Positions 1 to 64,000 of a DNA stretch of 64,000 nt are shown piece by piece. The notes below the pieces were generated by a model, which searched no databases, was not told the origin of the DNA, and worked only from the letters and a program-made list of their open reading frames with translations. How positions within the stretch are numbered: the stretch's first letter is position 1; the number at the start of each line of letters is the position of its first letter. Source of the stretch: Thermococcus cleftensis (lineage in GTDB: Archaea; Methanobacteriota_B; Thermococci; Thermococcales; Thermococcaceae); the NCBI RefSeq assembly GCF_000265525.1, contig NC_018015.1:1834322-1898321 (forward strand), in the 5' to 3' direction. The translations under genes were made by a program, and so were the position numbers.

Positions 1-240
1 TACACCATCGGCCACGGCTACTTCCTTGATATAGCCTCGTCCGAGAACCCCGAGGAGGACCTCTACCTGGTGTTCTACCACAAGATACTGCCCCTCTTCC
101 AGGAGTACTTCTACGGAAGCTGGGAGCAGCTGGGGTCGTTCTATCCTGGATTCGAGTTCATAGACGACAGGGGCAGGATAGTGATGATGGACAGGGAGTC
201 CTTCATGGAGGCCCTTCGTCGGCTGGTGAGGGCGGAATGA
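1..240 (+). CDS. mcrB: McrB-type restriction GTPase, C-terminal end (partial)
   Basis: Only the last 79 codons are in the window, so the AAA+ GTPase core is not visible. The tail starts YTIGHGYF and continues with KILPLFQEYFYGSWEQL, which matches the conserved C-terminal end of McrB-family ATPases. The stop codon TGA (238-240) overlaps the ATG of the next gene in an ATGA junction, so the two are translationally coupled. McrB translocates on DNA and delivers the McrC nuclease to modified target sites. The McrC gene directly downstream supports the call. Confidence 0.8.
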   Translation, partial: YTIGHGYFLDIASSENPEEDLYLVFYHKILPLFQEYFYGSWEQLGSFYPGFEFIDDRGRIVMMDRESFMEALRRLVRAE

Positions 241-1628
241 AGAGAATAACCCTCTACGAGTTCCAGAGGAAGTACCTCAGCACGATCCGAACAGAGGGGG
301 TGGACGTAACTCCGGAGAGCCTTCAGAGGTTTTTCGAGGTCATAAACGGGCTTTACGGCAGGGAGCACGAGGTTTTGAGCCTCAAGTACGACACCCGGAG
401 GGGGGAGTACTACATCAAGGCCCACGGCAGCGTGGGCTTCGCCTACCACCTGGGGGAGCCGAGGTTTATGATCCAGGTTCTCCCGAGGCCCTACAAACGC
501 GACCCCGACGAGGCGCGCTCCCTGCGCTTTTTCCTCAGCCTGATGAACCTCAGCGGCGGACTGGGGCTGGGAAGGCGGGAGATAGAAGATGCTGTGTCGA
601 CGTACACGCGGGGAGATGGGAGCGTTCACGAACTCTTCCTGTATCTCTACGTTTACCTCCTGGGCAGGGAGCTCTTCCACGGTCTCTACCGGGAGTACTC
701 CGAGGTCGAGGAGGAACTCCAGACGATACGGGGAAGGGTTCTCCTCTCGCGCCTTGCCAGAAGGCCTCCCCTCGGCAGGGACGTTCCGGTTAGACACGCG
801 GTCCTCGACGTTGATACTGCCCTCAACAGGGTCCTGAAGGCGGCCCTGGAGGTGGTCGTGGGGGTTTCAGCGTGGGAGGGCGTGGCCAGGGCCGCGGAGG
901 CTCTGATTCGATACTTTGCAGACGTTGGTTCTCTCAGGCAGGGGGACATAGAGAGGGTCGCCTTCAACCCGCTGAATGAGAGGTTCCGGCCGGCTTTCCA
1001 CCTGGCAACCATGATACTCGCTGGCTTTGGAAAGCTTTCCCGTGGAGGCTTCACGACTCCGGGGATATTCATAGAGATGGATCGCCTGTTCGAGGATCTC
1101 GTTTACCACACGATCCTGACGGCCCTCGCCGGAAGGGGAAGGGTCCACAGGCAGCACCCCCTGCCGCAGATCGTCAGGGGTGCCGCGGAGATAGAGGCCA
1201 AAATGGGCGCGGTGTTTACCTTCGGCCCCCCAAGGCCCGACATCTTCGTTCAGATGCCCGGTGGCAGGTGCATTCTGGAGGTGAAGTACAGGAACCTGAG
1301 CGTGAAGATGGGCGACACGTGGTGGCGCAAGCTCGTCAGGAGCAGTGGGGAGCTTTACCAGGTGTACTCCTACTCCCGCATCTCCGGCGGCGGGGCGCTC
1401 ATCGTCTACCCGAGGCTGAGGGGCCAGTACAACGAGTGGCTTCCCGACATGTTCGATGAGGGAGTCGAGACCTTCAGCTTCTTCGACGGCACGCCGCTTG
1501 GAATCGTCGGGTACGAACTGTCGCGCATCGGCAGGGACGTGCTCATAGCGCGCAGGGGAGTGGTTCTCGACGGAAAAATCGCGGGAAACGTTAGGAACCT
1601 CCTAGAGTCCGTGTGCGTTGGAAGCTAA
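237..1628 (+). CDS. mcrC: McrC family nuclease subunit of a McrBC restriction system
   Basis: A 463-residue protein coupled to mcrB by a 4-bp overlap. The C-terminal half holds a PD-(D/E)XK nuclease core: PDIF (D335), then LEVKYRN (E348, K350). McrC-family signatures are also present: TIRGRVLLS near residue 163, FNPLNERFRPAFHLA near 243, and RLFEDLVY near 283. McrC cuts DNA, usually methylated or otherwise modified, when bound to the McrB motor. Full length and intact catalytic residues suggest a working enzyme. Its modification specificity cannot be read from sequence. The ORF ends about 150 bp before mptA, which has its own promoter. Confidence 0.85.
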   Translation: MKRITLYEFQRKYLSTIRTEGVDVTPESLQRFFEVINGLYGREHEVLSLKYDTRRGEYYIKAHGSVGFAYHLGEPRFMIQVLPRPYKRDPDEARSLRFFLSLMNLSGGLGLGRREIEDAVSTYTRGDGSVHELFLYLYVYLLGRELFHGLYREYSEVEEELQTIRGRVLLSRLARRPPLGRDVPVRHAVLDVDTALNRVLKAALEVVVGVSAWEGVARAAEALIRYFADVGSLRQGDIERVAFNPLNERFRPAFHLATMILAGFGKLSRGGFTTPGIFIEMDRLFEDLVYHTILTALAGRGRVHRQHPLPQIVRGAAEIEAKMGAVFTFGPPRPDIFVQMPGGRCILEVKYRNLSVKMGDTWWRKLVRSSGELYQVYSYSRISGGGALIVYPRLRGQYNEWLPDMFDEGVETFSFFDGTPLGIVGYELSRIGRDVLIARRGVVLDGKIAGNVRNLLESVCVGS

Positions 1629-1723
1629 GGTAACATTTAAACGCGATGTCAGATTGGCCAAGGGGAATGGAGAAAACTTCCCGCTATAACCCAAAATTTC
1701 TCGGGGTTTCTCTTAGATTAGGG

Positions 1724-1737
1724 TAGCTTTAAAAGGG
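1724..1737 (+). promoter_or_regulatory. TATA-box promoter for mptA
   Basis: An AGCTTTAAAAGG box lies about 45-50 bp upstream of the mptA start, placing transcription start near 1757. A second TTTAAA-type box at about 1635-1641 lies just after the mcrC stop; no RNA motif could be recognised in the interval between them. Confidence 0.55.
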
Positions 1738-1780
1738 GCCGCGGTTAGAACCACCTAACTAAAAAGTGAGGGTGATGTCC

Positions 1781-2584
1781 ATGTTCGTTGAGACCCAGGA
1801 GGAGAGGCCCGAGATAAGGGAGCGCCTTCATCGCGTTGGTATCACCAACCTGAGAAGCGTGGCCAAGATAAACTGGAAGGGAAAGGTTTACACGTTCCTC
1901 CCGCTCTTTGAGATAACCATCGACGTCCCCGAGGAGAAGAAGGGGATACACATGAGCAGGCTCGTGGAGAGCATAACCGAGGCCATGAGCGAGGCCGTCG
2001 AGGAGGAGGTCATGGAGGCTCATTCCTCGCTCGAAGAGCTGGGGAGAGCGATAATCAGCCGCCTGGAAGGGAAGCACCCCCACAAGAGGGCGGAGGTGTG
2101 GATAAGAACCCACCTCATCATTCCGAGGGAAACCCCGGCCAGTGGAAAGACCACCTACGAGCCCTACGACGTCGAGGTCGGGGTCATAAAGCACTACGAC
2201 GGGACCTTTGAGAAGGTTCTCCGCGTCAAGGTAATCGGAAACACCGCCTGCCCCCACGCCATGGCCAACAACAACGGGAAGACCCACATACAGAGGGCGA
2301 TAGGCGAGCTTGAGGTTAGAACCCCCTTCAACGAGGAGATAGCCTTAGAAGACATGATTGACGTGGTCGAGAGCTCGTTCAGCCACCCGACGTACACCCT
2401 GCTGAAGACGGCGGACGAGAACGCCGTGGTTCAGGGAATGTTTGCCAACCCGAAGTTTGTTGAGGACGTTGCGCGCGAGATATTCGCCAAGGCGAAGGAG
2501 AGGTTCAAGGGCAGGATCCACGTGAAGGTCATCAGCAACGAGAGCATCCACAAGCACGACGTCATAGCCGAGACGTGGAGCTGA
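1781..2584 (+). CDS. mptA: GTP cyclohydrolase MptA (FolE2 type)
   Basis: About 267 residues of the COG1469 family. The signature [19 protein letters not shown] carries the metal/active-site Cys and His, followed by AIGELEV. In archaea this Fe(II)-dependent enzyme converts GTP to 7,8-dihydroneopterin 2',3'-cyclic phosphate, the first step toward pterin cofactors. The ORF can be read from a GTG at 1766, but a GAGGGTGAT ribosome binding site at 1768-1776 fits best with ATG 1781 ([16 protein letters not shown]). ATG 1775 lies inside that site and is less likely. The gene is monocistronic, with its own TATA box and T-runs downstream. Confidence 0.88.
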
Positions 2585-2600
2585 GCTCTGGCTGACGTTA

Positions 2601-2609
2601 TCTTTTTTT
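2601..2609 (+). terminator. T-run after mptA
   Basis: A run of seven T lies about 20 bp after the mptA stop, as expected for archaeal intrinsic termination. A second run of ten T lies at 2707-2716. The 170 bp between is AT-rich and shows no gene. Confidence 0.5.
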
Positions 2610-2744
2610 GTTGAAATTTCTGGTAAATTGTTTCGTTTGTGAAGCTTTTGACAACTTTTCGTCGCTTTCGGTTGAAGGTTTTTAGGGATATTTTATCCAA
2701 TCACGATTTTTTTTTTCATTTATGACAACATACGTTCGAAGTAA

Positions 2745-2817
2745 GACTTAAATAGTGGGGAGTAATAGTTATCACCGCCCGGAGGTACTCCTCTCCCCGG
2801 GCAGGAGGGTTGGCTTG
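2745..2817 (+). promoter_or_regulatory. Promoter and hairpin leader of the secreted-peptide operon
   Basis: The TATA box GACTTAAATAG (about 2745-2755) predicts transcription start near 2778. The leader then begins with a perfect stem: GCCCGG (2777-2782) pairs with CCGGGC (2797-2802). The ribosome binding site AGGAGGG (2803-2809) follows immediately and is 8-9 nt from ATG 2818, so the hairpin abuts the site and could affect its access. The stretch 2791-2813 recurs at 6215-6237 (see findings). Confidence 0.5.
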
Positions 2818-3141
2818 ATGAAGAAGCTGGTTGCCCTGTTGTTCGGTCTGCTGGTAGTGGCGGCAGGGTTCGCGGCAGCGACGACTTGGGCTGTTACCTC
2901 AGTTAGAGGATACAACAGCGACTCATATGGCTACTCGTGGACAGAGATAGGAGTCAAGTACGACGTTCAGCACCCCTACACAAACTACTACATTACCTAT
3001 AGGACCGGTGGCGGTGGCGCCTATGGTGACCATAAAGTGACGGGACTCAGAGTAATTGCAGAACCTAACGGAGCAGAAACTATCGTGACAATCGATGGAT
3101 ACCACAACATAATTTCATCGGCTGGGTGGCCGTATATTTGA
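2818..3141 (+). CDS. Small secreted Tyr/Gly-rich peptide (107 aa)
   Basis: Starts MKKLVALLFGLLVVAAG, a clear signal peptide with likely cleavage near the AAA at residues 20-22. The predicted mature part, about 85 residues, has 11 tyrosines, a GGGG run, no cysteine and an aromatic end (GWPYI). The reading frame is open further upstream, but the TATA box and the GGAGGG site fix the start at ATG 2818. No family could be assigned with confidence. It is the first gene before a block of membrane proteins and an ABC transporter (3194-6258), so it may be the exported substrate, possibly a bacteriocin-like or signalling peptide. That role is inference. Confidence 0.65.
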   Translation: MKKLVALLFGLLVVAAGFAAATTWAVTSVRGYNSDSYGYSWTEIGVKYDVQHPYTNYYITYRTGGGGAYGDHKVTGLRVIAEPNGAETIVTIDGYHNIISSAGWPYI

Positions 3142-3193
3142 TCTCTTTCTCGTCTTTCTCCCCCCTTTTTGAAAATAAAAAGGAGGATCTAAA

Positions 3194-4279
3194 ATGGCCG
3201 GGCACAGATTGACATATCTTCTCCTACTGGTTACGGTTCTTATAGTGTCATCCCTTGCTAGTGCTTCTGAGCTTGGTAGTTATACTTCCCTGACATACAC
3301 ATCGGAAAGATACGACCCGTACGTCCACTATCGGCTCTCCCAGGGGGACAAGCCTGAATGGATAACCACGTCCCTCATTATCTACAACTACTCAGGGGTT
3401 CTTTACGTGATAAAGGCCCACAACGACACCGTGATGAGGTTCGAGCTCGCGCAGAAAGGGGATTACATAAGTTCACACGTTACCGTCCTGCTTAATAACG
3501 TCACGGTGATGACGTTCCTTCCTAGGGGCACGGCCCCACCCGTTTTCTGGAACGAGTCTGAGGTTCTTTCAGAGAAAGTTGAGAAAAGCCACAACCCGGA
3601 CTTCAAGGACTGGAACTGGTACGTGTTCAAACTGGGGGAAGTCACGATAAGGGGGGCGTACCTCATCAGGAAAAGCGACCTGCAGGTGGTAAAAGACGGA
3701 AAAGTTTACGGCCACACGATGCTGTTTGACGACCCCGGAAACCCGCTCGAGAAGGGGGATTCCTTTTCAGAGTACCCCTTTGCCACGTCCATCGACCGGG
3801 TCACGATCGACAACGACAAACCGAGGAGGTGGAAAAACGTCACCTATTACCCCCCGCTGAAGACGGTAGTCACGGGCCAGTACTCCTTTAACCTGACCCA
3901 GCCCTTCGGGAGGGGCTATCCCCTTATGGACGTTCAGATGGCAACCCTGATCTACACCTTCGACGCATCGGACGGAAAGCTCGTCTTCACCCCCAACGGC
4001 GGACCCGACCTGTGGGCCGTTGGAATTCTGGACGCGTCGTTTGCAGACGAGTACGCTCTGTATCAGGTGGAGGTCAAGCACGATGACTCGTACGCCGTAG
4101 GCCTAGTCCTTAAAGCCTTCAGGCTCAAAGAGGGAAAACACGAAACCGTCGCCTTCGAGAAGCGGGGAACCGAAACTTCTTACGTCTTTTATGCCTCCCT
4201 AGTAGTTCTAGTGCTGACCGTCGTCTTGACCAGACGAAACGTCCTGAGAAGAACTGCAGATCGTCACTCAGGAAGGTGA
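3194..4279 (+). CDS. Secreted, C-terminally membrane-anchored protein
   Basis: 361 residues with an N-terminal signal sequence (LTYLLLLVTVLIVSSLASA) and one C-terminal membrane helix (SYVFYASLVVLVLTVVL) followed by a basic tail. The body between them should lie outside the cell and contains several N-x-S/T sequons. Ribosome binding site AGGAGGATC sits 5-6 nt before ATG 3194. No recognised domain. It begins 52 bp after the secreted peptide and 4 bp before the ABC permease, so it probably belongs to the same transcript. Possible roles are receptor, immunity factor or peptide-maturation partner, none of which is proven. Confidence 0.6.
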   Translation: MAGHRLTYLLLLVTVLIVSSLASASELGSYTSLTYTSERYDPYVHYRLSQGDKPEWITTSLIIYNYSGVLYVIKAHNDTVMRFELAQKGDYISSHVTVLLNNVTVMTFLPRGTAPPVFWNESEVLSEKVEKSHNPDFKDWNWYVFKLGEVTIRGAYLIRKSDLQVVKDGKVYGHTMLFDDPGNPLEKGDSFSEYPFATSIDRVTIDNDKPRRWKNVTYYPPLKTVVTGQYSFNLTQPFGRGYPLMDVQMATLIYTFDASDGKLVFTPNGGPDLWAVGILDASFADEYALYQVEVKHDDSYAVGLVLKAFRLKEGKHETVAFEKRGTETSYVFYASLVVLVLTVVLTRRNVLRRTADRHSGR

Positions 4280-4283
4280 TAGT

Positions 4284-5051
4284 ATGGGACGCCTCTACAC
4301 CCTCTTCCGCTGGGAGATGAACGATATCGTGAAGAACGTTCTCCTCCTGCTGGGCCTGGTTCTGACTGGCATGGCGATGAAGCGGTCCCTCATGGGGGTG
4401 GACTCCATTCCGGGCTCCATCTCTGGGACGGAGATAAGCCTCTTTGGGCCTTCCACGGCCACGGGAGTCGCGGTGAGCATTCAGGGACTCCTATCCCTCG
4501 ACGACGTCTGGACCCTGCTGAGCTTCCTTATCCTGCTTCTTGGAGCCCTTACCTTCCGCTACGACAGGGACAGCGGTGTTGCCCGTTCCATCTACTCCCT
4601 CCCATACTCCAACACGGAAATCTTTGGAGTTAAGCTCCTATCGCTCATCATATACGCCTTCGCAATGGTGCTTTTGCCCTTCGCCTACGTGACGCTGACC
4701 ACGTACGCGAGCATAGCCGGCCACATTTCGGAGATAACCTCCGGCTTCCTCGGGGACGCACTGCTCCTCGTTGCCTTCCTCCTCCTATACCTCGTGGCAG
4801 TCGCTACGCTGGTCTCGCTGGCATCTCCAAACGCCTTCCTTGCCTTCATGGTCGGCTTTGCAGTAATCTACGCACCGAGGGTGACGGGTAGCTCCGGGAT
4901 ACCTCCCCAGCTTTTCATCAACGCCATAACCCGTAGCGGGAGCACGGGCTTTACGCCCTTCACCGCGGAATACCTCGGCTGGGGGGTGCTCGTCCCGCTG
5001 GTGCTCTTCGCTCTCTCGTGGGTTCTCATCAGGAGGAGGGACGTGGTATGA
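4284..5051 (+). CDS. ABC-2 type transporter permease
   Basis: 255 residues, mostly hydrophobic, with about six membrane segments, including VLLLLGLVLTGMAM, LSFLILLLGALTF and LLLVAFLLLYLVAVATLVS. The motif FRYDRDSGVARSIYSLPYS resembles the cytoplasmic coupling region of ABC-2 permeases such as the NosY type. Ribosome binding site GGAAGGTGAT precedes ATG 4284. It overlaps the next gene by 4 bp (ATGA). Its partner ATPase is at 5506-6258. Confidence 0.75.
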   Translation: MGRLYTLFRWEMNDIVKNVLLLLGLVLTGMAMKRSLMGVDSIPGSISGTEISLFGPSTATGVAVSIQGLLSLDDVWTLLSFLILLLGALTFRYDRDSGVARSIYSLPYSNTEIFGVKLLSLIIYAFAMVLLPFAYVTLTTYASIAGHISEITSGFLGDALLLVAFLLLYLVAVATLVSLASPNAFLAFMVGFAVIYAPRVTGSSGIPPQLFINAITRSGSTGFTPFTAEYLGWGVLVPLVLFALSWVLIRRRDVV

Positions 5052-5509
5052 GGTTCTGGGTGGCTCTCCTCTCGGCGATGCTCATTCTCACCGTGGGCTC
5101 ACTCTGGGTTTACAGCTCCTACGAGGACCAAGTGGGTTCAATAGGACCCCTTTTCCTGCCCCCTGTGGAGCATCAGGGAAACACCACCAGCATAAACTAC
5201 GTCATCGCCCACACCCCCACCAGCTCGCTCGTGGAGGCGTCGTGCAGCGGCAACGGTGTCGTTGAGGTCTACGACGTCATAACCGGCGAGATGGTGGATA
5301 AACACACCGTTTACGGTCATGCCAGGTACCAGTTCGTTCTCCCCCGGGAGGGCGACTACCTGGTAATCAACAACGGAACCGAACGGCTAACCTGCTCATT
5401 CCGCTTCGTCAAGAACTACCCCACTAGGGCAGTTCAGAACGCCCTCTACCTCAGCGGCTCGGCCTTCGCTCTGCTCCTGGCGTTCATCGTCTGGAGGTGG
5501 GTGAGGTGA
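5048..5509 (+). CDS. Membrane-anchored protein of the ABC operon
   Basis: 153 residues with a membrane helix at each end (MRFWVALLSAMLILTVGSL and LYLSGSAFALLLAFIVWRW). The middle, about 100 residues with two cysteines and N-x-T sites, should face outward. The start is the ATG overlapping the permease stop, and its stop TGA overlaps the ATPase GTG (GTGA). This strict coupling says it is part of the transporter. No known domain was recognised. It could be an accessory subunit or an immunity-type protein. Confidence 0.6.
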   Translation: MRFWVALLSAMLILTVGSLWVYSSYEDQVGSIGPLFLPPVEHQGNTTSINYVIAHTPTSSLVEASCSGNGVVEVYDVITGEMVDKHTVYGHARYQFVLPREGDYLVINNGTERLTCSFRFVKNYPTRAVQNALYLSGSAFALLLAFIVWRWVR

Positions 5510-6258
5510 TTATCGAGGCCAAAGACCTGAAGAAACACTTCGGGAGCATACGTGCGCTCGACGGCGTTACCGTGGAGATTCCCGAGGGGCTGACCCTCAT
5601 TCTCGGCCCCAACGGGGGCGGAAAGAGCACGTTCCTCAAGCTCGCGACCGGCGTTTACAGGCCAACCTCCGGGGAGATAAAGGTGTTCGGCGAGGCCCCC
5701 TGGAACAACTGGCGAATCAAGGCCCGCTTCGGCGTCGCCTACGACCCGCCGGCTTTCCCCCAGTTCGCGACAGGCAGGGAGTGGCTGAGCCTTTTCGCCG
5801 AGAGCAAGGGCGCCGGCGAGGAGGAAATCGAGCGCGTGGCGGAGATGTTCGAGGTCAGGAGTTTCCTCGACAAGAGGATAAACGGCTACTCTTCCGGAAT
5901 GCTGAAGAGGCTCTCGCTGGCTCAAGCATTCATAGGAGACCCCGAGCTGATATTCCTGGACGAGCCGCTGGCCAACATAGACTTCGACAGCATGGAGCGG
6001 GTGATAGGGATAATAGACGAGATGAGGGGCAGGAAGAGCTTCGTGGTCATAAGCCACATCTGGGAGCCTCTGATGCCAATCGTGGACTGGGTCGTGGTCA
6101 TAGGCAACGGGAAGCTCGTCCTGAGCGGAGAAGCGGAAGATGTTCAAGAAGAGGTCGAGAGGCTCTTCAAGCCAAAGGTTAGACGTTCGAAGAGGGAAGG
6201 GGCGGGGAAAGGCCCCTCCCCCGGGCAGGAGGGTCGGCAAACCCCTGCCAACGGTTAA
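5506..6258 (+). CDS. ABC transporter ATP-binding protein
   Basis: 250 residues with Walker A GPNGGGKST, signature YSSGMLKRLSLAQ, Walker B LIFLDEPLANID and an H-loop (VVISHIWEP). It resembles ATPases paired with ABC-2 permeases. GTG 5506 is chosen because GTGA overlaps the previous stop and GGAGGTGGG lies upstream; GTG 5497 is an alternative. The C-terminal tail of about 35 residues (VRRSKREGAGKG onward) is basic and low in complexity, and may be read-through of a short extra segment. That segment contains the second copy of the repeat also seen in the operon leader. Confidence 0.85.
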   Translation: MIIEAKDLKKHFGSIRALDGVTVEIPEGLTLILGPNGGGKSTFLKLATGVYRPTSGEIKVFGEAPWNNWRIKARFGVAYDPPAFPQFATGREWLSLFAESKGAGEEEIERVAEMFEVRSFLDKRINGYSSGMLKRLSLAQAFIGDPELIFLDEPLANIDFDSMERVIGIIDEMRGRKSFVVISHIWEPLMPIVDWVVVIGNGKLVLSGEAEDVQEEVERLFKPKVRRSKREGAGKGPSPGQEGRQTPANG

Positions 6259-6304
6259 GTTCTCGGGGATTACGTTTATTAATTTTTCCTCCCACTTTGG
6301 CGTG

Positions 6305-7387
6305 ATGAATATGAAGCTCGTCCACGACCCCATACACGGCCACATCGAGCTCGACGACTTCGCGGTCAGGCTCGTTGATACCCCCGAGTTTCAGCGCCTC
6401 AGGCGGATAACCCAGCTCGGCCTGGCCTTTCTCGCCTATCCCTCCGCCCGGCACACCCGCTTCGAGCACTCCCTCGGAACCTTTCACCTCGCCAGGAAAA
6501 TCGCCGGATATAATCCAGAGGTTGATGAGGGAGCCGTTTACGCGGCTCTACTCCACGACCTCGGTCACTACCCCTTCAGCCACACGCTTGAGGGCATCTA
6601 CGGCAGACACGAGGAGAACACGAAATGGTTCATAAGGCACGGCGAAATCGGCGACGTGGTGAGGGAGCGCTATTCCATTGAGGAGTTCCTCAAACTCCTC
6701 AAGCACCCTCTCGTGAGCGGCGACATTGACGCCGACAGAATGGACTACTTGGTGAGAGACGCTTACTACACCGGGGTGGCCTATGGTCTCGTTGACCTGG
6801 ACCGGCTGGTGAGGAACCTTGCCTGGGACGGGGAGAGGCTCGTAATAGGTGAAAAGGGAGTAATGGCCGCTCAGAGTCTCCTCCTCGCGAGGAGCATGAT
6901 GTATCCCACCGTTTACCAGCACCACGTCTCGAAGATAGCGAGTGTGATGCTCGTTGAAGCGGTCAAGCTCGAAGGAATTCCCTTCAAGGAGATACGCACC
7001 ATGGACGAGGTCGACCTCGTTGCGAGGCTCAGGCGGAGCGAGAGAGCGGAGGTTCGCGAGCTGATAGAGGCCATCGATTCGAGGAGGCTCTACAAGCGCG
7101 TCCTCTACACGGATAAAGACCCGGGTGAGAAGGCGGTCGATGAGCTGAAAAGGGAACTCGAGGCCGAGTTCGGTCACCTGGTTCTCGTGGATTATCCTCC
7201 AAAGCCCAAGTTCGAGGAGAAGAACGCCTTCGTCCTCGTTGGCGGCGAGCTAAAGCGCCTCAGCGAGGTCTCGCCCCTCGTCCGCTCGCTGGTGGAGCTG
7301 AAAGACACCCACTGGCGCTGGGGCGTTTACGCGAGGGCCGACGTGGTGGAGAGGGTTGAGAAATTCATTGGACTGTTCGTTCCATAA
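6305..7387 (+). CDS. HD-domain phosphohydrolase (dNTPase-like, COG1078)
   Basis: 360 residues. The metal site is visible as RHTRFEHSLGTFHLA (first His), then LLHDLGHYPFSH (HD pair) and GDIDADRMDYLVRDAYYTG (distal Asp), the pattern of the SAMHD1/dGTPase-like COG1078 family. The first residues KLVHDPIHG are also typical. Members hydrolyse dNTPs or other nucleotides; the substrate here is unknown. The frame is open back to 6140, but a TTTATTAATTTTT box near 6271 would start transcription close to 6300, so ATG 6305 is chosen on a nearly leaderless mRNA. Confidence 0.82.
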   Translation: MNMKLVHDPIHGHIELDDFAVRLVDTPEFQRLRRITQLGLAFLAYPSARHTRFEHSLGTFHLARKIAGYNPEVDEGAVYAALLHDLGHYPFSHTLEGIYGRHEENTKWFIRHGEIGDVVRERYSIEEFLKLLKHPLVSGDIDADRMDYLVRDAYYTGVAYGLVDLDRLVRNLAWDGERLVIGEKGVMAAQSLLLARSMMYPTVYQHHVSKIASVMLVEAVKLEGIPFKEIRTMDEVDLVARLRRSERAEVRELIEAIDSRRLYKRVLYTDKDPGEKAVDELKRELEAEFGHLVLVDYPPKPKFEEKNAFVLVGGELKRLSEVSPLVRSLVELKDTHWRWGVYARADVVERVEKFIGLFVP

Positions 7388-7445
7388 CCCAAAACCTTAA
7401 GTAGTTTGAACGTCCGGAGCGCCTCTCCATTTCTCCTCTGGGAAA

Positions 7446-7508
7446 GATTTATAACCGGCCTTCTTAAGTGAGTGGTGAACAAGCTCATCAGGTTAGAAGG
7501 TGGTGTAA
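7446..7508 (+). promoter_or_regulatory. Promoter and leader of the EF-2 gene
   Basis: The strong box GATTTATAACC (7446-7456) predicts a transcript of about 30 nt before the ATG. The ribosome binding site AAGGTGGTG sits 5-6 nt from ATG 7509. Confidence 0.7.
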
Positions 7509-9707
7509 ATGGGAAGAAGGGAAGAGATGATTGCGAAGATTAAGGAGCTCATGACCCAGCCCGAGAGGATCAGGAACATGGGTATCGCCGCTCACATTGA
7601 CCACGGTAAGACGACCCTGAGCGACAACCTGCTCGCCGGTGCTGGAATGATAAGCGAGGAGCTCGCTGGAAAGCAGCTCGTCCTCGATTTCGACGAGCAG
7701 GAGCAGGCGAGGGGAATCACCATCAACGCGGCCAACGTCTCGATGGTCCACAACTACGAGGGCAACGACTACCTCATCAACCTCATCGACACCCCGGGTC
7801 ACGTTGACTTCGGTGGTGACGTTACCAGGGCAATGAGAGCCATAGACGGTGCCATTATAGTTGTAGACGCCGTCGAGGGCGTCATGCCCCAGACCGAAAC
7901 AGTTCTCAGGCAGGCCCTGAGGGAGTACGTCAAGCCGGTTCTCTTCATCAACAAGGTTGACCGTCTCATCAAGGAGCTCAAGCTCGGCCCGAACGAGATA
8001 CTCAACCGCTTCGCCAAGATAATTACCGACGTCAACAGGCTCATCAAGAAGTACGCCCCCGAGGAGTTCAAGAGCCAGTGGATGGTCAAGGTCGAGGACG
8101 GTAGTGTCGCCTTCGGAAGTGCCTACTACAACTGGGCCCTCAGCGTCCCGTACATGAAGAAGACCGGCGTTTCCTTCAAGGACATCGTCGAGCTCACCAA
8201 CGCCGGCGACCTCAAGACCCTCCGCCAGAAGGCCCCGCTCCACGTGGTCGTTCTGGACATGGTCGTCAAGCACCTCCCGAACCCGCTTGAGGCCCAGAAG
8301 TACAGGATCCCGCACCTCTGGAGGGGCGACGTGAACAGCGAGGTCGGCCAGGCCATGCTCCGCTGCGACCCGAAGGGGACCATGGTCATGGTCGTCACCA
8401 AGATAATCCTCGACAAGCACGCCGGAGAGGTCGCCACCGGCCGTGTCTGGAGCGGTACGGTTAAGACCGGCCAGGAGGTCCACCTCATCAACGCCAAGAG
8501 GAAGGCGAGAATCCAGCAGGTCGGCATCTACATGGGTCCCGAGAGGGTCAACATGGAAGCCGTTCCTGCAGGGAACATCGTCGCCGTCACCGGTCTGCGC
8601 GATGCCATGGCCGGTGAGACCGTCTCCACCGAGAAGATAGAGCCCTTCGAGGCCCTCCACTACGCCAGCGAGCCGGTCGTTACCGTCGCCATCGAGGCCA
8701 AGAACGTCAAGGACCTGCCCAAGCTCATCGAGGCTTTGAGACAGCTCGCCAAGGAGGACCCGACCCTGCACGTTAAGATCGACGAAGAAACCGGCCAGCA
8801 CCTCCTCAGCGGTATGGGTGAGCTCCACCTCGAGGTCAAGCTCGTCAAGCTCAAGGAGGACTGGAAGCTCGACGTTGAGGTCAGCCCGCCGATCGTCGTC
8901 TACCGCGAGAGCGTCAGCAAGATGAGCCCGATAGTCGAAGGAAAGTCCCCGAACAAGCACAACAGGTTCTACATCACCGTCGAGCCGCTTCCGGACGAGA
9001 TATACCAGGCCATCAAGGACGGACTCATTCCGGAGGGCAGGCCGAAGGACCCGAAGGCCGTCGCCAAGAAGCTCGCCGAGCTCGGCATGGACTACGAGGT
9101 CGCCAAGGGTATAGTGGACATATACAACGGCAACCTGTTCCTCGACAACACCAAGGGTATCCAGTACCTCAACGAGGTCATGGACCTGCTCGTTGACGGA
9201 TTCCACCAGGCCATGGACGAGGGACCGCTCGCCAAGGAGCCGGTCATGAAGGTAATGGTTCGCCTGCACGACGCCAAGATCCACGAGGACAACGTCCACC
9301 GCGGTCCGGCCCAGATATACCCGGCCATCAGGGGAGCGATACAGTGCGCCATGATGAAGGCCCAGCCGGTGCTCTACGAGCCCTACCAGAAGGTCATCAT
9401 CAACGTGCCCTACGAGTACATGGGTGCCGTCAGCAGGGAGATTAACCAGAGGCGCGGCCAGCTCATAGACATGCGCCAGGAGGGCGAGGTCATGATAATC
9501 ATCGCCGAGGCGCCGGTTGCGGAAATGTTCGGGTTCGCCGGGGCGATCCGTGGAGCGACCAGCGGAAGGGCCCTCTGGAGCACCGAGCACGCCGGCTTCA
9601 AGCGCGTCCCGAACGAGCTCGCCCAGCAGATCATCAGGCAGATACGCCAGAGGAAGGGCCTCGACCCGAACCCGCCGAAGGAGCAGGACGTCTGCCCGCA
9701 GCAGTGA
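7509..9707 (+). CDS. fusA: Translation elongation factor 2 (aEF-2)
   Basis: 732 residues, the normal length for archaeal EF-2. It drives GTP-dependent translocation on the ribosome. G-domain motifs are present: [12 protein letters not shown] (P-loop), RGITI (switch), DTPGHVDF (G3) and NKVD (G4). The diphthamide region [18 protein letters not shown] holds the His that is modified in archaea and eukaryotes. Codon use is strongly biased to GC-rich codons, as in other highly expressed genes here. Its long antisense ORF is a codon-bias shadow. Confidence 0.98.
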
Positions 9708-9822
9708 GGGCTTTTGCCCTTCCATTCTACTTACTTTCTGGGCTTTACGGCCTTGATACAGTGCCGCTTAATTCAACGCCTCCCCCGAAAGCCTCTTAAT
9801 TTCTAACGATAATATCAGCTTC

Positions 9823-10344
9823 ATGAGGACACGAAGGAAGGTGCTCTCCGTTGGAATTCTGATAGTCATTGGGATTTTACTGTTCGTCCCGTGGCCAGGG
9901 AGGGTGTTCTACGAGCACTACTCCTATTTCTGGTGGGGGCCGTCAACACCCCTGGAGAAGGTGGAGTGCAAAGCTGGAACTGCACCCTTCGAGTTCGTCA
10001 GGGATATCAACTATGAAAGCTGGAACGTGAGCGTGAACAAGTCTGACGGAATAGAAACGGTGGTAGCGGAGAGGAGTTTCCTCTCGAACGATGGATACGG
10101 AAGGACCTACCAGCGGCTCGTCCTGGTGCGAAAGGACGGTCGCTTGGTGGAAGTCAGGTACACCTCGAGCACCGGCCCCTCGGAGAATGCCTACAGGGAA
10201 ATCTGCCATACCCTTGAAAACGGCACGAGGGAGTGCGGGCTGGTTCTCACGGTGTATGACCTTGACAGCAGGAGGGAGGAGAGGTTCACCATCTACTACA
10301 CCCTCTGGGACTACCTCAGGAAATGCAGGCTGAAGGGGGGCTGA
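9823..10344 (+). CDS. Uncharacterised secreted or membrane-anchored protein
   Basis: 173 residues with one N-terminal hydrophobic segment (VLSVGILIVIGILLFVPWPG) and an outward-facing remainder. Four cysteines are visible (ECKAGT, EICHTL, RECGL, RKCRL) that could form two disulphides, and there are N-x-S/T sites. No family recognised. A TCTTAATTTC box about 30 bp upstream suggests a short-leader transcript. It stands alone between EF-2 and EF-1alpha. Confidence 0.6.
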   Translation: MRTRRKVLSVGILIVIGILLFVPWPGRVFYEHYSYFWWGPSTPLEKVECKAGTAPFEFVRDINYESWNVSVNKSDGIETVVAERSFLSNDGYGRTYQRLVLVRKDGRLVEVRYTSSTGPSENAYREICHTLENGTRECGLVLTVYDLDSRREERFTIYYTLWDYLRKCRLKGG

Positions 10345-10407
10345 GGTTTACATTTTCCTGTTCAAACCCCCGTAGTTAAGTTTTTAAACCCGCTTCGTAA
10401 GTTAAGC

Positions 10408-10470
10408 ACGGAACTCATGAGGCCTCCCCGAGAAACGGCGGGTTTCCCGCCCGAGGGGGCCGAGGTTCGA
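10408..10470 (+). ncRNA. Putative structured leader or small RNA before EF-1alpha
   Basis: A strong box GTTTTTAAACC (10379-10389) predicts transcription start near 10408-10411, yet a second box follows at 10473-10483 closer to the EF-1alpha gene. Between them lies a GC-rich hairpin. Outer stem GGCCTCC (10421-10427) pairs with GGGGGCC (10455-10461), including one U-G pair. Inner stem GGCGGG (10437-10442) pairs with CCCGCC (10446-10451) around a TTT loop. The internal loop is purine-rich (GAGAAAC). It may be an independent small RNA of 60-70 nt or a leader from a distal promoter. No known RNA family was matched. Confidence 0.4.
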
Positions 10471-10472
10471 AA

Positions 10473-10483
10473 GATTTAAAAAG
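10473..10483 (+). promoter_or_regulatory. Proximal TATA box of the EF-1alpha operon
   Basis: GATTTAAAAAG predicts start near 10508. The ribosome binding site GGAGGTG (10517-10523) lies 6-7 nt before ATG 10530. Confidence 0.65.
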
Positions 10484-10529
10484 CCATCCTAGTCAATGAG
10501 GCTAGACCAAAATTTGGAGGTGTATGAAA

Positions 10530-11816
10530 ATGCCGAAGGAGAAGCCGCACGTTAACATAGTCTTTATCGGACACGTCGACCACGGAAAGAGCACCACCGT
10601 TGGAAGGCTCCTGTTCGACAGCCAGAACATTCCGGAGAACATCATCCAGAAGTTCGAGCAGATGGGTGAGAAGGGTAAGTCCTTCAAGTTCGCCTGGGTC
10701 ATGGACAGGCTCAAGGAGGAGCGCGAGAGGGGTATCACCATCGACGTCGCCCACACCAAGTTCGAGACCCCGCACAGGTACATCACCATCATCGACGCCC
10801 CGGGCCACAGGGACTTCGTTAAGAACATGATCACCGGTGCCAGCCAGGCCGACGCGGCCGTTCTCGTCGTCGCCGCCACCGACGGTGTCATGCCGCAGAC
10901 CAAGGAGCACGCCTTCCTTGCCAAGACCCTCGGTATCAACCACATCATCGTCAGCGTCAACAAGATGGACATGGTGAACTACGACCAGAAGAAGTTCGAG
11001 GCCGTCGCCAACCAGGTCAAGAAGCTCCTCATGATGCTCGGCTACAAGGACTTCCCGATCATTCCGACCAGCGCCTGGGAGGGCGACAACATCGTCCACA
11101 AGAGCGACAAGATGCCCTGGTACAAGGGCCCGACCCTCTTCGAGGCCCTCGACCAGATCCCGGAGCCGCCGAAGCCGGTTGACAAGCCGCTCAGGATACC
11201 GATCCAGGACGTCTACTCCATCAAGGGTGTCGGTACCGTCCCCGTCGGCCGTGTCGAGACCGGCAGGCTCAAGGTCGGTGACGTCGTCATCTTCGAGCCG
11301 GCCAGCACCATCTTCCACAAGCCGATCCAGGGTGAGGTCAAGTCCATCGAGATGCACCACGAGCCCATGCAGGAGGCCCTTCCGGGTGACAACATCGGAT
11401 TCAACGTCCGTGGCGTTGGTAAGAACGACATAAAGCGCGGTGACGTTGCCGGACACACCACCAACCCGCCGACCGTCGTCAGGCCGAAGGACACCTTCAA
11501 GGCCCAGATCATCGTCCTCAACCACCCGACCGCCATCACCGTCGGCTACACCCCGGTCCTCCACGCGCACACCCTCCAGGTGGCAGTCAGGTTCGAGCAG
11601 CTCCTGGCCAAGCTCGACCCGAGGACCGGTAACATCGTCGAGGAGAACCCGCAGTTCATCAAGACCGGTGACTCGGCCATCGTCGTCCTCAGGCCGACCA
11701 AGCCGATGGTCATCGAGCCGGTCAAGGAGATCCCGCAGATGGGCAGGTTCGCCATCCGTGACATGGGCCAGACCGTCGCTGCCGGTATGGTTATCTCCAT
11801 TCAGAAGGCCGAGTGA
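10530..11816 (+). CDS. tuf: Translation elongation factor 1-alpha
   Basis: 428 residues starting [19 protein letters not shown], the standard N-terminus in Thermococcales. It delivers aminoacyl-tRNA to the ribosome. G-motifs: [23 protein letters not shown] and NKMD. ATG 10524 is also in frame but sits only 1 nt from the GGAGGTG site, so ATG 10530 is preferred. It is followed by S10 and tRNA-Ser in one probable transcript. Confidence 0.97.
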
Positions 11817-11865
11817 AGGCCTTCTCTGACTTTCCTTTACTTCCTGAATCTTAGGAGGGACGGAA

Positions 11866-12174
11866 ATGCAGAAGGCAAGGATTAAGCTCGCGAGCACCAA
11901 CATTAAGGCCCTCAACGAGGTCACCGACCAGATCAAGCAGATCGCCGAGAGGACCGGCGTTAGAATGAGCGGTCCGATACCGCTCCCGACCAAGAGGATA
12001 AGGATCACCACCAGGAAGAGCCCGGACGGGGAGGGCACTGCCACCTTCGACAGGTTCGAACTCCGCGTCCACAAGAGGCTCGTTGACATCGAGGCCGACG
12101 AAAGGGCCATGCGCCAGATCATGCGCATTCGCGTTCCGGAAGATGTCACCATCGAGATCGAGCTCATCTCCTGA
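11866..12174 (+). CDS. rpsJ: 30S ribosomal protein S10
   Basis: 102 residues, the family length, with the typical segments [23 protein letters not shown] and [14 protein letters not shown]. It is part of the 30S head. It lies 49 bp after EF-1alpha with its own GGAGGGACGG ribosome binding site. The tRNA-Ser gene begins 16 bp after its stop. Confidence 0.97.
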
Positions 12175-12190
12175 TTCCTCTCCTTTATGC

Positions 12191-12277
12191 GCCGGGGTAG
12201 CCTAGCCTGGGAAGGCGCGGGCCTGGAGAGTCCGTGGGCGTTAGCCCGCCAGGGTTCAAATCCCTGCCCCGGCGCCA
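12191..12277 (+). tRNA. tRNA-Ser (GGA)
   Basis: The cloverleaf can be folded by eye. Acceptor GCCGGGG (12191-12197) pairs with CCCCGGC (12267-12273). The anticodon stem CGGGC/GTCCG encloses loop CTGGAGA with anticodon GGA at 12225-12227. A long variable arm (TGGGCGTTAGCCCGC), diagnostic of class II tRNAs, is followed by T-loop GTTCAAATC. Discriminator G and CCA are encoded. It has no obvious promoter of its own and is probably processed from the S10 transcript. Confidence 0.95.
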
Positions 12278-12279
12278 AA

Positions 12280-12407
12280 CAAACTTTACCTGCGCAAAGT
12301 TTGATCAAAGTTTGTATGTCCTTTTTAAACTCGTAATTTTCCAAGTGGTTTTTAGCTCAAATCGCTGTATTTCAATGTTTCACTGTACTTGGCGCTCTTC
12401 GAGCGCC
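12280..12407. repeat. Inverted repeats in the spacer after tRNA-Ser
   Basis: The 227-bp gap to the next gene contains no ORF. CAAACTTT (12280-12287) is inverted as AAAGTTTG (12296-12303), which is repeated directly at 12307-12314. Further on, GGCGCTC (12391-12397) and GAGCGCC (12401-12407) form a perfect 7-bp hairpin with a TTC loop. These may be terminators for the S10-tRNA transcript or for the converging AOR-family gene. Confidence 0.45.
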
Positions 12408-12504
12408 TAAAAATGGGAAACCTGTTAAAAAGCCTGTTTTTCAATGAAACTCAGCTTGCACGCATCTCTAACTTCCAACGAGGGGCAAAAGAAAAGGGCA
12501 GGAA

Positions 12505-14406
12505 TCAAATCCCAGCCCCGATATCGTCGGCGATGTCCGGGAGGTCGAGGGCGATGAGCTTGGCCTTTGTCGGGATTCCGTCCCTGCTCCAGCCCCTTGC
12601 CTGGTAGTACTCGTCGAGCATCCTGTCGAGCTCCCAGGGCGGGACGTGGAGGCCCTTGCTGACACCCTCCGGAATCGGCTCCCACATGATCCTGTACGGG
12701 AGCGTGTCGTCCTTCCTGGTGAAGCCCTCGCGGACGTTGAATGCCCTTGCGATGTTCATTATCCTCTCGCCGATGACCATCAGCTCGGCTTCACCGATGT
12801 TCATGCCGGTGACGGCCTCAACGAGCGGCGGGAAGCCCTCAAGGAAGTACATGTGCCTTGAGAACTTACAGACGCCGGTGGCGTCGTAGATTGCCATGAG
12901 GTTCTCGTGGAAGGCTATCTCAAAGCCCTTGTTCTCGCCCTTGGTCCTGTCCACGCCGTTGAACTTCCACCACTTTCCAACGAGCTCGGTTCCGTAGGCA
13001 CCGCTGGTGAGGTGGTCGGCACCGCGGACATTCACAGCAAATGCCAGTGCCATTCCCTTTATGCCGCGGACGTCGTAGGCAGGCGGCTCCATGCCCTTGA
13101 CGTGGAGGGCGAACTTCTCGCTTCCCCTGCCGAGCCTCTCGCTGGCCCTCTTGACACCATCTGCCAGGAGCTTTCCGAGGTTGCCCTCGCGGTAGGCCAT
13201 CTTCTTGAGGGCCTCGACCGCGGCCTCGCCGTTTCCGAAGGTCAGCTCAAGGCCGTCAGCTTCTTCCTTGGTGAGAAGTCCCTTCTCGTAGGCCTCCATG
13301 GCCCAGGCGATGGTGACACCGGCGGAGATTGTGTCGAGGCCGAGCTCGTCCGCGAGGTAGTTGAGGTAGGCGACGGTTTCGAAGTCGTCGAGCTCAAGGA
13401 CACCGCCGAAGGAGTAGAGGGTCTCGTACTCAGGCCCGTCGGTCATGAAGGTGCCCCAGCGCTCGCTCTCGACCTTGATGTACTGGCTGCAGGGCTTGTT
13501 ACAGAGCGGGCACGGTTTTCTTCCAACGCGGTACTTCGGCGCCCAGAAGTAGGGGTCTATTTCGATGTGCTCCCTGCCCTCCTCCTTGGCCCTCTCGTAG
13601 GCCTTCTTGAAGAAGCCCATCTGCCAGTTCCTGACCGGGAAGGTTCCGCGCTCGCGGTTCATCCAGTCGAGGAACTCGCCGCTTCCGTACTCCATGTCGG
13701 CCTTGGTGGCCGGGTGATCCTTAAAGACCATTGCCCACTCCTTTATCAGCTCGCGGAGCTTCTCGGGCTGGGCTATCGGTACCTTCTTGGTTCCCTTGAC
13801 GAGGATTCCCTTGAGCTTCTTGCTTCCGAGAACTGCTCCGGGGCCGCCCCTACCGGCCTGCCTGTCGTCGGTCTCTATCGTGGCTATCCTGCTGAGGTTC
13901 TCGCCGGCCGGGCCGATGAAGGCCGTTGCGAAGCCGGGGTACTCTTCCTTGGCTTTCTTCCTGGCCTCGCCGGTGGTGAGGCCCCAGTACTCCTTCGCTG
14001 GGACGAGCTTCACCTCGTCGTCCTCTATGACGAGGAGGACGGGCTCTTCACTCTGCCCCTCGATGATGAGGACGTCGTAGCCGGCCTTCTTCAGCTCCTC
14101 GCCCATCTTGGCCCCGGCCATCGAGCGGCCGTAGGCACCGGTGAGCGGGCTCTTGAAGTTGAAGGCCGTCTTCGAGCCGGTTCCAATGCCGGTTCCAACG
14201 AACAGGCCTGGGGTAATTATCATCTTGTTCTCAGGCCCGAGTGGATCAGCTCCAGCTGGAACCTCGTCGTAGAGGAGTCTCGTTCCAAAGCCGACGCCGC
14301 CGAGGTACTTCCTGGGGAACTCCTCCGGGAGGGGTTCCACCTTTATTTCCCCGGTCGTTAAGTTAACCCTCAGAATCCTGCCCCAGTAACCGCCTTTTGC
14401 CTCCAT
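12505..14406 (-). CDS. Tungsten aldehyde:ferredoxin oxidoreductase family enzyme
   Basis: 633 residues of the AOR family, which oxidise aldehydes to acids with ferredoxin as acceptor using a tungsten bis-pterin and a 4Fe-4S cluster. The N-terminal domain has GYWGRILRVNLTTGEI, FKSPLTGAYG and FIGPAGENLSRIA. Cluster ligands are CPLCNKPC (C299, C302, C306) plus a distal Cys in ATGVCKFSR. The GPEYETLYSFGG segment carries the conserved acidic residue near the cofactor. It could be AOR, FOR or a WOR-type paralogue; I could not decide from memory. The GAGGTGAT ribosome binding site supports this ATG. It is monocistronic and converges on the tRNA region. Confidence 0.85.
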   Translation of the reverse strand: MEAKGGYWGRILRVNLTTGEIKVEPLPEEFPRKYLGGVGFGTRLLYDEVPAGADPLGPENKMIITPGLFVGTGIGTGSKTAFNFKSPLTGAYGRSMAGAKMGEELKKAGYDVLIIEGQSEEPVLLVIEDDEVKLVPAKEYWGLTTGEARKKAKEEYPGFATAFIGPAGENLSRIATIETDDRQAGRGGPGAVLGSKKLKGILVKGTKKVPIAQPEKLRELIKEWAMVFKDHPATKADMEYGSGEFLDWMNRERGTFPVRNWQMGFFKKAYERAKEEGREHIEIDPYFWAPKYRVGRKPCPLCNKPCSQYIKVESERWGTFMTDGPEYETLYSFGGVLELDDFETVAYLNYLADELGLDTISAGVTIAWAMEAYEKGLLTKEEADGLELTFGNGEAAVEALKKMAYREGNLGKLLADGVKRASERLGRGSEKFALHVKGMEPPAYDVRGIKGMALAFAVNVRGADHLTSGAYGTELVGKWWKFNGVDRTKGENKGFEIAFHENLMAIYDATGVCKFSRHMYFLEGFPPLVEAVTGMNIGEAELMVIGERIMNIARAFNVREGFTRKDDTLPYRIMWEPIPEGVSKGLHVPPWELDRMLDEYYQARGWSRDGIPTKAKLIALDLPDIADDIGAGI

Positions 14407-14578
14407 GCCAGAATCACCTCGAAAGATTTTCGGAGAGGAAAATATAAGGCCTTCGCAAAAGGAACCGTTTCACACCACCTGTCAGGTTAAGTTCATCTGT
14501 TAAACGCTATGGAACCCTTCGGGACGGGAGGGTTAAGGTTTTATCTTTAAAGAACCAAAGGTATCACCGGTGGACACG

Positions 14579-14746
14579 ATGGAGGGACTGAAGGCCTGCA
14601 AGAACTGCCGCTGGTTCGGTGCAATCGATTCCTATTTCCCAACGCAGGGAATATGCAGGAGGCACATGAAGACCGTCCACATGAACTTCGTCTGCGACGA
14701 CTGGGAGCCGCTTTGGGGCTTAACCGGTAAACCTCACGGCGGTTAG
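14579..14746 (+). CDS. Small four-cysteine protein (55 aa)
   Basis: Starts MEGLKACKNCRWFGAI, then GICRRH and FVCDDWEP. The pattern C-x2-C-x15-C-x12-C followed by a D-D/E-W segment suggests a small metal or iron-sulphur site; it recalls high-potential iron-protein-like small subunits and rubredoxin-like knuckles, but no family is assigned. The frame runs from ATG 14579 to TAG 14746. A TTTTATCTTTAA box at about 14538-14550 and GGTGG before the ATG support expression. It lies divergent from the AOR-family gene, whose electron chemistry it might serve; that link is speculative. Confidence 0.65.
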   Translation: MEGLKACKNCRWFGAIDSYFPTQGICRRHMKTVHMNFVCDDWEPLWGLTGKPHGG

Positions 14747-14767
14747 ACTAATCGGATCATCTGGAGT

Positions 14768-15607
14768 CTATCGCTTGAACACCTTCACATCGATCACGAC
14801 GTGCCAGACGCCGGGGGCGTAGCGTTTGATTACAAGCTCGTTGAGCTTTTCAACCTCATAGCCGTGTTCCCTCGCGATCCTCTGGAACGTCCCGAAGGGT
14901 TCCTCCGGCATCAGCCTCTCCGGCACGGTGTTGTGGTAGTGGATTAGGGCCCCGTCCTTGGCTATGCGCAGGGCCTTGGGAATGAACTCGTGGGTTTTCA
15001 CCACGTAGCCCATGAGAACCCTGTCAGCTATGTCCTCCCCCGGAAAGTCGCGGTTGTCGATGTTGTAGGCCGTCATTCTGTCCCACACGCCGTTCAGCTC
15101 GATGTTCTCCACCAGGAAGCGGAAGGTGTAGGGACTTTTTTCTATGGCGATCACCCTGGCTCTTCCGTGGACGGCCATCGGAAGGCTGAGGTGGCCGATT
15201 CCGGCGAACATGTCCACGACCAGCTCGCCAGGCCTCGCGACCTTGGCCATTCTAACCCGTTCCTTGACGTTGGCGGGGGAGAACATTACCCTGGCCGCGT
15301 CGAGCTTGTACTTTACCCCGTTCTCCACGTGAACCGTCACCGTGTCCCCACCGTAGAGAACCTCGTAGTTGGTCTCCCTGAACTCGCCGCCTATTCTGCC
15401 CTTCCTGAGGACTGTTTTAACGCCGAGAACTTGGGCGTAGACCTCGGCTATCCTGTGCTTGTAGGGCTCGAGCTCCGGCCGAAGCGGGAGGATCAGGACG
15501 TCCCCTATCTGGACCCAGTGCTTTGGAAGCATGCCGACTAACTCATAGGGAAGCTCGCGGGAGAGGATTTCCCGTATCCTGGGCTTTATCACCTGTGTCC
15601 TTACCAT
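14768..15607 (-). CDS. taw2: tRNA wyosine aminocarboxypropyltransferase Taw2-like
   Basis: 279 residues, a class I SAM-binding fold with DMFAGIGHLSLPM (motif I), AIEKSPYTFRFL (motif II) and the segment DRVLMGYVVKTHEF. The last resembles the archaeal Trm5/TYW2 group, where Trm5-type methyltransferases usually have NPP at that place. Length and motifs fit Taw2 (TYW2), which moves the 3-amino-3-carboxypropyl group of SAM to 4-demethylwyosine at G37 of tRNA-Phe. A Trm5-like methyltransferase is the alternative. The start is ATG 15605-15607. Confidence 0.78.
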   Translation of the reverse strand: MVRTQVIKPRIREILSRELPYELVGMLPKHWVQIGDVLILPLRPELEPYKHRIAEVYAQVLGVKTVLRKGRIGGEFRETNYEVLYGGDTVTVHVENGVKYKLDAARVMFSPANVKERVRMAKVARPGELVVDMFAGIGHLSLPMAVHGRARVIAIEKSPYTFRFLVENIELNGVWDRMTAYNIDNRDFPGEDIADRVLMGYVVKTHEFIPKALRIAKDGALIHYHNTVPERLMPEEPFGTFQRIAREHGYEVEKLNELVIKRYAPGVWHVVIDVKVFKR

Positions 15608-15734
15608 CGGCCTTACTCAGCCCGGAAACCTTAAAAAACCTTCCCCCGTCATTTCGGCAAAAAGCGATGAGAAAGCCTTAAAAACCCAAAGAACGAATTT
15701 AAGGCGAGAAATCCTTCGGAGGTCGATGACCGAT

Positions 15735-16070
15735 ATGGAAGAGGAACCTTCGAATAGTTGGTTCTCTCGCCTGTTCAAGCCACGTGAGAAGCCCGCCTTT
15801 CTTGAACAGAAGCTCAGCAGGGAGGCCTACGAGGATTACTGGAGGCTTCTGATGCGTGCCAGGCCCGAGGTGGACGGTTCCAAGCTCACCCTAAGGCTTT
15901 CAGACGGGACGGTCGAGCTTGAGGACGGGGTTCTAAGGGTGAAGGCCCGAAACCGGAAGACCGCGGAAAAGATACTCCGCAACCTGCACCACTACGACCA
16001 ACCCCCCAGCCTCTGGCCTGCCTACGGGCTGAGCTACTCGATCAAGAGGAAGAGGAGAATGATCCTTTGA
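15735..16070 (+). CDS. Uncharacterised small protein (111 aa)
   Basis: About 111 residues, basic and aromatic-rich, with the segment SDGTVELEDGVLRVKARNRKTAEKILRNLHHY and a basic C-terminus (SIKRKRRMIL). No signal peptide or membrane helix and no family recognised. ATG 15726 (MTDMEEE) is also possible, but GGAGGTC at 15718-15724 is spaced better for ATG 15735. A TATA-like TTTAAGG at about 15698 supports its own transcript. Confidence 0.55.
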   Translation: MEEEPSNSWFSRLFKPREKPAFLEQKLSREAYEDYWRLLMRARPEVDGSKLTLRLSDGTVELEDGVLRVKARNRKTAEKILRNLHHYDQPPSLWPAYGLSYSIKRKRRMIL

Positions 16071-16089
16071 TTTCCCTCTTCTCCCAAAG

Positions 16090-16097
16090 GTTTAAAT
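16090..16097 (+). promoter_or_regulatory. TATA box for the C/D sRNA and downstream nuclease gene
   Basis: GTTTAAAT lies about 27 bp upstream of the 5' stem of the box C/D RNA, which is the spacing expected if that RNA begins at its own transcription start. Confidence 0.6.
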
Positions 16098-16118
16098 GCT
16101 GGGTCTGCCTTAACCTTC

Positions 16119-16180
16119 AGAGCGGATGACGACCCTTGCCCAGCCTGAGCTGTGATGACGTCGGTATTAGCTGACGCGGG
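16119..16180 (+). ncRNA. Box C/D guide sRNA
   Basis: All four boxes are present with ideal archaeal spacing: C box ATGACGA (16126-16132, one change from RTGATGA), a 12-nt guide, D' box CTGA (16145-16148), three nt, C' box GTGATGA (16152-16158), a second 12-nt guide, and D box CTGA (16171-16174). A GCG/CGC terminal stem closes it. The D' guide CCCTTGCCCAGC would pair with GCTGGGCAAGGG, and the D guide CGTCGGTATTAG with CTAATACCGACG, directing 2'-O-methylation at the fifth base from each D box. The targets, probably in rRNA, were not verified. Confidence 0.82.
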
Positions 16181-16232
16181 GGGCGGAGAGGTTCGCGGGC
16201 CAATGACCCGCCCCGTCCTCGGAGGGGAGGAG

Positions 16233-16874
16233 ATGATCAAGAACAACGGGAACGGTGAAAACGACGGGTTCGTTGAGTTCTACGCGAGCGAGGCCTTAGT
16301 CTGTCCTCGAAGGATATACTTCAGGCTCAAGGGCTACCCCGAGAGGTGGCCCGAGTTCGTTAAGGTGAGGCTCAACCAGGGGATAAACACGCACAACGTC
16401 CTTGGCGAGATCCTTCAGAAGCGCTTCGGCTTCGAGCTGGAGAAGCACCTCGTTCTTCGCTCTCGGAAGCTCGGCTTCGAGATACACGGCAGGATAGATG
16501 CGATCGGCGAGTTTCCCATCGAGATAAAAGGCAAGACGAGCGTGCCTAGCAGGCCCTACGACTACCACTTGGCACAGCTCAACATCTACATGCGCTGGGC
16601 CGAGGCCGATTATGGCTACCTCTACTACGTCAAGCTCCACGAGGAGCCAATGAAGATTATAAGCAAGATAGACTTCTCTCGCTTCCCCATCGTCAAGGGG
16701 CCGAACTTCAGGGCCTTTGAAGTGCCCTACGACGGTAAGCTCTTCAAGGAAACCCTGAAGCACTTCTACGTGGTCAAGAAGGCCTACGAAAAGGGAAAGC
16801 CCCCCAAGGGCGAGTACTCCTACGCCTGCCGCTTCTGCCCCTACCGCTACCTCTGCTACCCGGACGAGGAATAG
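16233..16874 (+). CDS. Cas4/RecB-like 4Fe-4S nuclease, stand-alone
   Basis: 213 residues with all parts of the Cas4 fold: C24 (ALVCPRR), the nuclease core GRIDAIGEFPIEIKGK (D89, E97, K99), the QxxxY motif (QLNIY, Q115), and three C-terminal cysteines ACRFCPYRYLC (C199, C202, C208) that with C24 would hold a 4Fe-4S cluster. Such enzymes are 5'-3' DNA exonucleases; in CRISPR loci they trim prespacers. Here it is about 25 kb from cas1. The frame is open back to 16152, but that overlaps the C/D sRNA, and GGAGGGGAGGAG marks ATG 16233. It shares the sRNA promoter. Confidence 0.82.
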   Translation: MIKNNGNGENDGFVEFYASEALVCPRRIYFRLKGYPERWPEFVKVRLNQGINTHNVLGEILQKRFGFELEKHLVLRSRKLGFEIHGRIDAIGEFPIEIKGKTSVPSRPYDYHLAQLNIYMRWAEADYGYLYYVKLHEEPMKIISKIDFSRFPIVKGPNFRAFEVPYDGKLFKETLKHFYVVKKAYEKGKPPKGEYSYACRFCPYRYLCYPDEE

Positions 16875-16878
16875 GCAT

Positions 16879-17754
16879 TCATTCCGCCCTCACCCATCTG
16901 AGCCCCCTCTCAACCCTCGCCCCGACGTTCCCCTCGTTGTAGAGCTTTGCTATGAATGCCCTGAGTGGAACGAGGTTCAGGGCGAGCTTCTGGGGCGTCA
17001 CTTTAACGTTGTAGTACCCCATGATTCTGAAGGCGAGCTCATCGAGGCTCATAGGCTTCCTCAAGAACTCCAGGATTAAGTTCTCGGTCTCCTCAACGCG
17101 CCGCAGATTGAAATCGAGCAGTTCAAGGGCCCCTTCACTCTCCACAGCCCTGCCGTGCGAGGGCACTAGGAGGAAGCCCTTCTCTGCATAATTCTGTAAT
17201 TCTTTAATTGAGGTTTTAAATAAGTCGGGGTCCACGAGGTACGGAAGGCCGACGGCCTCGAGAACCCTCTCGCCGAAGAACGCATCACCGGCGTAGAGGA
17301 CGCCGTTCTCCTCGTCCAAGAAGCCCGTCATTCCGGGGGAGTGGCCGTTAAGCTTGACTGCCCTCAGGTCGAAGAGCTCATCACCCCACTCGAAGACCGC
17401 GTGAACCTTGACCTCCCCGGGAAACTGGTAGGCGAGGAAGCCCTCAGGTGCCCTCGAGCCGAAGGTGAGGATCTCACGGTTGAGTGGGCTTTCGGCTATG
17501 GAGAACTCGAAGCGGTGGGTGAAGAGCGGCGCGTCCAACCTGGGCGCGACGGCGACGTGATCCGCGTGACCATGTGTCGCGAGCTGGGCCTTAAGTCCAA
17601 GCCCGAGCTTTTTGATCTCCCTTTTAAGGTCCTTGTGCCTCCCGCTCCCGTGACCGGGATCGATGAGGACCGCAGAGTCCTCGAAGACCTTTACAAGGGT
17701 CGAGGGACTGCCAGGATAAAGATAAACCGAGTCGCGGAGCTTCCGAAGGGCCAT
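16879..17754 (-). CDS. MBL-fold metallohydrolase
   Basis: 291 residues with the metal-binding motif THGHADHVA, a further His in LNGHSPGMTG, the Asp in LYAGDAFF, and VPSHGRAV, in the order expected for metallo-beta-lactamase hydrolases. The C-terminal third (SLDELAFRIMGYYNVKVTPQKLAL) looks like a winged-helix extension, as in LACTB2-like members. The substrate is unknown; RNA, thioesters or lactones are all possible. It converges on the Cas4-like gene with a 4-bp gap. Confidence 0.82.
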   Translation of the reverse strand: MALRKLRDSVYLYPGSPSTLVKVFEDSAVLIDPGHGSGRHKDLKREIKKLGLGLKAQLATHGHADHVAVAPRLDAPLFTHRFEFSIAESPLNREILTFGSRAPEGFLAYQFPGEVKVHAVFEWGDELFDLRAVKLNGHSPGMTGFLDEENGVLYAGDAFFGERVLEAVGLPYLVDPDLFKTSIKELQNYAEKGFLLVPSHGRAVESEGALELLDFNLRRVEETENLILEFLRKPMSLDELAFRIMGYYNVKVTPQKLALNLVPLRAFIAKLYNEGNVGARVERGLRWVRAE

Positions 17755-17825
17755 GACATCACCGTAGAAAGTTGGAGCGGGAGACTATAAGATCGTCGAT
17801 AGAAGGAAAAAGCGGGAAAGAGGCA

Positions 17826-18005
17826 TCAGACGTGCCTCGGGTAGAGGGTCTTCTTGCCCTCGTCCTTGGCCCTCTTGACGGCCTTCTCGATGAGAACCTT
17901 GAGCTCGGCCTCGAGGGCCTCGTAGAACTCGGGGTTGATTCTCATCTCGGGGTCGATGGCCTTGACGGCCTCCTTAACCTTGCTCTTAACTATCATCTCG
18001 GCCAT
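17826..18005 (-). CDS. Small histone-fold-like protein (DUF1931 type)
   Basis: 59 residues, MAEMIVKSKVKEAVKAID followed by a second helix rich in E/A and the basic end VKRAKDEGKKTLYPRHV. The helix-strand-helix layout and the closing KKTL-x-PRHV resemble the end of a histone fold, and the whole resembles DUF1931 proteins. The longer frame (to 18128) has no start signal; GGAGGTG stands 6 nt before the ATG at 18005. A DNA-binding or dimerising role is likely by analogy only. Confidence 0.65.
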   Translation of the reverse strand: MAEMIVKSKVKEAVKAIDPEMRINPEFYEALEAELKVLIEKAVKRAKDEGKKTLYPRHV

Positions 18006-18145
18006 TTCGAACACCTCCTTTCGTGGCACCGCGAGGCGGTTGCCAATGGTTTTATCGCGCCGGGGTTTATAACCCTTCCTAAGCTCCCATGTCAAGGGCT
18101 CCAAAAGGTTAAATCCACGCACGCCCAAGGTCCAATGGTGGTATC

Positions 18146-19450
18146 ATGGTCGGAAAGCTCGTCCTGATCGATGGAGAGCACTATCCAGACGTCACAGCTT
18201 GGGCCGTGGAGAGACTTGGAGACGTGTGCTGTGCGGTCTTCCTTGGGGGAGGGGAGAAGATCGGCGACATTGGCGAGGTGGAGAGGAGGCTCCAGATTCC
18301 CGTGTACCGTGGGGACGATTACATCTCCGCGCTGGAGAAGGCAATTGTGGAGAACGGAGTGACGGAGGTCATCGACCTGAGTGACGAACCCGTTGTGGAC
18401 TACGAGATGCGCTTCAGAGTAGCATCGCTGTGCCTCAGGCTCGGCGTGGCCTACCGGGGGGCGGACTTCCTGTTCACCCCGAGGGAGATGAAAAGGCCAC
18501 CAAAGCCCAGCATCGCGGTCATAGGGACTGGAAAGAGGGTCGGGAAGACCGCCGTCGGCGGCTTCGTGGCGAGGACGCTGAAGGAGATTTCGCGGCCTCT
18601 CATAATCACGATGGGGCGCGGGGGACCGGAGAGACCGGAGGTGGTCGATGGCGAGAGCTTCGAGCTGACCCCCGAGTTCCTCGCGGGACTCGCGAGGCAG
18701 GGCCGGCACGCTGCTTCGGACCATTTCGAGGACGCCCTCACATCGAGGGTGACGACGATAGGCTGCAGGAGATGCGGGGGAGGAATGGCGGGATTTTCCT
18801 TCTTCGACGTGGTGGACGAGGCGGTGGAGATGGCAAAGACGATGCCCCACGACCTCCTGATTTTCGAGGGGAGCGGTGCCAGCTTCCCGGCCTATCGGGC
18901 CGGGGCGTACATCACGGTCACCAGCGCCCTCCAGAGGGAGGAGTATCTCAGGGGTTACTTCGGGCCCTTCAGGCTGTCGCTGGCTGACCTGGTCGTGGTC
19001 ACCATGGCCGAGGTTGCCGGACGGGAGAGGGCAGAGAGGGTCGCGAAAATTGTCAGGGAGGTGAATCCCGGGGCCGACGTCCACCTCGTCACCTTCAGGC
19101 CGAGGCCCCTCGGCGACGTCTCTGGGAAGAGGGTTGCCCTGGTCATGACGAACGAGCTGGGCATAGAACCGGCCAGGAGGCACCTCGAGTCCCTGGGTGC
19201 GGAGGTTCTTCACGTCTCCCCGAACCTTTCGAGGAGAAACCTTCTGAGGGGGGACCTGGCGTCGTTCAGGGGTGTTGATGCCGTTGTGGTGGAGCTGAAG
19301 GCCGCGGCGGTGGACGTGGTAACCCTCTGGGCCCTCGAAAACGGCCTGGAGGTAATCTACTTCGACAACGAGCCGGTTAACGTGGACGGAAAAAGCCTGA
19401 GGGAGGCCGTGCTCGCCCTGGGACGCTCCGTGCTGGGGGGAGGAAGATGA
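18146..19450 (+). CDS. cpgS: Cyclic 2,3-diphosphoglycerate synthetase
   Basis: 434 residues of the COG2403 type. A P-loop-like [14 protein letters not shown] is near residue 130, followed by [11 protein letters not shown], a Cys pair in GCRRCGGG, and [19 protein letters not shown]. The enzyme closes 2,3-diphosphoglycerate to cyclic 2,3-DPG with ATP. The next gene, overlapping by 4 bp, is 2-phosphoglycerate kinase, which makes the precursor; the pair forms the whole pathway from 2-phosphoglycerate. The GGTGGTATC site precedes ATG 18146. Confidence 0.85.
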
Positions 19451-20328
19451 TAATCGTCACCGATCCCGAGAGGAAGATGCGCCTGCCCTTCTCGAGGGGC
19501 ATACTGACCCGCTCGATCACGCTGGCCGGGGTGGACGTGGGGGTGGCGTACATAATCGCCACGGAGGTTCAGAAGGAGCTCAACGAGAAGGGCCGCAGGC
19601 TCGTGACGACCGAGGAGATACGGGAGCTGACCTACAGGAAGCTCATTGAGCACGGCCTGGAGGAGGCGGCGAGGCGCTACCTCTTCTGGCGCCAGCTGAG
19701 GAGGCTCAAGGTGCCCATAACGATACTCCTTGGAGGAGCCACCGGTGTCGGAAAATCCACGATAGCCACGGAGCTGGCCTTCAGGCTCGGCATAAGGAGC
19801 GTTATCGGAACGGACACGATAAGGGAGGTGATGAGGAAGATAATCGCGCCGGAGCTACTCCCTGATATCCACGCCTCCTCGTTCCTGGCCTGGAGGACGA
19901 TCCACGCGGAGGGCGGTGGCGGTTCACCCCTCATTGAAGGATTCAAGAGCCAGGTCAAGCACGTCTCCGTCGGCGTCTCGGCCGTCCTCGAGAGGGCCTA
20001 CAAGGAGGGCTCGAACGCCATAATCGAGGGCATACACCTCGTCCCGGGCTACGTCGAGCTGAGGGAGAACAGCTTTATGTACGTGATAACCGTGGGGAGC
20101 GAGAGGGACCTCGAGGCGAGGTTCTACGAGAGGGCGCGCTACAGCAAGAGGTCCGCCGACTACTACCTGGAGCACCTGGAGGAGATACTGGAGATACAGG
20201 AGTTCATAGTTGAGAGGGCGAGGGAGCACGGCGTGAGGGTCATAGAGAACGTCGAGCTCGAGAAAACCGTGAACGCGATAATGGAGGACCTGATGGAGCG
20301 CCTCAGGGAGAGGATCGGAAGGGGGTGA
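19447..20328 (+). CDS. pgk2: 2-phosphoglycerate kinase
   Basis: 293 residues. The first 90 resemble an ATP-cone ([17 protein letters not shown], and [15 protein letters not shown] with [16 protein letters not shown]). The P-loop [10 protein letters not shown] follows, then [12 protein letters not shown] and SSFLAWRTI. This matches archaeal 2-phosphoglycerate kinase, which phosphorylates 2-phosphoglycerate to 2,3-diphosphoglycerate. ATG 19447 overlaps the cpgS stop. The 3' end overlaps the converging phosphoesterase gene by 26 bp. Confidence 0.85.
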
Positions 20329-21835
20329 ATGGCCCCTTTGTCTTCCATATCCCCACGAGCCTGCCCGAACCCCAGGTGGCCTGCACCTCGAAGGCGACCA
20401 CCATGTCCCGGTAGACGTCTATCACGTTGAAGCTGTTCCCGAAGGGGTTCCTGTGGAGCTCCCAGCTTATGGAGCCGGCGTTGATGATAGGGGTTTTCTC
20501 CACCTTGACCCCGAAGGCGTTCCCTCCGTGGCCGGTCAGTACGAGGTTCGCCCCGGCGCGCGTGAGGACCCTGAGGACGTCCCCGGCGTCCTCGAGAAAG
20601 CCCAGCTCCCTGCTCCTCGGTATCGGGACTATGTTGTGGTGCATCACCACCACGGTAAACCTCTCGGAGTTCTCCAGCAACGCTTTCTCGAGCCCCCTCT
20701 GCCCTATCCGTCCGACGACACCTATCGGCGTCTCGTACTGGGCGCTCACGACAGGGATAAACGTGAAGTCCCCGATCTCCTTGACCTCCGGCTCACCGAA
20801 GTACTCGGTGAAGAGGTCGTGGCCGAGGTAGGTTATGTCGTTGTGGCCCGGGACAATGAGCTTCTCGGCCCTGATTTTCTCGTAGAACTCCACGGCCCTC
20901 TCGTAGTAGCGCTCTATGCCCATATCGACGACGTCGCCGCAGTGGACGACCAGGTCCGGGTTCAGCCTCTCGTTGATGGTCCTGATGGCGTTCTCGAGGA
21001 CCTTGCGCCGGAAGTAGGCCCTGTCAGAGACGTTGCTCTCGCTGACCTGCACCACCCTGAGGAGTCTCTTCCCCCTTGGGACGAAGAGCTTGGGCCTAAC
21101 CGGACGGTGCTCCCTGCGCTCCACTTCCCGGGTGACGCGCCTCACCTCTACCTCCACCCTTCCGTCGTCGTGCAGGGTTATGACGTTGTAGCTGTTCACG
21201 TCGCCCCTTCTCGTTTTCCTGCAGGAGGCGCAGCCGGCGTTGTCCACCACCAGGTCCTCCACCCGGTAAACGTTCGGCACGTGCTTGTGGCCGCAGGTGT
21301 AGAGGGTAACCCCGTGCCTCAGGAGGAGGTCGAGAACATCGCCGGCGTTGTAGAGGACGTTCCTCTCCCTGCCGGTGTCGGGGAGGGGGATCAGGTGGTG
21401 GTGGGCGGCAACTATCTTGAACCTCCTGTCGGAGTACTCCTCAAGCTTTTCCTTGAGCCAGCGGAACTTGTGGCCACCGACGCGCCCGTCGCTGAGGTCC
21501 GGGATCGTGGAGTCCACCCACACCACCACGCCACCCTCGAACTCGAAGACCCCGTTCAGCGGGCCGATGAAGCGCTCGAACAGGGCATAGCCGACGTTCC
21601 TGACGTCGTGGTTCCCCGGGACGACAACGAGGGGCTTCCTGATCTTCCTCAGCTCGTAGCTCGCCCTCTCGTACTCCTCGCGGAGGCCGTTGTTGGTCAC
21701 GTCCCCCGTGTGAATGACGAAGTCAAAGTCGCCGCGGTTTATCTCGTTCACTATGAGGTCGTAGGCGTAACCCTTGTATGCGCTCTCCCCCGTTACGTGG
21801 GTGTCACTTATGTGGGCTATCCTTATCATGGCCAT
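20303..21835 (-). CDS. Tandem two-domain calcineurin-like phosphoesterase
   Basis: 510 residues made of two metallophosphoesterase-like halves. The first (residues 1-240) has intact motifs: [29 protein letters not shown] and CGHKHVP. The second (270-510) keeps the fold but its metal motifs are altered: SESNVSD in place of DxH, HCGDVVD kept, PGHNDI in place of GNHD, MHHNIVP kept, and TGHGG in place of GHxH. The second half is therefore probably inactive or differently metallated. ATG 21835 is chosen because TGATG overlaps the stop of the CBS gene upstream, with which it is co-transcribed. Substrate unknown. Confidence 0.8.
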
Positions 21836-22242
21836 CACTCGGCCGCTATGGCCGTCTCAAGCTTTCTCCGGCTCGCCGCGAGGAGATCGCTCAGGCTGAA
21901 TATCCCCACGATCTCCCCGCCCTCCTCCACGAGCACGTGCTTGATGCCCTTCTTGGCCATCAGGTCCAGGACCTCCCGGAGGGGGGTGTTCGAGTCCACA
22001 GTTATCAGCTCGTCGCTCATTATCTCCCTCACCGGCGTGGTGTTCGGGAGCCCGGGGATTACCACGCGCCTTATCACGTCGCTCTTCGTGAAGAAACCCA
22101 CTACCCTCCCGGAGTCAACGACGACGAGGGAGCCTATGTCGAACTCCACCATCACCTCGCAGGCCCTCTTCACGCTGTCCTCGGGCTCTACCCCGATGAG
22201 CTTTCGGGTCATGTAGACCTTCACGGGGGCCTTCATCTCCAT
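21835..22242 (-). CDS. Two-CBS-domain protein
   Basis: 135 residues with two CBS repeats: VYMTRKLIGVEPEDSVKRA to GFFTKSDVIRRV, then EIMSDELITVDSNTPLREV to GIFSLSDLLAA. CBS pairs bind adenosine nucleotides and act as sensors. The start is ATG 22242, preceded by GGTGATCCC; a TATA box GTTATATACC near 22275 gives a short leader. It is coupled to the phosphoesterase downstream, which it may regulate by inference. Confidence 0.85.
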   Translation of the reverse strand: MEMKAPVKVYMTRKLIGVEPEDSVKRACEVMVEFDIGSLVVVDSGRVVGFFTKSDVIRRVVIPGLPNTTPVREIMSDELITVDSNTPLREVLDLMAKKGIKHVLVEEGGEIVGIFSLSDLLAASRRKLETAIAAE

Positions 22243-22283
22243 GGGATCACCGGATTGACTTGGGGAGCATGGTATATAACGTT

Positions 22284-23075
22284 TCACAGGTGCATCCTCT
22301 TGACCTCGAAGGAACCCTCGTCCAGGGTAACGTGAAAGGCCGTCTCGTTGGGGACCACCTCGTAACCTGCCCCGTGGTACAGCGCCAGCGTGGAGGAGGC
22401 GACGGCGAAGAGGTTCTCCCCCTCGAGCACGAGCAGCTTGGCGTAGTCGTAGTCCGCCGGATTGCTAAGGTACCCGTCGCTCATTCTGGCCGTGACGAAG
22501 GCGCTGAAACCTTTTCTCGAGTCGTGGAACAGGGTGACGGTGTTGAAGATCGACCTGGTGTGCCCCTCTATCGTCCGGTAGTGGACGAGGAGGTCGCTCA
22601 GGCCAACGCTCGGGAGCCTTCTGCAGAGGTAGGTGGCGAAGGCGTAGGTGTCGGAAACGTTCTCCAGCTCTCTCGGGTTAAGCTCGGCCAGCTCGAGTAT
22701 GGCCCCCTTGTCCAGGTCGCCGTTGTGCATCAGCCAGAAGGAAAAGCCCCTCCTCGTCGAGAAGGCGAAGGGCTGGACGTTGTAGAGGCTCCTGTCCCCC
22801 TGGGAGGCGGCCCTCGCGTGGACCATCAGGGCCACGAAACCTTCAAGCTCCCCCTCCAGGGACTCGACGGCCCTGTCGTCCTCGAAGACCGGCCTGAGGG
22901 ACCTGTAGTGCCTCACCGAGCCGTCCTTCAGAAGGACGTAGCCCCAGCCGTCCGCGTGTTGCTTCTTCCCGTTCCTCCTCTCGCGGTACGGGTCGTGCCG
23001 CGCGGATTTGACGAGGGCCCCGAGGAGCGGCCGTATCTCACTTCCCTCACCGACTGCAAAGAGAATCCTGCACAT
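22284..23075 (-). CDS. Class II (Ntn) glutamine amidotransferase-like protein
   Basis: 263 residues starting MCRILFAVG; Cys2 would be the N-terminal nucleophile once Met is removed. Other class II signatures are HADGWGYVLL, MVHARAAS and WLMHNGDLD. It is a single domain with no synthase partner, like the YafJ/Egt-type group. The longer frame is rejected because only ATG 23075 exposes the nucleophile, and GGTGAACC stands before it. The amino acceptor is unknown. Confidence 0.82.
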   Translation of the reverse strand: MCRILFAVGEGSEIRPLLGALVKSARHDPYRERRNGKKQHADGWGYVLLKDGSVRHYRSLRPVFEDDRAVESLEGELEGFVALMVHARAASQGDRSLYNVQPFAFSTRRGFSFWLMHNGDLDKGAILELAELNPRELENVSDTYAFATYLCRRLPSVGLSDLLVHYRTIEGHTRSIFNTVTLFHDSRKGFSAFVTARMSDGYLSNPADYDYAKLLVLEGENLFAVASSTLALYHGAGYEVVPNETAFHVTLDEGSFEVKRMHL

Positions 23076-23156
23076 CTGGTTCACCGTTCCCATTTGGGAT
23101 ACCCTCCCAAAAGCTTTTAGGTCACGGGGAGGCATTTCAGTTGTTGGGTGCGGTTC

Positions 23157-24029
23157 ATGGAGGGGCTGAGAAAAGCGGCTTCACGGGTCAAACTGAAGAT
23201 CAAGTCCCACCGTGGCCTCTACGTCAAGAACGAGGAGGCGGTGAAGCAGCACCTCATAGGCGAGATTTTCCAGGCTCTCGGCTGGGACTGGAACAACCCC
23301 GAGGAGGTAAGGCCGGAGGAGAGGACCGAGGACGGCAGGGCGGACTACGCGCTTATCCTGGACGGGGAGGTCTTCGCCTACGTCGAGGCCAAGAATCTGG
23401 GCGTGAACGTTCTCAAACGCGATGAGCCGCTTCGCCAGCTGGCGCGCTACTGCTTCAACTCCGGCGTCAGGTACGGCGTCCTCACCAATGGTGCCGTGTG
23501 GATAGCGGTGAAGGCCTTCGAGGAGGGCTCAAGGCTCAGGGACAGGGTACTCTTCACGGCCGACCTGGAGAACGAGCCGCTCGAGAAGGCCGTCCTCAAG
23601 CTGTCCCTCCTCTCGAAGGATAGGATACGTGACCTGGAGAGACTGGCCTCACTCCTCCGTGCACTCGAGCTGAGCTTCTCCGGCCTCAGAAGGGAGGGCT
23701 ACCCGGGCGAGGCGCTGGTCGAGTACCTCCTCTCAGGAGAAAGCCCCGGCGCCGTCCCCCTGACAGAGCTGACGGGAAAGGAAAGGCCAAGGGCCGCGTA
23801 CGTCCACGACAACGGCTGGAAGCTCCTGCCCCTGCCCGAGCGCAGTCTCAGGGGTGTCCTCCTCGCCGTTCTCCTGTACATTGAGAAGACCTCTCAGGGG
23901 TACGAGCGGGAGGAGGTGAGGAAGGCCTACGAGCACCTCCTCAGGGTCCCCGTGAGCCAGGAAACGGCCCTCGAGGTGCTGAGGAGGATAGAGGAGGAGA
24001 AGGGCCTGAGGATCTCGGTGGATCTTTAG
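23157..24029 (+). CDS. HsdR-N-like restriction-type nuclease domain protein
   Basis: 290 residues. The N-terminal domain has the PD-(D/E)XK core seen in type I restriction subunit N-termini: EDGRADYALI (D), then AYVEAKNLG (E-x-K), with the helix NEEAVKQHLIGEIFQALGWD. It continues with GVRYGVLTNGAVW, as in HsdR-N proteins. No helicase follows. The C-terminal 100 residues are of unknown fold. It may be a stand-alone nuclease or defence remnant. ATG 23157 is chosen over GTG 23148 from the GGGTG spacing. It overlaps the converging HypE-like gene by 4 bp. Confidence 0.75.
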   Translation: MEGLRKAASRVKLKIKSHRGLYVKNEEAVKQHLIGEIFQALGWDWNNPEEVRPEERTEDGRADYALILDGEVFAYVEAKNLGVNVLKRDEPLRQLARYCFNSGVRYGVLTNGAVWIAVKAFEEGSRLRDRVLFTADLENEPLEKAVLKLSLLSKDRIRDLERLASLLRALELSFSGLRREGYPGEALVEYLLSGESPGAVPLTELTGKERPRAAYVHDNGWKLLPLPERSLRGVLLAVLLYIEKTSQGYEREEVRKAYEHLLRVPVSQETALEVLRRIEEEKGLRISVDL

Positions 24030-25018
24030 ACGACCTTCCACAGCTCGTCGCTCTCGGGCCTTTCAAGGGGCCTTTCCGTACCGTTCTCGACGATGACCCT
24101 CGTCCCCGCGTCGTCAAGGAACTCCCCGATGACGGAGGCGTTTATGCCCTTCTTCGCCAGGGCCGCGAGGATTTCCCCGGCCTTCTCCCTGGGGGCGGCT
24201 ATGAGGAGCGCCCCCGAGCTTATCAGGGCCAGGGGATCGAGGTTGTAGAACCGGCAGATCTCGAGGGTCTCCCCCCTGATGGGTATCCTCCCCCTGTAAA
24301 CCCGGAAGCCCAGGCCGGCAGCATCGGCCATCTCGTGGAGGCCGTTGGTGACCCCTCCCTCCGTCGGGTCGTGCATCGCGTGGACTCCAACCGAGTTGGC
24401 GGTTAGGGCGTCTTCAACGACGCTTATCATCTCGATGAAAGAGCGCGCCCTCTCCACGATCTCCCTTCCCAGGACCCCCTCCAGTTCCTCACCGCGCTCG
24501 CTCGCTATTATGGCCGTCCCCTCCAGGCCGGCCCACTTGGTGAGGATTATCGCGTCCCCCGCCCTGGCCCCGTTCGAGGTAACGAGCTTTTCCCTCTCGA
24601 CCTCACCGAGCATAGTTCCAACGACTATCGGCCTGTCGAGGCCCGGCGTTACCTCCGTGTGGCCTCCGACTATGGCAACGCCGAGCTTGAGGGCGCTCCC
24701 GTGGAGCTCCTCCATTATCCTCTCCAAGAGCCCCTCGTCCGAGTTCTCTGGCAGGAGGATCGAAACAAGGAACCACCTCGGCCTGGCTCCAAACGTGGCC
24801 ACGTCGTTGGCATTGACGTGGACGGCGTAGAATCCTATTCCCTTCTCCGCCCCGGTTATCGGGTCCGTCGAGGCGACGAGAACCCTATCGCCGAATTCTA
24901 TCGCGGCGGCATCTATTCCCGGGCCAGAAGAAACCAGAACCCCGTCGTCCCTTGCCCCCAGCCTGTTGAACACGAACTTCCCTAACTTTTCCGGTGGTAT
25001 CTTGCCTGGCGGAAGCAT
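24026..25018 (-). CDS. AIR synthase/HypE-like protein
   Basis: 330 residues with N-terminal glycine loop VLVSSGPGIDAAAIEFG, ASTDPITGAEKGIGFYAVH, VNANDVATFGARPRWFL, VGGHTEVTPG and MHDPTEGGVTNGLHEM. These motifs place it in the PurM/HypE/SelD ATP-binding superfamily, nearest to HypE. It lacks the C-terminal PRIC tail of true HypE, ending instead ELWKVV, so it is probably not the hydrogenase maturation enzyme itself. Substrate unknown. Confidence 0.8.
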   Translation of the reverse strand: MLPPGKIPPEKLGKFVFNRLGARDDGVLVSSGPGIDAAAIEFGDRVLVASTDPITGAEKGIGFYAVHVNANDVATFGARPRWFLVSILLPENSDEGLLERIMEELHGSALKLGVAIVGGHTEVTPGLDRPIVVGTMLGEVEREKLVTSNGARAGDAIILTKWAGLEGTAIIASERGEELEGVLGREIVERARSFIEMISVVEDALTANSVGVHAMHDPTEGGVTNGLHEMADAAGLGFRVYRGRIPIRGETLEICRFYNLDPLALISSGALLIAAPREKAGEILAALAKKGINASVIGEFLDDAGTRVIVENGTERPLERPESDELWKVV

Positions 25019-25109
25019 GGTGATCCCCTCTTTTTCCTTCCGTCCCCGATAACGTGGACGGCCTTAAATTCTTTGCCTCGAGAAGAAAAAGAGGCCTAGA
25101 AAGGGGAGT

Positions 25110-26288
25110 TCACGGTGCGGCCCATCTTCCATGGTCCGGAAACCTTATCTGCTCCCAGAACTTGCCCTTCCCGTGGGTGTAGGCCTCCATGAGCTCCCTC
25201 CTTATCTGCGTCATCAGCGAATTGACGACGTCGTAGTCGCCGTTTTCAACCGCGGCCTTCAGCTGCTCCAGCAGGGCCTTCAGCCCGGTCACGTCAATCC
25301 CTGCCCTTTCCATCACGGCCAGCTGCCTCTCGACGCGGTAGATGAAGGTCTCAGCCCGCATCGCCGGGTCAAACCTGAGCTTCACCTCCCACTCCTTGGA
25401 GGCGATCCTTATGACCACCTCGGCGTGGGCCTTGGCGGCTATGGCCTGTCCGTAGGCCCTCCAGTAGTTCCCGGCCTCGTAGGCTTCCTTCGCACGCTCG
25501 AGCTCGGCCTTTGACAGGTTGAGCATCCTCTCCGCCAGTATCTTCTTCTCCTCCGGCAGAGTGACGTTGGCGAGGAGTCCCTCAGCCGTGCTTATCCTCG
25601 CCTCGCTGACGTTGATGGCCTCAAGGGCCATATCGGGTGTCACGTTCACCTCCACCTGTCGCACCTTCGTTCTGCTCTCGAGCTTCAGCATTATTCTCTC
25701 CGCTATCCTCTCGGTGACGCGGCTCCTGATGATGGTGACGTTGGCGTTTCCAACCCCCAACCTGACCATTATTCTAACCGGATCGGTGGTGTTGTTGGCG
25801 AACACGATTATCCCCCTGGTCCTCAGGGCCTCCCGGAGGGCCTCCCTGATCGCGCCCGTGTCGTTTCCGGGAACCATCACCACGCTGTTCTCAAACCTGA
25901 GGCCCAGTCTGCTCGCGTTCTCGAAGACCGCCAGGTTGGTCTCGTACCTGTTCTTGCCCCACCAGCGCTCCACCGTTATGTTCAGATCCTGGAGGTCGCT
26001 CACGTACTCCTCCACGACTGCCTCTGGGCCCCCTATGATTATCACCCTGTCAGGCCCGTAGCCCATGACCTCCGCGGTGACGTTCGGGTCATAGACACCC
26101 CACGTCGTCGTGACAACCACGGCCCCGGTCAGATTGGCCAGGTACTCTGCCAGGGCGCAGTCGGCCTCGTTGTCGCTGACCAGGATCACCGTCACGCCAG
26201 CCTCGCCGGCCCTCACCCCGGTGAGGGACACCGTCGCCGCCAGCATCATCAAACCGAAGAGCACTGCGATAACTTTTCTCCACGCCAT
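25110..26288 (-). CDS. Secreted surface protein with CWB2-like repeat
   Basis: 392 residues. Signal peptide VIAVLFGLMMLAATVSLTG with cleavage probably after VRA. Residues 30-170 resemble cell-wall-binding repeat 2: LVSDNEADCALAEYLANL, RVIIIGGPEAVVEEY, and WWGKNRYETNLAVFENASRL. The second half is helical and charged. Many N-x-S/T sites suggest glycosylation. It is probably bound to the S-layer or envelope. No membrane anchor is visible at the C-terminus (ending DHGRWAAP). Confidence 0.72.
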   Translation of the reverse strand: MAWRKVIAVLFGLMMLAATVSLTGVRAGEAGVTVILVSDNEADCALAEYLANLTGAVVVTTTWGVYDPNVTAEVMGYGPDRVIIIGGPEAVVEEYVSDLQDLNITVERWWGKNRYETNLAVFENASRLGLRFENSVVMVPGNDTGAIREALREALRTRGIIVFANNTTDPVRIMVRLGVGNANVTIIRSRVTERIAERIMLKLESRTKVRQVEVNVTPDMALEAINVSEARISTAEGLLANVTLPEEKKILAERMLNLSKAELERAKEAYEAGNYWRAYGQAIAAKAHAEVVIRIASKEWEVKLRFDPAMRAETFIYRVERQLAVMERAGIDVTGLKALLEQLKAAVENGDYDVVNSLMTQIRRELMEAYTHGKGKFWEQIRFPDHGRWAAP

Positions 26289-26505
26289 GGCTCCTCACCT
26301 CAGTCTTCTCTATGAAACGGGATCTATTTAAGCTTTTTTCAGGAAATCGTCGTCGTGGATTTGCTTTTGTTCATCAAACGGGCTGCTGGCCGCTTTTCCC
26401 TCGAATTATCGTTAAACAACGTTAGCCACCGTTTATTTTGGTTTACACGGAACAAGACGAACCGCTCTGACAGAGATAACATGAAAAAAGGAACAGTGGG
26501 CCTAT

Positions 26506-28281
26506 TCAGGCCGAGACGTAGTAGTACTCGCCCATCTCCTTCTGCTCCCTGTCCTTCACGCTCCCCTCTTTGTTGGCCCTCGGCCTTCCCGTCTCGGGGT
26601 CGCGGCGGAAGGTTATCCCCACCGACGCCAGGAAGCGGTTCATGCCTTCTCTCATTCCCATCGGCGGAAGGGCCCTTCCGTGCCTCCCCGGCTCGCCCTC
26701 GAAGACCATCAGTCTGTCGCTGATGTAGTCTATCATCAGCACGTCGTGCTCGACCACCAGGGCGGTCTTGCCTTCCTTCTCCATCAGGTGCCTTATCGCC
26801 CTCGAAACGGCCAAGCGCTGCTCGACGTCGAGGTAAGCGGAGGGCTCGTCGAGGAGGTAAAGATCCGCGTCCCTTATCAGGGCCGCCGTTATGGCAACGC
26901 GCTGGAGCTCACCGCCCGAAAGCTCGTTCACCTGCTTGTCGTAGAGGTCGGGGATTCCGAGGGGGTTGAGCAGTTCGGTCTTGTAGAAGCTGTTGAGAAG
27001 CTTTGCCGCGTCAATCCTGCTCAGAAGCTCGTAAACCGTGCCCTCGTAGTCGGCCTTGATGTACTGGGGCTTGTAGGAAACCTTCAGCTCCCAATCAACT
27101 TCTCCCCCTGTCGGCTCCTCCACGCCGGCCAGCATCTTCACGAAGGTCGTCTTGCCGATACCGTTTGGCCCAACTATGCTCACCACCTCGCCCATGTAGA
27201 GCTCCCCCGGCTCGACCTCGAGCTTGAAGCCCCCGTAGTCCTTCACGAGGCGCGGGTACTGGACGAGCACGTCACTCGCCTGGCTCTGCCTCTCGCTGGA
27301 TTTCGTGAACCTTATCTCGTAGGGCCTGAAGCGGACGTTCTCGTCCCTAAGGTAGCCGCGCAGAAACTCGTTTATCCCGTTGCGCGTGCCCTTCGGCTGG
27401 GAGAATATACCGTAAGCTCCTGGCTTGCCGTAGACGACGTGAATCACGTCGCTCAGGTAGTCGAGCACCGCCAGGTCGTGCTCCACCGTGAGGACGGACT
27501 TGCCGGAATCTGCCAGCTTCCTGATTATCCTCGCCACCTTCAGGCGCTGCCTTATGTCGAGGTAGCTCGAGGGCTCGTCGAAGAAGTAGAAGTGGGCCTT
27601 CCTCAGTATCGCCGCGGCTATCGCAACCCTCTGCAACTCACCGCCGGAGAGGTGCTTTATGTCCCTGTCGAGGACGTTCTCAAGCTCGAGCTCCCTGACA
27701 ACATCGTCAAAGGCGCCAACCTCATCAGCCCTCCTGAGCAGATCCCTGACCTTGCCCTTAACGGCCTTGGGGATCAAATCGACGTACTGGGGCTTCACCA
27801 CCGGCCTGATCTCGCCGTTCTTCAGTCTCTCGAAGTAGGTTTGGAGCTCGTTGCCTCGGAAGGCCCTGATCACGTTGTCCCAGCTCTCGTTGTCGCCGCA
27901 GAGGTTCGGCAGGAGCTGGCCCGCGAGGATTTTAACGGCCGTTGTCTTACCGGTTCCGTTCGGTCCGAGTATGCCAACGACCATGCCGTCCTTGACCACG
28001 GGGAGGCGGTAGAGAACGAAGGCGTTCACGCCGTAGCGGTGCACGCAGCCCTCCTCAAGCTCCTCCGGGAGGTTCACTATGGTTATCGCGTTGAAGGGAC
28101 ACTTATGCACACATATCCCACAGCCGGTACAGCTCGCCTCCTGAATCACCGGCCGGTAGTTCTCCTCGTCTATGATTATCGCCTCTCCACCCATTCGATT
28201 GACCGGACAGACCCGCTCGCACAGGAAGTTACCGCACTTGTCAGGGTTACACCTGTCGTAATCGATGACCGCTATCCTCAT
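26506..28281 (-). CDS. ABCE1 ribosome-recycling ATPase (RNase L inhibitor homologue)
   Basis: 591 residues. N-terminal cluster domain: CNPDKCGNFLCERVCP and CTGCGICVHKCP for two 4Fe-4S clusters. Two ABC domains: Walker A GPNGTGKTT and GPNGIGKTT, signatures LSGGELQRVAIAA and LSGGELQRVAITA, and Walker B YFFDEPSSYLD and YLLDEPSAYLD. It splits terminated ribosomes into subunits. ATG 28281 (MRIAVIDYDRC) is preferred over 28290 because GGTGGTGGG lies just upstream. It is divergent from the membrane-CARF gene. Confidence 0.95.
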   Translation of the reverse strand: MRIAVIDYDRCNPDKCGNFLCERVCPVNRMGGEAIIIDEENYRPVIQEASCTGCGICVHKCPFNAITIVNLPEELEEGCVHRYGVNAFVLYRLPVVKDGMVVGILGPNGTGKTTAVKILAGQLLPNLCGDNESWDNVIRAFRGNELQTYFERLKNGEIRPVVKPQYVDLIPKAVKGKVRDLLRRADEVGAFDDVVRELELENVLDRDIKHLSGGELQRVAIAAAILRKAHFYFFDEPSSYLDIRQRLKVARIIRKLADSGKSVLTVEHDLAVLDYLSDVIHVVYGKPGAYGIFSQPKGTRNGINEFLRGYLRDENVRFRPYEIRFTKSSERQSQASDVLVQYPRLVKDYGGFKLEVEPGELYMGEVVSIVGPNGIGKTTFVKMLAGVEEPTGGEVDWELKVSYKPQYIKADYEGTVYELLSRIDAAKLLNSFYKTELLNPLGIPDLYDKQVNELSGGELQRVAITAALIRDADLYLLDEPSAYLDVEQRLAVSRAIRHLMEKEGKTALVVEHDVLMIDYISDRLMVFEGEPGRHGRALPPMGMREGMNRFLASVGITFRRDPETGRPRANKEGSVKDREQKEMGEYYYVSA

Positions 28282-28349
28282 TCCCACCACCGGGTTAGGC
28301 TGAGGGAGAGGGTTTTAAAGGGTTGCGGGAACTTAATGCGGTGGTGGGA

Positions 28350-29588
28350 ATGCCAGGCAGGACCGCCCGAAAGCTCGTCTCTTCCCTACTTCTGCTGACA
28401 CCTGCCGTCGCTATGTTTCTGGAAAACGCCGCCCTAATGGAGATGGAAAGTTTCTTCAAATGGCTTCCAGAGGATATCGCTACGCACCTCATAGAGGTCG
28501 AGTATTGGGTGGTTGATCACATAAGGCCAGCAACGTCTTTGCCAACGGATTACGTTGTTTTTCTAATGGCCTCGCTGATTGTGTTCCTCATTTCCTTTGG
28601 GCTTGCCCTCTTCGCCGGCTGGAAGCTCGGGGGAAGCCGAAGGGACTCGTTGGGCGTTTTCTTCAGCACTTTCCTATCAAGGTACTTCATAGGCGAGCTG
28701 GCAGTTTCAGCGTACGGTCTCTTCCTCTTTGTTCTCTTCGCCGTGATCCTGACGGCATGGCTCCCCGATGCAATCAAGATGGGTAACCCCTGGTTCGTCT
28801 TAGGCACGGTCTTCTACTTCCTCTCGATAATCTTCGCCACGGCCTTTGCCTACCCGGCGCCGAAGAAAAAAGAGAAGATGGATCACCCGAAGACGCGATA
28901 CCTCGTCTACGGCCTGAGTTTCCCTAGCAACTGGGATCTGGTCAATAACGCGAGCTGTGAGGACATGAGGCGCAACAGGAAGATAAACGCGAACGGAAAG
29001 GAAGCGCCCGTTTCCCTCTTTCCCCTCTACGTCTCAATGCACTACCACTTCAAAGACGGCCCGCTTGAGTCCCTTTACCTCCTCGTGACGAAGGAGGCTC
29101 ACTTGGCGAGTCTCGATCCGCCCAAGCTGAAGACCGAGGTGAAGGACCTCCTGCTGCTCTTTTTCGAGAAGGCTTCAAAATGCTTGGACGTGCGGTTCCT
29201 GGTGAGGTGGCCGAGCGAGGACGAAGAGAAGATTGAGAGCGGGCCGGGGAGAACCATCACGGTGAACTTCGTCCCGATCAGGGATTCAAACGACGTCAGA
29301 ATGATATTTCAGGATATCCGCGGCTCCCGGATAGCGGAGCTGATAAAGGAGAACAGCGGGGATGTAACCTTCCATCTGACGGGTGGGACTGCACCGATGA
29401 GCATAGCCATGATGCTCCACGCCATAAAGGGCGACGCCCACGCGGAGTACGCCAGGCAGAGGGTCTTCGACGTTGAACCCAATGATCTACTAGTCTCCGT
29501 GGACATGGACGTCTTTGACCTCGAGGACCTCGTCAGGGAGCTGAGGGACTACTTCGAGAGGCAGTACGAGAAGGGGGAGAAGGACTAG
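28350..29588 (+). CDS. Membrane-anchored CARF-domain protein (4 TM + CARF)
   Basis: 412 residues. Residues 1-170 form about four membrane helices (near 9-28, 67-90, 112-137, 147-168). A Rossmann-like domain follows from TRYLVYGLS (183), with the CARF signature VTFHLTGGTAPMSIAM at 339-354; the xLTGGTxxMS loop is the usual cyclic-oligoadenylate contact. No HEPN, PIN or PD-(D/E)XK motif is visible, so the effector part is probably the membrane module, as in Cam1-type proteins. ATG 28350 follows GGTGGTGGG. Its 3' end overlaps the CARF-PIN gene by 4 bp. cA4-gated membrane disruption is an inference. Confidence 0.75.
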   Translation: MPGRTARKLVSSLLLLTPAVAMFLENAALMEMESFFKWLPEDIATHLIEVEYWVVDHIRPATSLPTDYVVFLMASLIVFLISFGLALFAGWKLGGSRRDSLGVFFSTFLSRYFIGELAVSAYGLFLFVLFAVILTAWLPDAIKMGNPWFVLGTVFYFLSIIFATAFAYPAPKKKEKMDHPKTRYLVYGLSFPSNWDLVNNASCEDMRRNRKINANGKEAPVSLFPLYVSMHYHFKDGPLESLYLLVTKEAHLASLDPPKLKTEVKDLLLLFFEKASKCLDVRFLVRWPSEDEEKIESGPGRTITVNFVPIRDSNDVRMIFQDIRGSRIAELIKENSGDVTFHLTGGTAPMSIAMMLHAIKGDAHAEYARQRVFDVEPNDLLVSVDMDVFDLEDLVRELRDYFERQYEKGEKD

Positions 29589-31042
29589 TCCCCGCCCGAG
29601 AGAACCCTGAAAATCCTGCCGTACTCGAAGCTGTTCAGCCTCACCCTTTCCCTTTCCCAGTCCTCCGAGTTCTTGCCGTGCCAGAGGCCGTGGAGCTTGT
29701 AGGTGTGGACGTTGAGCTCGCCGAGAGTCACCGCCAGCGTGTAGAGCGTGTCCCTCAGCGCCTCCCAGCTCCCCTCAAGGTTCTCCCCGAAGGAGAACTC
29801 CCACTCCAGCCTGAAGGGAACCAGCCCGCTCCCGCGGAGCGCGTCCATCTCCGCGTAGGCCCTGTCGTCGAGGGTGATGACCATCACGTTCGCGTCCTTC
29901 TCCTCGGCGAAGGCCTTGTAGTCGAGGGCTATCTTCGTGTCCCCCCGCTCGTCCCTCCTGCTGTCGGCCCTTTCAGCCCCCATCTCCCTCAGCTTTACCA
30001 GCTCGACCCTGCCGATGGAGGCCAGCCTTGCCCTCGGCGTTGGCTGGTTGGAGTAGGGGCCGAGCTCCCGGTCGAAGGGCAGTTTCTCGTTCACCTGCCG
30101 CCCTATCTCGACCTGAACCTCGTCGGAGTAGGCGAAGTCGAATATCAGATTGCCGTTCCTGTAGAAGTCCCCCTCTGCGATGACCCTTGAAGGAACGCGG
30201 AAGAGGAGGGCGTTAGTGTCAAAGCCGATGTAGAGCGGCCTTCCGGAGCGGAGTAACGCCCTGACCTCTTCCTTCAGCTCGTCCCAGTTCCTGAAGCTCC
30301 CCATTCCCGCTATCACCGCCTCCTTCACCATCGTGTGCCCGCCGTGGAGTTCCCGGTCGAGGGTCAAATACTCCCTCACCCTTATCCTCGCCCGCCTGCC
30401 CAGCTTCACGGACGCTATTTCCTCGCTCCTGACGGCCAGCCTGAACCTCCTCAACCCATCGAGATACAGGGAGTCGAGGAGGGCCATCAGCGACTCCCTG
30501 TTCACGGTGAGGCTCTCCGCAGGGCCCCTCTTCCTACCCGGCAGGGAGACCTTTCCGGGTTTTCCCGTCAGCTCCCCCTTCCTGAAGAGCCTCTGCTCCA
30601 CCATTGGGACCTCGAAGAGCAGCTTCCCTGCGTAGCGCCTCCAGTCCTCCAGGTGGAGGTAGGTTATCTCGCCCGCCCCCCTCGCCATCGCCGCGCCGAG
30701 GAGGAGGGCGCTCATGAACTTCCTGCCGGGGGTTATGTCGGCAATGACCTCATGTCCCTCAGAGACAAGTGAGCCGATGAGCGAGGCGGCCCTCTCCCTG
30801 AACTCCACCGGGTTATCCTCGCTGAACCTCAGGTCTTCGCCGGCGATGACGTTTATCCCCACGCCGTAGGCGCTGGAGAGACGTTCTATCAGTCCCTTCA
30901 CCCCCTCAAGCTGTTCCCTCACGCCGTCGTTCCAGAGCAGGTAAACGGCATCGGGAACCCAGCCGTGAACCTCGACGAGGTACCAGAGGGGGTTGAAGAC
31001 CGCCTCGGGTGAGGTTCCAACGGTCGTCACGTACGCCCTCAT
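29585..31042 (-). CDS. CARF-PIN CRISPR ancillary nuclease
   Basis: 485 residues. CARF domain at the N-terminus: RAYVTTVGTSPEAV and the loop EVIADITPGRKFMSALLLG (D102 to S111). The C-terminal part (about 268-420) looks like a PIN nuclease with acidic residues in IGFDTNALL (D275), EVQVEIG (E308/E312), GDTKIALD (D368/D374) and ITLDDRAYAEMD (D392/D393). It would be an RNase switched on by cyclic oligoadenylate. The true start is ATG 31042 after GGTGATGGC. It is the last gene of a run with Cas6 and a membrane protein. Confidence 0.82.
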   Translation of the reverse strand: MRAYVTTVGTSPEAVFNPLWYLVEVHGWVPDAVYLLWNDGVREQLEGVKGLIERLSSAYGVGINVIAGEDLRFSEDNPVEFRERAASLIGSLVSEGHEVIADITPGRKFMSALLLGAAMARGAGEITYLHLEDWRRYAGKLLFEVPMVEQRLFRKGELTGKPGKVSLPGRKRGPAESLTVNRESLMALLDSLYLDGLRRFRLAVRSEEIASVKLGRRARIRVREYLTLDRELHGGHTMVKEAVIAGMGSFRNWDELKEEVRALLRSGRPLYIGFDTNALLFRVPSRVIAEGDFYRNGNLIFDFAYSDEVQVEIGRQVNEKLPFDRELGPYSNQPTPRARLASIGRVELVKLREMGAERADSRRDERGDTKIALDYKAFAEEKDANVMVITLDDRAYAEMDALRGSGLVPFRLEWEFSFGENLEGSWEALRDTLYTLAVTLGELNVHTYKLHGLWHGKNSEDWERERVRLNSFEYGRIFRVLSGGD

Positions 31043-31046
31043 GCCA

Positions 31047-32261
31047 TCACCCCAGCACGGATTGAACGCCCAAACCGGTCCACAGGCCCGCAAGCAGGGC
31101 CATTAGAGCCAGCAAGCCCGTCCAGAGGGGGCCGAGCTCCTTCCTCTCCTCCCCAAGGGCCACGAGGAAGAACAGGGCAACCAGGAGGGCCGTTATGAAG
31201 GTCCCCTCCCCCGGGCGCCAGAGTTTGGGGAGGAGGGGAACGGAGAGGAGCAGGGCAACCGCGTTCAGCCCCCAGAACCAGAGGTGGGGCGGGATCGAGC
31301 TTTTCCCCTCGTAGTGGAGGGGAGCCAGGGAGACCGCGGAGAAGAGCCAGGCGAAGAGACTCAGCGCGAGGGCACCGAGAGCCAGCAGGGTTGAAAGACC
31401 CTCGTGTCCCAGACCCTCAACGTACATTCCGAGGAGAACAAGGCCGACGAGGACTACCATTCCAACGACCAGGCCGGCGGTCAGCCCCATAATGGCCGCA
31501 ATCGGGTCATCGTCCCCCAGGGAGGTGGCGTAACCCGAGAGGAACATCGCGCCGAGGCCCACGAAGAAGGCCCAGCCCGGGCTCTGGAGGCCGTGGAAGT
31601 GGGCGTAGAAGAGCCACTCGGGGAGGTAGTGGTTTTCCACCAGCCCCGGGGTAGCCAGGAAGAGTGGAAGGGCTATGACAAACATCGCCGGGCCGACGGG
31701 GTATGCGGAGACGTCATCGAAGACCTTCTCGAAGAGCGCCCGCCCGGTGAAGGTCTGGAGGGCGGTGGGAATGAAGGCGAGGGGACCTAGGGCCATGAAG
31801 TAGAGGGCTATTATCAGGACGTCGCCCCCGGCCATCTCCTCTATGACCGCGTTCTCTATCAGGCCGACCATCAGGCCGATGAAGGTCCAGACTATGGCGC
31901 TCGATACAGGGTAGAGGTGGGCGTTCACGACGGCGAGGGGAAGGGTGAGGAGAAAGACGAGCGTTGCCAGCTTCTCGCGGTTCCTGCTCATGAGGAGGGC
32001 GAAGAGGACGAAGGCGAGGCCCGTCGGAATGCCGTAGTAGATTCCATCGAAGTTCCCGGCGAAGAGGCCGGCTATGGCGCCAAAGGCCGGGGCTATGTAG
32101 ATTACGAAGCTGAAGTAGTCGGTCCAGGCGAAGAGCAGGAGTATGAACGCGACGGTCGTGGCGAAGGTGGCGTTCTCTATGTCGGTTTGTGCCAGGAAGG
32201 CCCAGCTGGTCAGGGCCAGAACGAGGAAGCCAACCTTCCGCCTGAGCTCCCAGCTTTTCAT
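31047..32261 (-). CDS. Polytopic membrane protein in the cas6/CARF-PIN operon
   Basis: 404 residues with about 12 hydrophobic segments and no recognised transporter motif. It lies 9 bp after cas6 and 4 bp before CARF-PIN on the same strand, so all three are probably one transcript. The ribosome binding site GAGGGG precedes ATG 32261. It is not a known Cas protein. It could be an unrelated rider or a membrane partner of the CARF system. Confidence 0.7.
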   Translation of the reverse strand: MKSWELRRKVGFLVLALTSWAFLAQTDIENATFATTVAFILLLFAWTDYFSFVIYIAPAFGAIAGLFAGNFDGIYYGIPTGLAFVLFALLMSRNREKLATLVFLLTLPLAVVNAHLYPVSSAIVWTFIGLMVGLIENAVIEEMAGGDVLIIALYFMALGPLAFIPTALQTFTGRALFEKVFDDVSAYPVGPAMFVIALPLFLATPGLVENHYLPEWLFYAHFHGLQSPGWAFFVGLGAMFLSGYATSLGDDDPIAAIMGLTAGLVVGMVVLVGLVLLGMYVEGLGHEGLSTLLALGALALSLFAWLFSAVSLAPLHYEGKSSIPPHLWFWGLNAVALLLSVPLLPKLWRPGEGTFITALLVALFFLVALGEERKELGPLWTGLLALMALLAGLWTGLGVQSVLG

Positions 32262-32270
32262 GGCAACCCC

Positions 32271-32999
32271 TCACGGCTTTTTCTTGAGCGGATTCAGAAA
32301 GCCGAACCCCAGGCTGTTCAGCTCCCCGATTCCGGCGTCCATCGTGAAGGCGTAGAAGTCCCTGTTTGACTCGTTCAGCGGGGCCTCGAGGTACTCCCAT
32401 GTTGTGCCCGGGACGTCGAAGTAGCGCCCGCGGATATTAACCCTGACGTAGATGTCGAGCCAGCCCTTCCTCCTCACCCTCGGGATCATCCTCGTGAAGA
32501 GCGGGCCGTCGAGCTCGAAGTCCTCGCCCGTGAAGGCCTCGTACTTCCTCACGGCCAGCTCGGTGAGCCTCTCGACGAAGTAGGCGAGGCTGTTGTGGTG
32601 GTGGAAGGTGAAGAAGCGACCGTCTCCCGGGGCGGAGAGGACGACGGGGGAGCCGGTTATGAAGGCCTTTCTCGGCCTTAGCCTGAACTTCTTCAGTGAG
32701 ACTATTTTAAGCGCGTGCCTCCCGAGGTAGAGCTTCTCATCTGGGAGGAGCTTCTCGTAGAGCGTCTCGATTAACCCCTCGTCCGGGGAGCTGATTATCA
32801 GGCTTTTCCTTTTGCCCGGCTCGAAGGGCCCGCTGGGGTAGATGTCGGAGAAGGTGAAGAACTTGAAGCCCTTCCTGTCGTGAAGATCAGAGTAATCCGT
32901 CCCGTTGAGGTGGGTGTATATCATCGCCTGGACGGTGTGTTTTCCAACGGCGTAGAAGGGGAAGCTTTCCTCGGGCTCCAGGTCGAGCTTTATCCTCAT
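32271..32999 (-). CDS. cas6: CRISPR RNA endonuclease Cas6
   Basis: 242 residues. By comparison with Pyrococcus furiosus Cas6 (Tyr31, His46, Lys52) the probable triad is Y28 (MIYTHL), H40 (DLHDRKG) and K46. The C-terminal glycine-rich loop GIGELNSLGFGFLNP is the family hallmark. Cas6 cuts the repeat RNA to release crRNAs. ATG 32999 follows GGTGTTTCAGG; the longer frame has no start signal. It is transcribed away from array 1. Confidence 0.93.
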   Translation of the reverse strand: MRIKLDLEPEESFPFYAVGKHTVQAMIYTHLNGTDYSDLHDRKGFKFFTFSDIYPSGPFEPGKRKSLIISSPDEGLIETLYEKLLPDEKLYLGRHALKIVSLKKFRLRPRKAFITGSPVVLSAPGDGRFFTFHHHNSLAYFVERLTELAVRKYEAFTGEDFELDGPLFTRMIPRVRRKGWLDIYVRVNIRGRYFDVPGTTWEYLEAPLNESNRDFYAFTMDAGIGELNSLGFGFLNPLKKKP

Positions 33000-33089
33000 C
33001 CTGAAACACCTTCTCACTAAAAGCTGGAGGGATAAAAAAGCCTTTCGGTCAGGATAGGTAACATAGTTGAGTAACGATGCACACTTGTT

Positions 33090-33793
33090 TTTGAGGCGTT
33101 TTCTCCTTTTCTCTGTTTGGGGCATTACAAATCTCCTCGGGGCCAATGAACGGTAGAAAACTCCGTGCTCCACAAACTGAGATCGATCCGCCCTTATTTG
33201 GTTTTGAGGTGGTGATAGAAAACAGCCAGTTCAAGGGTTCTTCGGCCGTTTGGGGATTTGTAATGGGAGATGGGTGGAGTGATTTCTCCCCTGAACGCTT
33301 TTTTCAGACAAAAAAGCCGTAAAACAACTTTTCACCATTTTACGTTACATAGAAGTAAGTCCGTGCACATGTTTGAAAACAAAGCGTTATGACACCTCCA
33401 CAACTCGAAAGAAACCCTAAAAATCCCCCTACAACTGCGAGGGGAATTTTCTACCGTTTTCCAGACGGGTCTCAAACGGGGCTCTCTGCCGTCTCAGTTG
33501 GGCTTTTGGGGACTTTTCGCGGGGGTCTGGTGGAGTGATTTCCAATGAACGGCGTTTGTTTTCCCCGTGAATTGTTTAGCCTGTCCCGCTGGTCCTCTCC
33601 CTGACGTTATCTTCTTCCCTGGTTTGTTAGGGCTTTTTCTTTCTTTTTCGGCTTTCTTACTAATTGAAGTGGTTTGTGTTGGGGGCGTTTGGAGTCTCCC
33701 TTCTAGGGTTGTTTTCTGAACTTCTGATAACCGCAAAATTTATATGGGAGTTTAACATTACTTTATTTGCCCGAAGGGGCAAAAAAGTTAACC
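33090..33793 (+). promoter_or_regulatory. Leader of CRISPR array 1
   Basis: About 700 bp without a gene between cas6 and the array. It aligns with the leader of array 2 at a constant offset of 9156 bp, with similarity strongest from 33266 on. The TATA box AAATTTATATGG (33736-33747) predicts transcription start near 33770. A 7-bp hairpin TTTGCCC/GGGCAAA (33766-33783, loop GAAG) lies just before the first repeat. The cas6 promoter (GCTTTTTTATCC on the minus strand near 33031) lies just upstream of this leader. ORFs read here are spurious. Confidence 0.85.
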
Positions 33794-34281
33794 GTTTCAG
33801 AACCACATGATGTTTGGAAACGAGCTAATGAAGCTTCTGAAGGAGTTTAACATCACGAACCCCCGCACCCAGCTCCCAGTTTCAGAACCACATGATGTTT
33901 GGAAACTAACCCAGCTTGACGAACTCCTCTGGAGGGAGTGTTTTGTTGTCAATCCACGAGTTTCAGAACCACATGATGTTTGGAAACGTCCCCCCTTCCA
34001 GCGATGCCGTCACAATCTCGGGGTTAAGGTTCACGTTTCAGAACCACATGATGTTTGGAAACAGCGCCTTGAGGAGCTTAAGCTCCTCGTCGACTATGGT
34101 TTCAGAACCACATGATGTTTGGAAACTCGTCCATGGAGCCACTGACGTCGACGAATACTATGAGGAGTGGCGCCTTCTTGTTTCAGAACCACATGATGTT
34201 TGGAAACTGGGCCAGGTACTGTAACCACAGGTTTTTGTCGAACCTGATGTTGAGTTTCAGAACCACATAATGTTTGGACGC
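33794..34281 (+). CRISPR. CRISPR array 1 (7 repeats, 6 spacers)
   Basis: The 28-bp repeat begins GTTTCAGAACCACAT, has G at position 16 and ends GTTTGGAAAC. Repeats start at 33794, 33879, 33960, 34035, 34099, 34180 and 34254. Spacer lengths are 57, 53, 47, 36, 53 and 46 bp. The last repeat has A at position 16, the array 2 type, and its final four bases are degenerate (ACGC), which marks the trailer end. The orientation is leader at low coordinates, transcription on the plus strand. Confidence 0.97.
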
Positions 34282-34657
34282 TAAAATCTGCGGTATCGGG
34301 AGATGGGGCCTTAAGCGCCCCCGTGGGAGGTTTGGTGTGTTCTGGAAGCTTTCCAGGTGCGTCGTGGCCTCGAAACAAGAGGGCATCTTCTCGCGGTGGC
34401 GGGGCCGGGTAACCTTGAGACACCTTCCTCCTGCAGTGTTTCCCAAAAACCTCTCTCACGAATTACAACTCCGCTGAATTGGACTCATAGCCCTGCAATT
34501 TTGAAGTCGGGAACGATTTTCCTTAGGTTCTTCGCACCAACCCGGACCGAAAAACTTTTTTATCTGATGCACCGTAGAAAATACCCGTGTCCCATTCAGG
34601 TGATCAATGCACCTTTCAGTTGGGCACTTCTGTCGCCCGGCTAGGGGGTGATGACGG
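34282..34657 (+). promoter_or_regulatory. Spacer between array 1 and the csm operon, with csm promoter
   Basis: 376 bp with no convincing gene. The box AAACTTTTTTATC (34551-34563) predicts a leader of about 70 nt for cas10. GGGGTGATG lies before the TTG start at 34658. The first 250 bp hold no repeat-like sequence. Confidence 0.55.
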
Positions 34658-37072
34658 TTGAAGCAGGACGTCGAAACGCTGGCCCTCGCCGCCGCCCTTC
34701 TGCCACTGGGCAGGGTGCTGTCGAGGGCGGGCCGCGGTTCCCCGGGAAAGGCGGGGTTCGAGTTTCTCGTTGGGCTTTCAGAGAGGTCAGGGAGGGAGGA
34801 ATACAGGAGGGTCGCACCGTTCCAGTTGCTCCTCGACGGGTGGGAGGCCTTCGCGGACTCGGTGAGCGATGAGAAAACCCTAAAGTTGGGGAGGGCCATC
34901 TTCGAGGCGATGGAACTGCTCGGGGAGTGCCGCGAGGAGGACCCCTCCACTCCCCTCGTCTCCGTCTTCACGCTCGTGGACATCGGCAAGGGGAGTCCCG
35001 AGATGCTCTACTACCGGCCGGTGGAGCTGGACCTCGGAAAGGAGTTCCCGACACCGGAGAGGGAGGTGGAGGTGACCCCCGCCTGGTACTCCGACGTGGT
35101 GGGGCGGATAAGCTACGCCCTCTCACAGCCCGGCCAGTACCCGGACTCAAGCAGGGTCATGGCGGTTCTCGAGAGATACCTGACCTTCGTGCCCGCCTGC
35201 ACATCGGACCCAAGGGTTTCCCTCTACGACTACTCCCGCATGCTCTCGGCCCTCGCGGTGTCGCTGTACCTTGCCGGGGAGGCGGAGAAGCCGTTCCTCT
35301 TCGTGGAAGGTGACCTCTCGGGCATCCAGCGCTTCGTCTTCACGATAACCTCCAAGGGAGCGCTCAAGATGCTCAGGGCCAGGTCGATATACCTCGACCT
35401 CCTGGCCTGGGACGTCGTGCTGGAGGTACTCGGAAGGCTCGGCCTCCCGAGGTCTTGCATCATCTACAACGGCGGGGGTGCGTTTACTCTCATACTCCCC
35501 AACACCGATGACACCATTTCAACCCTCCGCCGCGTCAGGGAAAGGCTGGAGCGCTTCCTACTCGGGGAGTTCGACGGCTCCCTTTACCTCGCACTCGACT
35601 GGGACGAGGTTGGCAGGGAGGAGATGAGGACCTTCAGAAACGGAAGCCTCTGGAGGGACATGAAGGCCAAGGTCGGGGAGAGGAAGAGCAGGCGGTTCCT
35701 CGATGTGATAGGTGAGTTCGTCGATTCCGATGGCTTCCACAAGCTGGAGGAGTGCGCCGTCTGCAGGAAGCAGATAACGCCCGCCGAGGCCAAGAAGTTC
35801 ACGATACGGAACGAGGAGGGGGAGGAGCTCAAGCTCTGCGGGCGCTGCTACGAGCTGTGGCACCTCGGAACGGCCCTGCCCAAGACCGGCCTCTTCGTCA
35901 GGATTGGCGGGGAAAACCTCGAGGAGTACGGTGAGGATCCGAAGAGCTCCGTTCTGTTGTCGTTCTCCCGCATCTACTGGTTCGACGACGTGAAGATGCT
36001 GTCCGAGTGGAACGTTCCGCCCGGTTCGGAGGTACTGCTGAGGAACAGCCTCGACCTGTGGAAGGTTCCGGGAGAGTACCGCGCCTATCCATATGTCGTC
36101 GCCGACTACGCGAGGCTGACGCTGGAGAACGGCAGGAAGGCCGTGATGGAATTCAAAAAGCTGGCCGAGAACTCGCTGGGGGCGGAGAGGATAGCGGTCT
36201 TCAAGGCCGACGTCGATAACCTCGGTCTCATATTCAGCAGGGGACTTAAGGACAGGAACCCGGCCCTTGTCGCGAGCCTCTCAAGGCTGATGGACTACTT
36301 CTTCAAGGCCTACCTCGTGTCCATAATCTCGGGGAGACTGGAGAAAGGGGCCCTGCCCGACGACGTGCCGAGGCTTCCCACCGCGAGGGAGCTGGGGAAG
36401 GAACGACACCAGGGGCTGAGCCAGACACCCGCCAACGTGGTCGTCGTCTACGCCGGCGGCGATGACCTCTTCATCGTTGGCGCGTGGAACGAGGTCTTCA
36501 ACCTGGCCTTCCTCATCAGGGAGACGTTTTCGGCCTACACCGGGAGGAACCCGAACGTGACGATGTCCGCTGGGATAGCGACCTTCGCCCACGACTTCCC
36601 AGTGTCGAGGATGGCCCAGGTGGCTGAGGAGAGGCTCGAAACGGCAAAGGACGAGGGCAAGGACCGTGTTTACATAATCGAGCGCACCAGCCCGAGGGAC
36701 TATGGCTGGGACTTAAGCTTCCCCGTCTCCTACCGCTGGGGCGGGTACAGGGAGCTGTGGCGCAGGTACGCCGGCAAATTCAGGGTAACCGCCGATGGAC
36801 TGCAGGTCTGGAACGGGGAGCGCGGAAGGTGGGAAAGGGTGCCCAAGTCACAGCTCTGGAAGCTCCTCGAGCTGAGGGAGCTTTACGTCCGCAACCCGGA
36901 CGGGATAAGGTGGAACTACCTTCTCGCTTACTACGTCTCCCGCATGGAGCTGGAGGGGGTCTTCAGGGATCTCGTCTCAATCGACCTCCAGCTCCTCTCG
37001 AGGGGAGAACCCCAGAGGATATACTGGATCGACGGGGTTCTGAAGCCCCTCCTCCTTGCGGTTAGGGGGTGA
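34658..37072 (+). CDS. csm1: Cas10/Csm1 with intact GGDD but no HD nuclease motif
   Basis: 804 residues, the large subunit of a type III-A complex. The second palm domain has YAGGDDLF (GGDD at 600-603) and KADVDNLG, so cyclic oligoadenylate synthesis should work. A zinc site is formed by CAVC (C366, C369) and CGRC (C394, C397). The N-terminal HD motif is gone: where family members have LLHDIGK this protein has LLPLGR (residues 14-19), the usual SLYDHS is SLYDYS, and there is no histidine before residue 361. DNA cleavage by the HD domain is therefore not expected. TTG 34658 is the start, supported by GGTGATG. Confidence 0.93.
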   Translation: MKQDVETLALAAALLPLGRVLSRAGRGSPGKAGFEFLVGLSERSGREEYRRVAPFQLLLDGWEAFADSVSDEKTLKLGRAIFEAMELLGECREEDPSTPLVSVFTLVDIGKGSPEMLYYRPVELDLGKEFPTPEREVEVTPAWYSDVVGRISYALSQPGQYPDSSRVMAVLERYLTFVPACTSDPRVSLYDYSRMLSALAVSLYLAGEAEKPFLFVEGDLSGIQRFVFTITSKGALKMLRARSIYLDLLAWDVVLEVLGRLGLPRSCIIYNGGGAFTLILPNTDDTISTLRRVRERLERFLLGEFDGSLYLALDWDEVGREEMRTFRNGSLWRDMKAKVGERKSRRFLDVIGEFVDSDGFHKLEECAVCRKQITPAEAKKFTIRNEEGEELKLCGRCYELWHLGTALPKTGLFVRIGGENLEEYGEDPKSSVLLSFSRIYWFDDVKMLSEWNVPPGSEVLLRNSLDLWKVPGEYRAYPYVVADYARLTLENGRKAVMEFKKLAENSLGAERIAVFKADVDNLGLIFSRGLKDRNPALVASLSRLMDYFFKAYLVSIISGRLEKGALPDDVPRLPTARELGKERHQGLSQTPANVVVVYAGGDDLFIVGAWNEVFNLAFLIRETFSAYTGRNPNVTMSAGIATFAHDFPVSRMAQVAEERLETAKDEGKDRVYIIERTSPRDYGWDLSFPVSYRWGGYRELWRRYAGKFRVTADGLQVWNGERGRWERVPKSQLWKLLELRELYVRNPDGIRWNYLLAYYVSRMELEGVFRDLVSIDLQLLSRGEPQRIYWIDGVLKPLLLAVRG

Positions 37073-37076
37073 ACGT

Positions 37077-37685
37077 ATGGGACACGGCCATAAAAACTAC
37101 TCAAATGGTGGGCTCCAGTCCCACCAGAGGAAGCACGGCAATGGCGGGGGTTGCAACACTTCGGTGGTGTCGGAGGCACTCCAGAAAAAGCCCATCGACG
37201 CGGTGCGCCTCAGGGAGGCCATATCCAGCTGCAAGCAGCTGAACTCCCTGGAGGGCGTCATAGGGAAAACCTTCGGGAAGACCCTAACGGCCATGGAAAG
37301 GTTCTTTGAGGCAACCCCGCGGGAGAGGCTGGACTGGGCCATAGTGGTGGCGGCCTATCTCAGGGTGCTGAACCTCAAGACCAACCAGGTCAGGAAGGTG
37401 CTCGACCTGTCGAGGGATATATACTTCGACTTCGAGTTCAGGGGCGACCACTCCAGCGAAGAAAGGATACAGTCGAAGCTCATGAGGATGCGCTTCCTCC
37501 TGGCCTACTCGGTAGGAAAGGCCGACCGGAGGGATGTCAAAGCTCTCGAGGCACTTCACAAGGCCCTTGATCCAATCCTGCTCAAGGTCTCGGCTTCGCC
37601 TACAAGGGAGAATTTTGAGGCCGTTTACGATTTTATTCAGGCCGTTATAGCCTACCACCGCTTCCTCGGAGGGAGAGAGAAATGA
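37077..37685 (+). CDS. csm2: Csm2 small subunit
   Basis: 202 residues. The helical core from about residue 40 onward (LREAISSCKQLN, and LRVLNLKTNQVRKVLDLSRDIYF) matches Csm2, which lines the target RNA along the backbone. The first 30 residues are rich in Gly, His, Ser and Asn and look disordered. ATG 37077 follows GGGGGTGAAC. It is longer than many Csm2 proteins because of this tail. It overlaps csm3 by 4 bp. Confidence 0.88.
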   Translation: MGHGHKNYSNGGLQSHQRKHGNGGGCNTSVVSEALQKKPIDAVRLREAISSCKQLNSLEGVIGKTFGKTLTAMERFFEATPRERLDWAIVVAAYLRVLNLKTNQVRKVLDLSRDIYFDFEFRGDHSSEERIQSKLMRMRFLLAYSVGKADRRDVKALEALHKALDPILLKVSASPTRENFEAVYDFIQAVIAYHRFLGGREK

Positions 37686-38563
37686 CCGATATGAACCGGC
37701 TCGTTTACGGTAAGGTCATAATCAGGGGGCGCATCAGGGCCGTGACCGGGCTGCACATAGGGGCCCAGAGGGAGGTCTCCGAGATAGGGGGCATTGACAA
37801 CTACGTGATAAAGGACCCCGTGACGGGGCTGCCCTACATACCCGGCTCCTCTCTGAAGGGCAGGCTCAGGGGACTCCTCGAGCTGATGGTCAACACGGAG
37901 CTTGAGAAGGGAGGCAACGTTCCGAGCCAGATAAAGTTGAAGTACAAGCCCGGCTACTGCACTGTTGAGGAGATTAAAAACAAAAAATGCGACAGGTTCT
38001 TCAACAGGGCCGTTGGGAAGGTCGTCATCCACGTCTGCGACGAGTACGAGACCGCCAGGGTCTGCCCCGTCTGCAGGCTCTTCGGTTCGAGCGGAAACAG
38101 CAACTTCCCCTCGAGGGTAATCGTCAGGGACGCCAGGCTGGCTGAGGAGTGGGTGGATAGGTGGAAGGCGGGCGAGGAGATAACCGAGGCGAAGGTAGAG
38201 GTCGCCATCGACAGGGTCACCTCCGCCGCGAACCCGAGGACGAACGAGCGCGTCGTTGCCGGGGCGGAGTTCGAGTTCGAGATAATCTACACCATCGAGG
38301 ACACCGCCCAGTGGAAGGAGGACCTCAGGAACCTGTTCTCGGCAATGAAGATGCTTGAGGACACCTACCTCGGCGGTTCGGGTTCCAGGGGCTATGGAAA
38401 GGTCGAGTTCAGGCTCACGGAAATCGTCTTCAGGCCCCTTGAATACTACACCGAGAACGGCGAGGAGAAAACGCTCGTTAAGAAGGCGCCGAATGAGGCA
38501 CTCACCATCGAGGGGGTGAGGGGTTCGTTCGATGAACTGTTCAAACTCAGCATCGGGGGATGA
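37682..38563 (+). CDS. csm3: Csm3 (Cas7 group) target-RNA cleaving backbone subunit
   Basis: 293 residues, RAMP fold. GRIRAVTGLHIGA is followed by GGIDNYVIKDP, whose Asp (D39) corresponds to the catalytic Asp of Csm3 that cuts target RNA at 6-nt steps. IPGSSLKGRLRGLLE is the glycine-rich signature, and CDEYETARVCPVCRLFG is a Cys-bearing insert. Intact D39 suggests active RNA cleavage. Start ATG overlaps the csm2 stop. Confidence 0.93.
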   Translation: MTDMNRLVYGKVIIRGRIRAVTGLHIGAQREVSEIGGIDNYVIKDPVTGLPYIPGSSLKGRLRGLLELMVNTELEKGGNVPSQIKLKYKPGYCTVEEIKNKKCDRFFNRAVGKVVIHVCDEYETARVCPVCRLFGSSGNSNFPSRVIVRDARLAEEWVDRWKAGEEITEAKVEVAIDRVTSAANPRTNERVVAGAEFEFEIIYTIEDTAQWKEDLRNLFSAMKMLEDTYLGGSGSRGYGKVEFRLTEIVFRPLEYYTENGEEKTLVKKAPNEALTIEGVRGSFDELFKLSIGG

Positions 38564-39492
38564 GGATGATAGCAGTCAGGCTCAGGTTCAGGGGGCCCCT
38601 CCACGTGGGGCTTCACTCCCTCGACAGCGCCGGCGTCGTGGTTCACTCGGATACGCTATTCGGTGCCATAGGCTCGGTGCTCCCGAGGCTCGGCATCAGC
38701 ACCTACGAGTTCGTCGAGGCAATGCGGAACGCGCGCATCTCCTCGCTCTTCCCCTTTGACTCCGAGCACTACTACCTGCCGAAGCCCGTGAACGCGAACT
38801 CCCTCGTGCTCGGGACCTTCGCAGACACGCCCGAGGGCTACGCCCTCTCGAAAAGGTTCAGAAAGGCACCCCTCCTGACGAAGGAAGCCTTCGAGATGGT
38901 GGTGGGTGGAAGGATAGAGGCGGAGAGGCTGGGGGAGCTGCTTCCAGAGGGCCTACCTGCGCGGATCGTGGATATCCCGAAGGTCGCCCTCGACAGGCTC
39001 GCCTCCAACTCCAACATATTTTACATGACCCAGGTCCACTTCAGGGAGGACGCAGGTTTGTACTTCCTCTACGAGGGGAGCGAGGAGATCTTCAGGAGGT
39101 ACATCCTCCCCGCCGTCAAGTTCCTGGGCGACGAGGGGCTGGGTGGCAAGAGGAGCTGGGGACTCGGCCTCTTCGATTTTGAGATCGACAGGAACTTCAG
39201 CTTCTCGGGACTTCCGGAGAAAAGCGAACGCTACGTAACCCTCTCCCTCGTGCTCCCGAAGAGCAGGGAGGAGGTGCTCCAGTGGGAGCCGGTCAGGCGC
39301 TCCGGCTGGGTGCACACCACCGGCGGCACGCCCAGGAGGAAGCCCACCATGCTCTTCGCGGCTGAGGGCTCGATAGTCAGGGAGAACGCGGGAAGGATAC
39401 TGGACCTCGACGAGATAGGAGAGTTCTCAAAGGAAATAGGGCACAGGGTCCACGTCTACGGCAGGGCGTTCCCGGTGCCCATGGGGGGTTGA
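38560..39492 (+). CDS. csm4: Csm4 (Cas5 group) subunit
   Basis: 310 residues with LRFRGPLHVGLHS near the N-terminus, HSDTLFGAIG, and the C-terminal glycine-rich GGKRSWGLGLFDFEI loop. Csm4 caps the 5' tag of the crRNA and contacts Cas10. ATG 38560 overlaps the csm3 stop. It ends 3 bp before csm5. Confidence 0.92.
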   Translation: MRMIAVRLRFRGPLHVGLHSLDSAGVVVHSDTLFGAIGSVLPRLGISTYEFVEAMRNARISSLFPFDSEHYYLPKPVNANSLVLGTFADTPEGYALSKRFRKAPLLTKEAFEMVVGGRIEAERLGELLPEGLPARIVDIPKVALDRLASNSNIFYMTQVHFREDAGLYFLYEGSEEIFRRYILPAVKFLGDEGLGGKRSWGLGLFDFEIDRNFSFSGLPEKSERYVTLSLVLPKSREEVLQWEPVRRSGWVHTTGGTPRRKPTMLFAAEGSIVRENAGRILDLDEIGEFSKEIGHRVHVYGRAFPVPMGG

Positions 39493-39495
39493 TGC

Positions 39496-40614
39496 ATGAA
39501 GCTAACCGTCCTGTCTCCACTCCACATCGGGAACGGCAACGAGCTGACGGTTATAGACGTGCTCCCCCTCAATGACGGCAGGATAGCGGTGCTTGACCTT
39601 GAAAGGCTGATGCTCGAGCTCACGAGCGCGGGGGCAGACGTCGAGGAGATACTGACGCTGGTAAAGGCCCCCGACATAATGGAGGACATGTACATCTGGA
39701 AGAGGTACCTCTCAGACTACGGCGTTGGGCTGGAGAAGGTTAAGAAGTACACACTCCCCGTGGTGGGTCGCATAGCACCGAGGAGCATGAGGATAAGGGA
39801 GTTCATAAAGTCCAGCGGCAGGCCGTACATACCCGGCTCGAGCGTGAAGGGTTCCATACGGACGGCCGTCTTCTACCATGTTGCCTTAAAGTACCGGAGC
39901 AGGGTAGAGAAGTTACTGGAAAAGCTGGCGGATTCAGAAGGTAGAATCAACCCAAAACGTGCCGACGATGAGCTGGAGATGCTTGTATTCGGGTACGCCA
40001 GGGGGAGGAGGGGCAGAAGAAGGTACGAACCGAAGAGGGACCCGATGAGGGCGCTGGTGGTCAGGGATAGCGAGCCCCTGAGCATCAGGAACCTGAAGGT
40101 GTACGCCGTCTCGACGGTCGGAGGGAAAAGCGAGATACCCCAGTACGTGGAGGGCGTTGAGGGCATCGACGTTGAAATCGAAATCAGGGTAGATAACGAG
40201 CTGCTCTCCCGCGCCATGAGGGCCGGGGAGCTGAACGGGCTCCTGGCGGATACGATAAAGGGGAAGGAGGACTTCGAGGACCTGATATGGAAGGCCATAG
40301 ACAGCTTCTCCAGGGAGGTCATCTCCTTCGAGAGGAGGGAACTCCGCAAGTACGGCGCGTTCAGGGAGAGCGTCGGGCGGTTCTACTCCCAGCTCGAGAG
40401 GATGGAGGGCCACAAACTCAGGGTGGGCTGGGGAAGCGGCTGGTACTCGATGACCCTCGGTCCCCTGATACTAGGAACAGATTTCTTCAAACACATACGG
40501 AGAAAATTCCAGCTCGGCAGGAAGCCTGGGACCCATGCCCTCTCAGGGGACTTTCCAAAGACCCGCCGCGTGGCGAACTCCAGGCCGATGGGCTGGGTGA
40601 TCCTCCGAGAGTGA
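39496..40614 (+). CDS. csm5: Csm5 (Cas7-like) subunit
   Basis: 372 residues, RAMP protein with LTVLSPLHIGNGNE at the start, RPYIPGSSVKGSIRTAVFY (glycine-rich signature) and the C-terminal LRVGWGSGWYSMTLG. Csm5 sits at the crRNA 3' end and takes part in maturation. GGGGGTTG precedes ATG 39496. Confidence 0.92.
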   Translation: MKLTVLSPLHIGNGNELTVIDVLPLNDGRIAVLDLERLMLELTSAGADVEEILTLVKAPDIMEDMYIWKRYLSDYGVGLEKVKKYTLPVVGRIAPRSMRIREFIKSSGRPYIPGSSVKGSIRTAVFYHVALKYRSRVEKLLEKLADSEGRINPKRADDELEMLVFGYARGRRGRRRYEPKRDPMRALVVRDSEPLSIRNLKVYAVSTVGGKSEIPQYVEGVEGIDVEIEIRVDNELLSRAMRAGELNGLLADTIKGKEDFEDLIWKAIDSFSREVISFERRELRKYGAFRESVGRFYSQLERMEGHKLRVGWGSGWYSMTLGPLILGTDFFKHIRRKFQLGRKPGTHALSGDFPKTRRVANSRPMGWVILRE

Positions 40615-40620
40615 GGTCCG

Positions 40621-41625
40621 TTGGAGGTGCCAGTCTTGGGCGTCTACCACGTCTCCGGACTCGGGCTGAGCCCCGGCGCCCTGACGATGCCCCTGACCGC
40701 GGTTTACATACTCCAGGCCGCGGCACAGATGGGACACAACGGGGCGAGGGACTTCTTCAGGCTCTCCGGGGAGGCTGGAGAGAGGAGCGGGAGCAGGGAG
40801 AAACACCCCGGCATGCCCGAGGTCGTGATAGTCTTCGACACCCCCGAGGCAATAGATGGAAAACTCAGGCTCACCTATGACTCCAGGTGGTTCAGGGGGC
40901 TTTCCAACATGCGTCAGAGGGAGGAGCCCATACACAGGCCTATCGTGAAGTACCTCTGCAGGCTCTGGGACTGCCTCGAGGGCCTCGGGGTCGAGCTGAA
41001 GAGACCCAAGCACTTCTACCTCGTCAAGGTGAACCGTCAGGACTTCGACGAGGTCTTTGACAGGGCCACCACGCTCTTTTACGGTATCAGGAGGAAGGAG
41101 GTCTGGGTCAACCTCATCGGGGGCAGCAACCAGATAAACCTCGCCCTGATGATAGCCGGCAGTTACACGATGGTGCCGAGCAGGTACTACTACGTCTTCC
41201 AGGACGCGCCCCTCCTCGAGCCGGGGTGGCTGGAGAAGTGCCCCAGGGACGAGCATGAGGTCTTCAAGTGTGCCAACGAGATACTCAACAGGTGGAACGA
41301 CTTGCCACCCCTCAACCTCGGGGTCGGCTCGATACTCAGGAGCCTCCTCGAGAGGTTCTACACGGCCAAGGGGAGTGCCTACATAAGCAAGTCCGAGGTG
41401 CTTGATATACTGGAGAAACGGGGCTACACCGAAAAGTTCATACCGAAGCTCATAGAGGCCGGCTACATAACCCCTGTGGACGGGGACACGTTCACGATGG
41501 GTCCATTCATAGAGAGGAGCTGGAGGCTCTTTGGAGCCGCCCTGGAGCACAGCAGGATCGACAGCATCGGAAAGTGGAGGGAGCTGATGGGGGACAGCCT
41601 CGTGGAGGTGCCGTTCGAATGCTGA
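40621..41625 (+). CDS. CARF plus winged-helix protein of the csm operon
   Basis: 334 residues. The N-terminal 200 form a CARF-like domain: VLGVYHVSGLGLSPGAL and the loop VWVNLIGGSNQINLALMIAG (161-180). Residues 250-295 (YISKSEVLDILEKRGYTE, then LIEAGYITPVDGDTF) look like a winged helix. No HEPN R-x4-6-H motif is present, so it is not a typical Csm6 RNase. It may be a cyclic-oligoadenylate-responsive regulator. Start is uncertain: TTG 40621 after GAGGT, or GTG 40627. It overlaps csx3 by 7 bp. Confidence 0.75.
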   Translation: MEVPVLGVYHVSGLGLSPGALTMPLTAVYILQAAAQMGHNGARDFFRLSGEAGERSGSREKHPGMPEVVIVFDTPEAIDGKLRLTYDSRWFRGLSNMRQREEPIHRPIVKYLCRLWDCLEGLGVELKRPKHFYLVKVNRQDFDEVFDRATTLFYGIRRKEVWVNLIGGSNQINLALMIAGSYTMVPSRYYYVFQDAPLLEPGWLEKCPRDEHEVFKCANEILNRWNDLPPLNLGVGSILRSLLERFYTAKGSAYISKSEVLDILEKRGYTEKFIPKLIEAGYITPVDGDTFTMGPFIERSWRLFGAALEHSRIDSIGKWRELMGDSLVEVPFEC

Positions 41626-41924
41626 GGTTCAGGGTCAGAGAGGTGGACGAGTTCACGGTGGTGGGCTTCGAGGTTGAGGGTATCCTCGAGCCGAAAGTCC
41701 TCAGGGATCTGAGGCCACCGGGGGTCAATCCCAGGAAGGGCGTCATACTCACGGGGAGGGGCCCCATATGGCTCTACGGTTTTCTCGTTCACTTCTACCA
41801 CCCAACCGTTTGGGTGGCCACCTACGACCCCCGCATCGGGGCGGTGGTGGTCGAGTCCCACGTCCCCGATAAAAGCCCTGGGGATGTAGTGGCCATAGAC
41901 CCCGAGGAGATTTTGGGGAGGTAA
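41619..41924 (+). CDS. csx3: Csx3 ring-nuclease family protein
   Basis: 101 residues. The family block GVILTGRGPIWLYGFLVH, then WVATYDPRIGAVVVESH, is clear. H61, D70 and R72 have the spacing of the residues I recall as important in Archaeoglobus fulgidus Csx3 (H60, D69, R71). That protein degrades cA4 and so switches off CARF effectors. ATG 41619 lies inside the end of the CARF gene, with GGAGGTG 8 nt upstream. Confidence 0.87.
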   Translation: MLRFRVREVDEFTVVGFEVEGILEPKVLRDLRPPGVNPRKGVILTGRGPIWLYGFLVHFYHPTVWVATYDPRIGAVVVESHVPDKSPGDVVAIDPEEILGR

Positions 41925-41942
41925 TCGGGGCCCGGTGGGACC

Positions 41943-42212
41943 ATGGCGCGCTACTACATAGTCGTCTACGACGTGAACGAGAAGAGGGTCGTAAGGGTGC
42001 ACAAAATACTGAAGGCCTACCTCCAGTGGCGCCAGAGGAGCGTCTTCGAGGGTTGGCTCGATGGGAACGAGGTCGCCGAGCTGAAGAGGAAGCTCTCGCG
42101 GGCGATAAACGAGGAAGAGGACTCGATCCTCTTCTACTCCCTGCCGAGCGACTCCAACCTCGTCACCTTCCACCTCGGCAGACCCCCGGACGAGTTCGAC
42201 AACGTCATCTAA
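41943..42212 (+). CDS. cas2: Cas2 adaptation protein
   Basis: 89 residues with YYIVVYDVNEKRV (catalytic-type Asp in YDV), RRQ-like RQRSVFEGWL and ILFYSL. Cas2 forms the integrase complex with Cas1. It is the last gene of the csm run, 18 bp after csx3, with GGTGGGACC before ATG 41943. Its partner cas1 is on the far side of array 2. Confidence 0.95.
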   Translation: MARYYIVVYDVNEKRVVRVHKILKAYLQWRQRSVFEGWLDGNEVAELKRKLSRAINEEEDSILFYSLPSDSNLVTFHLGRPPDEFDNVI

Positions 42213-42241
42213 GTGGACAGTTATGGGTATTGTTACACGGG

Positions 42242-42269
42242 GTCTTTTGAGTCTTTTCCTTCTTTTTTG
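42242..42269 (+). terminator. T-rich terminator after cas2
   Basis: Three T-runs (TCTTTTGAG, TCTTTTCC, TCTTTTTTG) lie 30-57 bp after the cas2 stop and should end the csm transcript before the leader of array 2. Confidence 0.45.
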
Positions 42270-42949
42270 AATCTAAGGCTTTACTTTTTTGTTTCAAGCG
42301 AATGAACGCCGAGAAAACTTTAAAAACCCAAATAAAACCATCAAATAGCTTCCCCAACTTTGAAAGTACTGGCAAAACAAGCATACTCTAAGCTTATTCA
42401 GGCGTTTTGAGAATTCCCCTCGGAGATAGGTGGAGTGATTTCTCCCCTAAACGCTTTTTTCAGCCAAAAGAGTCCTAAAACAGCCTTTCACCTTTTTACA
42501 TTACATAGGAGTAAGTCCGTGCACGCGTTTGAAAACGAGGCGTTATGACACCTCCACAACTCAAAAGAAGCCCTAAAAATTCTCCTATAGCTGTGAGGAG
42601 CATTTTCTACTGTTTTCCAGGCGGGCCTCAAACGGGGTTTCCTACTACCTTTGTCTGGCTTTCGAAGGCTTCTCGCGGGAGTCTGGTGGAGCGATTTCCA
42701 ATGAACGGCGTTTGTTTTCCCCGTGAATTGTTTAGCCTGCCCCGGTGGCCCTCTCCCTGGCGTTATCTCCTCCCCTGGTTTGTTAGGGCTTTTTCTTTCT
42801 TTTTCGGTTTTCTTACTATTTTGGGTGGTTTGTGTTTGGAGTGTTTAGGGTTTTTGTTCTGGTGCTGTTTTCTGAACTCCTGGTAACCGCAAAATTTATA
42901 TAGGAGTTTAACATTACCCTATTTGCCCGAAGGGGCAAAAAAGTTAACC
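42246..42949 (+). promoter_or_regulatory. Leader of CRISPR array 2
   Basis: A gene-free stretch homologous to the array 1 leader. It has the TATA box AAATTTATATAGG (42892-42904), the hairpin TTTGCCC/GGGCAAA (42922-42939) and the same AAGTTAACC before the first repeat. GGTGGAGTGATTTC at 42430-42443 recurs about 257 bp further on as GGTGGAGCGATTTC. Confidence 0.85.
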
Positions 42950-44103
42950 GTTTCAGAACCACATAATGTTTGGAAACCGACATTTTTCTGCCTCCCAGAT
43001 CTTATCCACAATACTACACGCAACGTTTCAGAACCACATAATGTTTGGAAACAAAAGGGGGCCCACTACAAAATTCCTCATGGTTCACCCCTCCACAAAG
43101 TTTCAGAACCACATAATGTTTGGAAACGAACGGCTCATTCTCGAAATACACACCCGTGACGGAATTATAAGTTTCAGAACCACATAATGTTTGGAAACTG
43201 GGGAGCACCCCGTCAACGTTACCGTCGTTGAAGTCTATCGTGACCCTACCGTGTTTCAGAACCACATAATGTTTGGAAACGACACCCTCAATCTCAAACT
43301 CAACGAGGGTGTAGTCCTTTCCTTCTTCTTCTGTTTCAGAACCACATAATGTTTGGAAACCCACGCTGACGATATAGGACACAACCTTACCGAGTGGGCT
43401 ATCCGACTTGTTTCAGAACCACATAATGTTTGGAAACCATCCTTGAATAGTGCAGCGAAAGTTATTTCGACACGGTCCCAGAGCACAAGTTTCAGAACCA
43501 CATAATGTTTGGAAACCGCATTCTGAAATCTCTGGAGAGCATGCAAACCATATGTTCCCCTCGGGATCGTTTCAGAACCACATAATGTTTGGAAACTCGA
43601 TGCTGCTGACAGCGTCGTGGACCTCGCCGTAGTGGTAGTTCCTGTTTCTCAGGAGTTTCAGAACCACATAATGTTTGGAAACTCATGATTGGAGCCAGAT
43701 TACCAACCCGCCCTCCGAGTTTCAGAACCACATAATGTTTGGAAACACCCTACCGCGGCGGTAATAGATTACCTCCCCCTGAATGGGTTTCAGAACCACA
43801 TAATGTTTGGAAACGCTATGGCCAATATGAACGGTACAACGTACGCCAGGAACATGTTGAGTTTCAGAACCACATAATGTTTGGAAACCTTTGATGTGCG
43901 GACTTCCGACGGAAAAACCTTCGACATTGACCCGTGTTTCAGAACCACATAATGTTTAGAAACCCCACCGCGCTTCCGGTGTTCATCGCGAGGTTTCTCG
44001 TCGAGACTATGCGGGCGGTTTCAGAACCACATAATGTTTGGAAACTTGCTTGGCTCTTTGACTCACGTAGTTCACACGATGTTTCAGAACCACATAATGT
44101 TTG
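42950..44103 (+). CRISPR. CRISPR array 2 (16 repeats, 15 spacers)
   Basis: The repeat is as in array 1 but with A at position 16. Starts: 42950, 43025, 43100, 43171, 43253, 43333, 43410, 43489, 43569, 43655, 43719, 43787, 43861, 43936, 44018 and 44081. Repeat 14 has one change (TTTAGAAAC). The last repeat is cut after 23 bases (to 44103). Spacers measure 47, 47, 43, 54, 52, 49, 51, 52, 58, 36, 40, 46, 47, 54 and 35 bp. Leader at low coordinates; plus-strand transcription. Confidence 0.97.
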
Positions 44104-44109
44104 CCGCAA

Positions 44110-44119
44110 GGTTTTTATC
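44110..44119 (+). promoter_or_regulatory. TATA box of cas1
   Basis: GGTTTTTATC begins 6 bp after the truncated last repeat and predicts start near 44142, giving cas1 its own promoter. Confidence 0.55.
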
Positions 44120-44160
44120 CCGTGCTGTGCACCTTTCTTCAGGCCAGCGGGGGGAGCATT

Positions 44161-45102
44161 GTGAAGTATCCTCTCTTCATAACCGACCACGGGAGGCTTG
44201 AGAGGCAGTCCGGTTCCCTCGTCTTCGTCGGCAGGCTTGAGAAGAGAACCATACCCCTCGCCCAGGTGAGCGAGGTTCACTGCCTCGCGAGGGTCTCCCT
44301 GACGAGCGGGGCCGTTGAGCTGCTGAGCGAGAGGAGGATTCCAGTTCACTTTTACTCCACGCGGGGCGATTACAGGGGCTCTCTCATAAACGACGCGTCC
44401 CCGAGGGGCAGGCTTCACCTGGCCCAGGCGGAGCACCACCTCGATCCCGAAAAGAGGCTCTTCATAGCCCGGGCCATCGTCCAGGGGATGCAGAACGCGA
44501 TGGCATTCACCCTCTCGCGCTGGGGCGTAAACCCCGTAAAGCTCAACTCCGTGAAGGTTGATGGGGGTAGCGTGGACGAGCTGATGGGGAAAGAAGCTGA
44601 GCTCTGGAACCACTTCTACCGGTACTTCGGCGATGCCCTCGGGGTCGAGTTCAGGCGCACGAGGCGTCCCCCGGAGGACGAGCTCAACGCCATGATAAGC
44701 TACGCCAACGCCGTCATCTACGGTCTGGCCCTCTCATCTGCCATGAAGGTCGGCCTCGACCCGGCGATAGGTTACCTCCACGCGGTGAATGACAGGAGGT
44801 TTTCCCTCCCGCTAGACCTGGCCGATATTTTCAAACCCCTCTTCGTCTTCTCCACGGTTAAGTCCCTGTGGGGCGAGAGGGGAAAGGGCGACTTCACGAG
44901 GAAGGGGAAGGCCGTTTACCTCTCCCGGGCGGGCAGGAGGAAGCTCCTGAAGGCGCTGACAGGGACGCTGAGGAGGACCGTCTACTACAAACCCTGGAAG
45001 AGGAGCGTCAGCTACCGCTCGATAATGGAGATGGAGGCGAGGAGGCTCAGGAGGCACCTCCTCGGCGAGGAGACCTACGGTCCCTTCAGGCCCTGGTGGT
45101 AG
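44161..45102 (+). CDS. cas1: Cas1 integrase
   Basis: 313 residues. Likely metal ligands are E145 (GKEAELWNHFY), H207 (GYLHAVND) and D222 (LDLADIFKP), in the order typical of Cas1. The start is GTG 44161 (KYPLFITDHGRL) after GGGGGAGC; a longer frame runs into the array. Cas1 with Cas2 inserts new spacers. It is separated from cas2 by the whole array 2 and its leader. Confidence 0.95.
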   Translation: MKYPLFITDHGRLERQSGSLVFVGRLEKRTIPLAQVSEVHCLARVSLTSGAVELLSERRIPVHFYSTRGDYRGSLINDASPRGRLHLAQAEHHLDPEKRLFIARAIVQGMQNAMAFTLSRWGVNPVKLNSVKVDGGSVDELMGKEAELWNHFYRYFGDALGVEFRRTRRPPEDELNAMISYANAVIYGLALSSAMKVGLDPAIGYLHAVNDRRFSLPLDLADIFKPLFVFSTVKSLWGERGKGDFTRKGKAVYLSRAGRRKLLKALTGTLRRTVYYKPWKRSVSYRSIMEMEARRLRRHLLGEETYGPFRPWW

Positions 45103-45143
45103 ACCGAAAAGTTTATAAACTCCGAACTCACCATATCTCCCGC

Positions 45144-45154
45144 GTTTCAGAACC
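45144..45154 (+). repeat. Possible CRISPR half-repeat remnant
   Basis: GTTTCAGAACC matches the first 11 bases of the repeat, then diverges. It is 42 bp after cas1. It may be a decayed repeat or chance. Confidence 0.35.
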
Positions 45155-45237
45155 TCCGTTGAGGATTCGCCCCGTACAGTGACTCTTCTAGCAGGGCAGT
45201 GAGACCGGCTCAAATAAAGGGTTCTGGAGGTGGTTTT

Positions 45238-45510
45238 TTGAGGGGTAGGGATTTCTGGCACTACGTTTTTGAGGTTGAGGACATGGACGGCGATGCTGTT
45301 ATAGAGATGACCTTTGAGGCCGGTAGCGCCTCCGTGAGAATAAGGGACGCGAACCACTACTCCCTCCTTCTGTCGCCGAAGCTGAACCGCGACAACCTTC
45401 TCGCCCTCACCTACGTAATATCCAAGTACGTTGAGCGCGTCCTCACGCCCGAGGAAATAAGGGCCCTCCTCAGGAACCCCGGCGAGGAGGTGAGAGGGTG
45501 CCGGGAGTGA
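45238..45510 (+). CDS. Small uncharacterised protein A (90 aa) beside cas1
   Basis: 90 residues from TTG 45238 (LRGRDFWHYVFEVEDMDG), preceded by GGAGGTGG. The first half is beta-rich, the second helical (NLLALTYVISKYVERVLTPEEIRALL). It shares this layout, and single positions such as ERV and RALL/RARLL, with the next gene, so the two look like a tandem duplicate. The alternative GTG 45199 lacks a good site. The TATA box TTTATAAAC (45110-45118) lies upstream. Function unknown. Confidence 0.6.
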   Translation: MRGRDFWHYVFEVEDMDGDAVIEMTFEAGSASVRIRDANHYSLLLSPKLNRDNLLALTYVISKYVERVLTPEEIRALLRNPGEEVRGCRE

Positions 45511-45758
45511 GGACGTACCGGAAGTTCAAGGTGGCCATCGATGAGGAGGGGACGGCCATTCTGGACCTCTTCGGGAATTCGGAGAGCACGGTCGAGGTTG
45601 AGCTGACGCTCTACGATGACCACGCCCACTTCCACCTGCCCGGCGTCTCCCTGAGGCTACCCTACACCGAGGAGAACGCGAAGGTGCTGGTGGAGTTCCT
45701 CAGGATATTTGCCGAGCGCGTGAAACTGGAGGAGGAGCGCGCGAGGCTCCTCCGGTGA
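45498..45758 (+). CDS. Small uncharacterised protein B (86 aa), paralogue of A
   Basis: 86 residues. TYRKFKVAIDEEGTAILDLF begins a beta-rich half; ENAKVLVEFLRIFAERVKLEE is the helical half. It overlaps protein A by 13 bp and has GGAGGTGA 4 nt before GTG 45498. Probably a partner of A in one complex; function unknown. Confidence 0.6.
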   Translation: MPGVRTYRKFKVAIDEEGTAILDLFGNSESTVEVELTLYDDHAHFHLPGVSLRLPYTEENAKVLVEFLRIFAERVKLEEERARLLR

Positions 45759-45780
45759 TTTTTTCTTTTTTCCGGAGGCC
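45744..45780 (+). terminator. Inverted repeat with T-runs after protein B
   Basis: CTCCTCCGG is inverted as CCGGAGG around TGATTTTTTCTTTTTT, so the gene ends inside a hairpin whose loop carries two six-T runs. Confidence 0.5.
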
Positions 45781-45855
45781 TTCTATGTGGGGTTCCTTGA
45801 CAGGTGATGGCCGTAACGGTGTGGGAGAGGATTTTGAAAGCAGAAGGAGAAAAAT

Positions 45856-46986
45856 TCAGTGGGAACTGAATTTCTCAACGACCTCACGAAAAAGTGGGTC
45901 CTCAATCCAGTACCTCTTCTCCGCGGAGCGGACGAAGCCCGCTTTCTCCAGTGTTTCAAGGTATTTATAGACGTGCTGCACCCTGGTGGGGGCAACGCCA
46001 AGGGATTGGAGCTTCCTGTAAACCTCGGCTCCCCTGAGGGCGCTGGGGTATGCTTTGGCCAGCACTTCAAGGACACCCAGGTATACCTCGCTGTTGTAGA
46101 CGTTTAGAAATGCCTCTATGTCCTTCCGCCACTCATCGAGCGCGTACCTCCTGCTCTCCTCAAGGGCCATCGGAAGCGCCTCTTCCGGGTCTTTTCCATT
46201 TCTCACGAGATTCACAACGGTGAGACCGTAGTGGGAGATGAAGCCGGGAACTCCCCCCAGCTCCTCGACGGCCCTCGACAGCTCCAGTTCGTTCGTTACC
46301 CTTATTCCGTAGCTCCTGAAGCCCTCCATGAGGTAGGCCTTCCCTTCCTCGCTGTTCCATCTAGGCAGGGTGAACACCTCAGCGGAGCGCATGAAATTGG
46401 GCTTTGAGGGGCCTGGGTTCAGGTACTCAATCAACATTCCGGGCATTGAGCCCGTGAAGACGAGGGAGATGTTGGGGTAGCTGTCCGTTATCTCCTGCAG
46501 AAGTCCCCTGAAGTCAAGGTTTTTCAGCCTCGCAAGAACCTGGGCCTCATCGAATATCAGGACGCCCAGCCGGGAGTTCTGGGAAAGAACCCTGACCAGT
46601 GTTGAAAAGTCCTTGCTGAACTCTTCGATGCTCGTCTTCCTGACCTCAACGCTGATGCCTCTAAACGATACAGTGTAGCTCTTGCTAGCCGTTATCATCT
46701 TCAAAGACGTTCTCTTTGGCTCTATATCCGATATTGAGATTGCCCTTGATCCCAGGAATCTGGAGAAGTTGAAGTAGATGTAGTGATGCCCGCGCTTCCT
46801 CTTCAGCTTTTCCGCCATCACACTAACCACGCTCGTCTTTCCAACCCTCCTCGGTCCGAGAAGTATTGCAGCATTGCCCCGGAGAACCGCATTGAGAACG
46901 TCTTCCACTGCCCTTTTATGTCCCTCTCCCCAGAGGCAGTCCTCCTCCATCACCGGTCGCGTCCGGAAGAACTTTTTACATACCAT
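45856..46986 (-). CDS. Archaeal AAA+ ATPase (PF01637-like)
   Basis: 376 residues with Walker A LLGPRRVGKTS, Walker B VLIFDEAQ, sensor FTGSMPG and a C-terminal winged helix (VYRKLQSLGVAPTRVQHVYKYLETLEKAGFV seen in parts). This is the STAND-like family much expanded in Thermococcales, of uncertain role. Start is ATG 46986, or ATG 46950 (MEEDCLWGEGH). The upstream iterons overlap the first start. Codon use (AGC/AAC mix) is somewhat less biased than in neighbours. Confidence 0.8.
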   Translation of the reverse strand: MVCKKFFRTRPVMEEDCLWGEGHKRAVEDVLNAVLRGNAAILLGPRRVGKTSVVSVMAEKLKRKRGHHYIYFNFSRFLGSRAISISDIEPKRTSLKMITASKSYTVSFRGISVEVRKTSIEEFSKDFSTLVRVLSQNSRLGVLIFDEAQVLARLKNLDFRGLLQEITDSYPNISLVFTGSMPGMLIEYLNPGPSKPNFMRSAEVFTLPRWNSEEGKAYLMEGFRSYGIRVTNELELSRAVEELGGVPGFISHYGLTVVNLVRNGKDPEEALPMALEESRRYALDEWRKDIEAFLNVYNSEVYLGVLEVLAKAYPSALRGAEVYRKLQSLGVAPTRVQHVYKYLETLEKAGFVRSAEKRYWIEDPLFREVVEKFSSH

Positions 46987-47031
46987 GTAATTTACACCCC
47001 ATGTAAATTACATGTCATGTAAATTTAAAGG
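46984..47031 (-). promoter_or_regulatory. Three 16-bp iterons over the AAA+ ATPase start
   Basis: Read on the plus strand, CATGTAATTTACACCC, CATGTAAATTACATGT and CATGTAAATTTAAAGG are three tandem units starting at 46984, 47000 and 47016. TTACATG-T-CATGTAA (47008-47022) is also a palindrome. The last unit contains the probable minus-strand TATA box (CTTTAAATTT). An operator for autoregulation is likely. Confidence 0.65.
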
Positions 47032-47654
47032 TTCCCCTCGAAGGGACTCATGAAGAGCCTCCTCAGCCGAACCCTTCCCCTCGTCCGCTCCCTCAAAAGC
47101 TCCATCAGCTTCTCCGCCTCGCCCTTCCTCGTTTCAACGGTGAAGGTGACCACTTCGTCGTAGTTCTCCCCGACGACCCTTCCTCCTGCCTTTTTGATCG
47201 TTTCCCTGACCGTGTGGAAGAGGCCGTAGGGAAAGGTGATCTGGAAGCGCTCCGTCTCATAGATCTCGATGATTCCAGCATTTTCGATGGCTAAACTTGC
47301 CGCATCACTGTAGGCCTTAACTAGACCGCCGTAGCCGAGCTTTATCCCGCCGAAATAGCGCGTGACCACGACGACAACGTTGCTCAGGCCCTTGTTCTGA
47401 ATCACCTTGAGCACGGGCTTTCCGGCCGAACCCTTCGGCTCGCCGTCGTCATCGTAGCGAACCGCGAAGTTTCTGCCATCGTTTATGAGGTATGCCGAGA
47501 CGTTGTGCGTTGCATCGCTGTGGTGGGCCTTTATCTTCGCTATGAACGCCCTGGCGTTTTCCTCAGTCTTCGCCGGCGAGGCGTAGCCTATGAAGACCGA
47601 CTTTTTGATCACCAGCTCCGCCGTTCCGATACCCTTCAGCGTTCTGTATCCCAT
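47025..47654 (-). CDS. IMPACT/YigZ family protein
   Basis: 209 residues. The signature KAHHSDATHNVSAYLI, then DDDGEPKGSAGKPVL, VVVVTRYFGGIKLGYGGLVKAYSDA, defines UPF0029/IMPACT. A ferredoxin-like C-terminal domain (ITFPYGLFHTVRETIKKAGG) is also typical of YigZ. Proposed roles relate to translation control or nucleic acid binding. It is 3 bp downstream of the HAD hydrolase gene. Confidence 0.88.
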   Translation of the reverse strand: MGYRTLKGIGTAELVIKKSVFIGYASPAKTEENARAFIAKIKAHHSDATHNVSAYLINDGRNFAVRYDDDGEPKGSAGKPVLKVIQNKGLSNVVVVVTRYFGGIKLGYGGLVKAYSDAASLAIENAGIIEIYETERFQITFPYGLFHTVRETIKKAGGRVVGENYDEVVTFTVETRKGEAEKLMELLRERTRGRVRLRRLFMSPFEGNL

Positions 47655-47657
47655 AAT

Positions 47658-48104
47658 TCACCCTCTGAGCGTCGCTATCAGCTTCCTCTCGTCGAGGAGC
47701 ATGGCTATGGCGTCCTTAACGTCCCTCACCACCACGTCGCTCGCGAGGAGGGCATCAATCGTTGCTCCCTCCGGCCCAATCACGCAGAAAGCCAGCTCAG
47801 CTCCCTCGAGCATGGCAACGTCGTTGTTTCCGTTCCCCACAGCCGCGTACGGGGCGTAGCCCCGGGCTATCTCCGCCTTCTCGGCACCGCTTGAAACCCG
47901 CTCTATCCTCACCGGGAGCCCCCTGAGCTCCTCCTCCAGCGTTCCGAACGTGTCGGCGCTGAGAACGACGACCGTGTAGCGGTCGGCCAGCCTCTCGAGG
48001 AGGTGCCTGACCTCTTCGTCAATCCTCCCGTTCTCGCCCAGGGTCCCGTTCAGGTCAAAGAGAACGGCCCGCACCTCAACGTTGCCAAAGTTTGGTATCT
48101 CCAT
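47658..48104 (-). CDS. HAD-like hydrolase (soluble P-type ATPase-like)
   Basis: 148 residues with FDLNGTLGENG (nucleophile Asp), VVLSADTFGTLEEEL (motif II Ser) and AVGNGNNDVAMLEGAELAF (motif IV). It is like the COG4087 group: a HAD core without a cap. ATG 48104 (MEIPNFGNVEVRA) follows GGTGAAG; the longer frame is untranslated leader, since the TATA box GCCTTAAAAACC lies near 48142. Confidence 0.82.
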   Translation of the reverse strand: MEIPNFGNVEVRAVLFDLNGTLGENGRIDEEVRHLLERLADRYTVVVLSADTFGTLEEELRGLPVRIERVSSGAEKAEIARGYAPYAAVGNGNNDVAMLEGAELAFCVIGPEGATIDALLASDVVVRDVKDAIAMLLDERKLIATLRG

Positions 48105-48211
48105 GTTCTTCACCATCGCGAATTTGGGTGTAAGGTTTTTAAGGCTTGGAGTCATATCCCCTTCGTCCAAGAGTTGTGAATTAAAGACCTGACTACCTGG
48201 AGGTAGAAGTC

Positions 48212-49024
48212 ATGAACCTGCTCCAGCAGCGCCTTAGGGATCCGGAAGTGCTCGTCAGGCTCAACGCCTTCTTCCTGAGCTATTTCGGCTGGATAGCCTT
48301 CGGCGTTCTCTACGGCATCATCGGACGCTGGAGTGTGGACGTTACGCGGGAGTTTCTCAGACTTCCTCTCACCTCCAGGGACTTCGTCGTGGGGCTCGTG
48401 AACTTCACGAAGAGCATTCCTCCGCTCTACGGCCTCTTCACTCTGGTTTACTACCTTGGCTTCGCAGGTTCGATAGCGCTGATAGTGGCGTACCTCCTCC
48501 TGTACCTCCGGGACCTTGAGTCCTCCGACAGGCTGCTGGCCAGGTACCTGATGGCCTACGCCGTGGCCGGAGCAATATACCTAGTCTTCCACATCTACGC
48601 CCCCCACATAGTTTACGATCTACCGGGCTACACCTCCGAAAACACCCTGCTCACGAGACAGGAGTTCGTCCTCCCCTCGCTTCACAATACCTTCATTATG
48701 ATAAACATAATCACCCTCTGGAGGTACAGGAAGCGCCTCGGGGCGAGGGCCATAATCCTCGTGAACGCCCTCATTCCATTTGCCACGATCTTCCTGGGCC
48801 ACCACTGGGTGTACGACGTTGTATCGGGCTTTGCGCTTGGAATATTTGTTTCTCGCATCTCCAGGGGCTGGAGCGCCCGGCTTTCGGACTGGATATACCG
48901 CCTGGAGGTTTCCTCCCTCCAGCGGGTGACCGTCTTTAACTTCCTCCTCGCCCTGATAGTCCTTATCCTGGCCGCGAATCCTGACAGGTGGGCCGAGCTG
49001 ATCAGCGGCATCACCGCCCCCTGA
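48212..49024 (+). CDS. PAP2-like integral membrane phosphatase/transferase
   Basis: 270 residues with about six membrane segments. The active-site motifs FVLPSLHNTF and LGHHWVYDVVSGFALG match the PAP2 type (SLH and GHHW-x2-D), closest in style to inositol-phosphoceramide synthase-like proteins. It may act on lipid phosphates or polar-lipid headgroups. Ribosome binding site GGAGGTAG precedes ATG 48212. Confidence 0.78.
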   Translation: MNLLQQRLRDPEVLVRLNAFFLSYFGWIAFGVLYGIIGRWSVDVTREFLRLPLTSRDFVVGLVNFTKSIPPLYGLFTLVYYLGFAGSIALIVAYLLLYLRDLESSDRLLARYLMAYAVAGAIYLVFHIYAPHIVYDLPGYTSENTLLTRQEFVLPSLHNTFIMINIITLWRYRKRLGARAIILVNALIPFATIFLGHHWVYDVVSGFALGIFVSRISRGWSARLSDWIYRLEVSSLQRVTVFNFLLALIVLILAANPDRWAELISGITAP

Positions 49025-49030
49025 GAAAAG

Positions 49031-49038
49031 CTTATAAA
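49031..49038 (+). promoter_or_regulatory. TATA box of tRNA-Thr
   Basis: CTTATAAA lies about 28 bp before the mature tRNA 5' end. Confidence 0.65.
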
Positions 49039-49063
49039 TCCCCGTTCGGTTCCTTAGAACGGT

Positions 49064-49140
49064 GCCGGGGTAGCCTAGCTCGGCAGGGCGGCGGACTCGT
49101 AATCCGCAGGTCCCGGGTTCAAATCCCGGTCCCGGCTCCA
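49064..49140 (+). tRNA. tRNA-Thr (CGT)
   Basis: Acceptor GCCGGGG (49064-49070) pairs with TCCCGGC with one G-U pair. The anticodon stem GCGGA/TCCGC encloses CTCGTAA with anticodon CGT (49098-49100), reading ACG. T-loop GTTCAAATC; discriminator T, as in archaeal tRNA-Thr; CCA encoded. Confidence 0.95.
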
Positions 49141-49163
49141 CAATTCTATCCAGTCCGATTCTG

Positions 49164-49685
49164 ATGCTGGGGGTGGTACTTATATTCGAGGAAAAAGCGT
49201 CGTTGATAAAATACCTGCGGCTTTTAGACGAGATTGTTCACAAAACGTACGCTGAGACTGCTCTTCCCATAACGTCTTTCATCGTGGCCTTTGTAATCGC
49301 CAAGATGGACGGTGTTGATGACCCGGGCTTTTTCTCGAACCTGCTCGGCATATGGGCCCTTGTGGTGGTTGCGATTTCTCTGGTCGTCTTTGCGGGAATG
49401 TCGATATTTCCCGAAACCGGACACCGGCGTGATCCAGTGCTCTCCACTGTGGCCTTTGCTTGCACGATTTATGTCATCGCAGGGGTTCTACTGGGGACGA
49501 GGGATTTTAGGGTCCTAACCTCGTGCCTTCTCCTCACGCTGGAGAGCATTTTATTCGATCGGGGCGTTCAGCTCAGGACAGTCCCTGTGGACAGGTTCGT
49601 TGAGGGTACGAAGGTTATCTCCGGTCTCCTGCTGATAATCGGTATTGTCGCCGGTATCGTTGTATTCCTCAAGCCCCCGTCATGA
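49164..49685 (+). CDS. Uncharacterised membrane protein (about 173 aa)
   Basis: About four membrane helices (TALPITSFIVAFVIA, LGIWALVVVAISLVVFAG, STVAFACTIYVIAGVLLG, VISGLLLIIGIVAGIVVFL). The N-terminal soluble part LIKYLRLLDEIVHKTYAE is helical. The start is uncertain: ATG 49164 is only 24 bp after the tRNA and no good ribosome site is visible, so TTG 49204 (MIKYLRLL) is possible. No family recognised. Confidence 0.55.
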   Translation: MLGVVLIFEEKASLIKYLRLLDEIVHKTYAETALPITSFIVAFVIAKMDGVDDPGFFSNLLGIWALVVVAISLVVFAGMSIFPETGHRRDPVLSTVAFACTIYVIAGVLLGTRDFRVLTSCLLLTLESILFDRGVQLRTVPVDRFVEGTKVISGLLLIIGIVAGIVVFLKPPS

Positions 49686-49693
49686 TTTCGTCA

Positions 49694-50125
49694 TTACCAC
49701 GGCACCAACCCGCTCTCCACCGTGAGGGACACCCTTACCGGCCCGTCGTCCGAGTCGGGAAGCAGGACTAGGTACAGTGGGCCGTTTTTCGGAAACCTCC
49801 AGAGTCTCTCGAGGTTTCTTATTCTCTCCGCTTTGAGAAAGCAGAGAGAACCCTCACCCGATTTCAGCATGGCGATGCCGGTTCCATCTGTGATGCACAC
49901 CGTCACCGGCTTGGTGGACTCTATCGAAAGGTATACCGTGCTCCACGAGTGACCTTTTATCTTGTAAACGTAGTACTCCCCGGGGTTGAGAGTCAGATCC
50001 TCGTGGAACCTGTACGAGGCCCCCCACACCGCAGTCCCCAGGAGTATTATTACCACTATCACGGCAGAAAAGCCAAGGGCTTCAAGCTTTCTCAGCGTTG
50101 GGGGTCTCAACATTATCGTCGGCAT
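49694..50125 (-). CDS. Membrane-anchored extracellular protein (143 aa)
   Basis: One N-terminal helix (ALGFSAVIVVIILLGTAVWG) and an outer beta-rich part (LTLNPGEYYVYKIKGHSW) with two cysteines. It resembles pre-peptidase C-terminal-like or emp24-like beta sandwiches only in pattern. The TATA box TTTAAATAG near 50158 and GGGGGAACAG before ATG 50125 support expression. Its 3' end converges on the previous gene with an 8-bp gap. Confidence 0.6.
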   Translation of the reverse strand: MPTIMLRPPTLRKLEALGFSAVIVVIILLGTAVWGASYRFHEDLTLNPGEYYVYKIKGHSWSTVYLSIESTKPVTVCITDGTGIAMLKSGEGSLCFLKAERIRNLERLWRFPKNGPLYLVLLPDSDDGPVRVSLTVESGLVPW

Positions 50126-50318
50126 CTGTTCCCCCTGATATGTATTATCAGAATTCTATTTAAACATTGTGACTAGACGTTCCATTTTTTGGCACCCTTG
50201 TTACTGAAGTTTCCAGCGTTTGCCATTTTGATAAGTAGTTAATCCATAGGTATAAGCCTGGAAGAAATCCAAGATGTTGTGGTGAATCGAGGTGAAGTTT
50301 TGAAGGCCTCCCGACGAA

Positions 50319-50327
50319 CTTTATAAG
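50319..50327 (+). promoter_or_regulatory. TATA box of the DMT transporter gene
   Basis: CTTTATAAG lies only about 20-25 bp before the ATGs at 50343 and 50349, implying a leaderless mRNA beginning near 50349. The rest of 50126-50318 shows no gene. Confidence 0.55.
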
Positions 50328-50342
50328 CTGGGGCTTTAATTT

Positions 50343-51203
50343 ATGCACATGCGGCGCGAGCTGGAGGGCACGGTGCTGGCACTGATTGGGACCTTCATCT
50401 ACGGCATCGAGCCCGTTGTCATAAAGTCCAACCCGACCAATCCAGTTGGCTTCGCCGCCCTCTCAGCCCTCATAGCCTCGCTCGTTTTGTGGACCGCGGC
50501 CCTCTGGGACGGCGGAATCCGGGAGTTGAGGGACGATCCCTCTGGAATAAAGCGTGCATTTCTCGTCGGCCTCTTTGGGACCGCTCTCGCGTACCTTGCC
50601 TACTCTTTCGGCGCGAGAATGAGCACCGCCATAAACGCGGCCCTCCTTACCAGGAGTGAGGTGCTGTGGTCGTTCCTCCTCTCCTGGCTCTTTCTAGGGG
50701 AGAGGATAACAGCCCGCCTGATTGGCTACGCCCTCTTTCTCTTGGTCGGCCTGAGTCTCGTCATTACTCAGGGTCGCCCGGTTCAGCCAATGCCAGGGGA
50801 CGCGCTTCTCCTGCTCGTGCCCCTCTTCTGGCAGATGGGTCATGTCATGGCCAAAGGACTGCCCTACCGTCCCACCATCATCGCCGCGCTCCGAAACACC
50901 TTCGGATTCCTCCTTCTTCTCCCCTTGGCCGCTGCAACGGGAATGGAGCCTTCTCCATTCATAGTGGTGGAGGGACTGGTGATAGCTTTCGGTCAGCTGG
51001 TGTGGTACAGAGCCATAAAACTCATCAACCTGTCGAAGGCCACCGCGATAATAACACCCGCCCCGGCGGTGGCAATGGCCGCAGGTGTTCTACTTGGCGA
51101 GCCTCTGACGGTATACCACCTGGTCGGCTTTGTCCTCATAACAGCCGGGACCCTCGGAGTGATAAAAGTTGAGAGCGCTAGAAGCGGAGGTAGGCCCTTA
51201 TGA
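50343..51203 (+). CDS. EamA/DMT-family transporter
   Basis: 286 residues with ten predicted helices in two five-helix EamA repeats: the first includes LIGTFIYGIEPVVIK and LFGTALAYLAYSFGA, the second includes LLVPLFWQMGHVMAKG and IAFGQLVWYRAIKLI. Such proteins export metabolites or amino acids; substrate unknown. ATG 50349 may be the true leaderless start. The 3' end overlaps the converging glycosyltransferase gene by 26 bp. Confidence 0.83.
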   Translation: MHMRRELEGTVLALIGTFIYGIEPVVIKSNPTNPVGFAALSALIASLVLWTAALWDGGIRELRDDPSGIKRAFLVGLFGTALAYLAYSFGARMSTAINAALLTRSEVLWSFLLSWLFLGERITARLIGYALFLLVGLSLVITQGRPVQPMPGDALLLLVPLFWQMGHVMAKGLPYRPTIIAALRNTFGFLLLLPLAAATGMEPSPFIVVEGLVIAFGQLVWYRAIKLINLSKATAIITPAPAVAMAAGVLLGEPLTVYHLVGFVLITAGTLGVIKVESARSGGRPL

Positions 51204-51846
51204 ACCGCAGAACGTCCTTCGGCCCGAAGCGCCCCTCCCTGTTCGGGTCGTATATCATGCTCACTGGCACCTCCGCTATCCTTGCCCCCATCTTGGCCGC
51301 CTTCAGGAGCATCTCGGTCTCGACCTCGTAGCGGTTGCTCTCTATCTCCGGCAGGAACTCCCTCCGGAACGCCCTGAACCCGCTCTGAGTATCGTAGACG
51401 TGCCTCCTGAGCTTGAGTCTTATCAGCCTCGTCGTCAGTATGTTGCTCAGCCGCCTGTGGAGAGGTCTCTTTCCCCTCTCCTCGACCTTCCTCGCGCCTA
51501 TCACCATGTCGGCCTCGCCCTTCACTATCGGCTCGACGAGCCTGGCTATGTCCTCCGGCTTGTGCTGGCCGTCGGCGTCCATGAACACCACTATCTCTCC
51601 CGTGCTCTCCTCGACACCCCGTTTCATCGCGCAGCCCTTGCCGCAATTTCTCTCCAGCCGCACCGCCCTTATTCGCCCGTCCATCTCGGAGAGCCTTTTC
51701 GCCACCCGGTACGTACCGTCGCTCGAGCCATCGTCCACAACTATTACCTCGTCCACGAACTCCGGGATTCTCTCGAGCACTCCGGCTATTCGTTCCTCCT
51801 CGTTGTAGGCCGGAATCACGACGCTTATCCTCTTTCCACCGAGCAT
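51178..51846 (-). CDS. Family 2 glycosyltransferase
   Basis: 222 residues of the dolichyl-phosphate hexose synthase type: SVVIPAYNEEERI, EVIVVDDGSSDGTY, GKGCAMKRGVEES and VVFMDADGQHKPED (DAD metal motif). No membrane anchor at the C-terminus, so it acts at the cytoplasmic face. It probably loads sugar on dolichyl phosphate for glycosylation. The start ATG directly follows the panB stop (TGAATG). Confidence 0.87.
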   Translation of the reverse strand: MLGGKRISVVIPAYNEEERIAGVLERIPEFVDEVIVVDDGSSDGTYRVAKRLSEMDGRIRAVRLERNCGKGCAMKRGVEESTGEIVVFMDADGQHKPEDIARLVEPIVKGEADMVIGARKVEERGKRPLHRRLSNILTTRLIRLKLRRHVYDTQSGFRAFRREFLPEIESNRYEVETEMLLKAAKMGARIAEVPVSMIYDPNREGRFGPKDVLRFIRAYLRF

Positions 51847-52704
51847 TCAATCAGCCTCGTCTAGTTTTTCGAGGGCCTTGCGGGCCTTCCTCTCAAAGTC
51901 CTCCTTGTCGAGGAACTCCCAGTAGTGCTCCTTTCCCGGGAACGCGCCGTTCTTTACCTCCTCGCGGTAGTTCTCGAGAGCGAGTCTTATCATGCCGCCT
52001 ATGTCCGCGTACTTCTTGACGAACGGGGGAACCTCCTCATAGATTCCAAGGAGGTCGTGCCACACCAGAACCTGGCCATCGACCCAGGGGCCGGAGCCTA
52101 TGCCTATCGTCGGTATCGAGACCTCCTCGGTCACCAGCCTGGCGACGTCGGCCAGTGTGAACTCCAGAACCACAGCAAAAGCACCGGCACGCTCCAGGGA
52201 CTTTGCATCGCGCAGGATCTCCTCTATCTCCTCCTCGGTCTCGCCCATCAGCCTGTAGCCACCGAGGCGGAGGTAGCGCTGAGGGGTCAGGCCGGTGTGC
52301 CCCATCACCGGGATTCCCATTCTCACGAGCTTTCTGACGAGTTTCTCGTGGTCAGCTCCGCCCTCGATCTTGACGGCATCTGCCCCCGCCCTGATAAGCC
52401 GAAGGGCGTTTCTAAGGGCCTCGCCGGTGTCTATCTCGTAGCTCCCGAAGGGCATGTCAGCGAGAACGAGCGCCCTCTTCACCGCCCTGGAGACGGCCCG
52501 CGTGTGAAAGACCATCTGGTCCATCGAGACGTTGAGGGTGTTTTCTTCCCCGTAGACGACCATTCCGAGGGAATCACCCACGAAGATGATGTCGATGCCG
52601 GCCCTGTCTGCCAGGAGGGCCGAGGGGTAATCGTAAGCGGTCACCATCGTTATCTTTTCCCTTCCCTTCATCTCGATTATACGCCTTGGTGTTACCTCTC
52701 TCAT
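51847..52704 (-). CDS. panB: 3-methyl-2-oxobutanoate hydroxymethyltransferase
   Basis: 285 residues starting [18 protein letters not shown]. Motifs: [46 protein letters not shown] and GHTGLTPQ. PanB makes ketopantoate, the first committed step of pantothenate and CoA synthesis. ATG 52704 is preceded by GAGGTGGGG; the longer frame overlaps the divergent promoter. It is coupled to the glycosyltransferase. Confidence 0.95.
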
Positions 52705-52795
52705 TCTCCCCACCTCTCCCCATTTAGACGGCGGTCTAATTAACGGTTTCGATAGGGTTATATGCCAACGTCGGTAATTACCTACAGGTGGTGGC

Positions 52796-53056
52796 ATGGG
52801 CAAGGTCAAAACGAGCGTTTACGTCGATGAGGAGCTGTGGAGGGAGTTTAAGGAGCTGGCCCTCAGGGAGGGGAGCGAAATCAGCAAGTTGCTGGAGGAG
52901 GCGCTGATGAACTACCTCATAAACGAGGTTCTGAGGGACATCGACGACTCCGAGGTTCCGCTGTGGTTCGAGCCCCTTAACGTGGGGGGAGAGAGCAGTG
53001 AAAAGCTCCTGAGGGAGATGAGAGATGACAGGGAAAAGCGTTTACTTGGACAGTAG
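52796..53056 (+). CDS. vapB: VapB-like ribbon-helix-helix antitoxin
   Basis: 86 residues. [18 protein letters not shown], then [13 protein letters not shown], is a ribbon-helix-helix DNA-binding start, followed by an acidic tail that would wrap the toxin. It overlaps the PIN gene by 32 bp. The TATA box GGTTATATG near 52757 and GGTGGTGG before ATG 52796 support the operon; autorepression is expected. Confidence 0.8.
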
Positions 53057-53483
53057 CGCAATCCTGAAGAGGTACCTGAACGAAGAGGGAAGCGACGTCG
53101 TGAGGAAAGCCTTCAGGGACGCCTACAGGGGCGAGGTGAAGCTGGCCTTCAGCATCTGGAACGTTGGGGAGGTGCTCGGTGTGTTCGACAAAAAGCTCAG
53201 ACGTGGAGAGCTCAGTGAGGAAGACTTCAACTTCCTCAAAAAAGGCTTTCTGGCCGAGGTAAAGCGGTTCACGAGGTTAGGTGTCCTGGAGGTCGTTCCC
53301 GTCCATTCCCTGCTCCTCGCCGATGCGTGGGAGTTGATTGAAAGGCATCACCTGTACCAGGCCGACGCCCTGCAGATAGTGTCCGCAAAGTACGTGGGAG
53401 CTGAGAGCTTCTACACCGCAGATAGGAGGCTTCATGAAGCGGCGGTTAAGGAGGGTTTGAACTCAACACTCCTCGTGGGGTGA
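53025..53483 (+). CDS. vapC: VapC-like PIN-domain toxin
   Basis: 152 residues. [13 protein letters not shown] (first Asp), WNVGEVLG (Glu), [12 protein letters not shown] (Asp) and [12 protein letters not shown] (Asp) give the four acidic residues of a PIN RNase. It pairs with the overlapping VapB gene. Its stop is 5 bp before archease. Confidence 0.88.
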
Positions 53484-53488
53484 GCGAA

Positions 53489-53917
53489 ATGAGGAAATGG
53501 GAGCACTACGAGCACACCGCCGACATAGGCGTTCGAGGGTTTGGGGGGAGCCTTGAGGAGGCCTTTGAGGCGGTAGCGCTGGGCCTCTTCGATGTAATGG
53601 TAGATGTTAGGAAGGTCGAGCCTAGGGAGTGCCGCGAGGTTGAGGTCGAGGAAGAGGACCTGGAGGCGCTCCTCTACTCCTTCCTCGAGGAGCTCCTGGT
53701 TCTTCACGACATGGAGGGCCTCGTCTTTGGCGACGTCAAGGTCGAGATAGAGAAGACCGAAGGGGGTTACAAACTCAAGGCCAAGGCCTGCGGTGAGGTT
53801 CTGGACTACGAGAAGCACGGGCCGAAGGAAGAGGTGAAGGCAATAACCTACCACGACATGAAGATCGAAAAACTGCCGGACGGACGGTGGCTTGTCCAGT
53901 TCGTTCCCGACCTGTGA
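53489..53917 (+). CDS. Archease
   Basis: 142 residues, SHS2 fold: [33 protein letters not shown], and [13 protein letters not shown] (conserved Asp/His region). Archease helps RtcB ligase turnover and, in Pyrococcus, raises the specificity of the adjacent tRNA m5C methyltransferase. Both partners are near: Trm4 (9 bp downstream) and RtcB (55367). ATG 53489 follows GGTGAGCG. Confidence 0.95.
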
Positions 53918-53926
53918 GGTGGTCAG

Positions 53927-54862
53927 ATGAGCGCGAGGGAAATGGTTAGGGAAACCAACCCCAAGTTCTACGAGCGCTACTCAAAGCTCGAGGACACCGA
54001 CGAGTTCTGGGAGTTCCTGGTCAAACCGCTGAGGCAGAGCATAAGGGTGAACACGCTGAAGGCTCCGCTTGATGTGGTCGTTGAGAGGCTGAGCGAGGAG
54101 TTCGAGCTCGAACCGATTCCCTGGGTGAGGGAGGGCTTCTTCATAAACGTGGATAACCTCGCAAAGGTTCCGGAGCACGGTCTCGGCCTAATCTTCGGCC
54201 AGGAGGCCAGCTCGATGATTCCGCCGGTGGTGCTTGAACCCAAACCTGGCGAGCTGGTCCTCGATATGGCCGCTGCACCCGGCTCAAAAACCGGCCAGAT
54301 AGCCCAGTACATGGAGAACAGGGGTTGCATAATCGCCAACGACCCCAAGATAAGCAGGGCCAACGTCCTCATAGCCAACTTGAACAAGATGGGCGTTCTC
54401 AACACTCGCGTTACCACGAAGGACGGCGCCTACTTCGCCCGCTTCGAGAACACGTTTGATAGGGTTCTGCTCGACGCGCCGTGCTCCTCCATCGGAATGA
54501 TAAGGAAGAGGCTGAGGTTCCTGGAAGAGTGGAGGCTCAGGGGCGTCATCAAGTACATGAACATTCAGAAGAGGCTTATCCTGGCCGCATACAGGGCGTT
54601 GAAGCCCGGCGGAACGCTCGTCTACTCAACCTGCACTATAGACCCGGTCGAGAACGAGGAGGTCGTCGATTACCTCCTCAGGAAGACGGACGCGATGCTC
54701 GAGCCGATAAAGCTTCCAGTTAAGACGAGCGAGCCGGTTCTCGAGTGGGAAGGGAGGGTCTATTCAGAAGAGCTGAAGAAAGCCCTCAGAATACACCCGA
54801 ACGACAACGACACGGAGGCGTTTTTCATAGCCAAAATCGTTAAACCGGGTGATGTGGAATGA
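53927..54862 (+). CDS. trm4: tRNA (cytosine-5) methyltransferase, archaeal Trm4
   Basis: 311 residues, NOL1/NOP2/Sun family. SAM site DMAAAPGSKTGQIAQ; motif IV DAPCSSIG and motif VI YSTCTIDPVENE each hold a key Cys. N-terminal RNA-binding segment SIRVNTLKAP. The archease gene next door matches the Pyrococcus abyssi arrangement where this enzyme forms m5C in tRNA. It overlaps the next gene (ATGA). Confidence 0.9.
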   Translation: MSAREMVRETNPKFYERYSKLEDTDEFWEFLVKPLRQSIRVNTLKAPLDVVVERLSEEFELEPIPWVREGFFINVDNLAKVPEHGLGLIFGQEASSMIPPVVLEPKPGELVLDMAAAPGSKTGQIAQYMENRGCIIANDPKISRANVLIANLNKMGVLNTRVTTKDGAYFARFENTFDRVLLDAPCSSIGMIRKRLRFLEEWRLRGVIKYMNIQKRLILAAYRALKPGGTLVYSTCTIDPVENEEVVDYLLRKTDAMLEPIKLPVKTSEPVLEWEGRVYSEELKKALRIHPNDNDTEAFFIAKIVKPGDVE

Positions 54863-55305
54863 GCAGCCCGAGGGACGAGGTTGGTAAGGTGAGCGATGCC
54901 GAACTCGTCAGGAGGCTTCTCATCGAAGGTTACGGCCACGCCCCGGACCTCGAGTACGAGATCAGGGGACGCTATCACAAGGTCTACGCCTGGAAGCCCT
55001 GTGCCCTCGACGTCAGCGGGCCGGACAGGAACGGGGTGTACTTCGGCAGGATAGAAAGCGACGGGATAAGGCTCAGCATCGAGGGGGCCTTTCTCGTCGG
55101 GCCAAAGGCGACGAAGAACGTCGTCGAGCTGGACGATGAGAGGGCCAAGCGCTACCTGGCCGGTGAGAGCGTCGAGATTGATGACAAAGACCTTCACGGC
55201 TGGGTCATCGTCAGGTGGCGCTTCTACTACCTAGGCTCCGCCAAGGCCAAGGAGGGGAGGCTGATAAACTACGTGCCGGGGGAGAGGAGGCTGAGGCTCG
55301 AGTAA
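54859..55305 (+). CDS. PUA-like RNA-binding domain protein
   Basis: 148 residues. The C-terminal half (ERAKRYLAGESVEIDDKDLHGWVIV) has the look of the PUA-like domain at the end of RsmF/Nop2-type methyltransferases. Being translationally coupled to trm4, it may supply that domain in trans. That idea is inference. No catalytic motif. Confidence 0.65.
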   Translation: MSSPRDEVGKVSDAELVRRLLIEGYGHAPDLEYEIRGRYHKVYAWKPCALDVSGPDRNGVYFGRIESDGIRLSIEGAFLVGPKATKNVVELDDERAKRYLAGESVEIDDKDLHGWVIVRWRFYYLGSAKAKEGRLINYVPGERRLRLE

Positions 55306-55366
55306 CAACTCCGTCCCTCGAAAGCTTAAAATAAATCTTAGGGCCACCTAAGGTGGGGGTGGGAAG

Positions 55367-58249
55367 ATGGTCCCGTTGAAGAGGATAGACAAGATTCGCT
55401 GGGAGATTCCCAAGTTCGACAGGCGCATGAGAGTTCCGGGAAGGGTTTACGCTGACGACCAGCTCATCGAGAAGATGCGCGGCGACAGAACCCTCGAGCA
55501 GGCGGCCAACGTTGCCATGCTCCCCGGCATCTACAAGTACTCCATCGTCATGCCCGACGGCCACCAGGGCTACGGCTTCCCGATTGGCGGAGTTGCGGCT
55601 TTTGACGTGAAAGAGGGCGTGATAAGCCCCGGAGGAGTCGGATACGACATCAACTGCCTTGCCCCTGGCTCAAAGGTGCTGACTGAGCACGGTTACTGGA
55701 TTAGGGTAGAGGAGATGCCCGAAAAGTTCAAGCTCCAGGCGGTCAGGGTGTACGACATAGACGAGGGCCACAATGACTTCTCCGGCGTTGCCTTCGTGGC
55801 GGAGAGGGAAGTTGAGAAGAACGAACTGGCCGTCAGGATAGTGACAGAATCCGGGAGGGTTATAGAGGGGAGCGAGGACCACCCGGTTCTCACCCCGGAG
55901 GGCTACGTCTACCTCGGGAACATCAGGGAGGGCGACGAGGTTCTCGTTTATCCCTTCGAGGGCGTTGAGTTCGAGGAGAAAAGTGGGGTAATCCTCGATG
56001 AGGGTGACCTTGAGGGCGCGGACGCGCAGACGATCAGGTTCCTGAAGGAGAGAAACCTCCTACCGCTCCGCTGGGAGGACCCGAAGATCGGAACCCTCGC
56101 GAGAATACTCGGCTTCGCCTTCGGCGACGGCCACCTCGGCGAGATGGACGGCAGGCTCTACCTGAGCTTCTACGGGAAGGAGGAAACCCTCAGGGAGCTC
56201 AAGAAGGACCTTGAGAGGCTCGGCATCAACGCCAACCTCCACGTTCGCGAGAGGGACTACCGCATCGAGACGGTGAGCGGGAAGTACGAGGGGAGGAGTG
56301 TTTCCGCGGAGCTCAGGGTGACGTCGAGGAGCTTTGCCCTCCTCATGGAGAGGCTCGGAATGCCGAGAGGAAGGAAGGCTGAAACTGCCTACTCCGTTCC
56401 AGGGTGGATCAAGGAAGCCCCGCTCTGGGTCAAGAGGAACTTCCTCGCCGGCCTCTTTGCCTCGGACGGAAGCGTCGTGGAGTTCAAGGGCAACACGCCC
56501 CTGCCAATAAACCTCACCCAGTCGAAGGCCCGGGAGCTTGAGGAGAACCTCAGGGAGTTCATGGAAGAGATAGCCGGCATTCTCGCCGAGTTCGGCGTTA
56601 AGACAACTGTTTACCCGGTGAAGTCGAGGAAGGGCGTTACCTACAGGCTCGCCCTCGTCGGGGAGGAGAGCATCAGGAACTTCCTTGGAAGGATAAACTA
56701 CGAGTACGACCCCGAGAAGAAGGCAAAAGGGCTCGTGGCTTACGCTTACCTGAAGTTCAAGGAGCACATTAAGGAGGAGAGGAGAAAAGCTGGCGAGACG
56801 GCAAGAAAGGTTTACAGGGAGACCGGAAGCGTCTCAAAGGCCTACGAGGCCGTCAAGGACGTGGTAAACAGGCGCTTCGTGGAGAGGGCCATCTACGAGG
56901 GCGAAAAGGAGCCCCGCGTTCCTAAGGACTTCCCGACCTTCGAGGAGTTCGCGAGGGAGAGGGGCTACGAGGGCGGCTTCGTCGCGGAGAGAGTCGTCAA
57001 AGTTGAACGGGTCAGGCCGGGCTACGACAGGTTCTACGACATCGGCGTTTACCACGACGCCCACAACTTCATAGCCAACGGCGTCGTGGTTCACAACTGC
57101 GGCGTCCGCTTAATCAGGACCAACCTCACCGAGAAGGAAGTAAGGCCCCGCATCAAGGAGCTCGTAGACACGCTCTTCAAGAACGTGCCGAGCGGGCTTG
57201 GGAGCAAGGGACGCGTGAGGCTCCACTGGACCCAGCTCGATGACGTCTTGGCGGACGGTGCCAAGTGGGCCGTCGACAACGGCTACGGCTGGAAGGAGGA
57301 CTTGGAGCACCTGGAAGAAGGCGGCAGAATGGAGGGTGCAGACCCAAACGCTGTAAGTCAGAAGGCAAAGCAGCGCGGAGCGCCACAGCTCGGTTCCCTC
57401 GGCTCGGGGAACCACTTCCTGGAGGTTCAGGTGGTTGACAAAATCTTCGACGAGGAGATAGCGAAGGCCTACGGTCTCTTCGAGGGGCAGGTCGTGGTAA
57501 TGGTTCACACCGGGAGCAGGGGCCTCGGCCACCAGGTGGCGAGCGACTACCTCAGGATAATGGAGAAGGCCAACAGGAAGTACGGGGTTCCATGGCCCGA
57601 CCGCGAGCTCGTCAGCGTTCCCTTCCAGACCGAGGAGGGGCAGCGCTATTTCAGCGCGATGAAGGCCGCTGCCAACTTCGCGTGGGCCAACAGGCAGATG
57701 ATAACCCACTGGGTCAGGGAGAGCTTCGAGGAGGTCTTCAAGAGGAAAGCGGAGGACATGGAGATGAGCATCGTCTACGATGTGGCCCACAACATAGCCA
57801 AGGTCGAGGAGCACGAGGTCGACGGAAAGAGGGTAAAAGTCGTCGTCCACAGGAAGGGAGCGACGAGGGCCTTCCCGGCCGGCCACCCCGACGTGCCGAG
57901 GGCCTACCGCGACGTCGGACAGCCGGTTCTGATTCCTGGCTCGATGGGGACTGCAAGCTACGTCCTGGCCGGAGCTGAGGGTTCGATGAGGGAGACCTTC
58001 GGAAGCTCCTGCCACGGCGCCGGCAGGCTGCTCAGCAGGAAGGCCGCAACCAGGCAGTACCGCGGAGACAGGCTGAAGAGCGAGCTCGCAAGGCGGGGAA
58101 TCTACGTCAGAGCTGCATCGCTCAGGGTCGTCGCCGAGGAGGCTCCCGGTGCTTACAAGAGCGTGGACAACGTCGTCAATGTGGTCCACCAGGCTGGAAT
58201 AGCAAAGCTCGTCGCGAGAATGCGCCCGATGGGCGTCGCCAAGGGCTGA
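55367..58249 (+). CDS. rtcB: RNA ligase RtcB precursor containing an intein
   Basis: 960 residues, of which 481 are an intein. The exteins join to a 479-residue RtcB, the normal length. RtcB seals 2',3'-cyclic phosphate and 5'-OH RNA ends in tRNA splicing, with Mn(II) and GTP. Extein motifs: [25 protein letters not shown] before the intein, [23 protein letters not shown], and [11 protein letters not shown] with the His that becomes guanylylated. The intein sits before Cys97, equivalent to metal-binding Cys98 of the Pyrococcus enzyme, so splicing is needed for activity. GGTGGGAAG precedes ATG 55367. Confidence 0.95.
55655..57097 (+). other. Intein in RtcB with LAGLIDADG homing endonuclease
   Basis: 481 codons. 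It starts at Cys ([15 protein letters not shown]), contains the block B-like GSEDHPVLT, two DOD motifs ([12 protein letters not shown] and [12 protein letters not shown]), and ends GVVVHN before extein Cys (CGVRL). All residues for standard class 1 splicing are visible: Cys1, His in block B, penultimate His, terminal Asn, and Cys+1. The endonuclease acids (D in both motifs) are intact, so it may still be mobile. Confidence 0.95.
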
Positions 58250-58257
58250 TGCCCGCT

Positions 58258-58266
58258 CTCTTTTTT
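58258..58266 (+). terminator. T-run after rtcB
   Basis: CTCTTTTTT follows the rtcB stop by about 9 bp. Confidence 0.45.
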
Positions 58267-58292
58267 CAGCATGCATAAAAATATAAAACGGT

Positions 58293-59219
58293 TCAGTTGA
58301 GGTCACCGGTCAGGAACCTGGCGTAGGCGATGGCAAAGGGAAGGAGGAGCATAACCAAGAGCATCGCCAGGCTGTTGAAGCCGTAGAGCAGGACGTCGCT
58401 CATCGGTATGTAGTAGTTCACGAACCTGTCGCCCCCGAAGATGTACTGGACGAGCTGGACGTAGTGGTGTGCTGGGTTTATCGCGTGTAGCCTGCTCGTC
58501 CAGACCTCCAGCTCTTCCTGCCAGAGCTGGTGAGCGGTAGTGCCCCAGGGAGGTTCGGGGCCGACTATTCTCTGCGCGACTACACCGGCCACTATCCCGT
58601 AAAAGACCGTAAGGAATATCGCCAGCCCCACCGCGGCCAGCATTGAGGTTTCGGGCTTCTTGGAGAGGGTGGAGAGGAGTAGGCCCACCGAGAGGAAGAC
58701 GAGGGTGTAGAGTATGGTGACCGCCATGGCCGCAAAGCCCCTGACCAGGGAATCTGCGTCCAGTGGGAGGCCTAGCATCAGCATTACCGCCACCATGGCC
58801 ACGTAAGCCACCAGGTTCGTTACAGCCACCAGTGTCGCCATTCCGAGGAACTTGCCGTTTATGACCTCGTCCCTGTAAACCGGGTGGCCGAGGAGGACCT
58901 TCATCGTGCCGCTCTCGATTTCCCTGTTCACCGCGTCTGCCCCGAGGGCCGCCCCCAGAACCGCGCCGAGGACGGTGATTATCATCATGTTCACTGTAAA
59001 GAGCACGGCCAGGGGGGTCGTGTATATCTCCCCCGTGACCCCCCAGACGGTGAAGCTGTTGCTCTCGACGGTCGGAACCCCCAGTTGGACCAGGTAATCC
59101 TTGGTCCCGTAGACGGCGAGGCCGAAGATGACTAGGTAGGTAGCCACTATCACCGTGAACCTCCTGCTCTTGACGGCGGTGTAGAGTTCCTTGAGGGCTA
59201 TGTTCCAGGCCGGGTTCAT
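58293..59219 (-). CDS. ABC-2 type permease
   Basis: 308 residues with six hydrophobic segments, starting NPAWNIALKELYTAVKSRR, a common start in ABC-2/NosY permeases. DAVNREIESGTMKVLLGHPV is the coupling helix signature. ATG 59219 overlaps the stop of the large secreted protein gene. It is the third gene of an ATPase-surface protein-permease operon. Confidence 0.82.
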   Translation of the reverse strand: MNPAWNIALKELYTAVKSRRFTVIVATYLVIFGLAVYGTKDYLVQLGVPTVESNSFTVWGVTGEIYTTPLAVLFTVNMMIITVLGAVLGAALGADAVNREIESGTMKVLLGHPVYRDEVINGKFLGMATLVAVTNLVAYVAMVAVMLMLGLPLDADSLVRGFAAMAVTILYTLVFLSVGLLLSTLSKKPETSMLAAVGLAIFLTVFYGIVAGVVAQRIVGPEPPWGTTAHQLWQEELEVWTSRLHAINPAHHYVQLVQYIFGGDRFVNYYIPMSDVLLYGFNSLAMLLVMLLLPFAIAYARFLTGDLN

Positions 59220-61342
59220 CTCCTGCCGACCCTCCTCATGAGCCAGAACACTATTCCGAACGCGACCACGAGGAGCAGGACGCCGATGTAGGCACTGCTT
59301 GAGCTTTGGGTGACCCTGACGGTGACGACGGTCTCGGCCATCGCCTGGTCACCCGCGGCGCTGACCCTGATGGTGTACGTCCCGGCAGGGGCGGATTTCG
59401 GAACCCTTATCCGTAACTCAACGCTCTGGCCCCCGCTGACCCAGACGTTGCCGCCCTGTTGCATAACCCCGATCCTTGGAATCGTGTCCGGGACCACCTC
59501 AACCTCCCAGCCGTTTGGAGCCTGGACCGAGAACTTGACGTTGGTGACGGTTCCGGACGCGTCCACCCATATCGTCGTCGCGGTGGAGCCGCCGGCCTTA
59601 ACCGTCAGGGAGGGGTAATCGGGGGTGAGGGACAGGGTGGCAGGATTCTCGACCCTGATCGTCAGGGGGAGTTCAACGCTGGTTCCCTTTCCAGACACGA
59701 TGACCTTCGCCTCCAGCTCCCCCGACTCGACGTTGAAGGGCGGTATTATGACGAGGTACGCGTTCACGCTTTGGCCTGGCTGGGCTTTCAAACTCCCAAC
59801 CGGGATCGTCCCCTGCGGGTCCTGGCTGAGAACGTAGCTCCAGCCGTCGGGAAGGCCCGTAACCTTTACCCCGTACTCGTCCTCGCGGGAGCCGAGGTTC
59901 CTGATGGTGATTGCCACGTCCCCTGAAGAACCCGGTCCGGCGGTTATAACGTCGCTCTCCAGGGCAGCCTCGAAGTAGTAATCGGCCCGGTTCAGGGTTA
60001 CGGTGATGCTCTTCTCCTCGCCGTCGAGTAGCTTTATCCTCTCTTCCACGGGAGTGCAGCCATTCGCGCCTGCGGTGAGGGTGTATGTTCCGGGCTTCAG
60101 CTCGAAGACGGCTCCCCTTCCAGCGGGGGCCGTGACGTTCCTGCCCCCGATTGAGACCCAGCCCTCCAGCGGGTTGCCGGAGTCGTCCACCAAGAGGACG
60201 GTCAGCCTGGCCGGCTGGCCAAGGTAGGTTTTGTAGACGTAGACATCAAGGCCGTGCTTTTTTCCGTTGATGAAGAACTCCACCCTGTGGTTTCCGAGGG
60301 TCGCGTTCCTCGGGATCTCCACCACGAGGCTAGCGGTGAAGCTTCCCGCCACCTCGAAGCTCCTGAGCCTGTACTGGCCGTCGGTGAGATAGAGGCTCCA
60401 GCCGCTCTCCAGCTCCCCGGGCCGGAACTCCACGGTGCCGGTGCCGGTGAAGGTTAGGGGAACGGTCAAACTCTCCCCGGCCTCGGCCTCAACCCCGGTG
60501 TACGGGAGGGAAACCTCCACCCCCGAAAGCTCAACTTCAAGGCTTCCGGTGACGTTTCCAACCGCGAAGGTGATTGTTCCGCTTCCCGATGGTTCAACGT
60601 GGAGGGTGACCGTTATTGATCCACCAGCAGGGAGGGTTATCTCCTTCACCTCTATCCCGCCGTACAGAAAGCCCGCCTTCCAGCCATCTGGAATCGAGAG
60701 AACCTTTAGAGGCAGCGTCACGTCGGAGATAGAGGAGCTGGTTATGGTTATCGGGACGTCCACGGGACCGGTGGTTCTGACCTTCTGGTACGGGTAGAAG
60801 AGGGAGTACGCAGGTGCGATGGCTTCTGAGGCCGGCTGCGCGGCGTAGACTTTAATCTCCTTTCCATCGTACTCGAGGGCTATTAAATCCACGACGGCGG
60901 TGCCGTTGATTTCCAGAGTTCTGGAGACGCCATTGACCGAGACGTCCACGGTTCTTTCCCCAACTGCGGTTACCTCAACTACGTTGCCGTTGAAAGTTGC
61001 CCTAGCCCCGGCCTCCGGCTCCAGGGCCGTCACGAAGTCGGGCTTCACCGAGACGACCACAAACCCGCCCTCTGCGGTGTAGCTGCCCAGTATGACCCTT
61101 AGACCGTCGCGCTCTATCTCCGTTCCGAAGGCGAAGGGCTTGAGCTCCACTATCCTGCTCCCGTTGCGGAGCATGAGGTAGTAGCTCCCATCTGCCGCCT
61201 GAACGACAGTGAGGGTGTGGTTTCCCACCTCAAGCGCCTGGTCTGGCGAGAGTCTGCCCTCGAAAACGGTGACGTAGGGCTGTGCCAGCGCTGGGGAGAT
61301 CAGAACCATAAGCGCAAGAACAACCGGGATAATCCTCTTCAC
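59216..61342 (-). CDS. Large secreted NEW3-domain-like membrane-anchored protein
   Basis: 708 residues. Signal peptide IIPVVLALMVLISPALA, then several Ig-like beta repeats of the NEW3/APHP type (GSSGDVAITIRNLGSREDEY, GYSV-like YGVKVTGLPDGWSYVL, and VKAGGSTATTIWVDASGTV in parts), a carboxypeptidase-regulatory-like segment (GNPLEGWVSIGGRNVTAPAG), and one C-terminal helix (IGVLLLVVAFGIVFWLM) with basic tail. GTG 61342 overlaps the ATPase stop (GTGA) with GGAGGGAGGAG upstream. It probably binds a ligand outside for the transporter; ligand unknown. Confidence 0.78.
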   Translation of the reverse strand: MKRIIPVVLALMVLISPALAQPYVTVFEGRLSPDQALEVGNHTLTVVQAADGSYYLMLRNGSRIVELKPFAFGTEIERDGLRVILGSYTAEGGFVVVSVKPDFVTALEPEAGARATFNGNVVEVTAVGERTVDVSVNGVSRTLEINGTAVVDLIALEYDGKEIKVYAAQPASEAIAPAYSLFYPYQKVRTTGPVDVPITITSSSISDVTLPLKVLSIPDGWKAGFLYGGIEVKEITLPAGGSITVTLHVEPSGSGTITFAVGNVTGSLEVELSGVEVSLPYTGVEAEAGESLTVPLTFTGTGTVEFRPGELESGWSLYLTDGQYRLRSFEVAGSFTASLVVEIPRNATLGNHRVEFFINGKKHGLDVYVYKTYLGQPARLTVLLVDDSGNPLEGWVSIGGRNVTAPAGRGAVFELKPGTYTLTAGANGCTPVEERIKLLDGEEKSITVTLNRADYYFEAALESDVITAGPGSSGDVAITIRNLGSREDEYGVKVTGLPDGWSYVLSQDPQGTIPVGSLKAQPGQSVNAYLVIIPPFNVESGELEAKVIVSGKGTSVELPLTIRVENPATLSLTPDYPSLTVKAGGSTATTIWVDASGTVTNVKFSVQAPNGWEVEVVPDTIPRIGVMQQGGNVWVSGGQSVELRIRVPKSAPAGTYTIRVSAAGDQAMAETVVTVRVTQSSSSAYIGVLLLVVAFGIVFWLMRRVGRR

Positions 61343-62268
61343 TCCTCCTCCCTCCTGTAAATAGCCTTCAGGAAGACGTCCTCCAGGCTTGGCTCCTCCA
61401 TCTCGAGGCTGAGTATCGTAACGCCCCTTGACGAGAGGTGCCTTGACAGCCATTCCCTAACATCGGTTCGCGCGAAGATGATGGCCCTGTTGGGTGCGAG
61501 GCGCTCCACGCGGGTTATTGAATCGTGCTCCAGTTCGGGAAGGGGCTCCTTGGTTTCTATCTTTATCTCGTACCCTTCGAGCTCCATAAAGCGCTTCTTT
61601 ATCTCCGAAACTGGCCCAATGGCCTTGAGCCTTCCACGAACGATGATACCCACCCTGTCGCTCAGCTCCTCCACTTCGCTGAGAACGTGGCTGGAGAAGA
61701 AGACCGTCCTGCCTTCCCGCTTGTACTCCCTTATTATGTTCTTGACGAGTATTGCCCCCTCTGGATCCAGACCGCTCGTCGGCTCGTCCAAGATAAGCAG
61801 TTCTGGGTCGTTGATGAGGGTCTGGGCTATTAAAAGCCTCTGCTTCATTCCCTTCGAGAAGGTCTTGGCCTTTCTGTAGCGAACCTCCCAGAGGCCGACC
61901 ATCTTGAGTAGCTCGGTTATTCTCTTCTCCTTCTCCGCGTTGCTGAGGCGGTAGAAGTTCGCGAAGAACTCGAGGTTCTTCCATGCCGTCAGCTCGCCGT
62001 AGACGGTGGCGTTCTCTGGCAGATAGCCGATGCGCTCTTTTATTCCCAGGGGGTCCTTTAAGAGATCCCTCCCGAGTATCTCCACTCTGCCGGAGTCGGG
62101 GATTATTATGCCGAGCATGCTGAGTATGGTGGTGGTCTTCCCGGCGCCGTTGGGCCCGAGGAATCCGAAGACCTCACCCTCGAGAACCTCGAAGCTCAGC
62201 CCATCGACGGCCCGGAAGTTTCCGTACGACTTTCTGAGGTTCTCCACCAGTATCGCGCTAGTGGGCAT
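61339..62268 (-). CDS. ABC transporter ATP-binding protein
   Basis: 309 residues with Walker A GPNGAGKTT, Q-loop YLPENATVYG, signature FSKGMKQRLLIAQ, Walker B LLILDEPTSGLDP and H-loop FFSSHVLSE. It has the C-terminal extension common in ABC-2 ATPases. ATG 62268 is favoured by GGGGTGCC; GTG 62277 is an alternative. First gene of the operon. Confidence 0.9.
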   Translation of the reverse strand: MPTSAILVENLRKSYGNFRAVDGLSFEVLEGEVFGFLGPNGAGKTTTILSMLGIIIPDSGRVEILGRDLLKDPLGIKERIGYLPENATVYGELTAWKNLEFFANFYRLSNAEKEKRITELLKMVGLWEVRYRKAKTFSKGMKQRLLIAQTLINDPELLILDEPTSGLDPEGAILVKNIIREYKREGRTVFFSSHVLSEVEELSDRVGIIVRGRLKAIGPVSEIKKRFMELEGYEIKIETKEPLPELEHDSITRVERLAPNRAIIFARTDVREWLSRHLSSRGVTILSLEMEEPSLEDVFLKAIYRREEE

Positions 62269-62368
62269 ATAAGGCACCCCTGATGAAAGTAAAATCCTGC
62301 TAATTTCGAGTGTAGTTGGGGGTCAGGGTTTTAAACTTTACTGCCCCAGCCATAGTGGAGGGATAGGA

Positions 62369-62845
62369 ATGGGTGAGCTGACTCACGTGGACGAGAAGGG
62401 CGTCAAAATGGTTGAAGTCGGCCATAAGAAGGAGGTCTTCAGGAAGGCGGTCGCTAGGGGAAGGATAAGACTCAGACCGGAGACAATAGGGCTGATAAGG
62501 GCAGGGAAGACGAAGAAAGGGAACGTCATAGCCACCGCGCAGATAGCGGGAATACTGGCGGTTAAGAAAACCCCCGAGCTGATCCCCCTCTGCCACCCCA
62601 TACCTCTAACAGGGGTTGACATAACCTTCGAGTTCGGCGAGGACTACATAGAAGCCACCTGCGAGGTCCGCGCGACGTACAAGACGGGCGTCGAGATGGA
62701 GGCTCTGACCGGCGTCACCGTTGCGCTCCTAACCATCTGGGACATGGTGAAGGCTGTCGAGAAGGACGAGAACGGCCAGTACCCGTTTACGAGGATAGAG
62801 GATATCCGCGTTGTGGAAAAGGTCAAGGGTCAGTTCGAGCAGTAG
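62369..62845 (+). CDS. moaC: Cyclic pyranopterin monophosphate synthase MoaC
   Basis: 158 residues: [52 protein letters not shown] and DENGQYP are the family signatures. MoaC acts in the first phase of molybdopterin/tungstopterin synthesis, which the AOR-family enzyme here would need. The TTTTAAACTTT box near 62330 gives a short leader. Its 3' end overlaps a converging broken gene by 16 bp. Confidence 0.96.
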
Positions 62846-63337
62846 TCCAGCACGAAATACTGAATCAGCTTTACCACACCTTCGAGGGGAAACCCGAGGA
62901 ATAACAGCAGGAACGTCCCGAGCGGATATTCCCTAAAGTAACTCCAGACGAGCCACCACACAGCTCCCCAGATTATGATGCGGGGTATCTCCATTATGAC
63001 CATTGATTTCCGGGAGACCTCCCTAAGGAGAAAGCGCTTAAGCCCGTTCTCGTCCCGGATAAGGTAGAGGTTTCCACTCTGCCAGCCCCGTCCGATTGCC
63101 CTTTTTTTCTCCCCTCGCGACGTACGTTCTCCTTCCGAACTTCAGGACGTAGACGTTCTCTCCGTAGCTGGACGCGAGAAAGGACTCAACGGCAAGCTCC
63201 CTGTCCACGTCCTCTGATAGCTCCGACACGTGGAAGCCCTTCCTTCGGAATCCCTCGATGATCCTCTCCCTCTCGAACTTGCTGAGGTCAAGCACCTTGA
63301 CGCGGCAACAGGGGTCTAGGAGCCTCTCGAAGAACAC
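62830..63337 (-). pseudogene. Frameshifted membrane-protein gene
   Basis: The first part, from ATG 63337 (MFFERLLDPCCRVKVLDL), reads to RRTYVARGEKK, then leaves its frame at a run of seven A (minus strand; T7 at 63102-63108). In the next frame a good protein continues: RAIGRGWQSGNLYLIRDENG, with two membrane helices (RIIIWGAVWWLVWSYF and TFLLLFLGFPLEG), ending DYCSN at 62830-62832. Six A instead of seven would restore one protein of about 168 residues. Sequencing error, phase variation, recent mutation or programmed frameshifting are possible. Function unknown. Confidence 0.75.
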
Positions 63338-63428
63338 CGCCTTACCCCGATAGATAGTATTGAGCTAAACACTTATAAACGTTTTTCTTTGAGGTAACTT
63401 TTTTAGCGGGTCCGCCTTCACTTAAGCG

Positions 63429-64000
63429 ATGGCGCTCAAGCTCAACCCCGAGGCTAAGGCGATATACCGCTCAATCCGCGAGGAGATAAAGAAACGGCTA
63501 GTCCTTTCTGGGAGCTCCCCAATCCTCGATGATTTTGAGCCGGTCTCAAGCCTAGACGAGATTCTCAAGAGGCAGGCTTATCTCCGCGAGAACCTCCCCA
63601 GGGTTGGCTCCGAACTGAGGGGGCACCTGAAGAGGATTAAGCCCATCAAGTTCCGCCGCGACTACCTCCACGACAGGATTCTAATAGTCGATGAGGAGGA
63701 GATTGAGAGTGCCCGGGAACTCGGTCTCTGCGAGGTCTCCGCGAACCCTGAGGATTCGGAGGGCTACCCGATAGTCCTCAGCACATTAGGCTATGGCATT
63801 GACGTCGAGCTCGTCCCCTCCCAGATAGCCCCGGAGCTGTACATCATGCCCCTCTGGGAGAACAGGGAGACTCTCGAAGCGCTGGCCGAGATAGGCGAAC
63901 TGACCGGCCGGAAGAGCGTCGCCCCCCGGATTCTTGAGGCACTGAGGAAACTTGGCGAAGTCATGGAAAGGCGAAAGCTCCTCGATAGCCTTGAGGAGCT
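63429..64000 (+). CDS. Probable MutS-like protein, N-terminal part (cut by window end)
   Basis: 190 codons open to the window edge, starting MALKLNPEAKAIYRSIREEI. The segment SGSSPILDDFEPVSSLDEILKRQAYLREN resembles the start of the MutS core and of MutS2/MutS5-like archaeal proteins. No Walker A is in view yet, so the call rests on weak similarity. A TTATAAACG box near 63375 lies upstream. Confidence 0.45.
   Translation, partial: MALKLNPEAKAIYRSIREEIKKRLVLSGSSPILDDFEPVSSLDEILKRQAYLRENLPRVGSELRGHLKRIKPIKFRRDYLHDRILIVDEEEIESARELGLCEVSANPEDSEGYPIVLSTLGYGIDVELVPSQIAPELYIMPLWENRETLEALAEIGELTGRKSVAPRILEALRKLGEVMERRKLLDSLEE

Follow-up and report, generated by a model that had tools for sequence, protein, structure and literature searches.

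The window analysed here, a 64,000-nucleotide stretch of Thermococcus cleftensis DNA, carries a type III CRISPR locus built around csm1/cas10 (34658..37072, + strand), which is translated from a TTG start into a protein of 804 amino acids. The protein is identified as Csm1/Cas10 by an NCBIfam profile search (TIGR02578, 507 bits against a cut-off of 170) and by Pfam matches to the Csm1_B and palm2 domains; in a PDB search its closest solved relative is Csm1 of Thermococcus onnurineus (4uw2, about 450 bits), to which its AF2 model (mean pLDDT 83) gives TM values of 0.86–0.90 (6muu/6mus). Four further genes follow on the + strand, csm2 (37056..37685, TIGR01870), csm3 (37682..38563, TIGR02582), csm4 (38560..39492, TIGR01903) and csm5 (39496..40614, TIGR01899), and the csm1–csm5 operon belongs to type III-A: the Csm2 domain and the NCBIfam equivalogs for Csm1, Csm3, Csm4 and Csm5 each score above their cut-off. 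A genome profile search for further Cas10s returned the single palm2 match of Csm1, which rules out a second, HD-bearing Cas10 elsewhere in this genome.

Two CRISPR arrays flank the operon, array 1 with 7 repeats (33794..34281) and array 2 with 15 (42950..44045). Outside array 1 lies cas6 (32271..33173, − strand), while cas2 (41943..42212, +, PF09827) and cas1 (44101..45102, +, PF01867) stand on either side of array 2. Two small ORFs beside cas1 (45199-45758) were assigned to no family, and are conserved near the cas genes of four III-B loci in other genomes (G039, G044, G017, G067).

The N-terminal part of Csm1 is where this protein departs from its relatives. An earlier note had proposed that over 34658-35738, which corresponds to Csm1 residues 1–360, this Cas10 had lost its HD nuclease, and had suggested an alignment with T. 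onnurineus Csm1; we made that alignment and extended it to the Csm1s of 22 other genomes, found by searching 94 Thermococcaceae genomes, and the loss holds. The HD site was defined by the columns invariant in 20 full-length HD-bearing Thermococcaceae Csm1s rather than by T. onnurineus ligand numbers. Every HD-site residue so defined (window numbering; invariant in 20 of 20 relatives) is replaced in the window protein: H15 and D16 correspond here to L and P, H29 to P, H59 and H60 to L and D, D85 to M, and H192 to Y. Of the further invariant positions, K19, P20, V21 and Q22 read R, V, L and S, N86 reads E, and R23 is unchanged. Thus the HD motif proper has become L-P (residues 15–16, 34700..34705, +), the FHH motif L-D (residues 59–60, 34832..34837, +) and the ADN motif M-E (residues 85–86, 34910..34915, +), and the histidine of SLYDH is a tyrosine (residue 192, 35231..35233, +), as the note's reading of SLYDHS as SLYDYS had implied. 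Its companion reading of LLHDIGK as LLPLGR was right as to the loss and wrong in the printed string, which aligns as ALLPLGR, one residue longer.

Translation confirms that the first histidine is residue 361, the only others being 402, 584 and 645. Residues 1–360 therefore contain no histidine at all, against 6–8 in the HD-bearing relatives, and, judged from these invariant columns and histidine counts, the loss of the site is not a matter of chance. Because no histidine precedes residue 361, no replacement ligand is on offer elsewhere in the protein, and the locus encodes no HD protein that could bring one in as another subunit; an upstream HD exon or a mis-called start is likewise ruled out by in-frame stops upstream of 34658. 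The HD motif and the further N-terminal ligands that mark an HD-nuclease Cas10 are thus missing together. What appears to persist is the fold: helices 2–88 of the AF2 model have a pLDDT of about 93, and residues 1–205 (34658..35272, +) are predicted to form a degenerate HD-fold domain, one that has also evolved at an accelerated rate (see below).

The remaining catalytic and structural sites are intact. Csm1 has its four zinc cysteines, C366, C369, C394 and C397 (35753..35848, +), and a palm2 domain (36188..36670, +; PF22335, 123.6 bits) that retains the nearly invariant columns of the alignment, including the metal-binding D518 and D520 (DVD) and GGDD at 600–603, so that cyclase activity is predicted; the zinc cysteines and GGDD had already been described as intact. 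In Csm3, the catalytic Asp39, part of a GGIDN motif, is present and is invariant in 21 Csm3 homologues.

The HD site is kept in 21 of the 23 Thermococcaceae Csm1s, namely the 20 full-length sequences, which read LLHDIGK or a near variant, and a partial one (G060, LLHDIGK). The second loss is in the Csm1 of genome G016, 58–61% identical to that of the window, where the motif is LLHSIGR and the other HD positions are gone as well. In a tree with bacterial outgroups these two form the sister group of all HD-bearing Thermococcaceae Csm1s, with support of about 100 with or without the HD columns, which excludes a position nested within the HD-bearing sequences. The outgroup Csm1s of Thermus and Fusobacterium have the HD site, and the loss is therefore derived; three of the five bacterial III-A homologues examined (Nostoc, Thermocaproicibacter and Rhodothermus) are without it. 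Within the window/G016 clade the evolutionary rate of the HD domain is about 1.8 times that of the remaining protein (bootstrap 1.17–3.05; 0 of 60 replicates at or below 1), and the two proteins are 48% identical in the HD domain against 70% in palm2, their best-conserved part.

The three CARF proteins mentioned in the earlier note are confirmed by PADLOC profiles. CARF-TM (28323..29588, +; PDLC01944, 499 bits) is a predicted membrane effector with 3–4 hydrophobic segments. CARF-PIN (29585..31093, −; PDLC01973, 711 bits) combines a CARF domain with a PIN domain whose four acidic residues, D292, E329, D385 and D409, are invariant in 15 homologues; matches of this protein to TAL effectors in the PDB search were dismissed as chance repeat matches, since no stretch passed alone. 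CARF3 (40621..41625, +; PDLC01427/PDLC01864) carries a probable winged helix at its C-terminus, modelled by AF2 as helix-helix-strand-strand (pLDDT 71); a fold search with CARF3 gave no significant match, none falling below E 0.007. A fourth signalling gene, absent from that note, is csx3/crn3 (41574..41924, +; PF09620, 106.7 bits). Csx3/Crn3 is a ring nuclease that degrades cA4, and the five residues named in the Archaeoglobus fulgidus enzyme, H57, H60, D69, R71 and H80 (PMC7371418), have equivalents at the same spacing in the window protein, which is accordingly a predicted cA4 ring nuclease. The locus thus joins a Cas10 lacking the HD site and retaining an intact cyclase site to predicted effectors of cyclic oligoadenylate (cOA) signalling, the combination that characterizes HD-less, signalling-only type III systems. 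Next to CARF-PIN lies a polytopic membrane protein of 404 amino acids, TM404 (31047..32261, −), with about 11 hydrophobic segments; it matches no Pfam or PADLOC family, and many type III loci of Thermococcaceae likewise have it beside CARF-PIN.

The presence of CARF genes alone does not entail loss of the HD nuclease, as the csm locus of genome G072 is HD-bearing and nevertheless carries CARF-PIN and CARF-TM, which weakens the case for CARF genes as the cause. The better correlate is the loss of Csm6 together with the gain of Csx3. In all 17 HD-bearing csm loci that are readable at this point, the next gene after csm5 encodes a CARF-HEPN (Csx1/Csm6) protein, a family assigned by clustering with two members profiled; this Csm6-type gene is found in neither of the two HD-less loci (window and G016), nor elsewhere in either genome, and both loci carry CARF-PIN, CARF-TM and Csx3 instead. 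Furthermore, cas6 directly precedes csm1 in the HD-bearing loci, whereas the window cas6 is divergently oriented and of another type, 90% identical to that of G039 and 78% to that of G016, and only 43–47% to those of the HD-bearing III-A loci. The CARF3–csx3 pair occurs elsewhere inside cmr operons (cmr3-CARF3-csx3-cmr4), in which, by motif search, Cmr2 is always without an N-terminal HD motif where its N-terminus is readable. Taken across loci, csx3 accompanies an HD-less Cas10 in 10 of 10 cases with a readable N-terminus and is present at 0 of 23 HD-bearing loci (Fisher p = 6e-5, a descriptive value, as the loci are related and not independent).

The locus adjoins genes for RLI and a HypE-like protein, and in six other genomes (G016, G039, G044, G022, G031 and G021; RLI 86–95% identical) a type III locus occupies this site too, giving seven species including that of the window, in all of which Cas10 is HD-less. 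The cas6, cas1–cas2, CARF-PIN, CARF-TM and csx3 genes of the window belong to this III-B chromosomal site. The comparison with G039 is especially close, as the two are collinear, with host flanks mostly 77–86% identical, 96.7% nucleotide identity across TM404, CARF-PIN and cas6 (29599-33048), 91–96% in the cas1-side segments, and matching CRISPR repeats. The space between the two arrays holds csm1–5, CARF3 and csx3 in the window and an HD-less cmr operon in G039 (C3:112936-121854). This is best read as an exchange of effector cassettes between III-A and III-B within one frame, and the arrays would be the obvious homology flanking the exchanged cassette. A 43-nt element is present in four copies (33244, 33500, 42400 and 42656), two of them upstream of each array at a spacing of 256 bp; these duplicated leader segments may have offered homology for the exchange. 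In G039, the CARF-TM of the window (28323-29588) is replaced by a diverged homologue (C3, about 126200-128000) within the island that is otherwise near-identical, a second module swap.

We interpret the locus as a complete III-A (Csm) complex whose Cas10 acts in signalling only, seated in a III-B-type slot and using that slot's cas6, cas1–cas2, repeats and effectors, a reading to which we assign a probability of roughly 85%. Conserved residues are the basis for predicting RNA cleavage, cyclase activity and effector action, and by this reading the binding of target RNA would activate both Csm3, for cleavage of that RNA at Asp39-type sites, and the palm domains of Cas10, for production of cyclic oligoadenylate. 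Given a gene in the locus for Csx3/Crn3, a ring nuclease that degrades cA4, this molecule is the likeliest messenger; it would then act on CARF-PIN, presumably an RNase, on CARF-TM at the membrane and on CARF3, possibly a regulator, until Csx3 switches the signal off. The HD domain would remain as a scaffold fold without a metal site and would not cut single-stranded DNA, because the metal ligands are absent. The csm cassette occupies a slot that holds HD-less III-B cmr cassettes in relatives, and would be served by that slot's own cas6, cas1–cas2, repeats and effectors in place of the cas6-csm-csm6 arrangement of HD-bearing III-A loci. The pattern of sites lost and kept therefore favours the proposal, made in the earlier note, of a locus that has given up DNA cutting by Cas10 and would act through Csm3 RNA cleavage and second messengers. 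CRISPR DNA cutting has not been lost from the cell as a whole, since two type I-B systems elsewhere in the genome have Cas3 proteins with intact HD motifs (HDLGK/HDVGK) and should still provide it.

The strongest competing view concerns evolutionary cause only, and leaves the function of the system as described: the HD site may have been lost neutrally, independently of its surroundings, with the III-B-type effector suite a coincidence. We consider this a serious contender, at somewhat short of even odds. Type III-A Cas10s lack HD in about 35% of cases generally (PMC11229360), as do the three bacterial homologues named above, and a single loss event separates the two Thermococcaceae groups, so that the association with effectors amounts to one III-A data point. 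Against coincidence stand the restriction of csx3, in both subtypes, to HD-less loci (10 of 10, against 0 of 23 HD-bearing loci, with the non-independence already noted), the accompanying absence of csm6 and the placement in the III-B site. A bolder and rather doubtful suggestion is that the signalling suite sets HD retention in the Thermococcaceae, such that the Csx3/CARF-PIN cA4 slot tolerates only an HD-less Cas10, be it in Csm or Cmr, while Csm loci with a Csm6-type CARF-HEPN keep the HD site; if so, subtypes could exchange effector cassettes within a fixed frame of cas6, cas1–cas2, repeats and effectors.

Much less probable is that the whole Csm module is decaying, with loss of the HD site as a first step of pseudogenization and Cas10 signalling also out of use. 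The window/G016 clade does sit on a long branch, and csm1 of G016, its only other member, has two frameshifts (L037 9110-11555) and may be decaying in that lineage. However, both shifts fall at or close to short runs of G/C, where an assembly error could account for them, the neighbouring csm genes of G016 are open, and in the window csm1 is intact, as are csm2–5, cas6, the CARF genes and csx3, all of them open. The checked catalytic residues of palm2, Csm3, CARF-PIN and Csx3 are also intact, and conservation is greatest in palm2 (70%) rather than the HD domain (48%). Slightly less probable again is that the degenerate domain, whose fold is still predicted, cuts or handles DNA through non-canonical ligands, or that another protein such as one of the two I-B Cas3s with intact HD motifs supplies the nuclease in trans, given the complete lack of histidine in residues 1–360, the lack of any HD protein encoded in the locus, the position of both cas3 genes in type I-B operons and the fact that we know of no precedent for Cas3 acting through Csm.

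The T. onnurineus Csm complex (4uw2, 6muu, 6o7h) is a III-A system with an active HD single-stranded DNase. As the closest solved relative it shares the subunit set, fold, palm/GGDD and zinc site; it differs from the window, where all HD-site residues are replaced, no csm6 follows csm5, and CARF-PIN, CARF-TM, CARF3, Csx3 and III-B-site cas6/cas1 are present. An HD-less Cas10 making cOA, as predicted here, is known from the signalling-only Cmr system of Vibrio metoecus (VmeCmr), but that system is III-B, its HD domain is absent rather than degenerate, and it uses cA3 with the DNase effector NucC (PMC8682760). The HD-less cmr loci of Thermococcaceae (G039, G044, G036) have CARF-PIN, TM404 and CARF-TM of the same families and related cas1–2 and cas6, with the same chromosomal site in G039 and G044, the CARF3–csx3 pair in G044 and G036 and the same repeat in G039; they differ in having a Cmr1–6 cassette where the window has Csm1–5. 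The predicted activity of Csx3, finally, is that of A. fulgidus Crn3 (PMC7371418).

An HD-less Cas10 is itself a known and common type: in a survey of 1113 type III loci, HD was found in 39% overall (61% HD-less) and in 65% of III-A, and a cyclase in 92% (PMC11229360), and shuffling of type III modules has been described as extensive (PMC12669027). What is less expected is the swapped effector cassette around csm1, set among the alarm proteins of a III-B locus. The observations place a loss of HD on one branch beside the T. onnurineus reference family and point to a III-A/III-B exchange in a single slot. Besides the half-eroded sister (G016) there is G039, whose near-identical frame holds a III-B complex. 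This offers a natural pair for comparison, with which one might ask whether the collateral-effector suite, rather than the complex, decides if Cas10 needs DNA cutting, and whether one set of crRNAs, cas6 and effectors can serve Csm and Cmr alike.

Some smaller features are also recorded. On a Nostoc plasmid (L165 1-2773), csx3 lies directly before an HD-less III-A cas10. In the two window arrays spacer length varies between 36 and 58 bp (mean 48.4, s.d. 6.0), far more than in an I-B array of this genome, whose repeat period is 67.3 (s.d. 1.1), and one spacer (34063-34098) contains an 18-nt self-complementary stretch.
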